Source of the DNA: Nitrospinae bacterium RIFCSPLOWO2_12_FULL_45_22
Lineage (GTDB): Bacteria; 2-12-FULL-45-22
Reading direction: 5' to 3'
Assembly (NCBI GenBank): GCA_001803565.1
Contig: MHDQ01000214.1
Location: 1-5,555 of the forward strand
DNA length: 5,555 nt
Position 1 is the first letter of the stretch. Every line of letters starts with the position of its first letter. Positions 1 through 5,555 of the stretch are shown piece by piece. Below the pieces are notes generated by a model that was not told the DNA's origin, did no database searches, and saw only the letters and a list, made by a program, of their open reading frames with translations. The position numbers and the translations under genes are program-made.

Positions 1-109
1 ATAAATTGGCCGGGGTAAAGAATGCTTTATCACTTTTGCCCAAGTGCCGAAATTCTATGCTGAAATAGTAATGTTACCGAAACCCAGACCTAGCAAGGGT
101 TTAGGCAAT

Positions 110-122
110 CACAAATATTGTG
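110..122. promoter_or_regulatory. Operator-like dyad CACAA-ATA-TTGTG
   Basis: Five-base perfect arms (CACAA/TTGTG) flank a 3-nt centre, 34 nt upstream of the TATAAT candidate. uvrA genes are often under SOS control, so a repressor or activator site is conceivable, but this does not match the E. coli (CTGT-N8-ACAG) or Bacillus-type (GAAC-N4-GTTC) LexA boxes. A 13-bp dyad in AT-rich DNA can arise by chance. Confidence 0.25.
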
Positions 123-156
123 CCAAAGAAGGTCAAAATTATCTTTCAAATCTCTG

Positions 157-162
157 TATAAT
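157..162 (+). promoter_or_regulatory. Candidate -10 element TATAAT
   Basis: A perfect TATAAT lies 57 nt upstream of the ATG in an AT-rich stretch. No good TTGACA-like -35 is present at 16-18 nt spacing (the bases at 133-140 read TCAAAATT), and the preceding TG abuts the hexamer rather than forming a proper extended -10. It may need an activator or may be chance; a start near 169 would give a leader of about 50 nt. Confidence 0.4.
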
Positions 163-168
163 AGTAGT

Positions 169-196
169 TTGGGTTAATTTTTGTGTTTCGTATTAT
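169..196 (+). promoter_or_regulatory. Alternative sigma70-type promoter TTGGGT-16-TATTAT
   Basis: TTGGGT (169-174) and TATTAT (191-196) are separated by 16 nt. The -10 matches consensus at 5 of 6 bases and the -35 only at TTG. Transcription would begin near 203, giving a very short leader of about 17 nt that still contains the ribosome binding site. It is weaker evidence than a two-box match and competes with the TATAAT at 157. Confidence 0.25.
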
Positions 197-208
197 GACC
201 CCAAGGGC

Positions 209-216
209 AGGAAGGG
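209..216 (+). promoter_or_regulatory. Ribosome binding site of uvrA
   Basis: AGGAAGGG precedes the ATG at 220; the AGGA core (209-212) leaves 7 nt to the start codon. Together with the in-frame TGA at 196-198 it fixes the start of the gene. Confidence 0.8.
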
Positions 217-219
217 ATT

Positions 220-3072
220 ATGGCACCGATCTCAGGGAATATTATTCAGGTAAAGGGGGCCCGGCAGAACAATTTAAAGAATATCTCCTTTGATCTTCCC
301 CTGAACGAAATCACCGTCATAACCGGTGTGAGTGGCTCTGGCAAGTCGAGCCTGGCCTTTGATACCCTTTATGCTGAGGGGCAGAGGCGGTATGTAGAGA
401 GTTTTTCCGCTTATGCCCGGCAATTTCTGGAGCGTATGAGCCGGCCCCTGGTAGATGAAATTCATGGTATCCCACCCGCTATTGCCATTGACCAGACTAA
501 TCCTATCAAGAATGCCCGCTCCACAGTAGGCACCATAACAGAAATAAGCGATTATCTCAAGCTCCTCTATGCCAAGCTAGGGCGGCTGTTCTGCCGGGGC
601 TGTGGACAGGAGGTTTATAAAGACACCCCGGAAACCATATGGGATAAGCTATCTGACTCCCTCACAGGCCAGCAGATTATTATCACTTTTCCCGCACCCC
701 AGGAGAAGGAATTATTGCCTTCCTGGAGGAGGTTAGGTTTTACCCGGGCCCTTTGCCGAGGCATCACAATTGAGTTAGAGAGCGGGTCAGAAGACCCGCT
801 CCTACCCCCGGGTAGTGTTGGGTTTTCTGACCCAGCAAAAAAGGGAGATCCATATATGTTTGATTTAACGGAGGACAACTTACAGGTACTAAAGACTCAG
901 GGCCAGGCCGATATTGATATTGTAGTGGACAAGGTTATCTTTACCAGACAGGAGCGGGGCCGGCTAATAGATTCCTTAGAGCAGGCCCTTAAGTTTGGCC
1001 AGGGGCACTTAACCATCCACGGACCAAACTCGGCCCTGCTTAAATTCAGCAGCATCTATCACTGCCCTAGGTGCGACATTAGATATAAGGAACCAGAGCC
1101 CAACCTCTTCTCTTTTAACAGTCCGTTAGGGGCATGTAGCCACTGTAGGGGATTTGGCCGCACCATTGACTTTGACTTGAACCTGGTCATTCCCGACCCC
1201 TCTAAGCCCCTAAAAGATAAGCCTATTAAGCCCTGGAATACCCCGGCCTATATCATGGCCTATGATGACCTGAAGAAGTTCTGCCACCGGCACAAGATAT
1301 TCTGGCATACCCCCTTCAAGGACTTGCCCGGGGAACAGAAACAGCTCATTATTAATGGGACTACCGATTTTTATGGTATTAAAGGCTTCTTCGATTGGCT
1401 AGAGTCCCGAACTTATAAGACCCATGTCCGGGTATTCCTATCCAAATATCGCGGCTACTTCAAATGCCCCAACTGTCAGGGAACCCGCTTCAAGCCAGAG
1501 GCCCTCTTATTCTGGATCAATGGTAAGAATATTGCCCAGATTAATGCCCTAAATATCTCTGATGCCCTGGAATTCTTTAACCATCTTCCCCTTAGCCCAT
1601 GGGAATATCAGGTTGCCCGCCTTATCCTGGAGGAGATCAGGGGACGATTAACCTACTTAAAGGAAGTGGGTCTCGATTATCTTACCCTGGATCGTCAGTC
1701 CCGGACGTTATCAGGCGGTGAGGTAGAGCGGGTAAACTTAACCACCGCCCTGGGTTCTTCTCTGGTCAATACGCTATATATCCTGGATGAGCCCAGCATA
1801 GGACTCCATCCCCGCGACAGCCACCGATTAATAAAGATATTACACCGCCTGAAGAGGAACAAAAACACTATTGTAGTAGTAGAGCATGACCCAGAGATAA
1901 TTGCACAGGGCGATAATATCCTGGACTTAGGCCCGGGCCCTGGTGAGCAGGGGGGTCAGCTTATATTTTTCGGTAAATATAAAGAGTTACTAAAAGAAAA
2001 AAGGTCTTTAACCGGGCAATACCTGGCCCACAGGCAGACTATTCCTTACCCTGAGACTCGTCGGCAGCCCGGTAAGGCCGGCTGGTTAACCATCCTGGGG
2101 GCGCAAGAGAATAATCTAAAGAATATTGATATACGTATCCCTTTAGGCCTGACGGTCTGTATTACCGGGGTATCGGGCTCGGGCAAGAGCACCCTGGTGG
2201 AACAGATCCTCTACTTTGGCTATAAGAAACTCAGGGGAGAGGGGATAGGTATACCGGGTTCCTGTAAGGCTATTGAGGGTTGGGAGCAGATTAAAGATAT
2301 TATCCTGGTAGATCAGGCCCCTATTGGCCGTACCCCCCGCTCTAATCCAGTAACTTATGTTAAGGCCTATGACCATATCCGGCAACTCCTGGCCCAGATG
2401 CTAGCGTCCCAGGAGCGGGGTTATACGGCCAGTACCTTCTCCTTCAATGTTGGCAATGGCCGCTGCCCGCAGTGTCGCGGTGAGGGTTATGAGAAGGTAG
2501 AGATGCAATTCCTGTCTGATATATACATTACCTGCCCGGAATGCCAGGGGACGCGATATAAAAAAGAGGTCCTGGAGGTCTATTATCGCGGGAAAAATAT
2601 CTGGGATATCCTGAACCTTACGATAAACGAAGCCATGGATTTCTTTGCCGACTCGCCCCAGATAGTCCAACCCCTGGCGGTCTTACAGGATGTGGGCCTG
2701 GGCTACTTAAAGCTGGGACAGCCTATCAATACCCTTTCGGGCGGAGAATCTCAGCGCCTGAAGCTCGCCTACTACTCAGGGCGCCCGGCTGATGGCCATC
2801 ATCTATACATTTTTGATGAGCCTACTACCGGCTTGCATCTCCACGATATCAAGGTACTACTCCGGGCCTTCCAACGCCTAGTGGATCGAGGGGCTTCCCT
2901 GGTAATTATTGAACATAACATGGAGGTGGTAAAGTGCGCTGATTACGTCATTGATCTAGGGCCTGAAGGGGGTGAGCAAGGCGGTTATGTGGTAGTAGCC
3001 GGCACGCCCGAGGAGATAGCCCAGTGCCCCCATTCATATACCGGTAAGTTTTTGCAGAAATATCTTAAGAAG
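220..3072 (+). other. UvrA module 1 (residues ~1-951): complete UvrA with a degenerate UvrB-binding region
   Basis: The order matches a stand-alone UvrA. First come NBD-I Walker A (36-44) and the conserved YARQF segment (65-69). A zinc-type CxxC at C125/C128 would pair with C416/C419. A second zinc site is C282/C285 with C306/C309 around FSFN. The NBD-I signature LSGGEVERV (497-505) and Walker B YILDEPS (520-526) follow. NBD-II has Walker A (650-658), the VDQAPIGRTPRS-type segment, the third zinc site (C749/C752, C772/C775), signature LSGGESQR (839-846) and IFDEPTTGLH (864-873). Departures from consensus are the UvrB-binding region (~150-250), which lacks the usual basic RxKKGxHK segment and contains a palindromic insert, and GNGRC (746-749) where UvrA normally has GGRC after a basic residue. 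All catalytic motifs look intact, so this half is probably an active ATPase. Weakened UvrB contact is an inference. Confidence 0.9.
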
Positions 3073-5555
3073 ATGCCTTATGCTTATCCTTCCAGTGAAT
3101 CTCCTATCTTTTCAAAAGAAGCATCCATGCCTGGGCAAGGCACGAGGGACTATGAAAATGTCATTATAAAAGGCGCCCGCGAGCATAATCTTAAAAGTAT
3201 TGACCTCAGCCTCCCCCGGGATAAACTGCTGGTAATTACTGGCCTTAGTGGGTCGGGCAAGTCCACACTGGCATTTGATATCTTGTTTTCCGAAGGGCAG
3301 CGCCGCTTCATTGAGAGCCTGTCGCCTTATGCCCGGCAATACCTGAAGCCGCTTAGCCGTCCCAATGTGGACTCTATCACTGGCATACCTCCCACAGTAG
3401 CTATTGAACAGCGCAATACACAGGCAGGGAAAAAGTCCACGGTAGCTACTTTAACGGAAATCTATCACTATCTGCGCCTCCTCTATAGCAAGATCGGGCA
3501 GCAGTATTGCTATAAGTGTGGTCTACCGGTTTCTTCCCAAACCCAGGAAGAGATCTTTGAGTCTATTAAGAAAACCTATGCTGGCAGAGAGATTGTCATA
3601 TTGATCCCGGTGGTCCGGGCTAAGAAAGGGTATCATAAAGAGATACTGGAAAGGGCCCGGAAAGAGGGCTACCAAAAGGCCCGGATTGATAAAAAGGTAA
3701 TGGAGCTAAAAGAAATACCCTCCCTGAAGCGCTACGTGGAGCACGATATAGATTTGGTGGCGGGTGAGCTGAAAATAGGTAGGGGGAAGGAGGAGAAACT
3801 GCATAAGGTCATCATGTCGGCCTTGAGGGCTTCCACTGCTGGCATATATATCGTATCAGAAGGGATGCCAGAACAACTCTTCAGCCTCAAAGGGGTATGT
3901 TCCCGGTGTGGGCTGAGCCAGGAAGAGCTAGACCCCCGCCTCTTCTCCTTCAACATCCGCCATGGCGCCTGCCCCCAATGCAATGGCCTGGGGTTTGTGG
4001 AAGACTTTGATCCGGGGCTTATCATACCAGACAAGAACCGCTCAATAAAAGATGGGGCTATCCTCCCATACCAGGGTGGGCCTTTCGATAGCCGCTTCCG
4101 GAACAAGCTCTGGCGAGATATTCAGGATAAGCTCCGGATTCGGATAGATATACCTATAAAGAAAATTAGCCCTGAGAAGCAAAAAGCCCTGTCCTGTGGC
4201 ACCGCTGGTTTTGAGGGGATTATACCGCAGATGAGACGGCTCATGCGGGATAGTTACCATAACAGCCTGATAGGGCGCCTGGGGCAATTCTTGCGGGAAA
4301 TAGAATGCCCGAAGTGCCAGGGACAGCGACTTAAACCCCAGGCCCTGGCGGTCAAGATTGCTGGTAAGTCCATCGCTGAGCTTACTGCCCTGACACCCAA
4401 AAAAGCCCTGGATTTCCTCTCCTCTCTATCTTTATCTAAGCGGGATAGCGCAGTGGCAGAAAATATCCTGCATGAGCTAAAGGTCAAGCTCAGGTTCTTA
4501 GAGGAGGTAGGGCTCTCTTACCTGACCCTGGAGCGTCGTGGTGATACGCTCTCCGCGGGCGAAGCCCAGCGGGTTAAGCTGGCAGCCCAGTTGGGCTCGA
4601 ATTTACGTGGCGTATGCTATATCCTCGATGAGCCTACTATCGGCCTCCATCCCCGGGATAATCAGAGGCTGTTGGCTATCTTAAAAGAATTGAGAGATAA
4701 GGGTAATAGTATTGTAGTAGTAGAGCACGACAAAGATACCATCCTGAATGCCGACCTGATTGTGGATATGGGCCCGGGTGGTGGCAGGAATGGTGGTGAG
4801 ATTATTATTGTAGGCAGTGTTGAAGAATTGAAAAGGAACGAGGGGTCCCTCACCGGTACCTGGCTCAATGGCCCTAAGCTTGTCCTGAACAACAGCGAAG
4901 GACCTTCCCTGGCACAAAAAGAGCAAGCCAGACAAACAAATTTTCTCCGGATAATAGGGGCGCAGGAGAATAACTTAAAAGATATTGATATCAGCATCCC
5001 TTTGGGGCGCTTTACCTGTGTGACCGGGGTCTCCGGTTCGGGTAAGAGTACCCTGGTTCAGGAGATAATTTATAAATCCCTGAAGAGGCATTTATCGGGG
5101 TATTATGGCCGGGTAGGAGCCCATAAGGCCCTCGTGGGATTTGAGCAGTTGGAGCGGGTATTAGAGGTTGACCAGACACCTATCGGCAAAACCCCCCGTT
5201 CTATCCCGGCATCGTATGTAGGTTTCTATGATGAAATCCGGCGCTTATTTTCTCAAATACCCGAAGCCCGTGCCCGGGGCTACCGCCCGGGGCGTTTCTC
5301 TTTCAATGTTAAAGGGGGACGGTGTGAGGCCTGCGCAGGCCAGGGTAAGATAAAGCTAGAGATGAGTTTCCTGCCCGAGGTCTATGTCCTTTGCGAGCAA
5401 TGTCAGGGCAAGCGATTCAATAAAGAGACCCTGGAAATAACCTATAAAGAAAAGAATATAGCCGATGTGCTGGATATGACAGTAGAAGAGGCGGTAGAGT
5501 TTTTCCGACCCATACCCAAGATCTATCGTCCCTTATATATCCTCGAGGAACTGGG
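220..5555 (+). CDS. uvrA: Double-length UvrA (tandem UvrA-UvrA), excinuclease ABC subunit A; 3' end outside window
   Basis: This is the damage-recognition ATPase of nucleotide excision repair, which loads UvrB onto lesions in the cytoplasm. The sequence shows two UvrA modules in one chain. Walker A motifs (GVSGSGKS or GLSGSGKS) have their lysines at K42, K656, K1014 and K1609. ABC signatures lie at 497-501 (LSGGE), 839-843 (LSGGE) and 1444-1448 (LSAGE). Walker B is at D523-E524, D866-E867 and D1470-E1471, followed by switch histidines H556, H899 and H1503. Cysteine pairs for zinc sites occur in both modules. The start is ATG 220: an in-frame TGA at 196-198 rules out any longer ATG, GTG or TTG start, and AGGA lies 7 nt upstream. 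A normal UvrA has about 940 residues; here 1,778 are visible and about 1,900 are expected. The fourth signature and Walker B lie beyond the window. Family identity is very secure; the division of labour between modules is inferred. Confidence 0.97.
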   Translation, partial: MAPISGNIIQVKGARQNNLKNISFDLPLNEITVITGVSGSGKSSLAFDTLYAEGQRRYVESFSAYARQFLERMSRPLVDEIHGIPPAIAIDQTNPIKNARSTVGTITEISDYLKLLYAKLGRLFCRGCGQEVYKDTPETIWDKLSDSLTGQQIIITFPAPQEKELLPSWRRLGFTRALCRGITIELESGSEDPLLPPGSVGFSDPAKKGDPYMFDLTEDNLQVLKTQGQADIDIVVDKVIFTRQERGRLIDSLEQALKFGQGHLTIHGPNSALLKFSSIYHCPRCDIRYKEPEPNLFSFNSPLGACSHCRGFGRTIDFDLNLVIPDPSKPLKDKPIKPWNTPAYIMAYDDLKKFCHRHKIFWHTPFKDLPGEQKQLIINGTTDFYGIKGFFDWLESRTYKTHVRVFLSKYRGYFKCPNCQGTRFKPEALLFWINGKNIAQINALNISDALEFFNHLPLSPWEYQVARLILEEIRGRLTYLKEVGLDYLTLDRQSRTLSGGEVERVNLTTALGSSLVNTLYILDEPSIGLHPRDSHRLIKILHRLKRNKNTIVVVEHDPEIIAQGDNILDLGPGPGEQGGQLIFFGKYKELLKEKRSLTGQYLAHRQTIPYPETRRQPGKAGWLTILGAQENNLKNIDIRIPLGLTVCITGVSGSGKSTLVEQILYFGYKKLRGEGIGIPGSCKAIEGWEQIKDIILVDQAPIGRTPRSNPVTYVKAYDHIRQLLAQMLASQERGYTASTFSFNVGNGRCPQCRGEGYEKVEMQFLSDIYITCPECQGTRYKKEVLEVYYRGKNIWDILNLTINEAMDFFADSPQIVQPLAVLQDVGLGYLKLGQPINTLSGGESQRLKLAYYSGRPADGHHLYIFDEPTTGLHLHDIKVLLRAFQRLVDRGASLVIIEHNMEVVKCADYVIDLGPEGGEQGGYVVVAGTPEEIAQCPHSYTGKFLQKYLKKMPYAYPSSESPIFSKEASMPGQGTRDYENVIIKGAREHNLKSIDLSLPRDKLLVITGLSGSGKSTLAFDILFSEGQRRFIESLSPYARQYLKPLSRPNVDSITGIPPTVAIEQRNTQAGKKSTVATLTEIYHYLRLLYSKIGQQYCYKCGLPVSSQTQEEIFESIKKTYAGREIVILIPVVRAKKGYHKEILERARKEGYQKARIDKKVMELKEIPSLKRYVEHDIDLVAGELKIGRGKEEKLHKVIMSALRASTAGIYIVSEGMPEQLFSLKGVCSRCGLSQEELDPRLFSFNIRHGACPQCNGLGFVEDFDPGLIIPDKNRSIKDGAILPYQGGPFDSRFRNKLWRDIQDKLRIRIDIPIKKISPEKQKALSCGTAGFEGIIPQMRRLMRDSYHNSLIGRLGQFLREIECPKCQGQRLKPQALAVKIAGKSIAELTALTPKKALDFLSSLSLSKRDSAVAENILHELKVKLRFLEEVGLSYLTLERRGDTLSAGEAQRVKLAAQLGSNLRGVCYILDEPTIGLHPRDNQRLLAILKELRDKGNSIVVVEHDKDTILNADLIVDMGPGGGRNGGEIIIVGSVEELKRNEGSLTGTWLNGPKLVLNNSEGPSLAQKEQARQTNFLRIIGAQENNLKDIDISIPLGRFTCVTGVSGSGKSTLVQEIIYKSLKRHLSGYYGRVGAHKALVGFEQLERVLEVDQTPIGKTPRSIPASYVGFYDEIRRLFSQIPEARARGYRPGRFSFNVKGGRCEACAGQGKIKLEMSFLPEVYVLCEQCQGKRFNKETLEITYKEKNIADVLDMTVEEAVEFFRPIPKIYRPLYILEEL
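780..837. repeat. REP-like palindromic element: three consecutive hairpins, in frame inside uvrA
   Basis: Hairpin 1 is 780-801: GAGCGGGTC with arms 780-788 and 793-801, loop AGAA (789-792), 9 perfect pairs. Hairpin 2 is 802-815: CTACCC/GGGTAG separated by CC. Hairpin 3 is 816-837: TGTTGGGT pairs with ACCCAGCA (8 pairs, one G-T), loop 824-829. The outer hairpins are also related to each other as inverted copies sharing GGGTCAGAA, so the whole unit is an imperfect palindrome centred on hairpin 2. It is translated as part of UvrA module 1 (about residues 188-206, Ser/Gly/Pro/Asp-rich). The same interval in module 2 is 27 residues shorter (Walker A lysine to the CxxC before FSFN: 240 versus 213), so an insertion of about 19 codons is plausible. 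No clear target duplication is visible. Membership of a genome-wide repeat family is inferred from structure only. Confidence 0.72.
3073..3147 (+). other. Inter-module linker of the tandem UvrA (residues ~952-976)
   Basis: Module 1 ends like a normal UvrA C-terminus (a TGKFLQKYLKK-type tail, about 941-951), and the next UvrA N-terminus (VIIKGAREHNLKSID) begins within about 30 residues. The roughly 25 residues between them are rich in Pro, Ser, Tyr and Gly with no recognisable motif, as expected of a flexible tether. There is no stop codon, start signal with good Shine-Dalgarno spacing, or frame change here, so the two modules should be made as one protein. The exact boundaries are approximate. 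Confidence 0.75.
3148..5555 (+). other. UvrA module 2 (residues ~977-1778+): canonical UvrB-binding domain, C-terminus cut by window
   Basis: NBD-I Walker A GLSGSGKST lies at 1008-1016, then SPYARQY (1063-1069). The first zinc pair is C1097/C1100 with C1363/C1366, and the second is C1227/C1230 with C1251/C1254. Between them is a well-preserved UvrB-binding segment: PVVRAKKGYHKEIL at 1130-1143, followed by EGYQKARID (1149-1157). The NBD-I signature reads LSAGEAQRV (1444-1452), with Ala replacing the first Gly of LSGGE; Walker B is ILDEPT (1468-1473) and the switch is VVVEHD (1499-1504). NBD-II has Walker A at 1603-1611, the third zinc site C1702/C1705 and C1725/C1728 in the canonical GGRCEAC context, and stops at EELG just before its signature. 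This half is closer to ordinary UvrA than module 1 in the UvrB-binding and C-terminal zinc regions. Confidence 0.9.

Follow-up and report, generated by a model that had tools for sequence, protein, structure and literature searches.

The uvrA locus and its palindromic element

The window, by which we mean the whole stretch of 5,555 nucleotides analysed here, is an entire contig (C214) of the Nitrospinae bacterium RIFCSPLOWO2_12_FULL_45_22 assembly (G000), which comprises 3.67 Mb in 321 contigs and is approximately 85% complete. It carries a uvrA coding sequence that runs off the contig end (Table 1). The NCBIfam UvrA equivalog models exceeded their cut-offs for this ORF and the UvrA_inter domain was found twice, indicating a fused double UvrA of at least 1778 residues. 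Under the fused-UvrA model PRK00635 the ORF scored below that model's cut-off. Long UvrA ORFs of comparable size are present in genomes G009, G029 and G040, and no UvrA relatives were found in viral contigs.

Table 1 Features of the uvrA element in the window
Feature	Position	Strand	Basis
uvrA coding sequence, fused double UvrA, off contig end	220..5555	+	1778-aa open ORF; NCBIfam; UvrA_inter twice
Near-direct repeat, left copy ATTGAGTTA	769..777	+	7/9 identical to 859-867
REP unit 1, GGGTAG + GAGCGGGTC TTCT GACCCGCTC	777..807	-	R1 covariance model, 42.5 bits, E 8.1e-6
Inferred insert, 90 bp, residues 187-216, ESGSEDPLLPPGSVGFSDPAKKGDPYMFDL	778..867	+	Absent in aligned UvrAs; removal restores alignment
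Three abutting hairpins (780-801, 802-815, 816-837)	780..837	.	DNA minimum-energy fold
REP unit 2, GGGTAG + TGTTGGGTT TTCT GACCCAGCA	810..840	+	R1 covariance model, 44 bits, E 3.9e-6
Right-end module AAAAGGGAGATCCATATATGTTTGATTT, common to second REP family	842..869	+	Matrix from other family only
Near-direct repeat, right copy TTTGATTTA	859..867	+	Start exactly 90 bp from left-copy start

An initial annotation of this DNA had described three abutting hairpins translated in frame within module 1 of uvrA, and both parts of that description were borne out. The hairpins were recovered by the DNA minimum-energy fold, and the RNA fold of 770-850 reached -39.2 kcal/mol against a shuffled mean of -21.7 (z -5.2), a value that none of 200 shuffles equalled. 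Positions 780-837 are read in frame within the 1778-aa open ORF. The arms are complementary at 79% of positions between 784-807 and 810-833, and at 100% between 780-788 and 793-801. The outer hairpins correspond to two REP units arranged head-to-head, with one hairpin per strand, while the central third hairpin consists of the paired GTAG feet of the two units (CTACCC/GGGTAG).

The source genome was searched for further copies, and all copy counts from it are lower bounds. The window sequence returned eight places at E<=0.01 (uvrA itself counted), two of the others near full length, and a consensus search returned at least 13 loci on separate contigs, so the segment that had been suspected of being a repeat is indeed multi-copy. 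A covariance model of the unit matched 17 times at E<=0.02, twice within uvrA, and seven head-to-head dimers were found in this genome. Weaker covariance matches on C145, C302, C45 (at 1760) and C127 were rejected as other hairpins. In the consensus unit, GGRTAG precedes a 9-bp stem with a TCCT loop. Across 16 units T4, A5 and G6 do not vary and the base before TAG is mostly G, with A in five, giving a GTAG or ATAG tag. The 9-bp stem, closed by a 4-nt loop, is paired in 93.8% of cells over the 16 units, and its covariation score of 0.534 (25 cells altered on both sides) compares with 0.273 for shuffled stems, none of which reached it.

The uvrA element is a GTAG-type REP head-to-head dimer and belongs to a dispersed repeat family, which displays the unpaired tag at the hairpin foot, a stem within 5-13 bp and a loop within 2-20 nt with conserved pairing, the dispersed multi-copy distribution and the mostly head-to-head dimers of GTAG REPs. 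An exact-pattern scan of 84,980 species yielded five matches in unrelated taxa; because none is surrounded by GTAG or a hairpin, they were set aside as chance matches. Searches for the element in IMG/VR and in Rfam returned no match and nothing relevant, respectively.

Extent of the insert

Relatives were compared at the turn that holds the element, using the 17 sequences that align sensibly (L021 and L022, read in a wrong frame, are uninformative here and were left out). One of the 17 (L016, from G033) has a different insert in the same place, one (L017) is approximately 5 residues longer, and the rest have none. The turn of other UvrAs resembles GFVRVRVDGEIYLLEE, while the UvrA in the window reads GFTRALCRGITIEL-ESGSEDPLLPPGSVGFSDPAKKGDPYMFDL-TEDN. 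When 30 residues were deleted, two broken phmmer fragments joined into a single unbroken alignment with the solved UvrAs 2r6f and 3pih. In a deletion-length scan the profile score peaked at 123-125 bits for 30-32 residues, compared with 111 bits at 19 residues. The right end was examined with a matrix trained solely on the right ends of the second REP family (GCAGGCTAAAGCCTGC, 20 of 26 copies used), which put 842-869 among the 11 best-scoring of 194,546 background positions.

Taken together, the match at 842-869, the 90-bp spacing of the repeats and the alignments extend the element beyond its hairpins to approximately 867. The initial annotation was thus correct that an insert is present, but its size of 58 bp and 19 residues gives way to approximately 90 bp (778-867) and 30 residues. 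Nearly all compared UvrAs lack the insert. With a multi-copy family and relatives without it, the segment is neither single-copy nor the counterpart of a homologous, non-palindromic peptide, the outcome that had been named as counting against a repeat. We infer both the insertion event, from distant UvrAs of approximately 47% identity or less, and the exact ends of the insert. The near-direct repeats, which match at 7/9 positions, may not be a target duplication: copies of the sibling family share a conserved left end, and the left flank perhaps belongs to the element itself.

The insert in the L016 UvrA (2001-2181, GREVGVLKPEGQEVGVPRVAGKPRGREV) is unrelated, locally repetitive and GC-rich, and suggests that this turn is a recurrent insertion site. 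It also indicates that the turn is able to expand locally, as would be expected if the element were a chance palindrome or locally expanded uvrA sequence and no dispersed repeat. The probability of that explanation is practically nil, given the 13 genomic loci, the covarying stems, the fold z-score of -5.2 and a dimer architecture common to a second genome (G188, see below), and we rejected the chance palindrome on the fold, the multi-copy family and the stem covariation.

Reading frame, sibling family and the associated transposase

At four of the 13 loci the element is intragenic and in frame, namely in uvrA, a SAM-hydrolase-family gene (C189), a GspH-like pseudopilin gene (C207) and a gene for a REP-associated tyrosine transposase, or RAYT (C141); the other loci are intergenic or at gene starts. 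In the SAM hydrolase the element corresponds to a 19-residue gap in the alignment against 2zbu. All four hosts use one frame (G/D-S-x-G-x-S/P-D-P/L), and this is the sole frame in which the REP-dimer consensus is open over its full length. A sibling GCAGGC REP family, in contrast, has no frame of the six that stays open, and no ORF runs across any of its 26 copies. The exact probability that all four intragenic cases fall among the 13 loci is 0.009. The copy between pyrH and frr (L076 5244-5273, corresponding to C274:7728-7757) is truncated and appears to supply the pyrH stop codon.

Some ends are shared between repeats of this genome. The sibling family, a second GTAG-REP family (GTAGTCGCAGGCTTTAGCCTGCG), has conserved ends TTAAATTAA and AAAATGAAAATTCCTATACNATYAARTTA (26 loci, L142-L167). 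The right-end motif, AAAWGRAAATTCCTATAC, is also found after other repeats (TCTGCGTTCATCTGTGTCC; CGTCGGGTACCCACGGAGTGGGTGGTGCGTCC) and in places by itself (L114-L139), as a modular end. We tentatively put forward, while doubting it on balance, that the mobile unit is larger than the REP dimer: an element of approximately 90 bp, bounded by ARTTA on the left and AAAWGRAAATTCCTATACNATYAARTTA on the right, might serve two or more GTAG-REP families of this genome that are unrelated to each other. The family with a stop-free frame would then enter genes (uvrA, and pcrA/uvrD in a second lineage whose copies lack these ends) and the family closed in all frames would stay out.

The C141 protein matched NCBIfam NF047646 (REP-associated tyrosine transposase) at 102.5 bits, against a cut-off of 80, and has an HIH motif. 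REPs are located at 2002, 2224 and 2600 on this contig, two in frame inside the RAYT gene and one inverted downstream, so that the gene is bordered by REPs of the same family as in a REPtron. Among the 290 genomes searched, a close RAYT was found beyond the source only in G188 (70-85% amino acid identity, internally deleted). The same genome has 11 pairs of the same REP unit, 9 of them head-to-head. A control scan of the 290 genomes with the unit gave matches in one other genome, G121, and these were rejected as single GGCGGGTC REPs of a different family. In G188 a dimer is translated in frame in the linker preceding the C-terminal domain of a PcrA/UvrD helicase, and further dimers are read in frame within a metallophosphoesterase ORF and within a nuoM C-terminal extension.

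From this co-occurrence, the C141 RAYT most likely moves the REP family, and the co-distribution supports, short of proof, both this role and a horizontal transfer of the RAYT and the repeat. Against this role, the source genome has other Y1-type genes besides the C141 RAYT, and the G188 RAYT is internally deleted. One of them, on C49 (L081), is a second Y1 transposase gene with its own GTAG hairpins nearby (GTAGGGTAGGCATTGCCTACC), and is probably part of a separate REPtron.

Defined ends, near-direct repeats at a 90-bp spacing and a right end common to another family are also what might be seen in a MITE moved by a classical DDE transposase, bounded by terminal inverted repeats and a duplicated target site. 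Its ends, however, TTAGAG.. and ..CCTATAC, have no inverted-repeat relation to each other. No terminal inverted repeats of 15-30 bp link 769-779 with 841-867 at the outer ends; what is palindromic is the internal REP pair. The core consists of two GTAG-REP units that are also found in the RAYT gene, and the AT-rich ends are absent from the G188 copies. We consider a classical MITE very unlikely. Of the kind proposed in the initial annotation, the dispersed palindromic repeat of REP type stands, while the likeness to Rickettsia palindromic elements is better replaced by a GTAG-REP head-to-head dimer with a RAYT.

Proposed origin, effect on UvrA and relation to known systems

We are highly confident in the account as a whole, in which a non-autonomous GTAG REP dimer, likely mobilised by a RAYT, inserted in frame into uvrA and now probably forms a passive loop. 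A multi-copy family, stem covariation, an in-frame extra peptide, absence in relatives and co-occurrence with a RAYT were all observed. In the proposed sequence of events, a GTAG-type REP dimer with AT-rich ends (approximately 90 bp) would have inserted into the turn between two strands of the UvrB-interaction domain, mobilised most likely by the C141 RAYT, whose gene bears the same REPs. It would have been retained because it is a multiple of three bases, has one stop-free forward frame and landed in a turn. The encoded Gly/Ser/Pro/Asp-rich peptide would then act as a flexible loop.

A tolerated, passive loop is the simplest reading of the REP-encoded peptide, which is probably neutral. AlphaFold models of the UvrB-interaction region from the two modules in the window had a pLDDT of 46, too low to place the loop reliably, with residues ~179-211 unstructured between two strands. 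The initial annotation had seen in the insert a sign of relaxed constraint on the UvrB-binding region, a view the data do not uphold: they show one turn that tolerates an insert. E. coli UvrA lacking residues 131-248 is inactive in repair (PMC3025350), so the region is not dispensable.

The peptide could instead be functional and selected, altering the contact of UvrA with UvrB or Mfd and hence repair or the mutation rate, an effect that has been speculated on for REPs located in repair genes. Such a role would suit its location in the UvrB-interaction domain and the recurrence of REPs in uvrA, uvrB, uvrD and recB of several phyla (PMC3733652), seen again here in uvrA and the G188 pcrA/uvrD. 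The same peptide, however, occurs in the unrelated SAM hydrolase, pseudopilin and RAYT, and repair genes are a minority among the hosts, which makes selection for such a role unlikely and leaves the passive loop as our preferred reading.

Among known systems, the REPIN joins two inverted REPs into a single palindrome and has a cognate RAYT, and REPINs are commonly intergenic and of higher copy number. The present family shares the paired inverted REPs and a likely cognate RAYT but is low in copy number and partly intragenic. With the GTAG REPs of Di Nocera et al. (2013, PMC3733652) it shares a GTAG outside the stem, a short stem with a loop, head-to-head dimers, in-frame copies and the association with a RAYT. 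It differs in being a new sequence family from another lineage, of low copy number (at least 13 loci), with AT-rich outer ends that another REP family in its genome also has. In that study, GTAG REP dimers in frame within ORFs code for 20-30 amino acids, and the uvrA genes of Thioalkalivibrio and Opitutus terrae were reported to contain REP dimers; the present case therefore extends a known phenomenon to a new family and a new host. As in REPtron/RAYT (TnpA-REP) systems, a RAYT with an HUH motif is flanked by inverted REPs of the same family (PMC8266576, PMC3733652). REP overlaps at RAYT gene ends were already known (PMC3733652), but here the REPs lie inside the coding sequence of the predicted RAYT and would be translated. 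Rickettsia palindromic elements are likewise palindromic repeats translated in frame in many genes, but RPE-4 and RPE-6 are of the CGTC type without transposase association (PMC3733652), whereas the tag here is GTAG.

These results bring a further, independent lineage into the unusual record of nucleotide-excision-repair genes with translated REP dimers. They also provide a compact system, with 13 loci, a likely cognate RAYT, two distant hosts and a closed-frame sibling family as a control, in which to ask whether intragenic REPs are tolerated accidents or are favoured by frame compatibility. A mobile palindrome is able to give a conserved repair ATPase approximately 30 new residues while its ORF stays open.
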